Of a DNA stretch of 46,350 bases, positions 1-46,350 are shown one piece after another. The notes beneath the pieces are model-generated. The model saw only the letters and a program-made list of their open reading frames with translations, was not told the DNA's origin and ran no database searches. Position numbers and translations under genes: made by a program. Source of the DNA: Bacteroidetes bacterium GWF2_35_48 (GTDB lineage Bacteria > Bacteroidota > Bacteroidia > Bacteroidales > GWF2-35-48); contig MEOG01000019.1 of NCBI GenBank assembly GCA_001769125.1, positions 1 through 46,350 of the forward strand, given 5' to 3'. Each line of letters starts with the position of its first letter. Within the stretch, counting starts at the first letter, position 1.

Positions 1-105
1 TATTTTGTGCAAGAATTTTTGAAAAAGATTTGAAAAAGTTATTAACATTAACGTATTGATTATTAATTATTTGCGAGTTTTCTTGCAGGCACTAATTAGG
101 TCATA

Positions 106-257
106 AAGTCAGTGTTTCGTTCAGAATGTTCGAGTTCAAGGTGATACATTGAGCTTGCCGAAATGCTTGCGAAATAATAAAAATCAGGAGTTTACTGTTG
201 TAAATGACTGTTTTTTATTATGAGCATAACACAGAAATCGGGCATTATGAACAAACA
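106..257. repeat. Dispersed intergenic repeat, copy A
   Basis: About 150 bp closely matching a second stretch at 18845-18996 (both contain TCAGAATGTTCGAGTTCAAG, then a short stem CATT/AATG around GAGCTTGCCGA). It ends exactly where the clpS stop codon begins, and copy B likewise ends exactly at the purS stop codon. Read on the minus strand, each copy therefore starts directly after a stop codon. The differences are scattered substitutions and small indels, so the copies are not very recent. The remaining part of the left gap (1-105) shows nothing I recognise. Confidence 0.8.
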
Positions 258-533
258 CTAATTAATTGTAACACTCAGACCTCTGTCTGTTAATGCATCT
301 TTCATCATTTTAAGATTGTCGAATGAACCTTTTTTTACATCGCATTTACCTTTATAATGTGTTAAGGTTGCGCATTGTTCTGCCTGAATTTTATCATGTC
401 CGCAAACATCAATAAGGCTTTCTATTACAAATTCAAATGTATTTACTTCGTCGTTGTGTAAAACCAGATAGTATTTCCCTTCTATTTCCGGATTAAAATT
501 CTGATCTTCTCTGATTTTTTCTTTTGTTGCCAT
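258..533 (-). CDS. clpS: ATP-dependent Clp protease adaptor ClpS
   Basis: A 91-residue protein of the ClpS family, the adaptor that binds N-degron substrates and hands them to a ClpA/ClpC-type unfoldase for degradation by ClpP in the cytoplasm. The core begins at residue 21 with YYLVLHNDE. N27-D28 correspond to the Asn-Asp pair that contacts the substrate N-terminal amine in E. coli ClpS, and H59 sits where the third contact residue (His66) lies. The C-terminal half follows the family pattern loosely, and the usual acidic C-terminal signature is replaced by LTDRGLSVTIN. The ATG at 531-533 gives the normal family length. No clear Shine-Dalgarno is visible, which is usual in Bacteroidota. It lies 5 bp after the giant gene on the same strand, so the two are probably co-transcribed. 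The stop is TAG. Confidence 0.85.
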   Translation of the reverse strand: MATKEKIREDQNFNPEIEGKYYLVLHNDEVNTFEFVIESLIDVCGHDKIQAEQCATLTHYKGKCDVKKGSFDNLKMMKDALTDRGLSVTIN

Positions 534-538
534 AGTTT

Positions 539-3500
539 TTATTGATTTCCTTTTACTGTTACTTTTTGACCACCTCTTAATCCAACTACAAAGGGTCTTT
601 CAATTCCGATTTCAATTAATTTATCTTTCATCTTTAATGCATCTTTGTAGGTGTTAAATTCGCCAATTAAATAGCATTTTAATTCATTCTCCATATAATC
701 ACTCAGGCTTCCATATTGAGCTGCCTGCATGTATTTATTCATTAAATCTTCAGGCACGTTCCCTTTATGAGCGCCTATTTGTACTTTATAAACAAGTTTA
801 CCTGTGTTTTTGTTCTGAACTTCGTTTTTAAATGTCCCTGCATTACTTCCGCTCTTAACATTAATTGATTTCGGATCTGCAATTACAGAAGCCCCCTGAT
901 TCATCAGCATAACATTGGCCTGATTCAGTGGAATGGTTTTTCCGTTAAAATATACTACTATATAAGCATCTTTAATCCCCATTCTTACGATATTATCTTT
1001 TGCAGCTACGGCTTCAAGATAATCTGAAAAAATACCGTTTGTGTATTTAATTGCTTCAATGCCGCCAAGCATAATGGTTTCCTCAAAAATAGGACTCAAA
1101 TTGTATAAGTCTTTTGCAGTTCTCGGGTTACGGAAAACACCTATCTGAACAGTATAGAGAAGACCTTTTACCTCTTTTACATTAACTGATTTAACTGCAT
1201 TTGGAATCGTTTTCTTTGCTTCTTTATTTATTGCTTCTTTTTGATTTTTATTTTCTGCAACAATGTTTTCTTTTTCTTCTTTGATTTCTTTTTGTTCTTT
1301 GATATCTTGTTTATTTTTTTCTGTAGTTTTACTATTTCCCTTTATCTCTTTATTTTTATTTACATTTTCTGAAACAAGGGTGTTTTTTGCAGCTTTTGAT
1401 TCATTGATATTTTTTGTAACATTTTCAACTTCATTTTTTGCAATTTCTTTGTATTCATGTTGCTCATCTTTTGATTTGCTCTTTATCGTATTTCTTGCTA
1501 AGTATAGCGGAATTCTTACTCCATCTTTATAGGCTACAATAAATGCATCCTTATATCCGGATTTTCTAACTTCTGCGCGGGCAATTTTAGCAGCATCTTC
1601 TGTTTTAAATAATCCTACTAGATATTTTACAAAAGCACTTCCTTCAAGTTTTTCACAAGCTAAAGGATTCAGCCCTGCAAATGCATCAGCAGGTATTGGG
1701 GTTTTAAAAGCTCCAACCTGAACTTTGTAAACAATACCTGATGGCACAGCTTCATTCATTGGTATTTCCTTATTCTCTTCAGCATGTTTTTTAGGTTGAA
1801 TAGAAAAACCATAATTTATATTTGCCTTATCTGATGTTGCAAGCCTTTTCTCCGGTTTAACGTTTTCTACATTAATAATTTCTTTTTTCTTTTCGTCAAA
1901 CTCAGTGAGGTATTTTTTTTCTTTATCTTCTTTTTTTACATCTGCAATTAATTTATTCTGCTTTTTCGTTTCAGTAGTTTTTGTTTCCTTTTTTGTTTCA
2001 TTAATTTCTGCTACATTATTTTCTTTTGTTTCTTTTTTATCGGGAATTATATTTTGTTCTTCCTTTTTCTCAATGATTATATTTTCTTTTTTCTCATCTT
2101 TTTTTATTTCGGATATTTGTTCCGTGTTGTCTTTCTTTTCGTCCTTCTTTACATCAGCAATAAGCTTTTCTTCTTGCTTTTCTACAGGAATAATTTTCAA
2201 ATAAATCCCGTAAGCTTTTTCTTGTTGAGATAATGCAAGAAGTTCGAGGCTGGCTGCTTTTTCAAGTTCCGGAACAGAGACAAGCGGGTCTTGCTCTTTG
2301 CTTACTTTGTCACGAATTTCTTTTGCTTTATTGAAATTAACAGAGGACTGAGCTTCCAATTTCATTCCTTCAATCAGAGCAGGGGAATCCTCATCAGGGC
2401 GCAGACTGAGGCTATTTTTTAAATATACATTGTATAATTGCTGGTTTTCTTTTTCAATTTGCTGAGCAATACCGTATTTTTTCTTGTACAGTTTTTTTGT
2501 ATGTTCATTTAAACGTTTTTCTGCTTTGATTTTTTCTTTTTCGTCAGTAGCATTTTCAGTGTTTGCTTTATATTCGATTAAAAGGGATTCCATCTGAGCT
2601 ATTTCAGTCATTTCTTTTTGTGTAGATGCTGCTTGCTTGGTCAGATCATCAAGTATTGTTTTTGTTTCTTTCTTTTTAGATAATAAAGTTACAATTTCAT
2701 TTTTAACATTATCTTTATTGTAAGAAGGTTCCTTTGATTCATTGTTTATTTCTTCTTCTACCTTGCGGATTTGCATATATGCATCATTCGTATTTACGGT
2801 CAATAATTCTGACGCAGGAACAAATGTTACAGGTTTGCTTTCCATAAGCACGTCTACAGCCGTTTCATGACTCTTGATTGCTAATTGTTCGTAATCCAGT
2901 GCGCGTTTAAATTGTGAAAGTTTTTCATTTATATCTGAAGCATTCGCGGCATTTGTTTTAGCTTTTTCTGCCAGTTTTCTAAAATTGGCTGCATCGTCTT
3001 TATATTTTTGCGCGATTTGTTTATTGCTGCTTACCTCAGGCAGAGTAATCATTTCCTCTAATCGGGTTGCTAACATTGTATTTTTTATCAGATCAACATT
3101 TGATTTTACTTTGTATGCTTCAATTAATTCTTTCTTTGCTTTTTCAATTTTTGATTTTAGTTCCGTTCGGGTTTTATTTTTATCGGATTCATTTACGGAT
3201 ACAGTCAACTTATCAAAAAGATTGTTTGCTTCAGACATAGATGCAAGCGCATCTGATTCCTTCTTTTTAAAGATTTCTGTATTTTCTTTGCAAAATTTAT
3301 CTTGTTCGGATATAGGCGCTTTCAGAATATCCGATTGCGATTCTGTATTAGTATCTGCTTTCTTTTCTGCAAGCAGGTCATTACTCATGTTATTTGCTGC
3401 TGCATATTTTTGTTCGGCATTCTGACGTTTCGTTTCAGAGCTTTTTTCAAGTTGCGCAATTTCATTCTGTATTTTCGTTTTTTCTTTATCATCCTTAACT

Positions 3501-6500
3501 TCATTAAGATTTTGTTTTTTCTTAATAATAATGTAGGCTAATGAATCGGCTTCAACTTCTTCTTTTTTCCCTTCTGCTATCAGGATTGAATATTTATCGT
3601 CTTTTAATAGTTCTTTTTTTGTTTCATTTACGATTTTATTTTCTGTTGAAACTTCTTTTTTTATTTCTGTATCATTTTTTACTTCTGTAGATTTTTTTTC
3701 TGTTTGTTTGTTCTCTGCTACAATATCTTTATTTTCTGTAGTTGTGTTATTCGGGTTATTTGATGCAAGAAGATCTTTCCCGTATTCATCTGCTTCAGTA
3801 AATTTTCTTACAGCAAATTCGTTTTTAAATTTTGCAATAGATTCGATGTTGGCAATTTTGTCCTGTTCTGCCTGTTTTTCCTGAACATTTTTTATAGCAG
3901 GAAGCTTTTTCTTCATGTTTTCTGCAAGTGTATAGAGAGAGTCTGAAACATGATTTGCTTTTTGGGCTTCTATTGCCAGTTTTGTGAATTTCTCGTCTGT
4001 TTTTAATGCTTCTTGTTCTTTTTCAGATAATGTTCCTTTGTAAACAGGAGTTATATTTTTTTGAGTTTTATCATCCGTCTTTTTTGTATCAGCAATATTT
4101 TTCTTGGCCTCTTTGTTTTCAGTTATTTTATTATCTGTAGTCTTGTTGTCCTTGTTGTCAGCAAGATTCTTTTTTTCTTCTGTTTTTTGCTTGTCTGTTT
4201 TTTCCTTATCAGCATTTTGTTTTTCGTTTATTTTCTTTGTCATTGCTTCTTTGATTTCAGCAATGTCTTTTTCTGTTACATTTCCTTTTTCGGTAAGATC
4301 AGTAGTTCCGTCTTTTGTTTTTTTAACTTCGTTATCTTTTGTAATTTTTTCATCTTCTTTTTTATTATTAGCTTCTGCTAACAGAGCAGGATTTGATTCG
4401 AGGGTTGCTTTTCCGTATTCATTGGCTTCATTTATTTTTTTAACAGCATACTCTTTTTTGAATTTCGCGATGGATTCGATGTTTGTTATCTGGTCTTGCT
4501 CCGCTTGTTTTTCCTGTGCATTTTTTATTTTATCAAGATTTTTCTTTTTCGTTTTGGCTAATGCAAAGAGAGAATCAGATATGTGATTATTTTTATTGCT
4601 TTCTGTTATTAATTTTGTGAATTTAGTATCTTTTGCAAGTGCTTTTTTTTCTGTTTCAGTTAAGTTAACAGAAGCCGTTGATTTTTCAGTAACCGTATTG
4701 TCTGCAGTTTTGTTATCAGTTTGGAATTTATTTTTATCTTTAATATCAGGATTGTTATTTTCAGAATTATCAGATTCTTTCTTTATTGTATCATCTTTTT
4801 TAATTTCTGATGTTTTGTTATCGGCAAGCTTGCTGTCTTCTTTTGCTTTTGTTTCTGCAAGGTATTGAGTGCCCACATCGTTTGCCTGTTTGAATTTCGC
4901 TTCTGCTTCCTCCTGATTTTTCTTAACCGATTTTTCGAGGACAGCAATCAGTTCTTCGGCTTTTTGTTTGTCTTTCTTTTTCTCAATTGTTTTTAAATCT
5001 TTTTTTAATTCTTCTGCAACATTCGATAAAGAGTCGGCGCGTGTTTCTGCTTTTTTCGCTTCAGAGATCAGTGAAGTATAGCTTGTATTTTGTTCAAGAA
5101 TTACTTTGTCTTTTTCAATCTGTTCGTTCTGTTTTTTCAGTTCGGAATCATCTTTCTTATTTTCTGTTGTTTTATTTTCGGCGATATTGTTTTCTTTCTT
5201 TATTGTATCATCTTTTTTGATTTCTGATGTTTTGTTATCTGATAAATTGTCGTCTTTTTTAATTTCATTCGTTTTATTATCGGCAAGTTTGTTGTCTTCT
5301 TTTGCTTTTGTTTCTGCAAGGTATTGAGTGCCCACATCGTTTGCCTGTTTGAATTTCGCTTCTGCTTCCTCCTGATTTTTCTTAACAGATTTTTCGAGAA
5401 CAGCAATCAGTTCTTCGGCTTTTTGTTTGTCTTTCTTTTTCTCAATTGTTTTTAAATCTTTTTTTAATTCTTCTGCAACATTCGATAAAGAGTCGGCGCG
5501 TGTTTCTGCTTTTTTCGCTTCAGAGATCAGTGAAGTATAGCTTGTATTTTGTTCAAGAATTACTTTGTCTTTTTCAATCTGTTCGTTCTGTTTTTTCAGT
5601 TCGGGATTGTCTTGTTTACTATCTGTTGTTTTATTCTCTGCTATATTGTTTTCTTTTTTTATTGTATCATCTTTTATTTTTTCTGTATTATTTTCAGACA
5701 AATTCTCTTTTTGTTCTTTTTGAACGGATGCAAAATACTCCTGTTCGGTCTCTTTAAGTCTGGCTGTTTTCTTTAACGCATCCTGTTTTTTAAAAACTGC
5801 AATGTTTTCGAGATTATTTATTTTTTCTTCTTCTGCTTGTTTTTTCTTTGGGTCTTTTATTTTTGCCAAAGCTTTTTTCTTATTATCGGCAAGTAGAAAA
5901 AGAGAGTCTGCTATTTCGTGTGATCTGAAAATATCTTTTTTAAGTTCTTTGTATTCTTTATTTGATTTTTCCAGCGTGTTTTGTTCTTTCGATACCAGTG
6001 TACTGACAAAAGTAACGGCTTTCATTTCATTTACCAATGCAGGGTCAGACACTTCTTTCTTTACATTTTTATCAGTTTCTGTTGTTTTTGTTTCTTTGAT
6101 ATCTTTAGCTTCAGTATCATCTTTTTTATTTGCGTCATTTATGTTTTCTGTTGTATTTAAATTTGTTTGTTCCGTTTTATTTTCTGCAAAAATATCAACA
6201 GATTTTCCATTAGAAATCAAGAAAGATTTTTCATGCTGATTTACATCTACAAATCTTTTTTCAGCCAGTTCACGTTTGAAATTGGCAATATTTTCCATGT
6301 TTGATATTTTTTCCTGTTCAGCCTGTTTATCTGCAGGATTTTTAATTTTATCAAGATTTGTTTTTTTCGTGCTGATTTCTTTTGTCAGAGAGTCTGCCAT
6401 TGATAGAGCTTTATTAGCTTCATTCAGCACTTTATTATATGCAGGGTTGTCGTTGCGGAGTTGCTTCTGTTCTTTTTCTGCTAAAACACTTTTCATCACG

Positions 6501-9082
6501 ATACCCGATGAAACAGAAATGTTCTGATTTGTTTCATCTTTTTTCAGGTCTTTATTTTCTTTTACATCCGTTTCCTGAATATTGTTGGTTTTGTTATCTG
6601 TAGTTTTATCATCCTGCTTGTTTTTGTTTGCCTCAATTTCGTTTAATGCAATATAAGTATTCCCTATTTCATTGGCTTGGGCGTATTTTTTTTCTGCATC
6701 CTGCTTTTTAAAATCAGCAATAGTTTTCAGATTTTCAATTTTGTTCAGTTCTTCCTGTTTTTTATCAGGGTCTTTAATTTTTTCTGCATTTTTACTTGAG
6801 GATTCTATTACCAGCGTTAAAGAGTCGGCAAGTTTTTCAGATTTTTCAGCTTCTTCTATAAGTGTTTTATAATTCACATTTGAAACCAACAGGTCTTTGT
6901 TTTTTTCAATTTTTATATTTTTATCATCAACTGGTTCTTTGGTATCTTTCGTTGTTTTGTTTTCTGCAATTATATTATTTGAGGTATCTGTTATTCCTAT
7001 TTCTTTTGATTTGATCTCAATAGCCTTTGTCAGTTTATTATTGTCAATAGCGGCAACTAATTTTTCAGGTTCTGTGTATTCTGTTTTTCCGGAATTCATT
7101 TCCTGAATAAGCCCCTCGTATAGAGCGATGTCATTATTATTTGTAGATGTTTTATTGTCTATTTGTTCTAATTCAAATAATAATTGTTGCTCTTGTTTTT
7201 TCTTTGACGAAAGCAGAATTTCCTGATCTTTTATTTCTTCTTCGAGTTTTATTTTTGTTGCAGTATTAATCTCGTTTTTAATTTTTGATTTTGCAGTTTC
7301 AATTTTTTTCTCAACATCAATTACCACATTTTTTATGGCATCCACTTCTGCTGTTTTGGAATCTCTTTGCTTTCCCAAATCTGTAGAAAGAACTTTTGCA
7401 TTTAACATTTCTTTTTCAACAGTAGTATAATTTTTTTGTTTCCTGCTTATTTTTTTTCTGTGTGCGTTTAAATCACTAACAAGATCTTTTACTTCTCTTT
7501 TTTTATTAAAGCTTAATTCTTTTAAAAAATCGTCGGCATCTTTTGCATCTTTTTTCTTATCTTCAGAAATATTTTTCAGGTTTAAAGCAAGCTTAAAAGA
7601 GATAACTGCTTCTCTGGTGGCTTTATCTGCTTCTTTTTTTATTTTTTCGGCTGTTGATTTATCTTTGGTTTTAACTTTTTCGTATTCTTTCAGTTTTTCA
7701 TCAGCTTCTTGATTTTTATTGTCGGCAACATGCATTACAATAGCAGCCATTTTCTGCATTTCCTTTGATTCATTATTCAAAGCTTTTGCATCATTATCTG
7801 CTTCCTGATAAACTTCATCCTGTGTTAATTTTTCGGAATAAGTTAATTCATTGAATGTATATTTTCCCTCCTTGAAATTATTATTTGTTGTACCCTGATT
7901 TTTATCCTCTGTAATTTTAATATTTTCATCTCTGTCTTTCATAGAGAGCATAGGAGAAACAACTTCGAGTTTTGATTTTCTGATAATTTCCTCAAAGTTT
8001 TCAATTTCTTTTTTCCTTGGTTTTTTTTCAATTTTTATTCTGTAAACAGAAACATTTGCATAGCCAGACTCTCTGTTGGAAGCGAAATAAGCAATGTCTT
8101 CTTTAGAATCAGAAATATACAAAATATCATCGTAGGGCGAGTTTGTCGGAAAATCAAGATTTACAGGTGCAGACCAGATGTTGGTTTCCCAATCGTAAGA
8201 GCTTTTGAAAATATCATAACCTCCCATGCTGTTGTGTCCTTTGGAAGCAAAATACAAAGTTGATCCATCGGGGTGAATATAGGGAAAGTCTTCATCGTAA
8301 GTAGTGTTAATTACTGCGCCAAGGTTTTCAGCCGGCATCCATTCTCCGGTAGCATTATCTTTGACTTTTCTGTAAATGTCTTTTCCATTTTTGTCATTAT
8401 CTCCATAACTTGAATAGTAAACAACATTCAACTCTGTTGATAAAAACATTAGGCTTTTATTTTCGCTATTTTTTTCTTTTTTCTTATCGGATTTTGTTTT
8501 GAATTCTTCAGGTTTTACAAGTATTTTTCCACCAAAATCATCAATATTATAGGAGTAATAAAAATCTTTACTTTTAACTAATTTGTTTTCTTCCACATTA
8601 AGAATACTAACATATCTTATAAGTTCTTTTCCGCTTTGGCACATTTTTATCTGCCTGTCCACAGGAAATTTTTTCAAATCATCTTTTTTTGCTTTTTCTT
8701 TAAATTGTTTGTAGTGAGATAATGCCTCATCAAATTTATATTTCATGTGCCATACTCGCCCTGTATAATATATCGCTCCAGGTATTAACGTATTTTTTAA
8801 AGTGAAATTGAAGTATTGAAGTGCTTTGTCTAAGTCTTTGTTTTCTTCTACGAGGCAAACACCATAAGCGTAATTAAATTCGGGGTCTTTCGGGTATATA
8901 CTTAAAAGGCGTGAAAACAGAGGCAGTGCTTCTGCATAATTATCGTCATTAAAAAACTGGTATGCTTTATTCTTTACATCCTGTTCTCCTTCTGACAACT
9001 TTTGCTGCGCGTAAGAATGAGTATTCAGAAATATAATGAATAAGGCGAAAATCAGCCTTAAATAAATATTCCAACACGTCAT
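539..9082 (-). CDS. Giant TPR-PD40-coiled-coil-SPOR envelope protein (2847 aa)
   Basis: A signal peptide (residues 1-25, ending HSYAQQ) is followed by TPR-like helices (about 35-150) and a PD40/WD40-like propeller segment (about 260-350, with PYIHPDGSTLYFASKG and AYFASNRESG). Residues about 380-2440 are Lys/Glu/Asn/Thr-rich coiled coil, including at least eight copies of an 80-residue helical unit marked by an ADSL or SDSL motif (about 740-1910) joined by KTTENK-type linkers. The C-terminus carries three SPOR-like domains, starting near 2449 (VYKVQVGAF), 2637 (LYTVQIGVF) and 2762 (VYKVQIGAH). In this phylum TPR-PD40 proteins commonly end in an OmpA peptidoglycan-binding domain, as PorE does in T9SS. 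Here SPOR domains, which also bind peptidoglycan, take that place. I infer a periplasmic protein spanning or linking outer membrane and cell wall. The exact role is unknown. clpS follows 5 bp downstream. Confidence 0.8.
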   Translation of the reverse strand: MTCWNIYLRLIFALFIIFLNTHSYAQQKLSEGEQDVKNKAYQFFNDDNYAEALPLFSRLLSIYPKDPEFNYAYGVCLVEENKDLDKALQYFNFTLKNTLIPGAIYYTGRVWHMKYKFDEALSHYKQFKEKAKKDDLKKFPVDRQIKMCQSGKELIRYVSILNVEENKLVKSKDFYYSYNIDDFGGKILVKPEEFKTKSDKKKEKNSENKSLMFLSTELNVVYYSSYGDNDKNGKDIYRKVKDNATGEWMPAENLGAVINTTYDEDFPYIHPDGSTLYFASKGHNSMGGYDIFKSSYDWETNIWSAPVNLDFPTNSPYDDILYISDSKEDIAYFASNRESGYANVSVYRIKIEKKPRKKEIENFEEIIRKSKLEVVSPMLSMKDRDENIKITEDKNQGTTNNNFKEGKYTFNELTYSEKLTQDEVYQEADNDAKALNNESKEMQKMAAIVMHVADNKNQEADEKLKEYEKVKTKDKSTAEKIKKEADKATREAVISFKLALNLKNISEDKKKDAKDADDFLKELSFNKKREVKDLVSDLNAHRKKISRKQKNYTTVEKEMLNAKVLSTDLGKQRDSKTAEVDAIKNVVIDVEKKIETAKSKIKNEINTATKIKLEEEIKDQEILLSSKKKQEQQLLFELEQIDNKTSTNNNDIALYEGLIQEMNSGKTEYTEPEKLVAAIDNNKLTKAIEIKSKEIGITDTSNNIIAENKTTKDTKEPVDDKNIKIEKNKDLLVSNVNYKTLIEEAEKSEKLADSLTLVIESSSKNAEKIKDPDKKQEELNKIENLKTIADFKKQDAEKKYAQANEIGNTYIALNEIEANKNKQDDKTTDNKTNNIQETDVKENKDLKKDETNQNISVSSGIVMKSVLAEKEQKQLRNDNPAYNKVLNEANKALSMADSLTKEISTKKTNLDKIKNPADKQAEQEKISNMENIANFKRELAEKRFVDVNQHEKSFLISNGKSVDIFAENKTEQTNLNTTENINDANKKDDTEAKDIKETKTTETDKNVKKEVSDPALVNEMKAVTFVSTLVSKEQNTLEKSNKEYKELKKDIFRSHEIADSLFLLADNKKKALAKIKDPKKKQAEEEKINNLENIAVFKKQDALKKTARLKETEQEYFASVQKEQKENLSENNTEKIKDDTIKKENNIAENKTTDSKQDNPELKKQNEQIEKDKVILEQNTSYTSLISEAKKAETRADSLSNVAEELKKDLKTIEKKKDKQKAEELIAVLEKSVKKNQEEAEAKFKQANDVGTQYLAETKAKEDNKLADNKTNEIKKDDNLSDNKTSEIKKDDTIKKENNIAENKTTENKKDDSELKKQNEQIEKDKVILEQNTSYTSLISEAKKAETRADSLSNVAEELKKDLKTIEKKKDKQKAEELIAVLEKSVKKNQEEAEAKFKQANDVGTQYLAETKAKEDSKLADNKTSEIKKDDTIKKESDNSENNNPDIKDKNKFQTDNKTADNTVTEKSTASVNLTETEKKALAKDTKFTKLITESNKNNHISDSLFALAKTKKKNLDKIKNAQEKQAEQDQITNIESIAKFKKEYAVKKINEANEYGKATLESNPALLAEANNKKEDEKITKDNEVKKTKDGTTDLTEKGNVTEKDIAEIKEAMTKKINEKQNADKEKTDKQKTEEKKNLADNKDNKTTDNKITENKEAKKNIADTKKTDDKTQKNITPVYKGTLSEKEQEALKTDEKFTKLAIEAQKANHVSDSLYTLAENMKKKLPAIKNVQEKQAEQDKIANIESIAKFKNEFAVRKFTEADEYGKDLLASNNPNNTTTENKDIVAENKQTEKKSTEVKNDTEIKKEVSTENKIVNETKKELLKDDKYSILIAEGKKEEVEADSLAYIIIKKKQNLNEVKDDKEKTKIQNEIAQLEKSSETKRQNAEQKYAAANNMSNDLLAEKKADTNTESQSDILKAPISEQDKFCKENTEIFKKKESDALASMSEANNLFDKLTVSVNESDKNKTRTELKSKIEKAKKELIEAYKVKSNVDLIKNTMLATRLEEMITLPEVSSNKQIAQKYKDDAANFRKLAEKAKTNAANASDINEKLSQFKRALDYEQLAIKSHETAVDVLMESKPVTFVPASELLTVNTNDAYMQIRKVEEEINNESKEPSYNKDNVKNEIVTLLSKKKETKTILDDLTKQAASTQKEMTEIAQMESLLIEYKANTENATDEKEKIKAEKRLNEHTKKLYKKKYGIAQQIEKENQQLYNVYLKNSLSLRPDEDSPALIEGMKLEAQSSVNFNKAKEIRDKVSKEQDPLVSVPELEKAASLELLALSQQEKAYGIYLKIIPVEKQEEKLIADVKKDEKKDNTEQISEIKKDEKKENIIIEKKEEQNIIPDKKETKENNVAEINETKKETKTTETKKQNKLIADVKKEDKEKKYLTEFDEKKKEIINVENVKPEKRLATSDKANINYGFSIQPKKHAEENKEIPMNEAVPSGIVYKVQVGAFKTPIPADAFAGLNPLACEKLEGSAFVKYLVGLFKTEDAAKIARAEVRKSGYKDAFIVAYKDGVRIPLYLARNTIKSKSKDEQHEYKEIAKNEVENVTKNINESKAAKNTLVSENVNKNKEIKGNSKTTEKNKQDIKEQKEIKEEKENIVAENKNQKEAINKEAKKTIPNAVKSVNVKEVKGLLYTVQIGVFRNPRTAKDLYNLSPIFEETIMLGGIEAIKYTNGIFSDYLEAVAAKDNIVRMGIKDAYIVVYFNGKTIPLNQANVMLMNQGASVIADPKSINVKSGSNAGTFKNEVQNKNTGKLVYKVQIGAHKGNVPEDLMNKYMQAAQYGSLSDYMENELKCYLIGEFNTYKDALKMKDKLIEIGIERPFVVGLRGGQKVTVKGNQ
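4810..5604 (-). repeat. Recent 459-bp in-frame tandem duplication inside the giant gene
   Basis: The stretch around 4810-5145 recurs around 5269-5604 with only a few substitutions, for example TATTGAGTGCCCACATCG at 4863 and again at 5322. The offset is 459 bp, exactly 153 codons, so the reading frame is kept. The other helical units of the protein are far more diverged, so this duplication is the youngest. Confidence 0.85.
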
Positions 9083-9117
9083 AAATTTCAGAGTAAATCT
9101 TTTTTCTATAAACTTAC

Positions 9118-9125
9118 AAATTTAA
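9118..9125 (-). promoter_or_regulatory. Possible -7 box of the giant gene
   Basis: Read on the minus strand this is TAAATTTG, a perfect match to the Bacteroidota -7 consensus TAnnTTTG, about 35 bp before the start codon. No good -33 TTTG/TTG lies at the usual spacing, so the call is tentative in this AT-rich stretch. Confidence 0.35.
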
Positions 9126-9249
9126 AAAAAAAATCTCAAAATATTGTTTTATACATTAAAATAAACGTATGTCGTTGTTTCATATTGCTTTTTATCTGTT
9201 TTTTCTATTATTACAATTCAAAATTTTTCTTTTTCTGATGTCATACCTA

Positions 9250-9775
9250 AAATATAATAGATGTTCAATAGTGCAACGATAGATGTTCGATAGTGCAACG
9301 ATAGATGTTCGATAGATGTTCGATAGATGTTCGGTAGATGTTCGGTAGATGTTCGATAGATGTTCGATAGATGTTCGGTAGATGTTCGGTAGATGTTCGG
9401 TAGATGTTCGGTAGATGTTCGATAGATGTTCGGTAGATGTTCGATAGATGTTCGATAGATGTTCGATAGATGTTCGATAGGTGTTCGATAGGTGTTCGAT
9501 AGGTGTTCGATAGGTGTTCGATAGTGCAACGATAGATGTTCGATAGGTGTTCGGTAGATGTTCGATAGATGTTCGATAGATGTTCGATAGATGTTCGATA
9601 GATGTTCGATAGGTGTTCGATAGGTGTTCGATAGGTGTTCGATAGGTGTTCGATAGGTGTTCGATAGGTGTTCGATAGGTGTTCGATAGGTGTTCGATAG
9701 GTGTTCGATAGGTGTTCGATAGGTGTTCGATAGGTGTTCGATAGTGCAACGATAGATGTTCGGTAGATGTTCGAT
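9250..9775. repeat. 11-bp tandem repeat array (GATAGRTGTTC)
   Basis: This fills most of the 870-bp gap between the divergent giant gene and bcp. The unit is GATAGATGTTC, with GATAGGTGTTC and GGTAGATGTTC variants in runs, repeated several dozen times. It is interrupted four times by a GATAGTGCAAC variant. Because 11 is not a multiple of 3, the minus strand is open in all frames and each frame reads the same 11-residue peptide (EHLSNTYRTPI). This produces long spurious reading frames. I see no start signal or conserved domain that would make it a gene. Confidence 0.9.
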
Positions 9776-9851
9776 TGTATTCCTACCGTATTTCTACCGA
9801 ATTTCTATTGAATTCCTATTGTATTCCTATTGTATTCCTATTGTATTCCTT
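9776..9851. repeat. Diverged 11-bp repeats (TATTGTATTCC)
   Basis: About seven units such as GATTGTATTCC, TACCGTATTTC, TATTGAATTCC and TATTGTATTCC continue directly from the array to the left with the same 11-bp period and a recognisable resemblance. The rest of the gap up to bcp (9852-9952) is AT-rich and I see nothing definite in it. Confidence 0.7.
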
Positions 9852-9952
9852 TTTCCATTCTTAATTCTTAATTCTAATCTGTGTAGATAACTTTTGATAA
9901 AAATTTTAAATATAAATTGTTAATTGATTAATTTTCGGGAAAATTTTGAATA

Positions 9953-10405
9953 ATGACAAAACTGCAAATTGGAGATAAAGCACCTGATTTTAAGGGTATA
10001 GATCAGAATGGATCTGTTTTAAGCTTTTCAGATTTTAAAGGCAAAAAGCTGGTATTATTTTTTTATCCTAAAGACAATACTCCCGGTTGCACCGAAGAAG
10101 CTTGTAATTTACGAGATAATTATAGTGGATTTCAACAAAAAGGATACGAGGTAGTAGGTATTAGTAAAGACAGCGATAAATCACACATGAATTTTATTTC
10201 AAAGTATAATCTTCCTTTTAATTTAATTTCCGATACGGAGAAAAAAATTATCAATGATTATGGCGTATGGGGTGAAAAAATAATGTACGGAAAAAAAATA
10301 GAAGGTCTGCACAGGACAACTTTTATTATTTCAGAAAAAGGCATTATTGAAAATATTATCACAAAAGTTGATACAAAAAATCATGCTGTTCAAATATTTA
10401 AGTAA
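9953..10405 (+). CDS. bcp: Thioredoxin-dependent thiol peroxidase (Bcp/PrxQ)
   Basis: A 150-residue peroxiredoxin of the BCP/PrxQ type, which reduces hydrogen peroxide and organic hydroperoxides in the cytoplasm using thioredoxin. The motif YPKDNTPGCTEEACNLRD contains the peroxidatic Cys46 and, five residues on, Cys51. This C-x4-C spacing matches the two-cysteine PrxQ/BCP subgroup (Cys45/Cys50 in E. coli). The catalytic surroundings (FFYPKDNTPGC, VVGISKDS) and the length are normal. The ATG follows an AT-rich leader without a strong Shine-Dalgarno. It is separated from recA by a repeat-filled gap, so an operon is not evident. Confidence 0.95.
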   Translation: MTKLQIGDKAPDFKGIDQNGSVLSFSDFKGKKLVLFFYPKDNTPGCTEEACNLRDNYSGFQQKGYEVVGISKDSDKSHMNFISKYNLPFNLISDTEKKIINDYGVWGEKIMYGKKIEGLHRTTFIISEKGIIENIITKVDTKNHAVQIFK

Positions 10406-10478
10406 GGTGATGTTATAAAATTGAAAAGTTTACGTATTAAGGGCAGATAAAAAAGTAAGCGGTTCGTGGTAAGTAGGC

Positions 10479-10534
10479 CTGTAGTATCGTTCCATACTTC
10501 GACTTCGCTCAGCACAGGTGGAACGATTGTACAG
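10479..10534. repeat. Stem-loop with conserved TCGACTTCGCTC loop (copy 1)
   Basis: The arms CTGTAGTATCGTTCCA (10479-10494) and 10519-10534 pair over 14 of 16 positions around a 24-nt loop containing TCGACTTCGCTC. A loop-deleted relative of the same outer stem is at 35024-35055. This belongs to a family in the window with the same loop and different stems. Confidence 0.7.
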
Positions 10535-10592
10535 TACAGAACGAGGGGTAAAATGGTAAATGGTATTTGGTAAATGGTGCAACCTGCAACCT

Positions 10593-10614
10593 GGGTTTCG
10601 ACTCCGCTCAACCC
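10593..10614. repeat. Stem-loop with conserved loop (copy 2)
   Basis: GGGTT, loop TCGACTCCGCTC, AACCC: a 5-bp perfect stem around the same loop as at 10479, 13060 and 26322. It sits between runs of AACCTG in the bcp-recA gap. Confidence 0.65.
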
Positions 10615-10621
10615 TCGGTTA

Positions 10622-10733
10622 TCCTGCAACCTGCAACCTGCACCTGCAACCTGCAACAATAAATATTAAAATAAATATTAAAATAAATATTAAAATAAAT
10701 AACAAATAAATAACAAATAAATAAAATAAAATT
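10622..10733. repeat. CCTGCAA heptamers and 12-bp A/T repeats upstream of recA
   Basis: About five CCTGCAA units (10623-10657) are followed by three AATAAATATTAA 12-mers and two AACAAATAAAT 11-mers reaching to the recA start codon. With the two stem-loops, this accounts for most of the 328-bp gap 10406-10733. The recA leader is therefore built of simple repeats, and I could not pick out a promoter within it. Confidence 0.8.
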
Positions 10734-11738
10734 ATGGCAAAAGAAAAAAATGAAATCGACAAAAGTAAGGTAGAAGCACTTAAAAATGCAATTTCTATGA
10801 TCGAAAAAAATTTTGGTAAAGGCACCATTATGAAAATGGGCGATCAGGCTGTTGAAGAGGTTTCTGTAATTAAATCGGGATCCATCGGATTGGATATTTC
10901 ATTAGGTGTGGGTGGTTATCCCAGAGGTAGGGTTATCGAAATTTATGGGCCTGAATCTTCAGGGAAAACAACACTTGCAATGCATGCAATTGCTGAAGCT
11001 CAAAAAAATGGTGGAATTGCAGCATTTATTGATGCAGAACATGCTTTCGACAGGTTTTATGCTGAAAAGTTAGGGATTGATGTTGAAAACCTTTTGATTT
11101 CTCAGCCAGATAATGGCGAACAGGCTTTAGAAATTACAGATCAACTCATACGTTCAGCAGCTATTGACATTATTGTAATAGACTCTGTGGCTGCATTAAC
11201 TCCAAAAGCTGAAATTGAAGGCGATATGGGCGATTCCAAAATGGGCTTGCAGGCCAGACTTATGTCTCAGGCATTAAGAAAACTCACGGGAACTATCAAT
11301 AAAACGAATACCTGCTGTTTTTTTATTAATCAGTTGAGAGAAAAAATAGGAGTCATGTTTGGAAATCCTGAAACAACAACAGGTGGAAATGCTCTTAAAT
11401 TCTATGCCTCAATTCGTATTGACATCCGTAAAATGAACTCAATAAAAGATGGCGAAGAGGTTACAGGAAACAGAGTTCGCGCCAAAATTGTTAAAAATAA
11501 AGTAGCACCTCCATTTAGAAAAGCAGAATTTGATATTGTATACGGAGAAGGAATCTCAAAAATAGGCGAAATTATTGATCTGGGAGTTGAAATGAACATT
11601 ATTAAAAAAAGTGGATCGTGGTTCAGTTATAATGAAACAAAACTTGGACAGGGCAGAGATGCTGTTAAACAAATTCTAAAAGATAACCCCGAACTGGCAG
11701 ATGAACTTGAAGCAAAAATCAAAGAACAGTCAAAATAA
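10734..11738 (+). CDS. recA: Recombinase RecA
   Basis: A 334-residue RecA, the ATP-dependent strand-exchange protein of homologous recombination and the co-protease that triggers LexA cleavage. Walker A is GPESSGKTT (about residues 67-75), followed by [10 protein letters not shown], the Walker B-like [10 protein letters not shown], the L1/L2 region with [17 protein letters not shown], and the C-terminal domain ending in [13 protein letters not shown]. It is slightly short at the acidic C-terminal tail compared with E. coli RecA, which is common. The ATG gives the expected N-terminus. A strong hairpin terminator follows. The upstream region consists of simple repeats rather than a readable SOS box. 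Confidence 0.98.
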
Positions 11739-11758
11739 AAAAAAATGACTTACTTTTG

Positions 11759-11796
11759 CCCCGTAACCGAAAAGTAACGGGGTTTTTCTTTTTTGT
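11759..11796 (+). terminator. Rho-independent terminator after recA
   Basis: CCCCGTAAC and GTAACGGGG form a GC-rich stem with one internal mismatch and a CGAAAA loop, followed by TTTTTCTTTTTT. It lies 20 bp past the recA stop. The rest of the gap to the next gene (11797-12021) shows only an AT-rich leader with a -7 box. Confidence 0.85.
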
Positions 11797-11958
11797 TACA
11801 CCTCATTACGTAAAAATAAAAAGGACACGAATTGCACTGAAAATTAAAAACGCAACAAACTTTTATAATTTGCATATTATATATTCCAAAAAATATGTAC
11901 GAATATATCGCAATTTTTAAAAAATAAAGATTGGATGTACTCAAGAATTAAATTATAA

Positions 11959-11966
11959 TAATTTTG
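11959..11966 (+). promoter_or_regulatory. Possible -7 box of the TPR lipoprotein gene
   Basis: TAATTTTG matches TAnnTTTG 55 bp before the preferred ATG. A TTG at 11931-11933 is present but the 25-bp spacing is longer than usual. Confidence 0.4.
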
Positions 11967-12021
11967 TGAAATTCGTTTCAGAAAAATGTATTGCATAATA
12001 CCAGTTCTTAAAATAATATCA

Positions 12022-13035
12022 ATGAATATGAAGATGAAAATACAATTACTATTTATATATATTTCATTTTTTTTATTGTTTGCTAATTCATGTACCCAAA
12101 ATAATTCTTTTAATGGCAAATCTATTGATAGTCTCAGTGTAGACGAAATCACTACTTCCTTACACGAATTCCCTGATGATGCCGCTTTATATTTTGCGCG
12201 TGCTAAAAAATATTCTTTTTCGGGAAGTATAGATGAAGCCATTGCTGATATGAATCAGGCTATTTTAAAGAAAAATCTGAAACCGGAATATTTTATTCTG
12301 CTTGCTGATTTGCATCTAATGAAGGGACAATCCGGCAATTCCCGCGATGCGCTTGAAAAATGTATCAAAGAGTTTCCTTCAAACACAGAGGTTCTGCTTC
12401 GTTTGGCACAATTGCATTTTTATGTAAAGCAATATAAAAAATCGTTCGAATATCTAAACCGTGTGCAGGAAATTGATCCGACTATCGCGCAGACTTATTT
12501 TATCAGAGGGCTTGTTCTTGAAGAAGCTGGTGATACGACAAATGCAATTATTAATTTTCAGATTAGTACAGAAAAAAATCCGGATTATTATGAAGCATAC
12601 ATTATTTTAGGTTTGCGTTATGCCGATAAAAAAGATTCAATCGCACTTGATTACTACAGAAATGCATTGAAAATTAAACCTAAGAGTGCTGAAGCATATT
12701 ATAATATCGGGCTGTTTTACCAGAGTATCGAAAAATTTAATAAAGCAATTGTTTCTTATAATGAATTGCTCGAAAAGGCAGACAGTACCTACAAATTTGC
12801 CTTGTTTAATATCGGGTACATTTATATGGAATATTTTAAAGAATATGGAAAAGCGATTTATTATTTTCAAAAAGCAAACGATGCAGATATTAAATATTTT
12901 CAGGCTTCTTATAATCTGGGTTTATGCTACGAGCGTCTGAAAGATTATAAAAAAGCAAAAGAATTATATCGCTATACTTTATCCGTTGAACCCGGTTACG
13001 AGTTGGCAATACAGGGATTGAAACGGATTAGGTAA
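12022..13035 (+). CDS. TPR-repeat lipoprotein
   Basis: The protein starts with a lipoprotein signal (MNMKMKIQLL..., lipobox LFANSC), followed by about eight tetratricopeptide repeats to the C-terminus, for example AEAYYNIGLFYQSIEKFNKAI and ALFNIGYIYMEYFKEYGKAI. TPR arrays are protein-protein interaction scaffolds, and the lipobox places this one at the membrane, facing the periplasm or cell surface. A longer reading frame could start at 11986, but its first residues are not signal-like, so the ATG at 12022 is preferred. There is no catalytic domain. It stands alone between recA and rimO and gives no clue to a specific partner. Confidence 0.8.
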   Translation: MNMKMKIQLLFIYISFFLLFANSCTQNNSFNGKSIDSLSVDEITTSLHEFPDDAALYFARAKKYSFSGSIDEAIADMNQAILKKNLKPEYFILLADLHLMKGQSGNSRDALEKCIKEFPSNTEVLLRLAQLHFYVKQYKKSFEYLNRVQEIDPTIAQTYFIRGLVLEEAGDTTNAIINFQISTEKNPDYYEAYIILGLRYADKKDSIALDYYRNALKIKPKSAEAYYNIGLFYQSIEKFNKAIVSYNELLEKADSTYKFALFNIGYIYMEYFKEYGKAIYYFQKANDADIKYFQASYNLGLCYERLKDYKKAKELYRYTLSVEPGYELAIQGLKRIR

Positions 13036-13059
13036 TATGTTTAAAGTTTCATGTTTCAA

Positions 13060-13089
13060 CCGCTGACTTCGGCTCCGCTCAGTCAGCGG
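13060..13089. repeat. Stem-loop with conserved loop (copy 3)
   Basis: The stem CCGCTGACT/AGTCAGCGG is a perfect 9 bp around the loop TCGGCTCCGCTC. It lies 24 bp after the TPR gene and is followed by two CCTGCAA units (13103-13117). It has no T-tract, so it is a member of the repeat family rather than a classical terminator. Confidence 0.75.
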
Positions 13090-13176
13090 GTAAAACTTAA
13101 AACCTGCAACCTGCAACAAAAAATCTAAATGTAAACACACACAATCCTGAAATTCTCTTTATAATTAATAAACCCA

Positions 13177-14469
13177 ATGAAAAAGCGCATTAACATAATT
13201 ACCCTCGGTTGCTCAAAAAATTTAGTTGATTCAGAAGTTCTGATGAAACAATTGGATGCTTCCGGGTATAAGGTTTTTCATGATGAAAATTTTCAGGAAA
13301 CAGATATTGTTGTTATAAATACATGCGGATTTATCGGCGATGCCAAAAAAGAATCTGTGGATACAATTTTGCAATGTGTTGCGGCAAAAGAAAAAGGTAA
13401 GATAAGAAAACTTTTTGTTATGGGATGTCTTTCTGAAAGGTATAAAGAAGACCTGCGAAATGAAATTCCTGAAGTTGACGGTTTTTTTGGTGTTAATCAG
13501 CTTGCAGATATTCTGAAATCTCTTAAAGCAGATTATAAAAAAGAACTGATAGGTGAGCGAATATTAGCGACACCGGGGCATTTTGCCTATCTTAAAATTT
13601 CAGAAGGATGTAACAGATCATGTTCCTTTTGCGCAATACCTTTAATAAGGGGTAAGCATATAAGCCGACCAATTGATAAATTGATTGAAGAGGTAAATTT
13701 TCTTGCTGAAAAAGGTGTTAAGGAGTTGATTTTAATTGCGCAGGATTTATCGTATTATGGATTGGATTTATATAAAAAACAAAATTTAGATGCGCTGTTG
13801 AAAAAACTTGCAGAGGTCAGGGGAATTGAATGGATTCGGCTTCATTATTTATATCCTGCCAATTTTCCTTATGAAATTTTACCTGTAATTAATGAACATG
13901 AAAATATTTGCAAGTATCTGGATGTTGCATTACAGCATATAAGTAACCCCGTTTTAAAAAATATGCGCCGTGGTATTACAAGCAAACAAACATACAGCTT
14001 CATTGAGAAATTAAGAAAAGAAATTCCGGGAATACGTTTGCGCACTTCTTTGATGACAGGCCATCCAGGTGAAGGGAAAAAAGAATTTGAAGAGCTTAAA
14101 AAGTTCGTAAAAGAAATTGCATTTGATCGTTTAGGCGTTTTTGTTTATTCGGAAGAAGAAGGAACTTTTTCCGCGAAAAATTTTAAAGATAGTATTTCTT
14201 TAAAAGTTAAGAAAGATAGAATGGCAGAGATAATGCAGATGCAGCAGGAAATTTCAGAAGCTGCAAATGTGCGCATGATTGGGACACAAACAAAAGTTTT
14301 AATAGATCGTGAAGATAATGACTATTACTACGGAAGAACAGAATTCGATTCACCGGAAATTGATAATGAAGTCTTAATAAAAAAGGAAAATAAAAAATTT
14401 AAAACAGGAAATTTTTATAATGTTTCAATCACAGGAGCAGAAGAATTTGACTTGTTTGGGAAGGTTTAA
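13177..14469 (+). CDS. rimO: Ribosomal protein S12 methylthiotransferase RimO
   Basis: A 430-residue radical-SAM methylthiotransferase. RimO adds a methylthio group to the conserved aspartate of ribosomal protein S12. Domains in order: UPF0004 N-terminal domain (residues 1-130) with the cluster cysteines in TLGCSKN (C12) and INTCGF and a third in MGCLSE; radical-SAM core with C145, C149 and C152 (GCNRSCSFC); and a C-terminal TRAM domain (about 365-430). The close relative MiaB acts on tRNA, but the start MKKRINIITLGCSKNLVDSE is typical of RimO. The length is normal. Confidence 0.95.
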   Translation: MKKRINIITLGCSKNLVDSEVLMKQLDASGYKVFHDENFQETDIVVINTCGFIGDAKKESVDTILQCVAAKEKGKIRKLFVMGCLSERYKEDLRNEIPEVDGFFGVNQLADILKSLKADYKKELIGERILATPGHFAYLKISEGCNRSCSFCAIPLIRGKHISRPIDKLIEEVNFLAEKGVKELILIAQDLSYYGLDLYKKQNLDALLKKLAEVRGIEWIRLHYLYPANFPYEILPVINEHENICKYLDVALQHISNPVLKNMRRGITSKQTYSFIEKLRKEIPGIRLRTSLMTGHPGEGKKEFEELKKFVKEIAFDRLGVFVYSEEEGTFSAKNFKDSISLKVKKDRMAEIMQMQQEISEAANVRMIGTQTKVLIDREDNDYYYGRTEFDSPEIDNEVLIKKENKKFKTGNFYNVSITGAEEFDLFGKV

Positions 14470-14500
14470 AGGGTTTTTAAAATTGTTGTATTATAGATGT

Positions 14501-14720
14501 CGGCAGTCGGCAGTCAAAAGAGTCGGCAGTCGGCAGTCGGCAGTCGGCAGTCGGTAGTCGAAAGAGTCGGTAGTCGGTAGTCGAAAGAGTCGGTAGTCGG
14601 TAGTCGAAAGAGTCGACAGTCGGCAGTCGAAAGAGTCGGCAGTCGGCAGTCGGTAGTCGGCAGTCAAACAGACTGAGGACTGAGGACTGTAGACTGTAAA
14701 CTGTAGACTGTAGACTGTAG
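14501..14720. repeat. Two opposed heptamer arrays (CGGCAGT, then GACTGTA)
   Basis: Positions 14501-14666 consist of CGGCAGT and CGGTAGT heptamers broken by CGAAAGAGT pieces. Positions 14670-14720 consist of GACTGAG and GACTGTA heptamers. The first array carries CAGTC and the second its complement GACTG, so the two can pair as a long imperfect hairpin. The arrays fill the gap between rimO and the phosphate transporter gene. The GACTGTA family recurs at 35105-35276. Confidence 0.85.
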
Positions 14721-14753
14721 AAAAACATTTTGCATAAAAAAGTTAAATATATA

Positions 14754-16889
14754 ATGTACTACAAATTTCTTTCAATATTATTTTGCGTATTGATTTTTGC
14801 AATTTCGCATGAAAATGTATTTTCTTCAGAGATAAATGATTCATGCTATATTGTCAAATCAGTTATGGATGGATCAGGCAAGTCAGGCGATAATCAGCAC
14901 CAGACAATTGGGAAAGAGTTATTAAATCCTGTAAGCGTATTGATTCTTGATGAAAAGAATAATCCTGTTGCCGGAGTCCCGGTCTATTTTGAAGATTTGA
15001 ATCATCCTACAAAAAGCAAAGGATTTCATCTTTCCGACCGAATTGTTTACACCAATAATAAAGGTATAGCGCAGATTAAAATCAGACTGGGAGACCTTCC
15101 GGGAGATTATGAAATAATCGCTCGCTTAAAAAACAGCAATCAGAAAAATTATGAAATTTATAAGTTCTATGCGCGTGAAAGCAACTGGCTTTTTATGCTT
15201 GTTATTGGTATAGCGGGCGGACTTGTAATTTTTATTTTCGGAATGAAAATGATGAGCGCAGGCTTGCAGAAATCTGCCGGAGATAAAATGAGGGTTTTTC
15301 TGAGTTCGCTTACAAATAACCGTTTTATTGCTTTTGGCGTGGGTACTTTTATAACTGGTCTCACGCAGAGCAGTGCAACTACCGCAATTATGCTCATCAG
15401 TTTTGTGCAGGCTGGCATGATGGCGTATACGCAAACTATAGGAATTCTTCTTGGCGCCTCAGTCGGGGGAACGATTACCGCCCAGTTGATTGCTTTTAAA
15501 ATTACTGAGTTTTCGTTGCTACTTGTCGCTATGGGCTTTATAATGACTTTGTTTATTCGCATGCAGAAAGTAAAACAAATTGGTGAAACCATCATGGGAT
15601 TCGGAATGTTGTTTTTTGGAATGTATATCATGGCAGATGCCTTGTCTCCCTTAAAAACGTACCAACCTTTTATTGATGTTTTACAAAGTCTTGATAATCC
15701 TTTTCTAGGAATAATAATAGGCACAGCATTCACAGCTATCGTGCAAAGCAGCGGCGCATTTATCGGGATTATCATTTTGCTTGCATCTCAGGGAATATTA
15801 TCTATTGAAGCCGGTGTCGCTTTAATGCTCGGAACGAATCTTGGTACTGCTGTTACTGCGGTTATTGCAGCAGCAGGTACAAGCAGGGAAGCGAAAAAAG
15901 TGGCTGCTTCTCAAGTTTTGTTTAAGTTTGTTGGTGTTGTGCTTGTCTTAATTATTTTGCCTTATTTTGTAGAGTTTGTGAAAAATGTTTCTCCTGTAAG
16001 CGTTGAAAAAACAGGCAGCATTGCCGCACTGGCAGATGAAGTTCCGAGACAGGTAGCAAATGCACATACGTTTTTTAATTTGCTGATTGCATTTATTTTC
16101 CTTCCATTTACTGTTCTGATAGCGAAAATAGCGAATAAAATGGTTCCTTTGAAGAAGGATGCTGAAGACGATTCGCTTAAATTATTATTTCTAGACGATA
16201 ATCTTATAACAACACCAACGCTTGCGTTAAATGTAGCAAAACAAGAAACAATCAGATTGGCTGAAACGATTCATAAAATGTCATCGGCATGTATTTTCCC
16301 TTTTACTGATAAAAGCAATGTGGCTTTAAAACTTATCGAATCGAAAGAAAAGCTGGTGAATTATTTATACGCGGAAATAAATAAATATCTTATTAAAGTT
16401 AGTCAGCAAACAGCGCAGGAAGATAGAGTTAAAGAGGCATTTCAGATGATGTCTGTTGTAAGAGAGCTGGAGCATATCGGAGATATCGTTTCAAAAAATA
16501 TAGCCGGGTATGCAGAGCGATGGATAAATTCAGATTTGCATTTTTCAGAGCAGGGAAAAGCAGAACTCTGCGCGTATCATGTGAAAATGGTTAAGCAGAT
16601 TAACAGGGCTATTGAGGTTTTCAGGGATGTAAACCTTGAAAAAGCTAAAGTAATGAAGAAGAAATTTAAAAAATATTCTGAACTTGCAAGCGAGTTTGAA
16701 TTATCGCATCTTTCGCGTGTGAAAGAAGATATTCGTCAGTCGGTTGAAAGCAGTGAGATTCATGTCGAGTTTATGGAGATGATGAAATCTATTAACCGCC
16801 ACACAACGAATATCGCCAGAATATTGCAGGAAAATCATGCGGTTTCAGATAAGAATAATGATATGGAATCAGCTTTGAAAAAAATATAA
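14754..16889 (+). CDS. Na/Pi cotransporter family protein with N-terminal Ig-like and C-terminal PhoU-like domains
   Basis: An inner-membrane sodium/phosphate symporter-like protein of the NptA/YjbB class. A signal peptide (residues 1-25) leads to a roughly 110-residue Ig-like segment (VLILDEKNNPVAGVPVYFED...) predicted outside the cytoplasmic membrane. Two Na/Pi cotransporter repeats follow, each with the QSS signature (GLTQSSATT from Q205; AIVQSSGAF from Q331), then a PhoU-like helical domain (about 490-700). The frame can be extended to a TTG at 14730, but the ATG at 14754 gives a clean signal peptide. The family exports or imports phosphate, and the direction cannot be read from sequence. 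The N-terminal domain is an addition to the usual architecture. Confidence 0.85.
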   Translation: MYYKFLSILFCVLIFAISHENVFSSEINDSCYIVKSVMDGSGKSGDNQHQTIGKELLNPVSVLILDEKNNPVAGVPVYFEDLNHPTKSKGFHLSDRIVYTNNKGIAQIKIRLGDLPGDYEIIARLKNSNQKNYEIYKFYARESNWLFMLVIGIAGGLVIFIFGMKMMSAGLQKSAGDKMRVFLSSLTNNRFIAFGVGTFITGLTQSSATTAIMLISFVQAGMMAYTQTIGILLGASVGGTITAQLIAFKITEFSLLLVAMGFIMTLFIRMQKVKQIGETIMGFGMLFFGMYIMADALSPLKTYQPFIDVLQSLDNPFLGIIIGTAFTAIVQSSGAFIGIIILLASQGILSIEAGVALMLGTNLGTAVTAVIAAAGTSREAKKVAASQVLFKFVGVVLVLIILPYFVEFVKNVSPVSVEKTGSIAALADEVPRQVANAHTFFNLLIAFIFLPFTVLIAKIANKMVPLKKDAEDDSLKLLFLDDNLITTPTLALNVAKQETIRLAETIHKMSSACIFPFTDKSNVALKLIESKEKLVNYLYAEINKYLIKVSQQTAQEDRVKEAFQMMSVVRELEHIGDIVSKNIAGYAERWINSDLHFSEQGKAELCAYHVKMVKQINRAIEVFRDVNLEKAKVMKKKFKKYSELASEFELSHLSRVKEDIRQSVESSEIHVEFMEMMKSINRHTTNIARILQENHAVSDKNNDMESALKKI

Positions 16890-17017
16890 ATTTCAAAGTA
16901 GACATAAAAATTTATGATTATCCGTATAAATACCCAAAAATTAAAATTGACATCATTTCGAAAAGCCTTTTTAATAATGTTTACGGTATAAATTTAAGTT
17001 TATCATTATGAATCACT

Positions 17018-17196
17018 ATTGTCCGATAAATAAACAGGGCGCTCCTATGGAGTTCCTTAATTTTAAGTCCCAGAGGGACGAACTGTTTATGGAAATATTA
17101 ATTTTTTTAATAAAAAGAAGCTCCATAGGAGTGCCCTGTCATCAAAATGAGTTATAGTGACATATTTAACGTGAATGATAAATTTTTATCGGACAA
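17018..17196. repeat. Nested inverted-repeat element
   Basis: This is the main content of the 375-bp gap 16890-17264. The outer arms are TTGTCCGATAAA (from 17019) and TTTATCGGACAA (17185-17196). The inner imperfect arms are 17035-17054 (GCTCCTATGGAG core) and 17118-17138 (CTCCATAGGAG core). A small perfect hairpin GTCCC-AGA-GGGAC lies near 17068-17080. No coding potential is visible. The flanks 16890-17017 and 17197-17264 are AT-rich with nothing I recognise. Confidence 0.75.
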
Positions 17197-17264
17197 CAAT
17201 GATTATGAATCAATAATATTATTTTTAGGTAAATTCAAGGATATTCATATAAAAATTTAAAATA

Positions 17265-17468
17265 ATGGCAAAAAAAACAAAAACGTACAATGAGGCAATT
17301 GCTGAAATAGAGCAGATTCTTGAGAAAATTGAAACACAGGAACTCGATGTGGATGATCTTGCAGAAGAAGTAAAAAAAGTATCGGCATTAATAAAACTTT
17401 GTAAAGAAAAACTACACAATACAGAACTTGAAGTGCAAAAGGTTCTGGACAGTATGAAAGAGCAATAA
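17265..17468 (+). CDS. xseB: Exodeoxyribonuclease VII small subunit
   Basis: A 67-residue XseB, the small helical subunit that wraps the XseA catalytic subunit of exonuclease VII, which degrades single-stranded DNA into oligonucleotides. The family pattern is clear: YNEAIAEIEQILEKIE, then ELDVDDLAEEVKK, then LCKEKLHNTELEVQKVL. The length is typical. The stop codon is followed after 1 nt by the ATG of the pseudouridine synthase gene, so the two are co-transcribed. The xseA partner is not in this window. Confidence 0.93.
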   Translation: MAKKTKTYNEAIAEIEQILEKIETQELDVDDLAEEVKKVSALIKLCKEKLHNTELEVQKVLDSMKEQ

Positions 17469-17469
17469 T

Positions 17470-18162
17470 ATGAAGGAGCAAGTGTTAGAAATAGTATATG
17501 AAGACAATCATCTGCTGGCGGTTAATAAAAAACCTAGAGATATTGTACAAGAAGACATTACCGGAGATGTTTCTCTGGAGCTGCTTGTAAAAAAGTATCT
17601 GAAAGAAAAATACCAGAAACAGGGAGAAGCCTTTATCGGCGTTATTCACCGTATAGATCGCCCTGTGAGCGGCCTTGTGTTGTTTGCAAAAACAAGCAAA
17701 GCGCTTACCCGAATGAATGAAATGTTTAAAAAAGGCGAAGTCGTTAAAATTTACAAAGCAATTGTTCAGAACGAGCCTTCAATGGAAAAGGGACAACTTA
17801 CTCATTATATTTCTCGAAATACAAAAACGAACAAGTCCTATGCTCATAATGAAGAGGTAAAAGATTCAAAAAAGGGAGTACTTTCTTATAAACTTTTAAA
17901 AAAATCGGATAATTATTTTCTTCTTGAAATAAATCTTGAAACAGGTCGTCATCATCAGATTCGCTGCCAGCTTGCAACAATAGGATGTGCAATAAAAGGA
18001 GATCTAAAATATGGCGCACCCAGATCTAATAAGGATGGAGGTATTTGTTTACATTCTTTTAAAATAAGTTTTCTTCACCCTGTAAAAAAAGAAATGGTGG
18101 TAATTACAGCTCCTGTTCCGGATGACCCTTTGTGGAAGTATTTCAGCAATATAGAGAATTAA
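17470..18162 (+). CDS. RluA-family RNA pseudouridine synthase
   Basis: A 230-residue pseudouridine synthase of the RluA family without an S4 RNA-binding domain. It isomerises uridine in rRNA or tRNA, and the target site cannot be told from sequence. The catalytic motif HRIDRPVSGLVLFAKT carries the catalytic aspartate D63 in the HRxDRxxSG signature. The substrate-binding motif LETGRHHQIRCQLA follows near residue 155. The start lies 1 nt after the xseB stop, which suggests translational coupling. The length matches short RluA/RluC-like members. Confidence 0.9.
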   Translation: MKEQVLEIVYEDNHLLAVNKKPRDIVQEDITGDVSLELLVKKYLKEKYQKQGEAFIGVIHRIDRPVSGLVLFAKTSKALTRMNEMFKKGEVVKIYKAIVQNEPSMEKGQLTHYISRNTKTNKSYAHNEEVKDSKKGVLSYKLLKKSDNYFLLEINLETGRHHQIRCQLATIGCAIKGDLKYGAPRSNKDGGICLHSFKISFLHPVKKEMVVITAPVPDDPLWKYFSNIEN

Positions 18163-18190
18163 ACAAAACGGTTCTGGGCTCAAATTAACT

Positions 18191-18240
18191 CAACCTCTGC
18201 AACCTCTGCAACCTCTGCAACCTCTGCAACCTGCAACCTC
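18191..18240. repeat. CAACCTCTG 9-bp tandem repeat
   Basis: Four CAACCTCTG units and then a CAACCTG unit lie between two convergent genes. The sequence is related to the CCTGCAA heptamers near recA. Confidence 0.85.
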
Positions 18241-18246
18241 TTCCCA

Positions 18247-18726
18247 CTATTTCCCTCGCACCTTAAAATCAAACTCAATATTCAATTCGCCATCTCCTTT
18301 TTTGTCCCAGATGCGGCTTTTCCATTTGTAAATACCTCCTTTTGCCATGGGTGGTCTAATGCCGATAGTCATGCTGAATTTGTCTTTTATATCTTGAGGG
18401 GTGATACCGCTCACATCGTAATAGGAATATAAATCTTTATAACTTACAATCGGATTATTTTTTTCATCTGTAACCTGAACAAAGCAACCAATAAAAACAA
18501 CTTCATTGATTTTTGTAAAACCATCAAGTCCTTCAATATTTATTATAAGCTCTTTGTCCATTTCAACTTTATTGTTTTTGAGGGTATCCTTATTTAGTTT
18601 CAGAACAATGTTATTATATGTAAGAATTTTCTTATCCGTTTTAATTCCTGTTGGATTTTCTTTTTCCTGACACGACCATACAAAAATCAGGGATAAAATA
18701 ATAATTGGAATGAAGAAATTTTTCAT
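18247..18726 (-). CDS. Small lipoprotein, function unknown
   Basis: A 159-residue protein with a lipoprotein signal peptide (MKNFFIPIIILSLIFVWSC, Cys19 lipidated). I do not recognise the family. The mature part is mostly beta-like, with the closing segment GGIYKWKSRIWDKKGDGELNIEFDFKV looking like an Ig-type strand pattern. It is probably anchored in the outer or inner membrane facing the periplasm. It is convergent with the pseudouridine synthase gene and lies 270 bp downstream of purS on the same strand, with repeat copy B in between, so it is probably transcribed separately. Confidence 0.65.
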   Translation of the reverse strand: MKNFFIPIIILSLIFVWSCQEKENPTGIKTDKKILTYNNIVLKLNKDTLKNNKVEMDKELIINIEGLDGFTKINEVVFIGCFVQVTDEKNNPIVSYKDLYSYYDVSGITPQDIKDKFSMTIGIRPPMAKGGIYKWKSRIWDKKGDGELNIEFDFKVRGK

Positions 18727-18844
18727 TTTTTTTATTTTAAATTTTCAAACAAATACATAGGCTATTTTAGCCTTTTATTAAAGATTGTTGAAATAAGTAT
18801 TGTTTCTGAAGCATTTTGTTGGTCTTATTAAGTGACTGCTCAAA

Positions 18845-18996
18845 AAGTATGTGTTTAGTTCAGAATGTTCGAGTTCAAGGTAATACATTGAGCTTGCCGA
18901 AATGCTTTCGAAATAATAAAAATCAAGAGTTTACTTATGTAAATGACTGGTTTTTATTATAAGTATAACGCAGAAATCGGACATTCGGGACAAACA
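18845..18996. repeat. Dispersed intergenic repeat, copy B
   Basis: This matches copy A (106-257) over about 150 bp and, like it, ends at a stop codon, here that of purS (18997-18999). It includes the CATT-GAGCTTGCCGA-AATG mini-hairpin at 18886-18904, a relative in inverse orientation of the conserved-loop stem-loops. A separate small hairpin, GGCTA-TTT-TAGCC, lies at 18760-18772 in the same gap. Confidence 0.8.
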
Positions 18997-19242
18997 TTAC
19001 TTGAAGACGATTTCATAATCTTCCATTATCGGATTCGAAAGCATTTTATCACATACATTTTCAAGTATTTTTCGAGCATCTTCCTGATTTTCCGCTTCTA
19101 TTTCCAAAGTGATATGTTTTCCTATGCGCACATGCGATACTGTAGGGTAACCTGTTCTTTGCATGGTAGAAGTAACAGCTTTGCCCTGTGGGTCTAAAAG
19201 CGCTTTCAGGGGCATGACATTTATTTCAGCAAGAAATTTCAT
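18997..19242 (-). CDS. purS: Phosphoribosylformylglycinamidine synthase subunit PurS
   Basis: An 81-residue PurS. With PurL and PurQ it forms the FGAM synthase of de novo purine synthesis and helps transfer ammonia between glutaminase and synthetase subunits. Features seen are KFLAEINVMPLKALLDPQGKAV, then VSHVRIGKHITLEIE and the C-terminal ENVCDKMLSNPIMEDYEIV, all characteristic of the family. It begins 10 bp after pssA on the same strand and probably shares its transcript. No purL or purQ is nearby. Confidence 0.9.
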   Translation of the reverse strand: MKFLAEINVMPLKALLDPQGKAVTSTMQRTGYPTVSHVRIGKHITLEIEAENQEDARKILENVCDKMLSNPIMEDYEIVFK

Positions 19243-19252
19243 AAAACGAATG

Positions 19253-19996
19253 TTAAAATTTATAAATCCAGTTGTTTACTGCTGATAATAAGATGAAAAG
19301 AACAATAATCAGCGGTATGGCAACATATTGCAATAATACTATTAAAAAAACAGAAATGAAAATAAAAATATAACGTAATTTATTTTTAGAGAAACCGGCA
19401 CTTTTGAATTTGAGTGAAAACATAGGAAATTCAGCCACCAGCATAAGGCTCAGGAATAATGAACTTATTATTAGAAACCATGGATTTAGAATAATTCCGT
19501 TGAAAAAAGCATTTTCTCCCATCCCGGAAATTAGGGGTAGGGAACCAAGAAAAATAGCATTGGCTGGTGTTGGTAATCCTACAAAAGATTCTGTTTGTCT
19601 TTCGTCAATATTAAATTTTGCCAGCCGTAAACCTGAAAAGACTGCAATAATAAAGGGGAAAAGTAACACGAGTATCGCTTTAATACTTAGGTCAAATGAA
19701 AATTGATATATTCCCAGACTTTGCTTAAGAAGTATGTATACAATAACAGAAGGCAATACCCCAAAACTTACCATATCTGCAAGTGAATCTAATTCTTTTC
19801 CCATTGGGGAATAGGCTTTAAGCAGACGCGCAGCAAAGCCATCGCAAAAATCGAAAACTGCTGCAATTCCTATCATTGCTGAGGCCAGCATCAAATGTCC
19901 TTCAAAAGCGAGCAATATACCAATACAGCCCGAAAAAAGATTTAAAGATGTAATTGTATTCGGAACGTGCCGTATGATACCTTTTCTGTTTTCCAA
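19253..19996 (-). CDS. pssA: CDP-diacylglycerol-serine O-phosphatidyltransferase
   Basis: A 247-residue integral membrane enzyme that makes phosphatidylserine from CDP-diacylglycerol and serine, the precursor of phosphatidylethanolamine. The CDP-alcohol phosphatidyltransferase signature D-G-x2-A-R-x8-G-x3-D-x3-D is complete (D52, G53, A56, R57, G66, D70, D74). About seven to eight hydrophobic segments follow. The start codon is TTG (19994-19996): an in-frame stop lies just upstream and no suitable ATG is available, while the N-terminus IIRHVPNTITSLNLFSG is typical of the family. purS follows after 10 bp. Confidence 0.93.
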   Translation of the reverse strand: MENRKGIIRHVPNTITSLNLFSGCIGILLAFEGHLMLASAMIGIAAVFDFCDGFAARLLKAYSPMGKELDSLADMVSFGVLPSVIVYILLKQSLGIYQFSFDLSIKAILVLLFPFIIAVFSGLRLAKFNIDERQTESFVGLPTPANAIFLGSLPLISGMGENAFFNGIILNPWFLIISSLFLSLMLVAEFPMFSLKFKSAGFSKNKLRYIFIFISVFLIVLLQYVAIPLIIVLFILLSAVNNWIYKF

Positions 19997-20027
19997 TTTT
20001 TTTTGACTTTAAATGAAATAATTTTGA

Positions 20028-20035
20028 CAAAAATA
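20028..20035 (-). promoter_or_regulatory. Possible -7 box for pssA-purS
   Basis: On the minus strand this reads TATTTTTG, matching TAnnTTTG about 32 bp before the TTG start. No -33 element is seen at normal spacing. Confidence 0.3.
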
Positions 20036-20087
20036 AGTTATTTTTTGTAGTTTAGTAAAATTTTTAAGAAGGATTAAAATTGATATA

Positions 20088-21290
20088 ATGATAAGTGCCT
20101 CTAAAAAGTATAATATTCGTAATATTTTTACACGTAAGGAATGTTGCAGCAGCATACAGACTACAGTTAATTCTGGCGCTTCCTATCCATGCAAGACAGG
20201 CCTCCCAATTTTGAAAAAACTTTCATCTTTTATCTTTTTATCTTTTATCTTTTCATCTTTTATCTTTTCATCTTTCCTGAATGCGCAGGTAAAATACAGC
20301 AATGAATTTCTTTCTATTGGAGTTGGAGCAAGAGCTTTTGGTATGTCTCATTCTATTGTTGCGCTATCTGATGATATTACCTCCACTTACTGGAATCCTG
20401 CCGGTCTTGTTCTTATTCCCAATAATCTTCAGATTGGACTTATGCACTCAGAGTACTTTGCAGGCATTGCTAAGTATGATTATGTTGCCGGAGCTTTTAA
20501 AATTAACGAGCAGAGTTCTTTTGGCGTTTCCGGAATTCGTTTCGGAGTAGATGATATTCCAAATACCCTTGAGCTTATAGATAAAGACGGAAATATTCGC
20601 TACGACCGCATTAAATCATTTTCTGTTGCTGATTACGGATTTTTGTTTTCGTATGCAAGAAAAGCTCCTATTGAAGGACTTCGGTATGGAGGAAATGTGA
20701 AAATTATCCGAAGAATAGCCGGAGATTTCGCTTCTGCCTGGGGCTTTGGCATTGACGCTTCTGCACAGTATGATTATGGTAAATGGAAATTCGGAGTGCT
20801 GGCACGCGATGTTACGTCAACATTTAATGTGTGGAGCTTTAATACAGAAGAACTTGTAGAAGCTTTTACCATGACAGGAAACGAGATTCCAGAAAACTCT
20901 TTAGAAATTACTTTACCGAAATTAATTATGGGAGCCGCAAGATCCTTTGACATAACAGAACAAATTGAAATTGCTGCTGAAATTGATCTCGACTGGACGT
21001 TCGACGGGAAAAGAAATGTTCTTGTAAAAAGCGACCCTGTTTCTATTGATCCGCATCTCGGTTTTGAGGCAAATTATAAGAAAATTGTTTTCTTACGTGG
21101 AGGCATTGGAAATTTTCAACTTATAAAAAATTATAACAATAAAAACGATTTCAGCCTGCAACCAAACATTGGCGTTGGCTTCAAGTGGAAAAACTTCGCT
21201 CTTGATTACGCCTTTGCTAACCTAGGAGGTGTGTCTATTGCTCCTTATTCAAATATCATTTCCCTCAAATATGCTATTGATAAAAAATAG
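20088..21290 (+). CDS. PorV/PorQ-like outer-membrane protein (T9SS-associated)
   Basis: A beta-barrel protein of the PorV/PorQ family, the outer-membrane proteins that shuttle T9SS cargo to the PorU sortase complex. The diagnostic N-terminal part is FLSIGVGARAFGMSHSIVALSDDITSTYWNPAGL, and the C-terminus ends in an amphipathic strand (NIISLKYAIDKK). The next gene encodes a PorU-type sortase, which fits. The start is uncertain. From the ATG at 20088 there are 41 residues that do not look like a signal. A TTG at 20211 begins LKKLSSFIFLSF... with a normal signal peptide ending NAQ, and I consider it likelier. Part of that signal peptide is a 15-bp tandem repeat. The specific choice between PorV and PorQ is open. 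Confidence 0.75.
   Translation: MISASKKYNIRNIFTRKECCSSIQTTVNSGASYPCKTGLPILKKLSSFIFLSFIFSSFIFSSFLNAQVKYSNEFLSIGVGARAFGMSHSIVALSDDITSTYWNPAGLVLIPNNLQIGLMHSEYFAGIAKYDYVAGAFKINEQSSFGVSGIRFGVDDIPNTLELIDKDGNIRYDRIKSFSVADYGFLFSYARKAPIEGLRYGGNVKIIRRIAGDFASAWGFGIDASAQYDYGKWKFGVLARDVTSTFNVWSFNTEELVEAFTMTGNEIPENSLEITLPKLIMGAARSFDITEQIEIAAEIDLDWTFDGKRNVLVKSDPVSIDPHLGFEANYKKIVFLRGGIGNFQLIKNYNNKNDFSLQPNIGVGFKWKNFALDYAFANLGGVSIAPYSNIISLKYAIDKK
20226..20276 (+). repeat. 15-bp tandem repeat encoding a signal-peptide core
   Basis: Three units of TCTTTTATCTTTTYA plus a partial one encode SFIF(L/S) repeated in frame, forming the hydrophobic core of the PorV/PorQ-like protein's signal peptide. Confidence 0.85.
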
Positions 21291-21350
21291 GGTAGGCAGG
21301 TTTATGGTATTTCTTAAAATTTTCGTATATTAGTAGCTTAAATTTTGTTC

Positions 21351-24300
21351 ATGAAATTTGTTTCTGCAATTATAGGGATAATGTTATCTGTATTGCTTTT
21401 TGCGCAGCAGCCGGGCAATGAGTGGATAAATTATTCGCAGAAATATTTCAAGTTTCCTGTTTCCAGCGATGGCGTTTACCGCATTGACAGGACAGCGCTT
21501 GTCAATGCCGAATTTCCTATAGATGAAATAAGCCCCGAAAATTTACAACTTTTTAACAGAGGTCGCGAAGTCCCGATTTACGTTTCAATGGGGCAGTTTG
21601 GAATTTTAAATTATTTAGAATTTTACGGAAAAAAAAATACCGGCTGGCTCGATTCTGTGCTGTATGATAATTTTAATCATCATCTGAATAAAAATTACAG
21701 CATGATTAATGATACTAATTTTTATTTTATTACATCGAATTCTTCAACAAATAATCTTCGTTACGTTTCAGAAACAGATGTTAATTTTGCCGGATATATT
21801 CCTTCCCCATACTGCATTAAAACGGTTCGTTACGATTATACTTCTGCTTTTTATTCTCCCGAAGAAAGCCCTTTTTTTTCTGCGGCTGAGGGTTGGTTTC
21901 ATCCTGCAATAGATTTAACTAGCCCCACGCTTTCCAAAACAATTGCTACTCCTTTTGCTTATTCCTCAGGGTCGGATGCATCAGTCTCATTTGGCTTCGC
22001 TGCAATATCAAATGCATTGATTAATGAAACAATACAGGGAAACTATAATCACCATGTACGCGTGCAATTTTTGAATATTGATTTCGATACTTCGTTTATT
22101 GGCAGAACCATGATTAGCAAAGCATATTCCGATATTCCTTCTGTATCTCTTGCTCCAGATAACGTTTTTACATTTTCAATCATAGATAACCCTGGTATTG
22201 CTTCAGACATGAATGCGCTCTCTTATGTTCAGGTCGTCTATCCGCATACCTATGATTTTGAAAATGCAAATTCTTTTAGTTTTACAATTCCCGCAGGGAA
22301 TAATTCTAAAACTTATTTACAGATTTCAAATTTTAATGCAGGCTCAAGCTCTCCTGTACTCTACGATTTAACGAATAATAAAAGAATAACTGTTAGCTTA
22401 GAATCGGGTTTTTATCATGCGCTGATTCCTGATGATACGATGGAACGAAATTGTATTCTTGTTGCCGAAGCCGAATCTGTTTCTTCATCTGTTATAAAGC
22501 CGGTTTCTGCATCGCATTATTTTACAAATTATCTTGAAGGAAATAAAAATTCAGATTATATAATTGTTACACATCCTTCTTTACTGAGCGTTGGCGAGCA
22601 ATACAAAATTCATCGCAATACAACAGGATTTAATGCCATGCTTGCAAATATTGAAGAGTTGTACGATCAGTTCGCTTACGGCATTCCGAAACATCCTCTT
22701 GGTATCCGGAATTTTATCAGGGCTGCAATTCAGCAATGGGATTCTGTCCCCCAATATTTATTGCTTGCAGGGAAATCTATTCACGCAAAAACTTACAGGC
22801 AAAATACCGCTGCTTATGATATGTGCCTGGTTCCCTCTATGGGAAATCTTTCCAGCGATGCATTACTTACAGCTAAAATTACAACATCAAATTATATTCC
22901 CGCTCTTGCTACAGGAAGAATAAGTGCTCAAACACCGGCACAATTAAGCAGCTATCTGAAAAAGGTTCAGGAATACGAATTGAACCAGACACACGATTGT
23001 ACGCCTGTTGAATGGATGAAAAATGTACTTCATTTCGGAGGAGGATACAATGTCAGCGAACAAAATGCTTTTATGACCTATCTCAATTCTTATAAAAATA
23101 TTATTGAAGATACCTTGTTCGGAGGCTCTGTCAGTTCTTTTTTCAAAACCAGTTCCATGCCCATTCAGATTACCCAGTCAGACACAATTCGGAATCTTAT
23201 TAATACAGGAGTCTCGTTGCTGACTTTTTTCGGTCATGCTTCTGCTAATGGTTTTGATCTGAGTATAGACGAACCTGAATTTTATAACAACAAAGGGAAG
23301 TATCCATTTCTGCTTGCAAATTCATGTTTTGCGGGCGATATTCATCAGACAACTTCAACGAGTATGAGCGAGCGCTGGGTACTTATTGAAGACAAAGGTG
23401 TAATTGCTTATCTGGCTTCGGTAGGTCCCGGTTATACTTCTTCTTTGCACGGTTTTTCAACACACTTTTATAATCAAATCGGACGGTATAATTACGGAAA
23501 GCCCGTTGGTATTTCAATACAGCAAACTATGCAAAATTTTATGGGAACTTCATCGGATAGTTACGTAATTATTACTTGTCTTGATTTTACGCTTCACGGC
23601 GATCCGGCGATAAAAATTAATTATCAGCCAAAACCCGATCTGTTAGTGCATCCCGCGGGAATAACTTTTTTTCCGGAGCCCATTAACACAGAAACAGATT
23701 CTTTTGAAGTCCGCATCGTTATTACGAATGCAGGAATGGCAACCAATCAGCTTTACAGGGTTGATGTTACGCGCATTTTTCCCGATGGACTCGCAACAGA
23801 AACCATTAACAGGTTTGTTTATGCCAATCATTATCACGATACTATTGTTGTGAAATTCCCTATTGACCTTATAAATGGATTGGGTCTGAATAAATTCAAA
23901 GTTGTTGTTGATGCCAATGGATCTGTTGTTGAAATTTGTGAGGACAATAACATCACGTTCAGGGATATTCTTATTTATTCCAGCGATATTGTTCCCGTGT
24001 GGCCTTATAAATATGCCATTTATCCCAATAATAATGTTATTCTGAAAGCTTCTACAGGCTATCCTTTTATTGGGAATGATAATTATATTTTTGAAATTGA
24101 TACCTGCGATGCATTTAATTCACCCTTGTTCCAATATACGAGTGTTGTGCAAAGCGGAGGTGTAATAAGCTGGCAGGTGCCGTTTTCTTTAACGGACAGT
24201 ACTGTTTATTATTGGAAGGTTGCAAGAGCTAGTTCGTCTAACTGGAAAGAAAGTTCTTTTATTTACATTCCCGGAAAAACAGGTTGGTCTCAGGCGCATC

Positions 24301-26321
24301 ATTTTCAATTTAAAAATGATTTTTATAACTGGATTGAATACGACAAGTTCAACCGCAGATTTAATTATATTGCAACACCTTTGGACTTAACGTGTCATAA
24401 TAAGGGAGGGGCTGATTCTGATTTTGAATTTTTATCTATCCAATGGCGCATCAACGGAAATCTGGGTAATGGCATGGGAGGTGCTTCCAGTTGTGGGATG
24501 TCACACGCTATTCTTGTTTCTGTGATAGATTCTTTTACGGTTCGCAGTTGGTATTCCGATCGTCAGAATTTTGGACAGTTTAATTATCAGCTTTGCCCCG
24601 AAAGAAGTAGCCCTGATGAATATTTTTGTTTTTATTCCAATGATGCCGCAAGCTTAAATAATATGGCAAATATGCTGCAATCGGTACCGAATGGAAATTA
24701 TATTCTTGTCTATTCTTTCATTCACGGGCACATGTCGAACTGGACCGAAAATGCGTTTACTACCATCGAATCGCTGAACGGAACAAATATTCGTTCGGTT
24801 CCCGACAATTATCCTTTTATATTCTTCTGCCAGAAAGGAAATCCGAGTTCTGCGAAATTGAAAGTAGGAACAAATCCCACGGATACGATAACGCTGTTTG
24901 CCGACCTGTCAAAGAGTTTTCCTTATGGAGATATTACATCAGAGCTTATTGGTCCTTCGGCGCAATGGAATGAATTGCACTGGAAAAGTTTTTTTGAAAA
25001 TCCTACACTTCAGGATAGTGTCAGTTTGAAATTAATAGGTGTTTCGCATACGGGAAATACTACTGATTTGTTAACGCTGAGTCCGGATATAACGGATATT
25101 AATAATTTATCCGAATACACCGGAACGGGAATTTATCCTTATCTGAAGTTCAAAATATTTTCAAAAAATGATTCGCTTCGTGTGCCCGCACAATTAAAAA
25201 AGTGGCAGATAATGCACGGGGGAGTTCCTGAAACTGCTGTGAACCCGCAGAAAGGTTATTATTTTTTCAAAGATACCGTGAATCAGGGAGAGAATATTTC
25301 CTTTTCTGTAGCGTATGAAAACATCAGCCAGTACAATATGGACAGCCTGCTTCTCAATTATTGGGTAATGGATAAAAACAATAACAGGCACTACAATGTA
25401 ATGAAGCGTTTGCGCCCTCATCCCGCCGGTGATGTGATAAGAGACACTGTATCGTTTTCAACGCTGCAATTACCCGGGCTTAACAGCTTGTGGGTTGAGG
25501 CAAATCCTGTGAATCCCGCAACAGGAAATTACGACCAGTTAGAGCAGTATCATTTTAACAATATCGCGCAGCGCTTTTTTTATGTTGAAAGCGATAAATA
25601 CAATCCATTGTTAGATGTTACGTTTGATGGCATACATATTTTAGATGGCGATATTGTTTCAGCAAAACCCGAAATTGTTGTTCAGCTTAAAGATGAAAAT
25701 AAATATTTCGCTTTAGACGACACGTCTCTTTTTGCAGTATTTCTTACCTCGGTTGAAACGGGTTCAGAAAAACGTGTGTATTTTACAGAAAACGGCGAAG
25801 AAAATATGAAGTGGATTCCTGCGCAATTGCCGAATAACAGCTTCCGTATTCATTACAATCCTGTGTTTCCAAAAGATGGGAAATACCAGCTTCGCGTGCA
25901 GGCAAAAGATAAATCCAATAATGAATCGGGCGACAATGATTATTTTGTAAATTTTGAAGTAGTGAACAAATCAACTATCACTGAAATTTTCAATTATCCG
26001 AATCCTTTTTCTACTGCTACAAAATTTGTGTTTGAACTTACAGGTTCCGAAATTCCTACTGATTTCAGAATTCAGATTTTAACAGTTACAGGAAAGCTTG
26101 TGAAAACAATATCCCTTGCAGAGTTGGGGAATATTCACATAGGAAGAAATATTACAGATTATGCCTGGGATGGCACCGACGATTTTGGCGACAAACTTGC
26201 AAACGGCGTATATTTTTATCATGTCATTACTTCAATAAACGGTCAATCAATTGAGAAGCGAACCACTGCCGGAGACAAATATTTCAAACACGGTTTTGGG
26301 AAATTGTATATTATGAGATAA
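21351..26321 (+). CDS. C25-family (gingipain-like) T9SS sortase, PorU/PorU2-like
   Basis: A 1656-residue secreted protein with a signal peptide (MKFVSAIIGIMLSVLLFAQQ). The N-terminal domain (NYSQKYFKFPVSSDGVYRID) is the type seen in PorU proteins. The C25 peptidase domain lies at about 400-760 with the catalytic pair H629 (TFFGHASANG) and C659 (LLANSCFAGD). Long Ig-like and beta regions follow, and the C-terminus is an FlgD-like beta domain (NYPNPFSTATKFVFEL ... YAWDGTDDFGDKLANGVYFYHV). PorU removes the C-terminal signal from T9SS cargo and attaches cargo to the cell surface. The length is closer to the larger PorU2 type than to canonical PorU. A protease role cannot be excluded. The start is the ATG at 21351 rather than a TTG 6 nt upstream. 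The PorV/PorQ-like gene lies immediately upstream. Confidence 0.8.
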   Translation: MKFVSAIIGIMLSVLLFAQQPGNEWINYSQKYFKFPVSSDGVYRIDRTALVNAEFPIDEISPENLQLFNRGREVPIYVSMGQFGILNYLEFYGKKNTGWLDSVLYDNFNHHLNKNYSMINDTNFYFITSNSSTNNLRYVSETDVNFAGYIPSPYCIKTVRYDYTSAFYSPEESPFFSAAEGWFHPAIDLTSPTLSKTIATPFAYSSGSDASVSFGFAAISNALINETIQGNYNHHVRVQFLNIDFDTSFIGRTMISKAYSDIPSVSLAPDNVFTFSIIDNPGIASDMNALSYVQVVYPHTYDFENANSFSFTIPAGNNSKTYLQISNFNAGSSSPVLYDLTNNKRITVSLESGFYHALIPDDTMERNCILVAEAESVSSSVIKPVSASHYFTNYLEGNKNSDYIIVTHPSLLSVGEQYKIHRNTTGFNAMLANIEELYDQFAYGIPKHPLGIRNFIRAAIQQWDSVPQYLLLAGKSIHAKTYRQNTAAYDMCLVPSMGNLSSDALLTAKITTSNYIPALATGRISAQTPAQLSSYLKKVQEYELNQTHDCTPVEWMKNVLHFGGGYNVSEQNAFMTYLNSYKNIIEDTLFGGSVSSFFKTSSMPIQITQSDTIRNLINTGVSLLTFFGHASANGFDLSIDEPEFYNNKGKYPFLLANSCFAGDIHQTTSTSMSERWVLIEDKGVIAYLASVGPGYTSSLHGFSTHFYNQIGRYNYGKPVGISIQQTMQNFMGTSSDSYVIITCLDFTLHGDPAIKINYQPKPDLLVHPAGITFFPEPINTETDSFEVRIVITNAGMATNQLYRVDVTRIFPDGLATETINRFVYANHYHDTIVVKFPIDLINGLGLNKFKVVVDANGSVVEICEDNNITFRDILIYSSDIVPVWPYKYAIYPNNNVILKASTGYPFIGNDNYIFEIDTCDAFNSPLFQYTSVVQSGGVISWQVPFSLTDSTVYYWKVARASSSNWKESSFIYIPGKTGWSQAHHFQFKNDFYNWIEYDKFNRRFNYIATPLDLTCHNKGGADSDFEFLSIQWRINGNLGNGMGGASSCGMSHAILVSVIDSFTVRSWYSDRQNFGQFNYQLCPERSSPDEYFCFYSNDAASLNNMANMLQSVPNGNYILVYSFIHGHMSNWTENAFTTIESLNGTNIRSVPDNYPFIFFCQKGNPSSAKLKVGTNPTDTITLFADLSKSFPYGDITSELIGPSAQWNELHWKSFFENPTLQDSVSLKLIGVSHTGNTTDLLTLSPDITDINNLSEYTGTGIYPYLKFKIFSKNDSLRVPAQLKKWQIMHGGVPETAVNPQKGYYFFKDTVNQGENISFSVAYENISQYNMDSLLLNYWVMDKNNNRHYNVMKRLRPHPAGDVIRDTVSFSTLQLPGLNSLWVEANPVNPATGNYDQLEQYHFNNIAQRFFYVESDKYNPLLDVTFDGIHILDGDIVSAKPEIVVQLKDENKYFALDDTSLFAVFLTSVETGSEKRVYFTENGEENMKWIPAQLPNNSFRIHYNPVFPKDGKYQLRVQAKDKSNNESGDNDYFVNFEVVNKSTITEIFNYPNPFSTATKFVFELTGSEIPTDFRIQILTVTGKLVKTISLAELGNIHIGRNITDYAWDGTDDFGDKLANGVYFYHVITSINGQSIEKRTTAGDKYFKHGFGKLYIMR

Positions 26322-26576
26322 CGGTGGCTTCGACTTCGCTCAGCCACCGGAAAAGTTCCGCTCAGCCACCGAAAAAAATCCGCTCAGCCACCGGAAAAGT
26401 TCCGCTTAGCTCTGGTAAAATCTGCTCAGTTACCCGGGTATATTACGGTGGCTTCGACTCCGCTCAGCCACCGGAAAAGTTCCGCTCAGCCACCGGAAAA
26501 GTTCCGCTTAGATCTGGTAAAATCTGCTCAGTTACCCGGGTATATTACGGTGGCTGAGCGAAGTCGAAGCCACCGA
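26322..26576. repeat. Composite array of stem-loops with conserved loop
   Basis: This begins right after the sortase stop codon. Three 8-bp stems CGGTGGCT/AGCCACCG occur at 26322-26349, 26446-26473 and 26548-26575. The first two enclose TCGACTTCGCTC or TCGACTCCGCTC and the third encloses the reverse complement. Between them are 22-bp units CCGCTCAGCCACCGGAAAAG and a roughly 100-bp direct repeat with TTACCCGGGTATATTACGG. The rest of the 491-bp gap (26577-26812) holds only an AT-rich leader with a -7 box. Confidence 0.85.
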
Positions 26577-26755
26577 AAAAAATCCGCTTTTTGGCAACCA
26601 ATCATAATGCCCGCATAAATTTTTCAAAATGATTATTTTACCCCAAAGGAGTAATTAGTGCCAGCAAGAAAACTCATGTTTTTTGCTCACAATGTATAAT
26701 TTAAAAAATAATTTTCATTTTTTTATTTAAACATATTCTGTTATGTTAAAAATTG

Positions 26756-26763
26756 TATCTTTG
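26756..26763 (+). promoter_or_regulatory. Possible -7 box of the amidase gene
   Basis: TATCTTTG matches TAnnTTTG 49 bp before the ATG. The -33 region has no good TTTG. Confidence 0.4.
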
Positions 26764-26812
26764 TAATTGATGAATCTGGTTCATCCTTTTTTACCCGTTA
26801 AATTTTCTATGT

Positions 26813-29800
26813 ATGAGAAATTGTATTTTTAAATTAAGTTTGATATTCCTTTTTATTGGAATAAACAATGCTGTATTTGCACAAAGCAAACTCAACCTGA
26901 GAGTGGTAAATTCTTTTTCTGAAAACCATTATCCCATGCGGCTTCTGGCAATTGATGCTCCTCAGAAAAACGCTGATGGTGCTTATCATTTTGTCATTGA
27001 TGCGCCCATTCCATTTTCTGCATTTGGAATTGGATGGAGTAAGCCTGTAATGCAACATCACAGAGGTGATTTTATTGTTGAATACAGAGTGAGAAACGCT
27101 TCAAAATGGAATGATTTTAAAGAAGATGATGCATTTGTCAGTCCAGATGAAACACCAACCGGCTTGTATTGGACCAATGTTCTTTTTGGGATAGACGAAT
27201 ATCAGCACACAAAGCTTGAGTTTTATTTAAAAATGCCTCAGGATATTTCAGTGAATGAGATTTATATTTCTTTAATGGATATGAGTCAGGATGCAGACCC
27301 TTTCTGGAAGCCGGAACTGACAACTGTTGAGGGAAGTAAAGCCTGCCCTGAATTTCCTACATACATTGCACGCAGCGGATGGTGCGGAAGTTATACGGCC
27401 TGCCACAATCCAACATATTCTGTAACAACGATAGTCCCAACTCATACTGTTATTCATCATGGCGCTTCTCCTGATACATACACAGATGGTGCCGCAGTTG
27501 CCCGTAGTTACTGGAATTACCATGTCAACACGCTTGGATGGAATGATATCGGTTATAATTATCTTACCGATAAATTTGGAAATTTATATCAGGGAAGGCA
27601 TAACCTGAATTTGCCCACAACAGATGTTTTGGGAGCTCATGCGGGCGCATCAAATTCAAAATCTATCGGCGTAAATTTTATGGGAAATGCAGATGTTACG
27701 CAACCTACAACTGCCCAGCTTACCAAATGTCAGCAGTTTCTTGCATGGTGGTATGATTACAGGGGCTTTGACCCGACTTCATCTGCTTCTATAACATTGC
27801 AAAGTGGTGGTACAGGAACTGTGTATCGTATATGTGGTCATAAAGATGTAAATGTTGGCGGAACTTCTTGTCCCGGAACTGTTCTCTACGGACAGTTGGC
27901 TTCAATTCGCACTGCAACAAAAGCTATTATTGACGGCTGTGGCGGTACACTTGCTCCAACAAATCTTACTGCTGCTGCGCTTGGTTGTCCTGATAATAAT
28001 GTAACTTTTAGCTGGTCGAATTCCGGAACCGGCTGGTATATTCATGTTGCTAATAACTCGGGATTTACAAATCCTTATATTAAATGGGTAAGCGGTCTTA
28101 CTACATATACAGGTCCTGCTGGTTTTGTTCTTGTTTCTGATGGTACTACTCCACTTACTTTGTCAAACAGCACAACCTATTATTGGAGAATGTGGAATGG
28201 TTCTGCTTTTACTTCCGGTACTTCTTTTACAACATTAAATTGCGATAATGTTGCGCCCACGACAAGCATTTCTACTCCCGGAACCTGGAAAACTGAAAAT
28301 TTCACTGCAACATTTACAGACAGTGATAACAGCGGTGGTAGCGGGCTTGAAAAAAGTTTTTATCAGGTGCTTGATAACAGCGGAACAGATTGGAGAGCGA
28401 ATAATAATAATGGATTTTTCTCAGATAATTTTGACCTTGCCATGCATGCTGATTGGACTGTTTCAACAGGTAACTGGGCAACATCCGGAGGTTATCTTAC
28501 GCAATCAGATACTTCTAATGGAAATACAAATATCTACGCTTCATTAAATCAAAGTTTATCAAACAGGTATTTGTATCATTTTACCGCGAAAATGGGCTCC
28601 GGCATTTATGGTACAAGTCAACGCCGTTTTGGATTTCATTTTTTTAGCGACAACGGAAGCCTCACTAACAGAGGGAATGGATATTTTATTTTCTTCCGTC
28701 AGGAAACAAGCAAGCTGGAGTTTTATAAGGTTACAAGTGATGTTTTTACTCAGGTAAAAATAGTGGATAATGTAACAACAAATTTTAATCAGCTTTATGA
28801 TATCAAAGTTATTTACGATCGCATAAGCGGTAAAATGGATGTTTACAGGGACAATGCGCTGATTGGTACCTGGACAGATACTGCACCTTATTCTACAGGT
28901 AATTATATTTCCTTCCGTTCAGGAAACAGCCATCTTTACATCGGGGAATTGAAAGTTTATCGTTCAAGAGCTGCTTCTGTAACTGTTTCTGTAGGATCTG
29001 CTTCTACAAATGATATCCGGTATCAGAATTCAAACCCCACAACTTACGGTGCTAAAATAAAATCCATCTGCAACGATGCTGCCGGTAACTTGTCTGCTGT
29101 TTCTTATCACGATCTGAATGTTGACTGGACAGTGCCATCAAATATTACGGCGGTTTTTGACGGACTGAGTAATGACATTGACACCATTTATGTAACAAAT
29201 GAAATGTCTGCAAACTGGGCTGCCTCAAGCGATACGCATTCAGGTGTGTCAAAATATTGGTATTGCATTGGCTCTACACCGGGTGGTACTGAAGTTCTGG
29301 GATGGACAGACAATAATTCTGCGCTTAATTTTGTAAAATCAGGACTTTCATTAAATTATAATCAAACGTATTATATTTCTGTAAAAGCGCAAAACAGCGC
29401 AGGCTTGTATTCTACTCCAACTATTGCAGACGGTGTGTTTGTGAAGCAGTCCAGCGCCGCTCCTGTAGCCGGTTTTACTTACTCAAATCCTTATATCTGT
29501 GAAGGCACAACTGTTAATTTTATTAATAATTCAACAAGCGCTACCGATTTTCAGTGGACGATATCTGGTCCGGCTTCTTTTAACAGCACCGAGGCAAATC
29601 CCACCATCGCGTTCACGCTTTCAGGAGCATATACCGTAAATTTATCAGTAACAGGTACAGGAGGAACAGATGCCCTTACTCAGACTGTTGATGTTGTTGT
29701 GTATCCTGCTCCAACTGCCAATGCCGGGAACGATCTTGTTGTTTGCACCGGAGAATCTGTTACGCTGAATGCGAGTGGTGGTACGCAATACCAGTGGAGT

Positions 29801-30655
29801 GGCGGACTTACAAATAATGTTCCTTTTACTCCTGATAACACTGCAACATATTCTGTTACGGTAACAAATAGTGATAACTGCACCGATACAGACGAAGTTA
29901 TTGTTACGGTTAACCCTACACCTGTTGCCGTTGCCGGAAATGATGTAACGGTTTGCAGCGGAAATGAAATCATTCTATCTGCAAGTGGTGGCGATACCTA
30001 TATCTGGAATAACAATGTTGTGAATGATGTTGCTTTTGTTCCTGTTATTTCAGGCATTTATTCTGTTACTGTAAGCAATTCATTTAATTGTACAGATGAA
30101 GCATCTGTTACTGTTACTGTGTTGCCACAAGCAAATGCTTCTTTTCATGCGATAGACACATTGCTGATATACCCGAATACTTCGGCTGTATTTATCAACA
30201 CATCTCAGAATGCAGATTCGTACACGTGGGATTTTGGCGACGGCTATTCCTCCAATGATGATAATCCATGGCATTCGTATGATACAACAGGCACTTATAC
30301 TATAATACTGTATGCTTTAAATGAAAATTGCGGTATGAATTCATCTGTATTGTATAATTATATTAATATTATTCATCCGACAAATATTAGTACGTTTTCT
30401 GTTGACGCGCAATTCATTGTTTCTCCAAATCCTTTTACAGATGTAATCAGAATACATGGCAAGGACTTATCAACAGGGGCATTGTCTTTAAAAATGTATG
30501 ATGTAACAGGAAAAGAAATAAGAGGATTAACAATAATGAGGAATGATGAAGAACTTATTGTTTCTGATATTTCGAACAAAATAGCAGCAGGCTTGTATAG
30601 CCTTGTTCTTATACAAGAAAATAAAGTGTACGTGTTTAATTTGATAAAAGAATAA
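26813..30655 (+). CDS. Secreted PGRP-type N-acetylmuramoyl-L-alanine amidase with PKD/Ig domains and T9SS sorting domain
   Basis: A 1280-residue exported protein with a signal peptide (to VFAQS). The amidase_2/PGRP domain lies at about 205-375, with zinc-ligand candidates in TVIHHGA (H215/H216) and CGHKDVNVGGTSCPG (H343, C353). The ligand set His-His-Cys is that of T7 lysozyme and catalytic PGRPs, which cleave the lactyl-amide bond between MurNAc and the stem peptide. Beyond it are a fibronectin-like segment, a LamG-like jelly roll (about 523-720), a PKD-like domain (about 882-966), two Ig-like repeats (967-1105), a PKD domain with SYTWDFGDG (about 1107-1180) and a T9SS type A sorting domain (SPNPFTDVIRIHG ... 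AAGLYSLVLI). It is probably a surface or released cell-wall hydrolase, perhaps used against other bacteria. It follows the sortase gene. Confidence 0.85.
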   Translation: MRNCIFKLSLIFLFIGINNAVFAQSKLNLRVVNSFSENHYPMRLLAIDAPQKNADGAYHFVIDAPIPFSAFGIGWSKPVMQHHRGDFIVEYRVRNASKWNDFKEDDAFVSPDETPTGLYWTNVLFGIDEYQHTKLEFYLKMPQDISVNEIYISLMDMSQDADPFWKPELTTVEGSKACPEFPTYIARSGWCGSYTACHNPTYSVTTIVPTHTVIHHGASPDTYTDGAAVARSYWNYHVNTLGWNDIGYNYLTDKFGNLYQGRHNLNLPTTDVLGAHAGASNSKSIGVNFMGNADVTQPTTAQLTKCQQFLAWWYDYRGFDPTSSASITLQSGGTGTVYRICGHKDVNVGGTSCPGTVLYGQLASIRTATKAIIDGCGGTLAPTNLTAAALGCPDNNVTFSWSNSGTGWYIHVANNSGFTNPYIKWVSGLTTYTGPAGFVLVSDGTTPLTLSNSTTYYWRMWNGSAFTSGTSFTTLNCDNVAPTTSISTPGTWKTENFTATFTDSDNSGGSGLEKSFYQVLDNSGTDWRANNNNGFFSDNFDLAMHADWTVSTGNWATSGGYLTQSDTSNGNTNIYASLNQSLSNRYLYHFTAKMGSGIYGTSQRRFGFHFFSDNGSLTNRGNGYFIFFRQETSKLEFYKVTSDVFTQVKIVDNVTTNFNQLYDIKVIYDRISGKMDVYRDNALIGTWTDTAPYSTGNYISFRSGNSHLYIGELKVYRSRAASVTVSVGSASTNDIRYQNSNPTTYGAKIKSICNDAAGNLSAVSYHDLNVDWTVPSNITAVFDGLSNDIDTIYVTNEMSANWAASSDTHSGVSKYWYCIGSTPGGTEVLGWTDNNSALNFVKSGLSLNYNQTYYISVKAQNSAGLYSTPTIADGVFVKQSSAAPVAGFTYSNPYICEGTTVNFINNSTSATDFQWTISGPASFNSTEANPTIAFTLSGAYTVNLSVTGTGGTDALTQTVDVVVYPAPTANAGNDLVVCTGESVTLNASGGTQYQWSGGLTNNVPFTPDNTATYSVTVTNSDNCTDTDEVIVTVNPTPVAVAGNDVTVCSGNEIILSASGGDTYIWNNNVVNDVAFVPVISGIYSVTVSNSFNCTDEASVTVTVLPQANASFHAIDTLLIYPNTSAVFINTSQNADSYTWDFGDGYSSNDDNPWHSYDTTGTYTIILYALNENCGMNSSVLYNYINIIHPTNISTFSVDAQFIVSPNPFTDVIRIHGKDLSTGALSLKMYDVTGKEIRGLTIMRNDEELIVSDISNKIAAGLYSLVLIQENKVYVFNLIKE

Positions 30656-30804
30656 AAAGAAAAATATTTATCAGACAATTAATTTTCTTGCTGACACTCT
30701 TTATATTTCACGATACGAATCCATTTTTATAGGGAATTGTTCCAATCTTTATAAATTTGTTGAAAAATATTCTAATTGGCATAATATCTGCTATTAAAAA
30801 TAAC

Positions 30805-30812
30805 TATTTTTG
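30805..30812 (+). promoter_or_regulatory. Possible -7 box of the YCF48/SprB-repeat gene
   Basis: TATTTTTG matches TAnnTTTG 33 bp before the ATG. The nearest TTG is at 30776-30778, slightly too far upstream. The rest of the gap after the amidase gene shows nothing definite. Confidence 0.35.
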
Positions 30813-30845
30813 CAAAACTAAGAATATTAATTCAAAATGTAATTT

Positions 30846-33731
30846 ATGAAAAAGCTTAACTTAATTCTTGCTTTATTATTTGTTTTATCTTATGGCAAGT
30901 CCTACACGCAATGCAACTGGTTCCCCCGAACCACTAATTCTACGACAGATTATAAAGACCTGTGTTTTCCTTCAGAAAATGTAAGAATCATTGTCGGGTC
31001 TTATGGTGTAATCCAGAAATCTATTGATGATGGGTTTTATTGGATTACAGTAACAAGTAACTCGTATAATAATTTAAACTGTGTTGATTTTCCTTCAGAT
31101 AGTATTGGCTATACAGGAGGAGATTATGGTACGCTACTGAAAACAGTGGATCAGGGTACTACATGGACAACTTTGACGCTGCCTCTTTATTCAATTATTA
31201 ATAAGTTATTCTTTATTACAAATGAAACAGGCTTTGTTATCGGGCAAGAGGGTTCTGTCTTAAAAACAACAGATGGAGGCATAACATGGACTACACAGAC
31301 TCTTTCTGCAACGTCTCTGAATACCATTTTTTTTATTAATCAAACAACAGGATGGATTGCAGGAGAGTATGGTACAATTTTTAAAACAACAGATGCCGGA
31401 GAAACATGGACTGACTTAACTTATGAGGTTACCGATTCATACACATCCCTTGTATTTACGGATTCTATTACAGGATATATTATCAGTAATATTGTCGGTG
31501 CGGGAGGCTCAATCAAAAAGACTATTGACGGAGGAAGCACTTGGACAACTTTGTCTTTGCCGACGAATAATCAGCTATATGATATTGATTTTTATTCGCA
31601 GACTTATGGATATGCGGTTGGTAACGGAGGAACAATTATTCGTACTGAAGATGCAGGAACGACTTGGGATCTCATTTTTGCAAACACTCAAACTTCATTA
31701 CAGGGAATACATATAGAATATGATGAAAAATATATTGTAGGAGGCGTAGGTACGCTGCTTGTTTATGCTTCTGATCTTGTTGTTGGACAACCCTATGATA
31801 AAACAGTATGTGCCGGGAGCTACACGGATATGATGATTAGTTTTGCTTCGTCTACAGTAGTTACATCGGGTATCTGGCAGCTTAATTCCGGTAGCGGCTG
31901 GAATAATTGTACAAACGATGGATACCATTATAATTTTCAGAACGCTATTATGAATATCTATAATATTGATATGAGTTTAAACAATAATCAATACAGATAT
32001 ATTTATACATCGTATTGCGGAACCGATACTTCTGATATTGCAACACTGACTATAATTGAGCCTATATTAGGGTCTATTTTAAATTTACAAACTGAATATT
32101 GCAAAAACGACACAAATTATGTATTAGAGGCTGTTCCTGCTGGTGGCTATTTTGAAGGTCCCGGAATTGTAAGTAATAATGAATTCAATCCTTTTTTAGC
32201 TGGAGAAAATGATACGCTGAATGTGGCATATTATTATACGGATATTAATGGTTGTAATACACATATTATTGATGAAACCGTATTGCTGGAACTTCCCCAG
32301 ATAATTTTTAATGATACAACAGCAATTTATCCGCAATGTGGAAGCAGTAATGGTTTTATTAGTGTTACCGGATTCGGAGGTCTTGCACCTTACTCGTATT
32401 ACTGGCAGAATGGAGCTACCACGAGTGATTTAACAGGTATATCGGCAGGTATTTATCACGTTACAGTTACAGATAGTAAGGCTTGTGCTAATTCAGATTT
32501 TATAATTCTTGGTAATTCCAATGGAATTTTCCTTGAGATTTCCGAAACGCTTGCAAGTTGCAGCAATTTATGCGATGGCTCTGCTTTTGTTAGTGTTTTT
32601 GACGGGCTTCCTCCTTATACTTATTTGTGGTCGAATGGGCAAACCAGCGATTCGATAAACAATCTATGCCCTCAAGATTATTTTGTAACAGTTACGGACT
32701 CTGCAGGGTGTACGAATTTTACTCATATTGAATTAGGTTATTTGCAGGAAGCAGCAAAAATTAGTGGCTATATCTATGGTGGCGATTTACCAATTGTCGG
32801 AAATCTGGATGTTAAATTATACAGAACAGTAGACAGCACAATAATTGAAGAAACAAATTTTGATGTAAGCTTCGGAATGCAGGGAAATTTTTTAATTGAA
32901 AATATTCCGACCGGCAGTTATTATCTTAAAGTTATTCCTGATAATGCACTTAATCCTCAACTAGCGAGTGCTTTTTACAGCATAAACACACCGGTAGTAA
33001 GCTGGGATAGCGCAACAGTTATCAATCTTCAGTGCGGAAGTTATGAGTATATTTATGTTTATCTTTTCGAACTGAGTGATATTGGTACAGGACCTGGAAT
33101 TATTTCCGGGTATATTCATCAAACAACAGGAGGCTCTAAAAAAGGTAAAGGGATTTATGTTTCGGATGCGAATGCCAAACTCGTGGGCGAACCTGTCCCT
33201 GGTGCTGAAGTTTACGTGGAATTAGAACCCGATGATGAGCCTATTGCCAATACACAAACAGATGAGAACGGTTACTACGAAGTTTCCGGGCTTCCAGAAG
33301 GTGAGTATTCAATTAATATTCAGATTCCCGGAGTGCGCATGGATAGTACCTATTCTGTAGTTATTACAGAAACCGATACGATTTTTTCAGGACTGAATTT
33401 TTATGTTGATACAACAGGAATGGCAATTTTAGACTCTACAAATTACTCAGTAAATGAGCTGGGAAATGATTTGTTGGCCGTATCTATTTATCCCAATCCT
33501 TTCAATAATTCATTCACTTTTGAATATGAAATATCAGAAAAAAGTAATGTAAAAATTGATATTTTTGATTTTTCGGGAAAATGCCTCGGCGTTTTTGTAA
33601 ATCAAAAGCAATCAACCGGGAAGCATCACATCTCAATAAGTAATGAGCAGTTAAATATTTCAGAAGGTGTATATTTTATCCGATGCAATGTTAATAACAG
33701 CTATTTTATTAAGAAGTTGATAAAACTGTAA
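30846..33731 (+). CDS. T9SS cargo protein with YCF48-like and SprB-like repeats
   Basis: A 961-residue secreted protein. A signal peptide is followed by YCF48/BNR-like propeller repeats (about 30-320, recurrent KT.DGG.TW and ...GYAVG.GG motifs), then beta domains, SprB-like repeats (about 495-640: PYSYYWQNGATTSDLTGISA; PYTYLWSNGQTSDSINNL), a carboxypeptidase-regulatory/Cna-B-like domain (about 785-830, TDENGYYEVSGLPEGEYSI) and a T9SS sorting domain (IYPNPFNNSFTFEYE ... SEGVYFIRC). SprB repeats are named after the gliding adhesin SprB, so a surface adhesin is plausible. No enzyme domain is seen. It ends at a strong bidirectional terminator. Confidence 0.8.
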   Translation: MKKLNLILALLFVLSYGKSYTQCNWFPRTTNSTTDYKDLCFPSENVRIIVGSYGVIQKSIDDGFYWITVTSNSYNNLNCVDFPSDSIGYTGGDYGTLLKTVDQGTTWTTLTLPLYSIINKLFFITNETGFVIGQEGSVLKTTDGGITWTTQTLSATSLNTIFFINQTTGWIAGEYGTIFKTTDAGETWTDLTYEVTDSYTSLVFTDSITGYIISNIVGAGGSIKKTIDGGSTWTTLSLPTNNQLYDIDFYSQTYGYAVGNGGTIIRTEDAGTTWDLIFANTQTSLQGIHIEYDEKYIVGGVGTLLVYASDLVVGQPYDKTVCAGSYTDMMISFASSTVVTSGIWQLNSGSGWNNCTNDGYHYNFQNAIMNIYNIDMSLNNNQYRYIYTSYCGTDTSDIATLTIIEPILGSILNLQTEYCKNDTNYVLEAVPAGGYFEGPGIVSNNEFNPFLAGENDTLNVAYYYTDINGCNTHIIDETVLLELPQIIFNDTTAIYPQCGSSNGFISVTGFGGLAPYSYYWQNGATTSDLTGISAGIYHVTVTDSKACANSDFIILGNSNGIFLEISETLASCSNLCDGSAFVSVFDGLPPYTYLWSNGQTSDSINNLCPQDYFVTVTDSAGCTNFTHIELGYLQEAAKISGYIYGGDLPIVGNLDVKLYRTVDSTIIEETNFDVSFGMQGNFLIENIPTGSYYLKVIPDNALNPQLASAFYSINTPVVSWDSATVINLQCGSYEYIYVYLFELSDIGTGPGIISGYIHQTTGGSKKGKGIYVSDANAKLVGEPVPGAEVYVELEPDDEPIANTQTDENGYYEVSGLPEGEYSINIQIPGVRMDSTYSVVITETDTIFSGLNFYVDTTGMAILDSTNYSVNELGNDLLAVSIYPNPFNNSFTFEYEISEKSNVKIDIFDFSGKCLGVFVNQKQSTGKHHISISNEQLNISEGVYFIRCNVNNSYFIKKLIKL

Positions 33732-33783
33732 GATAACAACCCGAAAGTATTTATTACAAAAAGCCGCATGATTTTTATATAGC

Positions 33784-33823
33784 ATTGATAAATCCTGTTT
33801 AGTTCAGAGCAGGATTTATCAAT
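33784..33823. terminator. Bidirectional terminator between convergent genes
   Basis: The perfect 14-bp arms ATTGATAAATCCTG and CAGGATTTATCAAT surround a 12-nt loop, with a T-run a little downstream on the plus strand. It sits between the YCF48/SprB gene (plus) and buk (minus). Confidence 0.75.
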
Positions 33824-33866
33824 CACATGAATTTTTTTGCTATTTATACTTCGGCTCTACAGACCA

Positions 33867-34940
33867 TCAGGCATAATCTTTCACTTCAATTTCACCTGAA
33901 AGTGCCATGAATCCATTCATTGCAAGGGCTTCCATTTCCCCTTCTCCCGGATAGACTCTGATTGTACCAAGATGTTTAATTCTTTCGGAAATTTCATTAA
34001 TAAATTCATTACCATAAGCCAAGCCACCGGTAAGAATAATTCCATCAACCTCTCCTTTTAAAACAGTACTGAAAGAACCAATTTCTTTCGCTACCTGATA
34101 AGCCATTGCTGAATATACTAACCCGGCCTGTTTGTCGCCTTCTTCAATTCGCTTTTCAATCGCTATAGCATCGCTGGTTCCAAGATAAGCAACCAAACCA
34201 CCCTTGCCCTTTATTTTCTTCATTATTTCAGCTTTAGTAAACTGACCAGAAAAACAAAGCTCTACCAGTTGTCCCACGGGAACACTTCCGCTTCTTTCTG
34301 GAGACATAGGACCATCGCCATTAAGCCCATTGTTAACATCCACTATTCTTCCTTTACAATGGGAGCCAACGGAAATACCGCCTCCCATGTGGCAAACAAT
34401 AACATTAATATCCTCATAAGCTTTTCCTAATTCTTTAGCATATTTTCGGGCAACAGCTCTTTGATTTAATGCATGAAGCAAGCTCTTTCTGGGTAGTTCG
34501 GGAATCCCTGAAATTCTTGCAATATCTTCCATTTCGTCAACGCAGGTAGGATCAACAATGATTGCATATACGCCCTTGCCGATTTCATTGGCTATTTCAT
34601 AAGCAATTAAACCGCCAAGATTTGATTCATGCTCGCCCATTGGATTTCTAACATCACGAATCATCGCTTCGTTTACCTTGTAAACTCCACCGTCAATAGG
34701 TTTTAAAAGCCCGCCCCGACCAACTACAATATTTATTTCATTAATATCAATACCGGCTTTTACCAATTCGTCTTTTATCATATTTTTTCTATAATCGAAC
34801 TGGTCTGCAATACGCTCAAACTGTAAAAGGGTCCCACGTTCATGCTTAACATTCAATAAAAAAATTTCTTTTCTGTTTTTAAAAACAGCTATTTTTGTAG
34901 AAGTAGAGCCGGGGTTTATAACCAAAATTAATTTTTCCAT
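33867..34940 (-). CDS. buk: Butyrate kinase
   Basis: A 357-residue ASKHA-fold acyl kinase. It interconverts butyryl phosphate plus ADP with butyrate plus ATP, the last step of butyrate formation with phosphotransbutyrylase, or acts on branched-chain acids. It has the N-terminal phosphate loop LVINPGSTSTKIAVF, VGRGGLLKPIDGGVY, VCHMGGGISVGSH, NGDGPMSPERSGSVP and GIILTGGLAYG, all typical of Buk rather than acetate kinase. The length is normal. No ptb gene adjoins it, although many Bacteroidota carry ptb immediately next to buk. It has its own well-formed promoter (34971-35001). Confidence 0.93.
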   Translation of the reverse strand: MEKLILVINPGSTSTKIAVFKNRKEIFLLNVKHERGTLLQFERIADQFDYRKNMIKDELVKAGIDINEINIVVGRGGLLKPIDGGVYKVNEAMIRDVRNPMGEHESNLGGLIAYEIANEIGKGVYAIIVDPTCVDEMEDIARISGIPELPRKSLLHALNQRAVARKYAKELGKAYEDINVIVCHMGGGISVGSHCKGRIVDVNNGLNGDGPMSPERSGSVPVGQLVELCFSGQFTKAEIMKKIKGKGGLVAYLGTSDAIAIEKRIEEGDKQAGLVYSAMAYQVAKEIGSFSTVLKGEVDGIILTGGLAYGNEFINEISERIKHLGTIRVYPGEGEMEALAMNGFMALSGEIEVKDYA

Positions 34941-34970
34941 AGATAAAAAAGGTTAAAAAAAGAGATTAAG

Positions 34971-35001
34971 CAAATATAATAATAAAAAATAAAATTTCAA
35001 A
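34971..35001 (-). promoter_or_regulatory. Promoter of buk
   Basis: On the minus strand there is a -33 TTTG (34998-35001), a 19-bp spacer and a -7 box TATATTTG (34971-34978). Both elements and the spacing match the Bacteroidota consensus TTTG-N19-TAnnTTTG. The start codon is 31 bp downstream. This is the best promoter in the window. Confidence 0.7.
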
Positions 35002-35023
35002 AAGAGGGATTGAGAGTTGTAGT

Positions 35024-35055
35024 CTGTAGAATCGCACCATGGCACGATTGTACAG
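35024..35055. repeat. Short palindromic relative of the 10479 stem-loop
   Basis: CTGTAGAATCG and CGATTGTACAG pair with one mismatch around CACCATGGCA. The outer stem is the same as at 10479-10534, but the conserved loop is missing, as if lost by deletion. Confidence 0.6.
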
Positions 35056-35104
35056 AATAATAAAAAAAAATAATAAAACCGAGAATAAGTATTGACAGAC
35101 CGAG

Positions 35105-35276
35105 GACTGTAGACTGTGGACTGTAGACTGTAGACTGTAGACTGTAGACTGTAGACTGTGGACTGTAGACTGTAGACTGTGGACTGTAGACTGTAGACTG
35201 TAGACTGTAGACTGTGGACTGTAGACTGTGGACTGTGGACTGTGGACTGTGGACTGTGGACTGTGGACTGTGGACT
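35105..35276. repeat. GACTGTA/GACTGTG heptamer array
   Basis: About 24 heptamers, GACTGTA and GACTGTG, with the G form taking over toward the right end. The entry sequence GACCGAGGACTG resembles that of the array at 14670. It occupies much of the 436-bp gap 34941-35376. The remainder holds the buk promoter, the palindrome at 35024 and the leader of the CDF gene. Confidence 0.9.
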
Positions 35277-35347
35277 AAAAAACAACCATGGTAATAAAAC
35301 GGTAATAACTTTTAAAAAACTATTTAAGCTAACATTTATTCGTTTTT

Positions 35348-35355
35348 TATTTTTG
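35348..35355 (+). promoter_or_regulatory. Possible -7 box of the CDF transporter gene
   Basis: TATTTTTG matches TAnnTTTG 21 bp before the ATG. No -33 element is seen. Confidence 0.35.
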
Positions 35356-35376
35356 TAACCAAGATTTGATTGAATT

Positions 35377-36243
35377 ATGAAAACCGGAATTTCCAGAAAA
35401 AAAATCAATGCTGCAAGACTATCTATTTTCTCCAATTCATTTTTAATTCTTACAAAACTTTTTGTTGGGATAATTACAGGTTCTGTCAGTATTATTTCTG
35501 AAGCAATACATTCAGTAATGGATCTTTTGGCTGCAATTGTTGCTTTTTTTTCCGTAAGAATTTCTGATAATCCACCCGATAAAGAGCATCCTTATGGACA
35601 TGCAAAAGTTGAAAATGTTTCAGGGGTCATTGAAGCACTTCTGATATTTATTGCTGCAGGGTGGATTATCTATGAAGCTATTCTAAAAATAAAAGATGAC
35701 AATCCGGTTGAATCGCTGGGTTTGGGTTTTGCAGTAATGATGATTTCGGCTTTGTTAAATGTACTTGTTTCCCGCAGGTTATACAAAGTAGCAAAAGAAA
35801 CCGGTTCCTTAGCCCTTGAAGCAGATGCGCTGCACCTGAAAACAGATGTTTATACATCACTGGGTGTAGCACTTGGGATGGCACTCATTTGGATTACCGG
35901 ATTGCATTTCCTTGATCCGATTATCGCGATGCTAGTTGCGCTGCTTATCTTAAAAGAGGCAATTGTTTTATTAAAAAAAGCTTTTTCGCCCTTACTAGAC
36001 GCATCAATTGCTAAGGAAGATATTGAAATTATTGAAAAATATTTGTATTCCGAAAAATATAAATTTCATAATCTGCGTACACGAAAAGCGGGTAATCAGA
36101 AATTTATTGACTTTCATCTTGAGCTGCCCGAAGATACTTCTGTTAAAGATGCTCATGCTATCTGTGATATTATCGAACAGGATATAAAAAATCAAATTCC
36201 ATACACGGAAATTACAATTCATGTTGAATGTCTGGAAAATTAA
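35377..36243 (+). CDS. Cation diffusion facilitator metal transporter (FieF-like)
   Basis: A 288-residue inner-membrane CDF protein that exports divalent metals such as Zn, Fe or Mn in exchange for protons. There are six hydrophobic segments, with the two metal-site motifs HxxxD in TM2 (H45, D49: SEAIHSVMD) and HxxxD in TM5 (H153, D157: ALHLKTD), the loop motif HPYGHAKVE, and a cytoplasmic C-terminal dimer domain (FIDFHLELPEDTSVKDAH). An H/D pair in TM5 is typical of the Zn/Cd-type members. The metal actually moved is not certain. The length is standard. Confidence 0.9.
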   Translation: MKTGISRKKINAARLSIFSNSFLILTKLFVGIITGSVSIISEAIHSVMDLLAAIVAFFSVRISDNPPDKEHPYGHAKVENVSGVIEALLIFIAAGWIIYEAILKIKDDNPVESLGLGFAVMMISALLNVLVSRRLYKVAKETGSLALEADALHLKTDVYTSLGVALGMALIWITGLHFLDPIIAMLVALLILKEAIVLLKKAFSPLLDASIAKEDIEIIEKYLYSEKYKFHNLRTRKAGNQKFIDFHLELPEDTSVKDAHAICDIIEQDIKNQIPYTEITIHVECLEN

Positions 36244-36251
36244 AATTCTGA

Positions 36252-36259
36252 TATTTTTG
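36252..36259 (+). promoter_or_regulatory. Possible -7 box for the lipoprotein-kdsA run
   Basis: TATTTTTG matches TAnnTTTG 64 bp before the preferred ATG at 36324. A TTG at 36224-36226 is 25 bp away, longer than usual. Confidence 0.3.
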
Positions 36260-36323
36260 CTTTCTTTGTAGTCTCAAGCAACATTTTTGAACATATTTGT
36301 GTCTTGATTGAGTGAAGAAAGAA

Positions 36324-38495
36324 ATGAAACCAAAATATAATTTATTTTCAGGGCTGATTCCTTTATTATTGCTTCTTATTGTTTTATGTTTTACAGGATG
36401 CAAAAAAGAACTGAATGAACCAAACTGGGATATTGACGTTCTTACACCGCTTGCCAAAGCAACGCTTACTATTGAAAACATCGTTGATGATACACTGAGA
36501 ATTACAAATCCCGATAATTCAGTTTCTTTAGTTTACCGCAGCAGTCTTTATAAATTCACACTCGACACACTTTTTAAAATTCCTGATACTACTATTTCCT
36601 ACACTGCCAAATTAAGCAATCTTGATTTAGGAACGATTCATATTGTAAACAGAACTTCTATGGGAGATATTGCGAATGAAGACCTTGAAGAAAATGGTCC
36701 GGGCAGTGATTTGTATACAAGTATTATGAGTGCGCATAATTCGGGAGCTCCATCAAATATCAGCCCTGTTAATGAACAAAATTTTGATAATGTAGATATT
36801 AATGCCGGAAATTATTTTGAAACGGTTACACTTCTTGATGGTTATTTAGATATAAAAATAGACAACCAGCTTCCTATAGCATTGACAAACGTAATATATC
36901 AGGTAAAAAACATTGTAAGTAATTCCATTGTTGTTGAAGACACTTTTCTTGTTATTCCAGCATTTACTATGGCAACCAAAACAAAATCTCTTGCAGGGCT
37001 TACTATTGAAGGACAAATGATCGGTTTGGTGAAAATTTCAAGTCCGGGTGGTAATAGTATTACTATTGATACATCTATGGCTATGACAGCTGAAATAACG
37101 ATACGAGATCTTCAAATAGAATCAGCAACTGCAATATTTCCCCAACAGGAAATTGTAAATCGTAATGAAATTACCTCTTTCCAGATTCAGGATATTCAAC
37201 TTTCAAAAATTACTGCACGCACAGGCATGATAAACATTGATGTTTACAATACAATCCCCGAAACAATGCATTTTAATTACATTATGCACAGTGCAACAAA
37301 AAACGGAAATCCTCTCACTATTAATGGCACGGTACCACCTTCACAGGGAGGACTGGCTTCGCATATCACCCTAATAAAAAATATTGAAGGATATACTATA
37401 AATCTGAAAGGAATTGGTCCCCTTGAACAGGTGCAGGGCGATCTGGATAACAATGGAATTATCAATCAGGATACGATAAATACTTTTTACGCTACATTAA
37501 CGGGCAGTATTGACTCCTCTGGAAATATGGTGCATATAAACCTACAGGACAGTATTTATTTTAACTGCACATTTTCAAATCTGACTCCCGATTATGTAGA
37601 AGGATTTCTTGGAAAAGATACAATTACAGAGCAATCAGAAATCAGCTATAACATACTGCCAGAGCTGGAAGGCGCATCAATAAATTTCAATGATGTTAAG
37701 GTATCTCTTGTTGTGTCAAATCAGGTAGGCGTTAACGCATCTTTAAAAATTAATGAATTAAAAACTATAAATTCAACAAATAGCCAAACAGCAAATTTAA
37801 GTATTTCGCAGGGAGTAAACCCTTTTAATATTGCGAAACCGGGCAATCCCTTTAATCCTGATATTGATATTATTCCCACGATAAATACGCTGCAACTAAA
37901 CAACACAAATTCAAACATTAATCAGCTTATAAATATTCTCCCTGATAAAATTTATTATGATGTGCAAATAAAAATCAATCCCAATACTACTCCTCCCCTA
38001 CCCGGCTCTGGTACTGACTTTGTATATTATGGAGATTGCATTGCTGCCAGCCTTGATGTTGAAATTCCCTTATCTGTTATAGCAGGAAATATTAATTTAT
38101 GCGATACTACAAAATTCAATATGGAAAATGAAAATACAGACCAGATTATCGGTGGAAATCTCATTGTATTTGTAGATAATGATTTTCCTATAGAAGCAAG
38201 TCCCCAGGTAGTTTTATTAGATGAAAACTATAATGAAATTGAATCAATAATTTCTGCCGGAACAATCGTATTTGCAGGAGATGTAAATGCAACTACCGGA
38301 AGAGTTGCTGTTCCTAAAAGAACAAAAATTACAGTTCCCATAACTACCGTACGGCTGGAAAATCTGAAAAAAACAAAATATATTAAATCAACGGCAGGCT
38401 TTATTACCAGACCACAATCGCAACACGTTAAAATTTATAATGATTATAAAATGAAATTTAAAATAGTAGGAGATTTTGAATATAAATTGCATTGA
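36324..38495 (+). CDS. Large lipoprotein, function unknown
   Basis: A 723-residue protein with a lipoprotein signal ending LCFTGC (Cys26 lipidated). I do not recognise a named domain. The rest is a run of beta-rich, Asn/Thr/Ile-rich segments (IEIPLSVIAGNINLCDT, VGVNASLKINELKTIN), probably several Ig- or barrel-like domains exposed on the cell envelope. A GTG at 36312 could extend it by four residues, but the ATG at 36324 gives the cleaner signal peptide. An outer-membrane barrel gene starts 29 bp downstream, so the two products probably work together at the outer membrane. Confidence 0.75.
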   Translation: MKPKYNLFSGLIPLLLLLIVLCFTGCKKELNEPNWDIDVLTPLAKATLTIENIVDDTLRITNPDNSVSLVYRSSLYKFTLDTLFKIPDTTISYTAKLSNLDLGTIHIVNRTSMGDIANEDLEENGPGSDLYTSIMSAHNSGAPSNISPVNEQNFDNVDINAGNYFETVTLLDGYLDIKIDNQLPIALTNVIYQVKNIVSNSIVVEDTFLVIPAFTMATKTKSLAGLTIEGQMIGLVKISSPGGNSITIDTSMAMTAEITIRDLQIESATAIFPQQEIVNRNEITSFQIQDIQLSKITARTGMINIDVYNTIPETMHFNYIMHSATKNGNPLTINGTVPPSQGGLASHITLIKNIEGYTINLKGIGPLEQVQGDLDNNGIINQDTINTFYATLTGSIDSSGNMVHINLQDSIYFNCTFSNLTPDYVEGFLGKDTITEQSEISYNILPELEGASINFNDVKVSLVVSNQVGVNASLKINELKTINSTNSQTANLSISQGVNPFNIAKPGNPFNPDIDIIPTINTLQLNNTNSNINQLINILPDKIYYDVQIKINPNTTPPLPGSGTDFVYYGDCIAASLDVEIPLSVIAGNINLCDTTKFNMENENTDQIIGGNLIVFVDNDFPIEASPQVVLLDENYNEIESIISAGTIVFAGDVNATTGRVAVPKRTKITVPITTVRLENLKKTKYIKSTAGFITRPQSQHVKIYNDYKMKFKIVGDFEYKLH

Positions 38496-38524
38496 GTCAA
38501 AAAAATCGAAATAATAAATATTTA

Positions 38525-39805
38525 ATGAAACATTTATATATATATTTAATCTTAGCATTTCTTTCCTTGAACGCTTACTGCCAATTCACGGATAATTACT
38601 CTTATTTTTCCTTACATAAGTTAAAGCCGGATTCATGCAGGTCAGAAGCTATTATTTCCTATGGAAATTTTATTTCTTCCAACAGCATTACAAGCAAATT
38701 TGTAAACTCCATGTATCAGAAAAAGTTCATAAGCGACGCATTAAAACAGCAAAACAAAATAAAACCTGTTAATTATTTTGCGAGTGAAGATAATGCAAGT
38801 ATAAGCTATGCTCACATTTTTGATTCCCTTGCAGGCTTTGAAAAAACAGGGATTAAAGTGGCTTTTGAAAACAGTTATCATGCAGATGCAGCTTTCAGCA
38901 GGGATATTTACAATCTGGCTTTTTATGGGAATAAAGACTACGCAGGCAAAACAATAGATTTTTCAGGCTCGCAGTTTCAATTTATGCAAAGCCAGCAATT
39001 GAAGATAGGCGTTTTTAAACAAGCAATTAGTGAAGAAGGTCCTTTTACCGTTTACCTTGGTATAGGAATTGTCAAAGGACAAAATTTCAATTATCTTACA
39101 GTTGATACCGGGAAATTTTTCACATCTGAAACAGGCGAGTCTATTGCTTTTACAGCAGATGCAAAATATTTCTCATCCGATACGGCACGAAAAAAATGGC
39201 AGCATTTCAATGGAATGGGTGCTTGTGTTGATTTAGCATTTGTCTTTGAAGACAAGAGTTCAAATTATCATATTAGCTGCGCACTCACAGATATTGGATT
39301 TATACGCTGGAATAAAAATGCGCTTTTCGTGCCTGTTGACACCTCTGTTTTTTTTGATGGAATTTCAATAGACAGCATCCTTTGGGGAAAAGATACAAGT
39401 CTAAGTTCAGGCATTTCGGAAGACAGCATCCTTAATGCCTTTTACAAACATTCAAAGAAAACATCCTTTACGAAAGTTATGCCCGAAAAAGTAAATTTAT
39501 CCATCACAAAATATTTTTTCAATAAAAAACTTTTTTCTACGTTTGGTATATCGTATATGTATCATGCAAGTTGTCCATTTCCCCTTGTTTACATTAAAAA
39601 CGAATATCTTTTTAAAAACCAAATAGGAGTTATCGCGCAACTAGCAGGAGGAGGTTATGGAAATTTTCAATTCGGACTTGGCTTTAATGCACGCTTCAGT
39701 AAATATTTTGCAATACAATTAATGAGCAATAATATTATTTCACCTGTTTTACCCGAAAAAACTTTGTCTCAACATTATGCAGCGCGGATTATTTTAAATT
39801 TTTAA
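38525..39805 (+). CDS. DUF5723-like outer-membrane barrel protein
   Basis: A 426-residue protein with a signal peptide (MKHLYIYLILAFLSLNAYCQ) and an alternating-strand pattern throughout (YISYAHIF..., VYLGIGIVKGQNFNYL, SKYFAIQLMSNNII). It ends in an aromatic strand, AARIILNF, as outer-membrane barrels do. It resembles the DUF5723-type proteins of Bacteroidota, whose function is unknown. A TTG at 38492 overlapping the previous stop would lengthen it by 11 non-signal residues. The ATG at 38525 is preferred. It lies 29 bp after the lipoprotein gene and 9 bp before the next gene. Confidence 0.75.
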   Translation: MKHLYIYLILAFLSLNAYCQFTDNYSYFSLHKLKPDSCRSEAIISYGNFISSNSITSKFVNSMYQKKFISDALKQQNKIKPVNYFASEDNASISYAHIFDSLAGFEKTGIKVAFENSYHADAAFSRDIYNLAFYGNKDYAGKTIDFSGSQFQFMQSQQLKIGVFKQAISEEGPFTVYLGIGIVKGQNFNYLTVDTGKFFTSETGESIAFTADAKYFSSDTARKKWQHFNGMGACVDLAFVFEDKSSNYHISCALTDIGFIRWNKNALFVPVDTSVFFDGISIDSILWGKDTSLSSGISEDSILNAFYKHSKKTSFTKVMPEKVNLSITKYFFNKKLFSTFGISYMYHASCPFPLVYIKNEYLFKNQIGVIAQLAGGGYGNFQFGLGFNARFSKYFAIQLMSNNIISPVLPEKTLSQHYAARIILNF

Positions 39806-39814
39806 TTCAATGCA

Positions 39815-40261
39815 ATGAATACGTATTCTCTGAAATTTTATGTGCCCCTGATATTAATTATTGCAATGGGTTCAATAATACCCATGCTTGTTGCCGGTAT
39901 TCTTTTGCTTTTCGTTTTTCCCTTTGCTAAAGAAAATACATGGATTATTATTCCCGTATTGATTGTATTTTTTGCAGATGCCTATTTAATGTTCTCTCTC
40001 GCCACAGGTAAAGCAGATTTTTCTATTGATGAAAAAGGCATAAACATTCAGCCCAAAGGGTTTTCATTCTTTTACAAAACTTCACGATTTTACGCATGGG
40101 ATCAAATAGAATATACACATTCAATCTATAATATTCATCCGGTTAATGGCATAAAAATATCTTTTAAAAATCCTGCATGGAACATTGTTGTGCAGAAAGA
40201 TTTAAAAGATTATCCGGAATTTGCTGAAAAATTTGCATATTATTATAAGAAGAAAAAATGA
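39815..40261 (+). CDS. Small two-helix membrane protein with PH-like C-terminal domain
   Basis: A 148-residue protein with two hydrophobic helices (residues 8-35 and 43-63) and a C-terminal soluble part (DFSIDEKGINIQPKGFSFFY ... YAWDQIEYTHSI). That part reads like the bacterial PH-like domains found in small membrane proteins of unknown function. The run of lysines at the end suggests a cytoplasmic C-terminus. It lies 9 bp after the barrel gene and 19 bp before kdsA, so it is part of the same run. No specific function can be given. Confidence 0.65.
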   Translation: MNTYSLKFYVPLILIIAMGSIIPMLVAGILLLFVFPFAKENTWIIIPVLIVFFADAYLMFSLATGKADFSIDEKGINIQPKGFSFFYKTSRFYAWDQIEYTHSIYNIHPVNGIKISFKNPAWNIVVQKDLKDYPEFAEKFAYYYKKKK

Positions 40262-40280
40262 AAAACTAATTCGATTAAAT

Positions 40281-41105
40281 ATGGTACTTAAAAACATTCC
40301 ATTAATCCAACATACAGATTCAGGAAATTTCTTTCTGATAGCCGGTCCGTGCATAATTGAAGGAGAAGATTTAACTTTGTCAATAGCTGAAAAAATTTTA
40401 CAGATAACTGAAGAACTGAAAATACCTTTTATTTTCAAAGCTTCCTACAAAAAAGCAAACCGTTCGAAAAGCGATTCTTTTACAGGAATTGGCGATGACA
40501 AGGCATTGAAAATTTTAGAAAAAGTCAGAAATACATTTAATATTCCTGTGTTGACAGATATTCACTCTGAAAGCGAAGCACTCGAAGCAGCAAGTGTAGC
40601 AGATGTTCTACAAATCCCTGCTTTTTTGTGCAGACAGACAGAACTATTAATTGCAGCCGGTAAAACAGGAAAAACAGTGAATATAAAAAAAGGACAATTT
40701 CTTGCTCCCGACGCTATGAAATTCACTGCTGAAAAAGTTTTATCCACCGGAAATAAACAGATAATGCTTACAGAAAGAGGAACAACATTCGGGTATCAGG
40801 ATTTGATAATAGATTTTCGCGGAATTCCTGAAATGAAAAAAACCGGTTATCCTGTTATTTTAGATGTAACACACTCATTGCAGCAACCCAATCAATCATC
40901 AGGTACTACGGGTGGCAGACCCGATATGATTGAAACCATAGCAAGGGCAGGAATTGCCACCGATGCCGATGGTATTTTCATTGAAACACATCCTAACCCG
41001 GCAAATGCAAAATCAGATGGAGCAAACATGCTGCAATTAGATAAGCTTGAAAAATTATTGAGAAATTTATGTATGCTTAGGAAAGTTATTAATGAAATGC
41101 TTTAA
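40281..41105 (+). CDS. kdsA: 3-deoxy-8-phosphooctulonate synthase (KdsA)
   Basis: A 274-residue KDO8P synthase. It condenses phosphoenolpyruvate with arabinose 5-phosphate to make KDO 8-phosphate for the inner core of lipopolysaccharide. Motifs seen are LIAGPCIIEGED, FKASYKKANRSKSDSFTG, PVLTDIHSESEA, ILDVTHSLQQPN and GGRPDMIETIARAG. C24, H198, E235 and D246 line up with the metal ligands of the Aquifex enzyme (Cys, His, Glu, Asp), whereas E. coli KdsA has Asn in place of the Cys. This one should be metal-dependent. The ATG at 40281 gives the family N-terminus. A frame from 40221 would overlap the previous gene and is not convincing. Confidence 0.95.
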   Translation: MVLKNIPLIQHTDSGNFFLIAGPCIIEGEDLTLSIAEKILQITEELKIPFIFKASYKKANRSKSDSFTGIGDDKALKILEKVRNTFNIPVLTDIHSESEALEAASVADVLQIPAFLCRQTELLIAAGKTGKTVNIKKGQFLAPDAMKFTAEKVLSTGNKQIMLTERGTTFGYQDLIIDFRGIPEMKKTGYPVILDVTHSLQQPNQSSGTTGGRPDMIETIARAGIATDADGIFIETHPNPANAKSDGANMLQLDKLEKLLRNLCMLRKVINEML

Positions 41106-41116
41106 TGCGTTTAAAT

Positions 41117-41154
41117 AAAAAAGAGCAACCCATCGTTTGACAGATTGCTCTTTC
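41117..41154. terminator. Bidirectional terminator between kdsA and the C10 protease gene
   Basis: The perfect 8-bp arms AAGAGCAA and TTGCTCTT (41121-41128, 41145-41152) surround a 16-nt loop, with A-rich sequence on the left and T-rich on the right. It serves the two convergent genes. Confidence 0.75.
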
Positions 41155-41178
41155 AATGTTCTGAAATTTTGAATGATA

Positions 41179-43809
41179 TTATTTCAAAATCATAAACTTC
41201 TTTGTAACTTTCTTATTGCCATTGCTGACATTTACAAAATAAAATCCATTATCAAAGTTACTCAAATCTGCTTGCAGCAAATCATTTGAAACGGTTGACC
41301 ATATCTTTGAATAAACTACAGCTCCTACTGCATTACAAATTTCAACTTTTACTTCCGGAGATTCAATTTCGCCTAAAGAAATATTGATAATACCAGCAGA
41401 AGGTATTGGAAATACGCTGATATTTTCTTTCGTTGCTATTTTCTCTTGAAGACCGGTCATTAAAGAAATATCCCATTTGTAAATTCCACCCACTGTAGAA
41501 CTTTCATTAAAGCCGCCTGCCCAGCCTGTATTGATATCATAAAACATAACATCGGTATACATCACAGAGCCGGTATCAATGTTATTAAATGATGCTCCAT
41601 CATCTGTACTGAAAGATGAACCCTTGCCCGGGTAGCTTGCAACATTTACCCATGTGGATGCTGTTCCCGGAACAAAAATAAGCTTTGCCGAAGAAACTAA
41701 ATATCCGGTAGGTGTTACTGTTGTCCACGTTGTTCCTCCATTAATTGTTTTTTTAATAGTATAAGGAGCTGCGCTCAAAACAGCAAATCCAACATTTGCA
41801 TCTTTAAAAGTCATAGTAAATACATCTGTAAATCCTGTTGTTGCAACAGTCCATGTTGCTCCTTTGTTGGTTGATTTATAAACCCTTCCCATATTCGAAG
41901 TGAACCAAACCGTGTTGCCAACAGCCTGATATAAATTTGTAATACCACATTCATCTGTTTGAGCATTGGGTATATTTGCCCCTGCAACTTGTGTCCATGT
42001 TGTACCGCCATTGCTTGTTGTATAAATACAGAACTCACTGTTTACAGGGTCGCCCATTGCAAATCCATCTGTAGCATTAAAAAAATGCACCACATTAGCC
42101 CAGCTATCGGTAAATGTTGCTGTTGTCTGTTCCTGCCAAGTAGAACCGCCATTTGTTGTTTTAATTATTTTTCCACCTGTACCAGAAATAGGAAACATGC
42201 ATGCATAAGCCGTATTGTAATCTACAGCGAAAATATTGGAAACGCCAAAATTTGCAGAATTTGTAAAAGATATTGTTCCGGGTGTCCAGGTGCTTCCACC
42301 ATCATTTGTTCTTGTAAATTCACGAATATAAGCAGAGGGATTTGTTCCGTCATAAGCTTTTGCCCACACGGTGTTCTGATCAACAATAAAAATCTGGTCA
42401 ATACCTCTGGATGCGCTCATAAATGAAGTATTCTGACGAATCCATGCTGAAGGAACTCCTCCAACATTAATGTATTGCTCACGTGTTTTTATATCATTAC
42501 CATTTGCATTTGTTACTTTCAGGCTTATGATATGAAAACCATTTGTAGAAAAAGTAACAGTACCCGGATTTTGAGAAGTAGAAGTAGCAGGTGTTCCTCC
42601 CTCAAATGTCCATAACCATGAAGTAGGATTGTTTAATGAATTATCTATAAAAACAACTTCTTCTCCGATTGCCGGAACCATTGTATTTGCTGTAAAATTT
42701 GCAATAGGAGCATTGCTTAATGGCTGAATTCTGATAACAGCTGTGTTGTTAGAACTAAAATTACTACCCGATGGGTTCAGGGATGTTAAATAAAAATAGC
42801 CATCTGAAGAGCCTCCCCAGCCCCAATTAATATGAACTTGATTCGCAGCACTATAGCCATCGCAAACAAAAGCATGACCTGCAGTCGCATTATCGTCGCC
42901 AGCCAAATAAATAGGTCTGCCGGCATCCAGTTCTGCTTTTATTAAATTCATCCAGGTAGTATTATTAAAAGATGCTTTATACTTACATTCCGCTGTAGGC
43001 TGATATCTGAAATAATTTATCAGAGCAGTTGGCACATCCTGTGAATAAGCGCCGGAACCATTGGAGTCATAATTCATCTCTACAGAAACCCCTGCATGAA
43101 ACATTAAAGTAGCAAGTGCTGTGTTCGATGTGTATGCGCTGTTAGGCATTGATGCCCAATTATAAGTGGTAGCACCAAAATTGGCAGTTAATGTTCCATA
43201 TTCAGGATGTGTGGTAGGAACATAAGAATGAGAGCCATTTCCTGTAGTTGGATATGCCCATTTTTTCATTATCTGCGCCATGGAAGTTGCAACACAACCT
43301 GTGGGATCTGAACCCGGACACAATGCGTTATAAGGATAACCCTGATCCCAGGTGGTAGAACACAAGGGATTTACAGCAGCTATATCTTTAGCAAAAACTT
43401 CGTGTTTTATTTCATTCCACGATTTTAATGTTTCTGTATTATCAAGACCTGCATCAACAATATTTTTTATTTCCCTGCTGTATGCCTGATAAAAAGCCAA
43501 AGCATTCGGAGGAATATTATTTTTATCAAAATTTGATTCGACAGAATACCCAATTACAGGTTCAGATGCATCATCAGCAGCAATCATCACAAAACCTCCG
43601 GCATTAAAAACAAAAGTGTAGTAAGTAAGCATTCCATTATAAGTCGTTGGGATGACTTCTTTAACAGAAAAATCGGATGTATGCGATGCCGCACAATGGG
43701 AATACCACTTAATGGCAATGCTCTGCGCATACTCAGTAGTAACAGGCTTTCCAAAAAGAAAAATGCTGACAAAAATAAATGTCAGAAAGAGTAAAAATTT
43801 CTGTACCAT
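41179..43809 (-). CDS. C10 (streptopain-like) cysteine protease with PKD, YCF48 repeats and T9SS sorting domain
   Basis: An 876-residue secreted protease. A signal peptide (1-20) precedes a streptopain-type inhibitory propeptide (about 22-120, TTEYAQSIAIKWYSHCA) and a C10 peptidase domain (about 140-365). C172 (PTGCVATSMAQIMKKW) and H312 (TAGHAFVCDGY) are the catalytic pair, and INWGWGGSSDGYF is the usual following motif. A PKD domain (about 370-450, TSWLWTFEGGTP) is followed by YCF48/BNR-like repeats (about 460-790, KTTNGGSTW) and a T9SS sorting domain (FPIPSAGIINISL ... NGFYFVNVS). It is expected to mature by propeptide removal. The YCF48 module is shared with neighbours at 30846, 44343 and 45614. 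Confidence 0.88.
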   Translation of the reverse strand: MVQKFLLFLTFIFVSIFLFGKPVTTEYAQSIAIKWYSHCAASHTSDFSVKEVIPTTYNGMLTYYTFVFNAGGFVMIAADDASEPVIGYSVESNFDKNNIPPNALAFYQAYSREIKNIVDAGLDNTETLKSWNEIKHEVFAKDIAAVNPLCSTTWDQGYPYNALCPGSDPTGCVATSMAQIMKKWAYPTTGNGSHSYVPTTHPEYGTLTANFGATTYNWASMPNSAYTSNTALATLMFHAGVSVEMNYDSNGSGAYSQDVPTALINYFRYQPTAECKYKASFNNTTWMNLIKAELDAGRPIYLAGDDNATAGHAFVCDGYSAANQVHINWGWGGSSDGYFYLTSLNPSGSNFSSNNTAVIRIQPLSNAPIANFTANTMVPAIGEEVVFIDNSLNNPTSWLWTFEGGTPATSTSQNPGTVTFSTNGFHIISLKVTNANGNDIKTREQYINVGGVPSAWIRQNTSFMSASRGIDQIFIVDQNTVWAKAYDGTNPSAYIREFTRTNDGGSTWTPGTISFTNSANFGVSNIFAVDYNTAYACMFPISGTGGKIIKTTNGGSTWQEQTTATFTDSWANVVHFFNATDGFAMGDPVNSEFCIYTTSNGGTTWTQVAGANIPNAQTDECGITNLYQAVGNTVWFTSNMGRVYKSTNKGATWTVATTGFTDVFTMTFKDANVGFAVLSAAPYTIKKTINGGTTWTTVTPTGYLVSSAKLIFVPGTASTWVNVASYPGKGSSFSTDDGASFNNIDTGSVMYTDVMFYDINTGWAGGFNESSTVGGIYKWDISLMTGLQEKIATKENISVFPIPSAGIINISLGEIESPEVKVEICNAVGAVVYSKIWSTVSNDLLQADLSNFDNGFYFVNVSNGNKKVTKKFMILK

Positions 43810-43843
43810 AAAACAGGGATTAAATTAAACTTTAGGTCTTTCG

Positions 43844-43851
43844 CAAATGTA
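43844..43851 (-). promoter_or_regulatory. Possible -7 box of the C10 protease gene
   Basis: On the minus strand this reads TACATTTG, matching TAnnTTTG 34 bp before the ATG. A TTTG lies 15 bp further upstream, closer than usual. Confidence 0.4.
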
Positions 43852-43920
43852 AAAAAGAAATGGAAACAAAAAATTTTATGAAGATTTATTTTAACGGCTG
43901 TAATAAAAATACCGTAAAAC

Positions 43921-44290
43921 CCCCTCGTTCGCGCTCGTCTTAGCGCAGGCAAAAAGGTAGGCGAACGAGTGCAGAAATAGTACCTAAAGCGTGGAACATC
44001 TTGATAGCCACCCATGCAACCTTTTCAAAAAAAAATCGTAATAAAATTTGTTGAATTGAAATTTTACCCAAACCAAAGGTAGAAAATAGTGAAAACGATG
44101 CTTTTTTACAAATTTCAATACGTGACATGCAAGGTAATTCCTCTCGTTCACGCTCGTTTCAGCGCAGGCAAAAAGGCAGGCGGACGAGTGCAGGAATAGA
44201 GCTATTGTTTTTGAAAATAAAATTAGGTACAACAAACGCACTCGTCCCATCCCCGCGATGCTTTACACAAAGACGAGCGCGAACGAGGGG
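43921..44290. repeat. Element bounded by 19-bp perfect inverted repeats
   Basis: This makes up most of the 533-bp gap 43810-44342. The ends CCCCTCGTTCGCGCTCGTC (43921-43939) and 44272-44290 are exact inverted repeats. Inside are two similar hairpin copies (43924-43969 with CTCGTTCGC/GCGAACGAG; 44143-44188, partly mismatched), both with AGCGCAGGCAAAAAGG in the loop, and a third stem CTCGTC/GACGAG at 44241-44277. No transposase frame is seen. The right end touches the duplicated gene tail that starts at 44291. Confidence 0.7.
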
Positions 44291-44342
44291 TTTTCAATGA
44301 AAAATTTGTTTTTAATAACAGAATAATAAAACAATAGATAAA
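44291..44342 (+). pseudogene. Relic of the 3' end of a lost YCF48-like gene copy
   Basis: This stretch is identical to the 3' end and spacer of the downstream gene (45562-45613) and encodes its last residues FNEKFVFNNRIIKQ followed by the stop. The identity continues into the start of the next gene, giving a 73-bp exact direct repeat (44291-44363 and 45562-45634). It is best read as the tail of a third paralogue, the rest of which is gone. Confidence 0.7.
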
Positions 44343-45608
44343 ATGAAAAAATACATTATTTTGCTAATAATACTCATTCATATATACCCAATTATTTCAA
44401 CCAGTAATAATCTTAATAGTTTAACAATGTCTTATGGCTGGGATACTGTATATATCTTTTCAAATAATTCAGGTTTGGTTGTAATAGATTTTCTTTCTGC
44501 AAATGTAGGTTACGTAAGCAGAGGCAGGCATTTAATAAAAACTACGAATAGTGGTAATGATTGGAATTTATTTAACTATGCCAATACAACTATAGCAAAC
44601 ATAATTTCATTAAGTTTTATAAATGACTCTACAGGTTTTTGCACTACTTATGCTTATGGAAATCCGTTTCGTTGTTATAAAACAATTGATGGGGGCTTGA
44701 ATTGGAACGAATTGCATATTTCAGATACAATAAACACTATTAATAAAGTTTATTTTGTTGATTCACTAAATGGTTATGTAATATATAGTGGTTATTATGT
44801 TTTTAAAACAAACGATGGAGGAAATACATGGGCATTGGATAATAATCTGACATATAACTATAGTTTTAAAGTCGATATTAAATTTGTTGACAATAACGTT
44901 GGTTATATTACTAATTATAAATCTGTATATAAAACAATTGATGCTGGTTTAACCTGGTCGGCAACTACAATTGATACAAATGGCTATAAATTATTATCTG
45001 TTGTTGACCAGAACACAGTTTATATCGGAGGTGAATATGGAACTCTATTTAAAACTACAAATGGCGGTATAACATGGAGTAACATTAGTTTTGAATATAC
45101 CTATGTACCTAATTTAGATATTGTTTCTATTTGTGCTATAAACAAAGATATCGTATATGTATCTATTGATCCTTATTTATCAAGTAATTCTCCAAAAATA
45201 CTTAAAACCACTGATGGTGGCTTATCTTGGGATGTTGTATATATTTCAGATTATTCTTCTCCAACAAATTTATTTTTTTTAAATGAAAATTTAGGGTTTT
45301 GTTATGTTAGTAAATACATTTTAAGATACACAGGTTCTTCAGGCATTGAGCAAAATAATTCTGAAAAAATAAATGTTTCAATTTCTCCCAACCCAACTTC
45401 CGATAAACTTTATGTTGAATTTAATACAGAAATAAATAACCCTTTTCAAATTCAATTAATTGAAATTGCAAGTGGTAAAGTAATATTACAAGAAACTGGC
45501 AATACTCAAAATTTTAGAATTAATATGGAAAAATTGCCATCCTCTGTTTATATTTTACGAATTTTCAATGAAAAATTTGTTTTTAATAACAGAATAATAA
45601 AACAATAG
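44343..45608 (+). CDS. YCF48-like repeat protein with T9SS sorting domain
   Basis: A 421-residue secreted protein. A signal peptide (MKKYIILLIILIHIYPIIS) is followed by six or so YCF48/BNR-like propeller blades (KTTNSGNDWN, KTIDGGLNW, KTNDGGNTW, KTIDAGLTW, KTTNGGITW, KTTDGGLSW) and a T9SS type A sorting domain (ISPNPTSDKLYVEFN ... SSVYILRIFN). There is no catalytic domain. YCF48 itself is a photosystem II assembly factor, but in Bacteroidota this repeat is a generic secreted propeller. The next gene is a close paralogue 5 bp downstream, and the pair probably forms one transcript. Confidence 0.8.
   Translation: MKKYIILLIILIHIYPIISTSNNLNSLTMSYGWDTVYIFSNNSGLVVIDFLSANVGYVSRGRHLIKTTNSGNDWNLFNYANTTIANIISLSFINDSTGFCTTYAYGNPFRCYKTIDGGLNWNELHISDTINTINKVYFVDSLNGYVIYSGYYVFKTNDGGNTWALDNNLTYNYSFKVDIKFVDNNVGYITNYKSVYKTIDAGLTWSATTIDTNGYKLLSVVDQNTVYIGGEYGTLFKTTNGGITWSNISFEYTYVPNLDIVSICAINKDIVYVSIDPYLSSNSPKILKTTDGGLSWDVVYISDYSSPTNLFFLNENLGFCYVSKYILRYTGSSGIEQNNSEKINVSISPNPTSDKLYVEFNTEINNPFQIQLIEIASGKVILQETGNTQNFRINMEKLPSSVYILRIFNEKFVFNNRIIKQ
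44582..44764 (+). repeat. Near-identical patch shared with the downstream paralogue
   Basis: These 183 bp match 45847-46029 with four substitutions, while sequences on both sides within the two genes are strongly diverged. It encodes NTTIANIISLSFINDSTGFC and the following blade. Confidence 0.85.
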
Positions 45609-45634
45609 ATAAAATGAAAAAATACATTATTTTG
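45562..45634 (+). repeat. 73-bp direct repeat, second copy
   Basis: Identical to 44291-44363 at an offset of 1271 bp. It spans the 3' end of the first YCF48-like gene, the 5-bp spacer and the first codons of the second. Confidence 0.9.
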
Positions 45635-46270
45635 ATTGTACCTTTCATTACTTTATTCTCATTGTTATCATATAGTAACAATATTTTTAATTTTACTATT
45701 TCTTATGGTTGGGATACTGTTTATGAATTACCTGGCAACAGTTCATTTGTTTACTTAAGTTTTCCTACAGAAAATACTGGCTATGTCAGCATGGGTAGAA
45801 AAATGGCAAAAACTACTAATAGAGGAGATGATTGGCTTTTATATGACAATACAACTATAGCAAACATAATTTCATTAAGTTTTATAAATGACTCTACTGG
45901 TTTTTGCATTACTTATGCTTATGGAAATCCGTTTCGTTGTTATAAAACAATTGATGGGGGCTTGAATTGGAACGAATTGCATATTTCAGATACAATAAAC
46001 ACTTTTCATAAAGTTTATTTTGTTGATTCTTTTTATGGTTATATTCTTTCAAGTGGTTCTGTGTTTAAATCTAGCGATGGTGGTAGTACTTGGGCAAAGG
46101 ATCAAAATCCTGTACTTTTAAGTGGTTTTAAAAATGATATTCAATTTGCAAATCAAGTTGTTGGTTATATTAATGGTACATTGGAAATTTACAGAACAAT
46201 AGATCAATGTGAAACATGGTCAAAGTTATCGTTTGTTCCATTATTTATTGATAATTATACCGGATTTTAA
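45614..46270 (+). CDS. Truncated YCF48-like paralogue lacking the sorting domain
   Basis: A 218-residue protein with a signal peptide (MKKYIILIVPFITLFSLLS) and about three to four YCF48-like blades, aligned to the first half of the upstream 421-residue gene. It stops after RTIDQCETWSKLSFVPLF...TGF, so it lacks the remaining blades and the T9SS sorting domain. It is either a degenerate copy or a protein left in the periplasm. None of the three frames in the last 80 bp of the window restores similarity, so a simple frameshift is not visible. It lies 5 bp after its paralogue and shares with it a 183-bp near-identical patch. Confidence 0.65.
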   Translation: MKKYIILIVPFITLFSLLSYSNNIFNFTISYGWDTVYELPGNSSFVYLSFPTENTGYVSMGRKMAKTTNRGDDWLLYDNTTIANIISLSFINDSTGFCITYAYGNPFRCYKTIDGGLNWNELHISDTINTFHKVYFVDSFYGYILSSGSVFKSSDGGSTWAKDQNPVLLSGFKNDIQFANQVVGYINGTLEIYRTIDQCETWSKLSFVPLFIDNYTGF

Positions 46271-46350
46271 ATCAAAAATCTTAGTATTATCAATACATAC
46301 AGTAGAAATAATTCAAAAATGTAGCAAACAGATATTGTTAATAAAAAGTT

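Follow-up and report, generated by a model that had tools for sequence, protein, structure and literature searches.

A near-identical, blade-sized tract in two diverged tandem YCF48-like propeller genes points to gene conversion

A small array of YCF48-like genes at a contig end

The window (the whole 46,350-nucleotide stretch of DNA analysed here) is the entire contig C19, one of 142 in a draft genome of 5.98 Mb. Near the right end of this contig lie two neighbouring genes, gene 1 and the start of gene 2, which belong to an array that starts with a tail remnant, continues with gene 1 and the insertion-bearing gene 2, and closes with a head remnant. The array has the following features, given in window coordinates unless another contig is named.

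44291–44363, plus strand: junction repeat R0, made up of the tail of a preceding, now lost copy (44291–44337), a 5-bp spacer and the first 21 nt of gene 1
44343–45608, plus strand: gene 1, intact, 421 aa, a YCF48-like propeller with a C-terminal type IX sorting domain (open reading frame, Pfam profiles, Foldseek)
44582–44764, plus strand: near-identical patch in gene 1, predicted to span blade 2 and the strand that opens blade 3 (residues ~79–141, with the edge taken at 44577)
45562–45634, plus strand: junction repeat R1, the gene 1 tail and the gene 2 start, an exact 73-bp copy of R0
45614–46260, plus strand: 5′ part of gene 2, up to the point where an insertion sequence breaks the gene; the listed open reading frame continues into the insertion sequence, to 46270
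45847–46029, plus strand: near-identical patch in gene 2, the partner of 44582–44764
46255–46260, plus strand: TTATAC, left copy of a 6-bp target duplication
46261–46350: multicopy insertion sequence, left end (inverted ends CGGATTTTA), inside which the contig stops after 90 bases
contig C42, ~29232 down to ~28602, minus strand: 3′ part of gene 2, in the same frame as the 5′ part once joined

Profile searches matched PF14870 (PSII_BNR; cut-off 27) to gene 1 with 61.9 bits and to the 5′ part of gene 2 with 30.4 bits, and gave no PF14870 match for the 3′ part of gene 2 alone. The C-terminal PF18962 domain (Por_Secre_tail; cut-off 27) was found in gene 1 (34.4 bits) and in the 3′ part of gene 2 on C42 (37.7 bits). 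We built a structural model of the gene 1 product from a three-sequence alignment; it is of modest confidence (mean pLDDT 63.4, pTM 0.58), and its ten best Foldseek matches were all YCF48 structures, with E values from 9e-12 to 3e-10. A sequence search of the PDB returned six distinct sequences, all of them YCF48 or HCF136. Read by eye, the strand groups of this modest-confidence model suggest seven blades followed by a C-terminal domain. These matches place both genes in the YCF48-like, Asp-box beta-propeller fold family, and our claim is one of family membership only, not of a role in photosystem II assembly. The N terminus of gene 1, read by eye, is lysine-rich and then hydrophobic. The propeller protein is probably exported, and the sorting tail suggests that it is displayed at the cell surface.

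An insertion sequence splits gene 2 between two contigs

The insertion sequence that interrupts gene 2 is known from its outer 64–95 bases alone. Seven left and seven right ends of it are present in the genome, and all 14 lie at contig ends. To pair left with right ends, we read the flanking bases of each end for 6-bp target duplications, and found the A+T-rich sequences TTATAC, TTATAA, ATATAA, TTATTA, ATACAC and TTAAAA. TTATAA is common to two left and two right ends, and the pairing among these is ambiguous. Among the seven right ends, the right copy of TTATAC occurs at C42 only, and the window end therefore pairs with C42. Joining C19 and C42 at a single copy of TTATAC turned gene 2 into one open frame of 423 aa, which aligns with gene 1 end to end. 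At present, a full-length protein from the pair is possible only from gene 1, gene 2 being interrupted. Separately, the end of the insertion sequence on contig C78 adjoins further YCF48-like open reading frames.

Further copies downstream, with which the earlier note on this DNA had proposed to extend the comparison, do exist, but on C42, where they consist of the rest of gene 2 and the 5′ remnant of a third copy. Beyond this head of gene 3, C42 continues with sequence that is unique in the genome and next with a DivIC-type open reading frame (PF04977, 29.0 bits, cut-off 28.9).

A near-identical patch lies between diverged flanks

The earlier note had claimed that 183 bp of the two genes match with four substitutions while the adjoining parts are strongly diverged. 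In the alignment of gene 1 with gene 2 its coordinates proved exact: 44582–44764 and 45847–46029 differ at 4 of 183 bases, and the flanks are 47–73% identical. The sliding-window comparison along both genes that it had proposed gave the same picture, with identities in 60-base windows of 0.97–1.00 inside the patch, 0.52–0.73 to its left (44343–44582), 0.47–0.70 to its right (44763–45302) and 0.80–0.91 where a window straddles a patch edge; identity climbs again toward the gene ends. At a mismatch penalty of 10, the best-scoring segment was 44582–44764 with 4 mismatches, and it widened to 44567–44764 with 5 mismatches at a penalty of 5 and to 44537–44764 with 11 mismatches at a penalty of 3. 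None of 5,000 column permutations reached the patch score at any of the three penalties. On our reading of the modest-confidence model, the patch (residues ~79–141) would comprise blade 2 (strands 87–124) and the opening strand of blade 3 (133–138).

Used as a DNA query against the genome, the patch returned its own two copies and otherwise chance-like short matches (the best of 31 bases, 90%, E 1e-4), and a third genomic copy as donor was rejected on this result.

The genome is a draft in 142 contigs and the contig breaks inside the array at a multicopy insertion sequence, a setting in which a shared patch could be an artefact of assembly or of a mixture of strains. We regard this as very improbable: the two patch copies were not collapsed in assembly, because they differ at four positions; neither gene 1 nor the joined gene 2 has its reading frame broken in the patch; and the target duplication gives the window's insertion-sequence end just one partner.

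Synonymous sites separate copying from selection on the protein

Next, we compared gene 1 with the complete joined gene 2 at synonymous sites, using Nei–Gojobori counts. In the patch (44577–44766), dS was 0.053, with 2 of 39 synonymous sites differing, against 0.846 to its left (44343–44567) and 1.691 to its right (44767–45193). Farther downstream, dS was 0.593 over 45194–45510 and 0.06 over the last 93 bases. A second count was restricted to aligned codons at which the two genes agree in a degenerate amino acid. The identical ones among these made up 24/37 before the patch, 56/58 within it, 35/56 after it, 24/30 and 30/38 in the next two segments and 29/30 in the tail; the patch thus exceeds the rest without the tail (113/161) with a one-sided Fisher p of 6e-6. 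A scan along these same-amino-acid codons located the best tract at 44559–44762, with one difference in 59 codons, a score that was reached in 8 of 10,000 permutations at a penalty of 6 and in 0 of 10,000 at a penalty of 10. At the lenient penalty of 3, the scan fused the patch with the tail and was not significant (1,919 of 10,000 permutations).

High identity of the encoded protein, 59 of 63 patch residues between gene 1 and gene 2, is what would be expected if purifying selection on a critical blade had kept the patch alike, and the earlier note had named strong conservation of the patch in distant homologues as the finding that would overturn its reading. Selection at the protein level fails as a cause because synonymous sites are near-identical in the patch and diverged in its flanks. 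As a control, we took the C-terminal stretch 45348–45512, which is moderately conserved between the two genes (38 of 55 residues alike, below the patch) and in which only 30 of 38 same-amino-acid codons are identical, without the synonymous identity of the patch. Last, the two distant homologues that we found carry no extra conservation in the patch. Gene 1 and the homologue in genome G068 agree at 18 of 56 residues in the patch, at 12 of 45 before it and at 55 of 181 after it, and the corresponding counts for the NORP27 homologue (a Flavobacteriales contig, 26% identity) are 14 of 56, 13 of 45 and 48 of 182. Purifying selection on the protein was accordingly rejected as the cause, and we give it hardly any credence; conversion withstood this comparison with the two homologues.

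These homologues came from searches of several collections. In the genome search, 2 of 99 genomes gave a match at E 1e-30, one being the window's own and the other G068, at 31% identity; the same-genus genome G001 gave no match at this threshold. A scan of genome_contigs yielded one locus at 26% identity, viral_contigs gave no match, and plasmids gave 22 records, all below 60% identity. No close strain or species carrying the locus was found among the 99 genomes, genome_contigs, viral_contigs and plasmids. Read by eye, the stretch beside kdsA in G001 holds no such array; the comparison is a weak one, as KdsA is only 69% identical and a search of G001 for a DivIC-like relative found none.

Segments of gene 2 have differing histories

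The earlier note had counted the 73-bp repeat as a second identical patch. The repeat is indeed exact, but it is no patch within the gene body: it is a junction between a gene end and a gene start, formed by the last codons, the stop, a 5-bp spacer and the first 21 bases of the next gene. Its occurrence before gene 1 includes a 47-bp tail of the lost copy. R0 matches the junction on C42 exactly over 67 bp, and R1, at the boundary of genes 1 and 2, matches R2, at the boundary of genes 2 and 3 on C42, exactly over 107 bp (45522–45628). In the head region, genes 2 and 3 differ at 4 of 242 positions (45591–45832), and the head of gene 1 is diverged. Gene 2 is thus a mosaic, with a head like that of gene 3, a blade 2 like that of gene 1, a middle unlike gene 1 and an end like that of gene 1. 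The match between genes 2 and 3 stops at 45832, ~10–15 bp before the left edge of the patch in gene 2 (45842–45847), and this proximity may reflect a shared breakpoint or coincidence. Because the segments of gene 2 have differing histories, the array must have been reshaped several times, by copying or unequal crossing over, by loss at both ends and by insertion.

Such a record raises the question of whether a longer array once existed in which unequal crossing over recurred and copies were lost, leaving genes 1 and 2 as chimeras of several earlier copies. In favour of this, parts are missing from both ends of the present array, where a 47-bp tail precedes gene 1 and a 5′ remnant follows gene 2; its junction repeats are identical, the head of gene 2 matches gene 3, and that match ends at 45832, just short of the patch. 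A single crossover, however, does not leave both surviving genes with an internal patch that diverged sequence borders on each side; two close exchanges would be needed, with the same outcome as conversion. We therefore consider unequal crossing over an unlikely source of the patch, although the most plausible of the alternatives weighed here.

Immediately upstream of the array, an intergenic element at 43917–44294 has inverted ends of 25 bp (CCCCTCGTTCGCGCTCGTCTT..., 24 of 25 alike) and directly adjoins, on its right, the tail remnant that precedes gene 1. It contains an internal 60-bp direct repeat (88%), and matches to portions of it occur at 21 other sites in the genome. It may be a miniature mobile element or a palindromic repeat element, and may have been involved in the loss of the preceding copy.

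Probable gene conversion between tandem propeller paralogues

The earlier note had read the sharp edges between identical and diverged parts as gene conversion, and the contrast at synonymous sites (dS 0.053 against 0.85 and 1.69; Fisher p 6e-6) bears this out. We propose that gene 1 and gene 2 are old paralogues in a small tandem array of genes encoding YCF48-like propellers that end in type IX sorting tails, and that gene conversion between them is the best explanation of the patch; to this reading as a whole we assign a probability of roughly 0.8. The mosaic, the synonymous-site signature, the array structure and the insertion in gene 2 are direct observations, and it is from these that we infer recombination as the mechanism. 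A stretch of ~183–200 bp, encoding blade 2 together with the opening strand of blade 3, would have been copied between gene 1 and gene 2, in either direction, long after the two genes diverged and through homologous recombination without exchange of flanks. The four differences in 183 bp would then date from after the copying. The gene ends (~45514–45628) and the head common to genes 2 and 3 would represent further young shared segments, which other conversion or unequal crossing-over events may have supplied. A double crossover, or a lost third copy that was copied into both genes, would leave an identical pattern.

Ectopic gene conversion between bacterial paralogues has been described for the RF1/RF2 release factor genes (PMC4530459) and for a duplicated PE_PGRS gene pair (PMC1762029). 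As portrayed in those reports, the cases resemble genes 1 and 2 in that part of one paralogue was copied onto another; here, the tract corresponds to one predicted blade and an additional strand, and the genes form a tandem array and carry type IX sorting tails. Blades have been treated as units of propeller evolution in a study of blade amplification (PMC9218822), in whose set the Asp-box group, including PSII-like propellers, makes up to 5% of the highly repetitive propellers; the terms 'gene conversion' and 'recombination' are absent from its main text. The amplification described there takes place within a propeller, whereas genes 1 and 2 have in common a blade-sized tract at the same position in two paralogues. 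Our literature searches found no paper that joins Ycf48-like proteins with gene conversion and none on YCF48 together with type IX secretion in Bacteroidetes. Both gene conversion between paralogues and blades as evolutionary units are already known, and genes 1 and 2 are a new example of a known process.

That conversion could shuffle surface-exposed blades, as the earlier note suggested, is supported only in part. The patch spans about one predicted blade plus a strand and the genes carry a type IX sorting tail, but there is one clear internal tract and gene 2 is interrupted; we raise ongoing shuffling of surface blades as a hypothesis. A stronger form would have gene 1 as the expressed copy and its broken neighbours as silent donors, with blade-by-blade conversion varying the binding face of the propeller. 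The precedent is vlsE of Borrelia, which undergoes segmental conversion from silent cassettes (PMC11499132, PMC9159922) that are reported to be ~90% identical to the target region (PMC11499132). The likeness lies in short tracts copied within a related family, here with an intact gene adjoining broken copies: the array holds one intact gene, one insertion-interrupted copy and two remnants. Unlike in the vlsE system as described in these sources, gene 1 differs strongly from gene 2 over most of its length and one clear tract is seen, and the locus gave no sign of variants, repeated switching or a cassette array; we judge such a donor system improbable.

Genes 1 and 2 offer a clean example of a blade-sized piece that tandem propeller genes have come to hold in common through copying, on the reading of gene conversion. 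Should tracts of this kind prove recurrent, exported propellers could gain new blade combinations through recombination between paralogues, with the fold kept. One tract in one draft genome makes this a modest addition, a clear but ordinary case of bacterial gene conversion.

Other YCF48-like loci and repeats in the genome

The genome, which its type IX sorting tails mark as probably one of Bacteroidota, has many YCF48-like proteins. We compared ten further stretches and C78, on both strands, with the array (C45 is among the loci outside this set), and saw no near-identical internal patch between two YCF48-like genes in these 11 stretches. Weaker resemblances were found. On C141 and C107, ~570 bp directly upstream of YCF48-like open reading frames are alike at 76%. 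Within C107 (L055, G000:C107:1-3500), ~104 bp at 490–593 and 1889–1990 are alike at 78%, first just before and at the start of a YCF48-like open reading frame and again before and at the start of the next one, which has a type IX sorting tail and no PF14870 match. This repeat is somewhat like the junction repeats of genes 1 and 2. C96 and C17 have 356 bp in common at 70%, and the C122 stretch contains a 177-bp tandem repeat (87%), with weaker repeats in C107, C73 and C46.

Elsewhere in the window, the minus strand at 41179–43809 encodes a Peptidase C10 protein that combines a Spi-type inhibitor domain with PKD and YCF48-like repeats and also has a type IX sorting tail. Strong direct repeats form a tandem array of units of ~55 bp at 9257–9778, and 4791–5259 and 5250–5715 are a 469-bp near duplicate (92%) inside an open reading frame of 2,847 aa.
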